DNA of 5,756 nt from an uncultured archaeon. GTDB taxonomy: Archaea > Thermoproteota > Nitrososphaeria > Nitrososphaerales > CALBXV01. The stretch covers positions 1-5,756 of the forward strand of contig CALBXV010000199.1 of NCBI GenBank assembly GCA_937890045.1, in the 5' to 3' direction. The notes beneath the pieces were generated by a model. That model did not search any database. It saw only the letters and a list, made by a program, of their open reading frames with translations, and was not told where the DNA came from. The position numbers and the translations under genes are program-made. Positions 1-5,756 of the stretch are shown piece after piece. The first letter of the stretch is position 1. Each line of letters starts with the position of its first letter.

Positions 1-450
1 AAAATATTTATCTAAGAATTGATAAAATTTGTCGCCATTGATATCTTTAGTATATTTTCTTAATCGTGCTTTATTATCGAATTTGTATCTATCATAGCAC
101 ATCCATCCAATATGTGACCACCAAAAACCTTGACTTGCGTTATGTGGATCATTTGTTGTATCCGATGCTTCATGATGCATTCTGTGTTGTGCTATCCATT
201 TTAGAGGGCCGTTCTGGCAGGCAAGTGTTCCACAAAATACAACAAAATAGTCTAGCCATTTTGGTAGGAATACGCTTCTGTGGCATAGATATCTGTGAAA
301 TCCGAAACAGACTCCTATACTGGCTGTAAGCCAATACATAAAGGCAAACAGACCAACCGCTGACCAACAGAATGTAGATGGGAGAAAAGCTAGGAGAGCT
401 CCTAGATGTAGAAAGATGAACCAGCCGATAGTTGTTTTATTCAATTTCAT
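1..450 (-). CDS. Membrane fatty acid desaturase (acyl-CoA/acyl-lipid delta-9 type), N-terminal 150 residues; C-terminus beyond left edge
   Basis: The minus strand from 450 to 1 is one open frame of 150 codons with no stop. Seen: two hydrophobic stretches (about residues 8-24 and 28-50), then HRYLCH (52-57), matching the HX4H box; a third hydrophobic stretch (about 67-79); QHRMHH (88-93), matching the HXXHH box; then DPHNASQGFWWSHIGW (101-116), very close to the DPHN...GFFFSHVGW segment of delta-9 desaturases. In this family the histidine boxes ligate a di-iron centre that inserts a double bond into a fatty acyl chain using O2 and electrons from ferredoxin or cytochrome b5; it is an integral membrane enzyme. 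The third histidine box normally lies after residue 200 and so is off the window. The ATG at 450-448 has AAGG at 458-461 (plus coordinates), about 7 bases upstream. GC is about 38% by hand count, above the genes to the right. Family is secure; bond position and substrate are inferred. Confidence 0.93.
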   Translation of the reverse strand, partial: MKLNKTTIGWFIFLHLGALLAFLPSTFCWSAVGLFAFMYWLTASIGVCFGFHRYLCHRSVFLPKWLDYFVVFCGTLACQNGPLKWIAQHRMHHEASDTTNDPHNASQGFWWSHIGWMCYDRYKFDNKARLRKYTKDINGDKFYQFLDKYF

Positions 451-524
451 TTTTTTTCCTTGTGTAAATATTATAAATATAGTATAGTGTAATATATATA
501 ATAGTAAAATAAAAGGAAAAACTT
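451..524. promoter_or_regulatory. Divergent AT-rich intergenic control region
   Basis: This 74-base gap separates the minus-strand desaturase from the plus-strand structural gene and must hold the signals for both. It is almost entirely A and T. It contains TATAAATA on the plus strand (472-479), another plus-strand TATAAT (497-502), and a minus-strand TATAAT (475 down to 470) that would face the desaturase. No convincing -35 box is visible on either strand. The host-like boxes could be chance in such AT-rich DNA. Confidence 0.6.
472..479 (+). promoter_or_regulatory. T4-type late promoter element TATAAATA
   Basis: An exact match to the 8-base -10 element recognised by RNA polymerase carrying the T4 gp55 sigma factor. 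It lies 45 bases before the ATG of a virion structural gene, which would give a leader of roughly 35 bases. The sigma factor that reads such elements is encoded in the same window (3693-4223). The match is direct; use as a promoter is inferred from position and target gene. Confidence 0.75.
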
Positions 525-1028
525 ATGGCAATTCGTAACCAACCAACCAACCTCAATCAGCTTAACGTAGTATCGTTTGAAACTAACTTTCTTAGAATGC
601 CTAATGTCAGCTATTTCTGCCAAAGGGTGAGTATTCCAAGTATCACATTAAGCAACACTATTCAAGCAACACCATATTCTAATATCCCAATAGAAGGAGA
701 TGTATTAGAGTTTGAAGATTTATCTTTAAGTTTTATCGTTGATGAAGATATGCAGAATTATTTAGAACTTTATAACTGGCTTCAATCATTGGGATTTCCA
801 GACAGATATGCTCAATTTGATAATGAAACATTAGCTATTAAATCTGATATGAATATTATCATACATACGAATAAATCAAATCCAAATTATAGTATAGGGT
901 TTAAAGATGTATTTCCAACATCTCTTGGAACTATCGCTTTTGACACTAACGCTACCACATTAGATCCAATAGTAGTGGATGTTGTCTTTAAATATACGGG
1001 GTCGTTTACCGTAAGCAAACTAACTTAA
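525..1028 (+). CDS. T4 gp19-like tail-tube-fold structural protein
   Basis: 167 residues, close to T4 gp19 (163). The alignment I can make by eye runs through the body: YFCQRVSIPSITLS (30-43) against the FQCKATALP region of gp19, IEGDVLEFEDLSLSFIVDED (56-75) against its VAGDRTFDDWTVTVMNDE, and a C-terminal FKDVFPTSLGTIAF (126-139) followed by beta-rich VVDVVFKYTGSF, against IKGLWPTNVGELQLDW and VTLALDYWE. That pattern is typical of the tube/baseplate-hub beta-barrel family in contractile tails. AAGGA at 513-517 sits 7 bases before the ATG, and a late promoter lies upstream. In T4 the uvsY neighbour is also a tail gene (25), so the position is conserved in kind. It could be the main tube subunit, a tube initiator or a baseplate paralogue; the window cannot decide. 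Confidence 0.75.
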   Translation: MAIRNQPTNLNQLNVVSFETNFLRMPNVSYFCQRVSIPSITLSNTIQATPYSNIPIEGDVLEFEDLSLSFIVDEDMQNYLELYNWLQSLGFPDRYAQFDNETLAIKSDMNIIIHTNKSNPNYSIGFKDVFPTSLGTIAFDTNATTLDPIVVDVVFKYTGSFTVSKLT

Positions 1029-1071
1029 CTACTTCCTTGTATAATCCCTCAAAATTTAGTATAATTGTTTT
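1029..1071 (+). promoter_or_regulatory. Candidate uvsY promoter region with two TATAAT boxes
   Basis: The 43-base gap between the structural gene and uvsY contains GTATAAT twice, at 1039-1045 and 1059-1065, exactly 20 bases apart (about two helical turns). Both are perfect sigma-70 -10 hexamers. The only -35 candidate is TTGTAT at 1037-1042, 17 bases before the second box, and it is poor. The second box would put the transcription start at or next to the uvsY ATG. No T4 MotA box and no hairpin terminator is visible. Confidence 0.4.
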
Positions 1072-1503
1072 ATGGATATTAGTGATTTAAAAGAAATGTG
1101 TGCGAAAGACACGAAAATTGATGTTACTGACCTTGATGGGTATTCTGTATCAATTCCCGAATTATCTAACAAATATCATCAACTAGCTTATACTGAAAAA
1201 AATCTTTTACGTTTTCTTCAAAGTGAATATAAAATTATAAAACTTGCTAGATGGAAGTATTATTCTGGAAAGGCTGATCCAAAAGAATATGAAGATGAAC
1301 CATTTGATTTGAAAGTTTTAAAAAATGATATGGATATGTTTTTAGATGGTGATGCTCAAATTCTTACTATAAAGAATAAGATGGACGAGCAAGAAGAAAA
1401 AATTAAATTGATAAATGAAACTGCTAAAGTTATTCAAAATGCATCATTTAATATTAGTAATACTATAAAATGGAAAAAGTTTTTAGCGGGTGATTTGACA
1501 TGA
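1072..1503 (+). CDS. uvsY: UvsY recombination mediator protein
   Basis: UvsY binds ssDNA and loads the UvsX recombinase by displacing gp32, starting strand exchange in recombination-dependent replication. This 143-residue protein is close to T4 UvsY (137) and aligns without gaps over its first part: D13, I16 and D17 match, and LARWKYYSGK (58-67) lies at exactly the same residues as T4 LKARLDYYSGR. Within it R60, Y63, Y64, S65 and G66 are identical. T4 K58, which I recall as a ssDNA-binding residue together with R60, is leucine here, with a lysine at 57. The following acidic DLKVLKNDMDMFLDGDAQIL (99-118) matches the T4 SEMKTVLSADKDVLKV region. The stop overlaps the uvsW start as ATGA, directly joining the two genes that T4 separates with small ORFs. 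No clear Shine-Dalgarno precedes the ATG. Confidence 0.88.
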   Translation: MDISDLKEMCAKDTKIDVTDLDGYSVSIPELSNKYHQLAYTEKNLLRFLQSEYKIIKLARWKYYSGKADPKEYEDEPFDLKVLKNDMDMFLDGDAQILTIKNKMDEQEEKIKLINETAKVIQNASFNISNTIKWKKFLAGDLT

Positions 1504-2987
1504 TAGTTGTTGCAAAGTTAAATGAAACATATATACAATTGTCCTGTGAACGACATATTGCTTATGAATTAAATGAATACTTTTCTTTTAAAGTCCCCAA
1601 TGCACAATTTCATCCAAAAGTAAGATCAAAAATGTGGGACGGAAAGATAAGACTTTTTAATATACAGACGGGTCAACTGTATCTAGGTTTACTTCCTTAT
1701 CTAAAGGAATGGGTTGAGAAACATTCTTATAAACTACAAACAGATATTGTAGATGCCAGGCATTTAAAAGAAGGTGATATAGATAAGATTAAAGAGTTCT
1801 TTGATTCACTTAACCTTCATTGTAAGGGTGAAAAGATAACACCTAGAGATTACCAGATATCATCTTTTATGCATTGTGTTAAGAATGATAGATCATTATT
1901 GTTATCACCTACATCATCTGGAAAAAGTTTAGTTATATATTCTTTAATAAGATGGTATCAAAGATTTTTAGATAATGACAAGATGTTATTAGTTGTTCCT
2001 ACTACAAATTTAGTTTCTCAAATGTATGGTGATTTTGGTGACTATTCATCTAATGTTGATGATTGGGATGTAGAAGAACAATGTCATAAAATATATTCTG
2101 GTAAAGAAAAGAAAGCAGAACAACAAATATATATTAGTACTTGGCAAAGTCTATATAGATTACCGAAAGAATATTTTGAACAGTTTTCTTTAATAGTAGG
2201 TGATGAAGCACATTTAGCAACAGCTAATTCATTGAAAGGTATTTTAGAGAAAACAACATCTTGTAGGTATAGATTTGGGACAACGGGAACATTAACAGAT
2301 TCTAAAACACATAAATTAGTATTAGAAGGATTATTTGGAAAAACATATACAGCTACTACATCAAAAGAATTAATGGATGATAAGCATATTTCTAAATTGA
2401 ACATACAATGTTTGCAATTAGAATATCCAGAAGAAGAATGTAAAGAGTTGAAGAAGGCTACATACCAAGAAGAAATAGATTTTATTGTTACACATACAAA
2501 ACGAAATAACTTTATATGTAATCTGGCTTTAGATCAAAAGGGTAATACGTTGATTCTATTTAATTATGTAGAGAAACATGGTAAAGTTTTAGAAAAGATG
2601 TTATTAGACAAACAACCTAAAAGACGAATCTTTTTTATAGCAGGTGAAACAGATGTTGAACAAAGAGAAGAAATTAGAAAGGCAACAGAAGAAGAAAGGA
2701 ATGCAATAATTGTTGCAAGTTCTGGTGTGTTATCAACTGGTGTAAATATCAAAAATTTACAATATCTAATCTTCGCACATCCATACAAAGCAAAAGTGAG
2801 AAACTTACAGTCAATTGGTCGTGTATTGAGATTGGATGATAAGAATAATAAAGCAGTATTATATGATATTATAGATGATCTACATTATAAGAAACATCAA
2901 AATTATGGACTGAAACATTGGAAGGAAAGGTTGAATATTTATCTGAAGGAGAAGTTTGATTATAATTATACATTAATACCATTATAA
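1500..2987 (+). CDS. uvsW: UvsW superfamily 2 RNA-DNA and recombination helicase
   Basis: UvsW is a DEAH-type ATPase that unwinds R-loops and branched DNA, regresses stalled forks, and shifts T4 from origin-dependent to recombination-dependent replication. The protein has 495 residues, T4 UvsW about 500. The N-terminal domain carries WDGKIRLF (46-53), like the T4 WDGRIRLL. Helicase motifs in order: Q-motif-like TPRDYQ (114-119), Walker A PTSSGKS (137-143), PTTNLVSQM (167-175), ISTWQSL (212-218), DEAH (235-238) followed by LAT as in T4, TTGTL (261-265), TYQEEI (321-326, identical to T4), SSGVLSTGVNIKNL (407-420) and QSIGRVLR (437-444). The C-terminus EKFDYNYTLIPL resembles T4 EKFNYVMKTVNL. All catalytic motifs are intact. 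It starts at the ATGA shared with the uvsY stop, which implies translational coupling. Confidence 0.96.
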   Translation: MIVVAKLNETYIQLSCERHIAYELNEYFSFKVPNAQFHPKVRSKMWDGKIRLFNIQTGQLYLGLLPYLKEWVEKHSYKLQTDIVDARHLKEGDIDKIKEFFDSLNLHCKGEKITPRDYQISSFMHCVKNDRSLLLSPTSSGKSLVIYSLIRWYQRFLDNDKMLLVVPTTNLVSQMYGDFGDYSSNVDDWDVEEQCHKIYSGKEKKAEQQIYISTWQSLYRLPKEYFEQFSLIVGDEAHLATANSLKGILEKTTSCRYRFGTTGTLTDSKTHKLVLEGLFGKTYTATTSKELMDDKHISKLNIQCLQLEYPEEECKELKKATYQEEIDFIVTHTKRNNFICNLALDQKGNTLILFNYVEKHGKVLEKMLLDKQPKRRIFFIAGETDVEQREEIRKATEEERNAIIVASSGVLSTGVNIKNLQYLIFAHPYKAKVRNLQSIGRVLRLDDKNNKAVLYDIIDDLHYKKHQNYGLKHWKERLNIYLKEKFDYNYTLIPL

Positions 2988-2998
2988 GGAATAAGAAA

Positions 2999-3166
2999 AT
3001 GAGTAAAAGTAGGAAAAAAAATAATAAAGATAGATTTGAGAAAAAGAAGATGATTGCCATTAAGAATAAAAATAAAAAAATCCTTGAACAGGAGGAACCG
3101 TTCGATGAAAACGATGAAGAAGAAATATTGTTGTACCAAATGCGACAAGAAAACATTACAAACTAA
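2999..3166 (+). CDS. Small highly charged protein of unknown function (55 residues)
   Basis: I do not recognise this protein. It starts 11 bases after the uvsW stop with a good AAGGA (2986-2990) 8 bases before the ATG, the same kind of site used by its neighbours. The product is split by charge: residues 2-30 are very rich in lysine and arginine (SKSRKKNNKDRFEKKK at the start), and residues 30-42 are mostly acidic (EQEEPFDENDEEE), followed by a short LLYQMRQENITN tail. There is no cysteine and no hydrophobic segment, so a small soluble, possibly nucleic-acid- or protein-binding helix is plausible, but that is inference. Its last 62 bases overlap the next gene in another frame. Alternatively it is a non-functional reading frame that merely bridges translation to the zinc-ribbon gene. 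Confidence 0.6.
   Translation: MSKSRKKNNKDRFEKKKMIAIKNKNKKILEQEEPFDENDEEEILLYQMRQENITN
3090..3095 (+). promoter_or_regulatory. Perfect Shine-Dalgarno AGGAGG inside the upstream ORF
   Basis: AGGAGG ends 9 bases before the ATG at 3105 and is the strongest ribosome binding site in the window. It decides the start of the zinc-ribbon gene: the earlier in-frame ATG at 3054 has no such site. In the overlapping frame the same bases contribute to the Gln-Glu-Glu codons of the 55-residue protein. Confidence 0.8.
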
Positions 3167-3287
3167 TTGTTCAGAAGGTTTTACTGGTAGTCAATATTAT
3201 TTAGATTATGCGTGTGATGAATGTGGAGGTATTAATACCTTTCTCACTAAAAAACACCTAAAGGATATAAATGAAATTAAAAATTAA
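3105..3287 (+). CDS. Small zinc-ribbon protein, first of two (60 residues)
   Basis: I do not recognise the specific family. The frame is open from an ATG at 3054, but the ATG at 3105 is chosen because a perfect AGGAGG precedes it; this also removes an arginine/lysine-rich 17-residue extension. The product has CTKC (10-13) and CDECG (37-41), two Cys-x2-Cys knuckles separated by 23 residues, the spacing of a single zinc ribbon. Extra cysteines are at 9 and 22. The segment between the knuckles (EGFTGSQYYLDYA) should form the beta strands. It overlaps the previous gene by 62 bases and the dUTPase start by 17 bases, so it belongs to the same operon. A nucleic-acid or protein-docking role is typical for such ribbons, but the partner here is unknown. 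Confidence 0.75.
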   Translation: MKTMKKKYCCTKCDKKTLQTNCSEGFTGSQYYLDYACDECGGINTFLTKKHLKDINEIKN

Positions 3288-3696
3288 AAATATAAGTGAT
3301 AATCCATTACCATGTTATAAAAACGTAGGTGATGCTGGAATGGATATATGTAGTAATGAAGATGTGAAAATTTCTCCATTTAATTGGAAACTGGTATCAA
3401 CTGGAATATTTTTAGAGATACCGGAAGGTTATGAAGTACAAGTTAGGTCACGGTCAGGGTTAGCAGCTAAACATGGTATTATGGTGTTAAATAGTCCAGG
3501 TACTATTGATTCTGGTTATCGTGGTGAAGTTAAAGTTATTTTAATGAATCATAACCATCATTCTTATTATGTTAAAAGGGGAGATAGAATTGCACAGTTG
3601 GTTATGGCCCCAGTAGTTACAGCAGAAATTGAAGAGGTATCAGAATTAACTAATACTGAACGTAATGAAGGTGGATTTGGGAGTACAGGGAAATGA
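3271..3696 (+). CDS. dut: dUTPase (dUTP diphosphatase, trimeric type)
   Basis: Hydrolyses dUTP to dUMP and pyrophosphate, keeping uracil out of phage DNA and providing the precursor of dTMP. All five motifs of the homotrimeric dUTPase family are present in order in 141 residues, the usual length: GDAGMDI (20-26), RSRSGLA (59-65), GTIDSGYRGE (77-86) with the catalytic Asp at 80 and the uracil-stacking Tyr at 83, RGDRIAQLV (103-111), and the C-terminal lid RNEGGFGST (131-139). AAGGA (3261-3265) lies 5 bases before the ATG. The start overlaps the zinc-ribbon gene by 17 bases and the stop overlaps gene 55 as ATGA. T4 instead uses the unrelated dCTPase-dUTPase gp56, tied to its hydroxymethylcytosine DNA; this type of dUTPase is consistent with a phage using ordinary cytosine, though that is only an inference. 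Confidence 0.97.
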   Translation: MKLKIKNISDNPLPCYKNVGDAGMDICSNEDVKISPFNWKLVSTGIFLEIPEGYEVQVRSRSGLAAKHGIMVLNSPGTIDSGYRGEVKVILMNHNHHSYYVKRGDRIAQLVMAPVVTAEIEEVSELTNTERNEGGFGSTGK

Positions 3697-4223
3697 CAGA
3701 TAAAAAGAAACATTATGTTGATAACGAAAAGTTTTTTATAGAAATTAAGAAATGGAAGCAGAGAGTTATTGATGCCAGAGAAGTTGATGATCCAGATCCA
3801 CCATCAACAGAATATATGGGTGAATGTTTTTTAAAAATATCCGAGAACTTAGCATGGAGACCAAATTTTATTAACTATACATTTAGAGATGATATGGTTT
3901 CTGATGGGATTGAAAATTGTTTGTTATATGCTCATAACTTCAATCCAGAGAAATCAAAAAATCCATTTAGTTATTTTACACAAATTATACACCATGCTTA
4001 TGTAAGACGTATTACAAAAGAAAAGAAACAAATGTATATAAAATACCGTGTCATAGAAAATGAGGGTATTATAGAACAATTAAAAAATAGTAAGGAAGAA
4101 ACTAATAATAAATTACCATTAAAACAATACAAAGATTATTTAATATCACATGAAAAATATGCTGACAATCCTCAACCAAAGAAACCAAAAAAAAAGTCTA
4201 AACTTGAGCATTTTATGAAATGA
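3693..4223 (+). CDS. 55: T4 gp55-like RNA polymerase sigma factor for late transcription
   Basis: Gp55 binds host RNA polymerase core and recognises the TATAAATA element of late promoters; in T4 it is activated by the sliding clamp gp45. This protein has 176 residues (T4 185). The sigma-region-2-like core is clear: DDMVSDGIENCLLYAHNF (66-83) against T4 KQEMIADGIEASIKGLHNF, then NPFSYFTQIIHHAYVRRITK (90-109) against [20 protein letters not shown], followed by EKK. The N-terminal YVDNEKFFIEIKKWK matches T4 YVNNKELLQAIIDWK. The lysine-rich tail ends in SKLEHFMK (169-176), placed and spaced like the clamp-binding SLDFLYE near the end of T4 gp55. A run of nine A (4187-4195) encodes the lysines just before it. 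It overlaps dUTPase and proline dehydrogenase by ATGA at either end. An exact target promoter lies at 472-479. Confidence 0.93.
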   Translation: MTDKKKHYVDNEKFFIEIKKWKQRVIDAREVDDPDPPSTEYMGECFLKISENLAWRPNFINYTFRDDMVSDGIENCLLYAHNFNPEKSKNPFSYFTQIIHHAYVRRITKEKKQMYIKYRVIENEGIIEQLKNSKEETNNKLPLKQYKDYLISHEKYADNPQPKKPKKKSKLEHFMK

Positions 4224-5062
4224 AACTTCTATATCCATTAGCAAAGAGATTTATCGCAGGACATGATTTTGATTCTGCTAAACCAGTTATTGCTGATTTA
4301 AGGGAACAAGGTTATGGAGTAACGATTGATTATCTTGGTGAATTGAGTACAACTATTGATGATTGTGAAAAGGCAGAAAAACAATATTTAGATATAATAG
4401 AATATTATAAAAAACCTTTAAAAACAGGTCCCATTGATATATCTATCAAACCAACCCAACTAGGTTTAAAACTAAACAAAGAAATATGTTTTAAATTACT
4501 ATCAAATATAACATCACAAGCAAGACAATATGACATAACTATTCGTTTAGATATGGAAGATTCCTCTGTAACACAAGATACGATTGATATGTGCTTGAGG
4601 GTATGGGAGAATAATCCAAATATTGGTATAGCTCTTCAAAGTAATCTTTACAGAACTATTAATGATCTACCAGTATTAATGTCAAAAGGAATATCAGTTA
4701 GATTAGTTAAAGGCGCTTATAAAGAAAGTATAACAAAAGCATATCAACAAGACGTTTTTAAAGTTGATGCATATTTAGCATTATCACGGGTATTATTATA
4801 TGGTAACAAGAAACATGCTATCGGGACACATGATGAAACCATTATTGAGTTCATTAAGGAACAAGGTAACCCCCATACTCATTATGAGCTGTTATACGGG
4901 ATTAGAAGGGATATAAGTTCTTCCTTGTTAAAGGAAGGATATAATGTTACACTATATATTCCATTTGGTGAAAAATGGCTTCCTTATACAATAAGAAGAT
5001 TGAAAGAGTTTAAAAACTTAAAATTTGTTATTATTAATATATTAAGGGAAATGTTTAAGTGA
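4220..5062 (+). CDS. Proline dehydrogenase (monofunctional, FAD-dependent), phage auxiliary metabolic gene
   Basis: Oxidises L-proline to 1-pyrroline-5-carboxylate, passing electrons through FAD to the membrane quinone pool. The 280 residues cover the whole TIM barrel; bacterial monofunctional enzymes such as Bacillus PutB have about 300. Seen: GYGVTIDYLGE (31-41), SIKPTQLGL (75-83) with the expected lysine at 77, RLDMEDS (109-115) with Asp 111, ALQSNLYR (138-145), VRLVKGAYKE (160-169), GTHD (202-205), ELLYGIR (223-229), and the signature YIPFGEKWLPYTIRRLKE (246-263) containing the Arg-Arg pair (259, 260) and Glu 263 that bind the proline carboxylate in characterised enzymes. Nothing essential appears missing. 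There is no aldehyde dehydrogenase domain, so the product must be finished by a host enzyme. The start overlaps the gene 55 stop as ATGA and the stop overlaps the next gene; its AT content resembles its neighbours, so it looks well settled in the operon. Confidence 0.95.
   Translation: MKLLYPLAKRFIAGHDFDSAKPVIADLREQGYGVTIDYLGELSTTIDDCEKAEKQYLDIIEYYKKPLKTGPIDISIKPTQLGLKLNKEICFKLLSNITSQARQYDITIRLDMEDSSVTQDTIDMCLRVWENNPNIGIALQSNLYRTINDLPVLMSKGISVRLVKGAYKESITKAYQQDVFKVDAYLALSRVLLYGNKKHAIGTHDETIIEFIKEQGNPHTHYELLYGIRRDISSSLLKEGYNVTLYIPFGEKWLPYTIRRLKEFKNLKFVIINILREMFK
5044..5049 (+). promoter_or_regulatory. Shine-Dalgarno AAGGGA supporting a GTG start
   Basis: AAGGGA ends 9 bases before a GTG at 5059 whose last two bases fall within the TGA stop of proline dehydrogenase. 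The alternative in-frame ATG at 5077 has no purine-rich site in front of it, so the GTG is preferred as start of the second zinc-ribbon gene. Confidence 0.6.
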
Positions 5063-5247
5063 ACAATTATTATGTTATGTCTTTTGAAGAATGTGCAAGA
5101 TGTAGACAGTTCGAGCCTGACCATAAACATAGGAATTGTAGTTTTGATATAGAACATAAAGGTAGTATAACAATACAAACTTTTGAATGTACAAGATGTC
5201 ATTTTAAGTGGACTAAGGAATATAATCATGAAAATAGCTCTTATTAG
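5059..5247 (+). CDS. Small zinc-ribbon protein, second of two (62 residues)
   Basis: No specific family recognised. It has CARC (12-15) and CTRC (44-47), Cys-x2-Cys pairs separated by 28 residues, with a histidine-rich DHKHRNC (21-27) between them and FECTRCHFKWTKEY after the second pair, the usual look of a single zinc ribbon. The start is a GTG overlapping the proline dehydrogenase stop; a shorter version from the ATG at 5077 would keep both cysteine pairs. Its end overlaps the gene 47 start by 20 bases. The overlaps at both ends and the motif spacing make it a real gene rather than chance. The role is unknown; it could be a DNA-, RNA- or protein-binding accessory of the flanking replication and transcription proteins. 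Confidence 0.78.
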   Translation: MNNYYVMSFEECARCRQFEPDHKHRNCSFDIEHKGSITIQTFECTRCHFKWTKEYNHENSSY

Positions 5248-5756
5248 TGACCAACATTTCGGTGGGAAACAAGATAGTCAATCCTTCTTAAATTATATAG
5301 AACATTTCTATACTAAGCAGTTTTTCCCTTACTTGTTAGAAAACAATATTAAAACAGTTGTTGATTTAGGTGATACCTTTGATCGTAGAAAGTATGTAAA
5401 TTTTCATACGTTACACCAGGTAAAGCAGTTTTATTTTGATAATTTAAATAAATGTGGTATTACATTATATTCTATTGTAGGTAACCACTCCACATATTAT
5501 AGAAATACTAATAATGTTAATAGTTCTGAATTACTCTATGGTCATTATGAGAATATTAGCACATATCCATCCCCAACTACAATAACATTAGATGGTGTTA
5601 ATATTGATTTAATCCCGTGGATTAACTCTGAAAATTATGATGAGACAATAGAGTTTATTAAAAATTCAAAATCACAAGTTTTATTTGGACATTTAGAAAT
5701 AGATGGATTTGCTATGTATAAAGGATATGTAGCAGACTCTGGGCTTTCTAGAAAGA
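5228..5756 (+). CDS. 47: T4 gp47-like recombination endonuclease subunit (Mre11/SbcD family), N-terminal part; runs off right edge
   Basis: Gp47 is the metallophosphoesterase nuclease that, with the ATPase gp46 (Rad50/SbcC family), resects double-strand ends so that UvsY and UvsX can start strand invasion. 176 complete codons are present; T4 gp47 has about 340. Visible motifs: SDQHFGGK (7-14) against T4 GDWHLGVK, LGDTFDRRK (47-55) against YGDIFDVRK, GITLYSIVGNH (77-87) against GITLHTIVGNH, IDLIPW (126-131, identical), and FGHLEIDGF...YKG (153-166) against VGHWELNGF...YKG. The metal-binding D8, H10, D49 and N86 and catalytic H87 are present. The residue after GNH is Ser 88, where T4 and most relatives have Asp. 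AAGGA (5215-5219) lies 8 bases before the ATG. Gene 46 would be expected downstream. Confidence 0.95.
   Translation, partial: MKIALISDQHFGGKQDSQSFLNYIEHFYTKQFFPYLLENNIKTVVDLGDTFDRRKYVNFHTLHQVKQFYFDNLNKCGITLYSIVGNHSTYYRNTNNVNSSELLYGHYENISTYPSPTTITLDGVNIDLIPWINSENYDETIEFIKNSKSQVLFGHLEIDGFAMYKGYVADSGLSRK

Follow-up and report, generated by a model that had tools for sequence, protein, structure and literature searches.

A putative auxiliary proline dehydrogenase gene overlapping the late sigma factor gene in marine T4-like phages

The 5,756 nucleotides analyzed here, referred to below as the window, harbor gp19, UvsY, UvsW, gp55 and gp47 in T4-like order (Table 1), which identifies the stretch as part of a T4-like virus. 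The cultured phage Mosig exhibits the same order of core genes with other genes interspersed, and one relative of the window (G010) carries a T4 portal. Two small cysteine-rich ORFs, at 5059-5247 and at about 3105-3287, belong to no Pfam family and are matched in many relatives. From the dUTPase onwards, the genes form an overlapping run composed of dUTPase, gene 55, proline dehydrogenase (PRODH), a 62-amino-acid ORF (orf62) and gene 47. Gene 55 ends with ATG AAA TGA and the ATG start of PRODH lies within those last bases, confirming the 4-base ATGA overlap of the preliminary description. At its other end, PRODH shares GTGA (5059-5062) with orf62, provided that the latter starts at GTG 5059; the overlap with the next ORF that had been described thus depends on this start, and in two relatives (L001 and L002) the match to orf62 begins at the same place. 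The ORF is also matched in other relatives, including several in which PRODH is located elsewhere, and in turn overlaps gene 47 (ATG 5228). The placement of PRODH between the late sigma factor and gene 47 is therefore accurate on the upstream side, where gene 55 directly precedes it, but orf62 separates it from gene 47. The ATGA overlap suggests a translational coupling of gene 55 and PRODH, and we infer from the gene arrangement that PRODH would be co-expressed with core replication and transcription proteins. Sigma-70-like promoter sites were not in excess in the region 2900-5756 (17 versus 19.6 in shuffled sequences), and the late promoter motif TATAAATA occurred once only, at 472-479, versus 1.9 expected; these site counts allow no claim of an own promoter or of a late promoter for PRODH.

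Table 1. Coordinates of the features in the window and of the related features discussed in the text.
Feature	Position	Strand	Evidence or remark
Fatty acid desaturase, N-terminal part, leaves the window	1-450	-	PF00487, E 4e-7
gp19, tail tube	525-1028	+	PHROG match (T4-like core: phrog_45, phrog_231, phrog_16)
UvsY	1072-1503	+	PHROG match (T4-like core: phrog_45, phrog_231, phrog_16)
UvsW helicase	1500-2987	+	PHROG match (T4-like core: phrog_45, phrog_231, phrog_16)
dUTPase, ATGA overlap with gene 55	3271-3696	+	PF00692, E 3.5e-34
Gene 55, late sigma factor	3693-4223	+	phrog_234, E 3.5e-56
ATGA stop/start overlap of gene 55 and PRODH	4220-4223	+	Sequence
PRODH, 280 amino acids, ATG start	4220-5062	+	Pfam Pro_dh PF01619; FAD-type (beta/alpha)8 barrel
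orf62, cysteine pairs, zinc-ribbon-like by eye	5059-5247	+	GTG start; no Pfam family
Gene 47, SbcD-like nuclease subunit, leaves the window	5228-5756	+	Read from ATG 5228; phrog_100, E 7.4e-64
Full-length desaturase	L216:3341-4126		
purC, between dUTPase and gene 55	L053:4719-5474; L059:3621-4376		
purM-like gene, between PRODH and orf62	L004:3451-4341		
2OG-Fe(II) oxygenase gene, after PRODH	L057:6884-7492		
Tryptophan-halogenase-like gene, between gene 55 and gene 47	L148:7534-9075		PF04820, E 1.3e-102
PRODH adjacent or close to an ornithine-cyclodeaminase-family gene, second virus group	L262:4470-6204; L033; L068; L072; L260:2506-3462		

The PRODH gene is intact, as initially described, with exact coordinates. 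Its product matches PF01619 over residues 23-263, well above the cut-off (E 1.4e-25; 90.9 bits versus a gathering score of 27), and its best solved relative by sequence is the PRODH of Thermus thermophilus (2ekg, E 1.1e-37). The putative active-site set of Lys77, Asp111 and Tyr256-x-x-Arg259-Arg260-x-x-Glu263 had been recognized from the start; together with residues taken to contact the flavin, it is complete and unchanged in 44 of 44 viral rows, where Q140, R161, K164, Y167, H204 and Y246 are invariant as well. The predicted fold is a (beta/alpha)8 barrel, as in solved PRODHs. The 280 residues form a PRODH domain only, and a fused pyrroline-5-carboxylate (P5C) dehydrogenase domain is absent, so that the protein is not of the PutA type. 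On the NCBIfam equivalog NF045947 (ProDh_Thermus), it remains under the 500-bit cut-off with 176 bits, as does the chromosomal PRODH of Nitrospina in L048 with 224 bits. The dN/dS ratio of 0.21-0.36 in four comparisons (L010, L004, L005, and L008) indicates purifying selection; the constraint is weaker than on gene 55 (0.05-0.15 in three comparisons, dS being saturated in two), yet the ratio is clearly below 1. Along 525-5062, the comparison with L010 gave a low dS at dUTPase (0.28) and PRODH (0.24) and a higher one at gene 55 (0.69) and gp19 (1.8), hinting at a possible exchange of the former two pieces between lineages.

Searches of IMG/VR retrieved 27 loci when just the window protein served as query and 64 when an alignment was used. 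Fifty PRODH-bearing T4-like loci were sorted, two of them being contigs filed under bacterial MAGs. The survey of related phages called for by the preliminary description was positive: PRODH lies directly 3' of gene 55 in 41 of the 50 loci, both counts including near-copies. Gene 47 follows downstream in 30 of these adjacent loci and is absent from the locus in 11. PRODH is found 3.2-4.7 kb past gene 55, beyond gene 47, in 8/50 loci, and a single locus has no gene 55. The overlap with gene 55 is conserved as well, spanning 4 bases in 35 of the 41 adjacent loci and 1 base in 5; the exception is L041, counted as adjacent despite a computed gap of 97, an effect of its gene 55 being matched in two pieces. 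Two cultured phages, Melnitz-3 and Mosig, have gene 55 and gene 47 in direct overlap. A scan with gene 55 was confined to the best 80 of 597 matches and hence gives no frequency estimate; among its 72 loci with both genes, 69 have no PRODH on the locus, 54 of these having less than 100 bases between gene 55 and gene 47, and the three with PRODH (L078, L079, and L080) are repeats of contigs already in the set. Viral PRODH, a cell-type gene present in virus genomes, absent from relatives with an empty site and under selection, is an auxiliary metabolic gene, that is, an already known kind of gene.

The flanks of gene 55 form a cargo hotspot within the core genes, a site at which metabolic genes are gained and lost. 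Indeed, purC, a purM-like gene, a 2OG-Fe(II) oxygenase gene and a tryptophan-halogenase-like gene were encountered there in T4-like contigs (Table 1). An ORF of L050 that looks similar to the oxygenase ORF of L057 had no match in NCBIfam, the sole database scanned, and an ORF of L051 at the hotspot had no match either. Among the 69 loci without PRODH in the gene-55 scan (best 80 of 597), 5 have gene 55 and gene 47 separated by about 0.4-1.5 kb of other DNA, L148 being one example. It had been proposed that PRODH would be made with core proteins, as opposed to a cargo region of its own; given purC, the purM-like gene and the oxygenase at the same spot, and the 8/50 loci with PRODH 3.2-4.7 kb downstream, this opposition fails because the core run itself takes up cargo at gene 55.

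These neighbors bear on the substrate and on the role of the enzyme. Some enzymes of the 2OG-Fe(II) oxygenase superfamily hydroxylate proline, and the oxygenase gene that follows PRODH in L057 could suggest a substrate other than L-proline, such as hydroxyproline or another cyclic amino acid. Tyr246 does not vary among 44 viral rows and 55 others, which makes this very improbable, as this residue presumably corresponds, by numbering, to Tyr540 of E. coli PutA. The PDB entry 3e2q is titled Y540S with hydroxyproline. Proline is also an osmolyte and a stress protectant, and P5C and H2O2 formed by PRODH have signalling roles in cellular systems; the viral enzyme might therefore serve control instead of fuel, by depleting proline or by yielding P5C and reactive oxygen that block a stress or defence response of the host. 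Since those inserted genes of relatives that can be named encode biosynthetic or oxidative enzymes, such a role appears very unlikely, though slightly less so than another substrate. We retain the oxidation of L-proline for metabolism as the preferred reading.

The PRODH tree comprised 99 rows (83 loci, 15 database proteins and the window) and was rooted at the midpoint, leaving out 21 locus ids that were near-copies or repeat fetches and the loci with an incomplete PRODH. Viral rows formed a single group (support 82/78, present in 84% of bootstrap trees) that splits into a T4-like set (100/100) and a second group (95/89), with L040 outside both. This viral group is joined (100/99) to a gammaproteobacterial family whose genomes measure 1.1-1.6 Mb, and Nitrospinota are placed farther out (98/84), so that a Nitrospinota donor of PRODH finds no support in this tree. 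The chromosomal PRODHs of Nitrospinota and of the gammaproteobacterial family, which are all short and monofunctional, are the closest cellular relatives found. A short PRODH was matched in 46 of 77 Nitrospinota genomes, near full length in 40 with 41-47% identity, and no PRODH of the phage type was seen in these 77 genomes (best full-length match, 47% identity). Similarly, 7/11 genomes of the gammaproteobacterial sister family encode a PRODH with 37-49% identity, and the phylum Marinimicrobia a more distant one (60/100 matched, at most 37% identity without the phage contig in G006). The tree placement and these identities indicate that the window PRODH has not been copied recently from any of the host genes sampled.

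The second virus group is made up of IMG/VR contigs of greater size (178 kb at most), with PRODH amid a different set of genes. Seven of its 14 distinct loci (17 minus three exact repeats) present an ornithine-cyclodeaminase-family gene within the stretch examined, which in 4 overlaps PRODH or lies at most 25 bases away; PF02423 was found in the two such genes tested. The closest solved structure to the encoded protein is the archaeal alanine dehydrogenase 1omo, followed by pyrroline-2-carboxylate reductase and by lysine and ornithine cyclodeaminases. That another virus group has an enzyme related to proline next to its PRODH speaks for a metabolic function of PRODH in viruses. The ornithine-cyclodeaminase-family protein of L262 is encoded at 5293-6204. 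An aldehyde dehydrogenase was also identified elsewhere on records G014 and G015, and not in G013, that of L260 lying at 17075-18694; along with the ornithine-cyclodeaminase-family gene, it suggests that some viruses may carry an ornithine/proline route towards glutamate.

Among cultured phages, 7 of 50,697 records match PRODH, with 25-31% identity, including records from Staphylococcus, faecal and Acinetobacter phages and from MaAM05. The record "Microcystis phage MaAM05" (L028, MW495066.1 98265-109077) was discarded, as it reads as bacterial (flagellar fliM, murJ, bioD, and acyl-CoA dehydrogenase); its source is given as hospital wastewater. The Staphylococcus phage records (MG543995.1 88228-89007, OR844993.1, and OR850249.1) match PRODH with 31% identity and possibly contain host DNA. 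The doubtful MaAM05 match could be taken to favor a reading of the gene as a passenger, as a host gene in decay or as a product of faulty assembly. Such an origin is extremely improbable for the PRODH gene, given the junction with open frames shared by 41 loci that stem from many metagenome records, the dN/dS of 0.21-0.36 and the grouping of viral rows apart from cellular ones.

Regarding the host, a call from PRODH ancestry alone was set aside because the two genes disagree: the PRODH tree leads to the gammaproteobacterial family, the desaturase points to Nitrospinota. When the full-length desaturase was considered, all 9 organism-named proteins among its best 120 matches, which are its named cellular relatives, were from Nitrospinota, and relatives with 54-68% identity occurred in 49/77 Nitrospinota genomes. 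Gammaproteobacteria had matches in 67/114 genomes with a best identity of 38%; the gammaproteobacterial family that is sister to the viral PRODHs had none in 11 genomes when queried with the 150-residue piece of the window; and the 2/61 matches in the phylum Marinimicrobia were a misfiled phage contig and one protein with 35% identity. In the desaturase tree, whose cellular rows covered Nitrospinota and gammaproteobacteria, each of these two fell on one side of a branch (94/100 and 91/93, respectively), and viral rows formed two sets that were not nested in Nitrospinota, the deep order being open and subject to a long-branch warning. The desaturase was present in 13 of the 24 loci that reach more than 700 bases upstream of gp19 and is therefore not tied to PRODH. 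No tRNA genes that could serve as a host clue were detected in 13 stretches. We regard the desaturase as the better host clue, pointing at about even odds to Nitrospinota, which are nitrite oxidizers, as hosts. This assignment is weakened by the PRODH ancestry, by the 77 Nitrospinota genomes in which no phage-type PRODH was seen and by two co-binned phage contigs that carry T4-like phage genes in the order of the window, L041 (DEAO01000004.1) with a Marinimicrobia UBA2980 MAG and L042 (PBHE01000046.1) with an Acidimicrobiaceae SP304 MAG.

Enzymes of the PRODH family convert L-proline to P5C and reduce quinone through FAD. In our preferred reading, to which we give a probability of roughly 0.68, the window encodes a working monofunctional PRODH, an auxiliary metabolic gene of a marine T4-like myovirus family located at the gene-55 hotspot, which would pass electrons to quinone in hosts that are most likely Nitrospinota. 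With the gene inserted in this hotspot, ribosomes ending the late sigma factor would begin PRODH; during infection, the enzyme would bind FAD and oxidize host L-proline to P5C, its electrons would enter the membrane quinone pool, bypassing the control of the host over proline use, and respiration would be fed by proline while phage DNA is made. By analogy with known PRODHs, a delivery of electrons to quinone and the respiratory chain is likely. Nitrite is a poor reductant, and nitrite oxidizers have to push electrons uphill, with energy input, to reduce quinone, so that PRODH, as a direct supplier of low-potential electrons to quinone, would matter more in Nitrospinota. A broader and tentative scenario, which we consider doubtful, holds that T4-like phages infecting Nitrospinota use PRODH as an electron source that spares the uphill transfer from nitrite and pays for phage DNA synthesis, that a second lineage of larger viruses has a longer scheme with an ornithine-cyclodeaminase-family enzyme, PRODH and an aldehyde dehydrogenase, and that both would represent a recurring viral takeover in the ocean.

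The fate of P5C is less readily predicted. According to the preliminary description, a host P5C dehydrogenase would turn it into glutamate; this step was not supported, as TIGR01237 exceeded its cut-off in 0/12 Nitrospinota genomes, 0/4 genomes of the gammaproteobacterial sister family, all of unstated completeness, and 0/8 virus records, versus 3/14 controls. TIGR01236, over its cut-off in 0/19, is uninformative because it was equally so in 0/14 controls. Four aldehyde dehydrogenases from three Nitrospinota genomes fit better as ketoglutarate-semialdehyde, phenylacetaldehyde or lactaldehyde dehydrogenases, below those cut-offs too. The viral aldehyde dehydrogenase obtained 257 versus 660 bits on TIGR01237 and scored better on models of other enzymes, and no aldehyde dehydrogenase was matched in the five T4-like records G008-G012, which are fragments. 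A P5C dehydrogenase of another type may exist in the hosts. The route from P5C to glutamate and on to the glutamine-dependent synthesis of purines and pyrimidines for phage DNA is consistent with the PurC and PurM-like genes at the same hotspot in relatives and with the second virus group, in which the ornithine-cyclodeaminase-family gene lies near PRODH and an aldehyde dehydrogenase is present in 2/3 tested records; in view of the searches above, we judge it possible but doubtful. Conversely, the failure to find the canonical P5C dehydrogenase in the suspected hosts with TIGR01237 would suit a proline cycle, which is known biochemistry: the P5C reductase of the host would return P5C to proline, and PRODH with ProC would shuttle electrons from NADPH to quinone, leaving proline unconsumed. 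As this drain of NADPH would compete with dNTP synthesis, such a cycle seems unlikely, and the proline-fed electron supply described above is preferred.

Compared with known systems, the window PRODH belongs to the same family, PF01619, as the monofunctional bacterial enzymes of T. thermophilus (2g37/2ekg) and Deinococcus radiodurans (4h6q/4h6r), but it is phage-encoded and shorter at its N-terminus than the Thermus enzyme, the first residue of the model aligning with residue 25 of 2g37. Relative to the chromosomal PRODHs of Nitrospinota and of the gammaproteobacterial family, the viral proteins form a group of their own, joined to the latter. The T4-like cyanophages and pelagiphages likewise carry host-type genes at an exchange site (purC, purM, and 2OG oxygenases as auxiliary metabolic genes), whereas the gene of the window pertains to proline catabolism. 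Passages of the relevant reports describe a PRODH borne by the algal virus OtV5 of Ostreococcus and by haptophyte viruses (PMC2386258, PMC11953307, PMC9787589), that of OtV5 having 253 amino acids and a suggested bacterial origin (PMC2386258, PMC11953307). Those are large DNA viruses of eukaryotes, with no T4-like context, and are likened to the window by description only. No PRODH of a prokaryotic virus was found in the literature searched; supplementary tables of auxiliary metabolic genes were outside that search, so that an unremarked entry in such a list is quite possible.

Should the enzyme prove as functional as its sequence implies, the breakdown of proline would join the metabolic steps carried by phages in the sea, at a position tied to late-gene control. 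PRODH, along with the desaturase in about half of the loci, would form among T4 core genes a testable pair of markers for such phages in metagenomes. Nitrospinota perform much of the marine nitrite oxidation, and if they are the hosts, these phages would offer a handle on the viral redirection of electron flow in nitrifiers.
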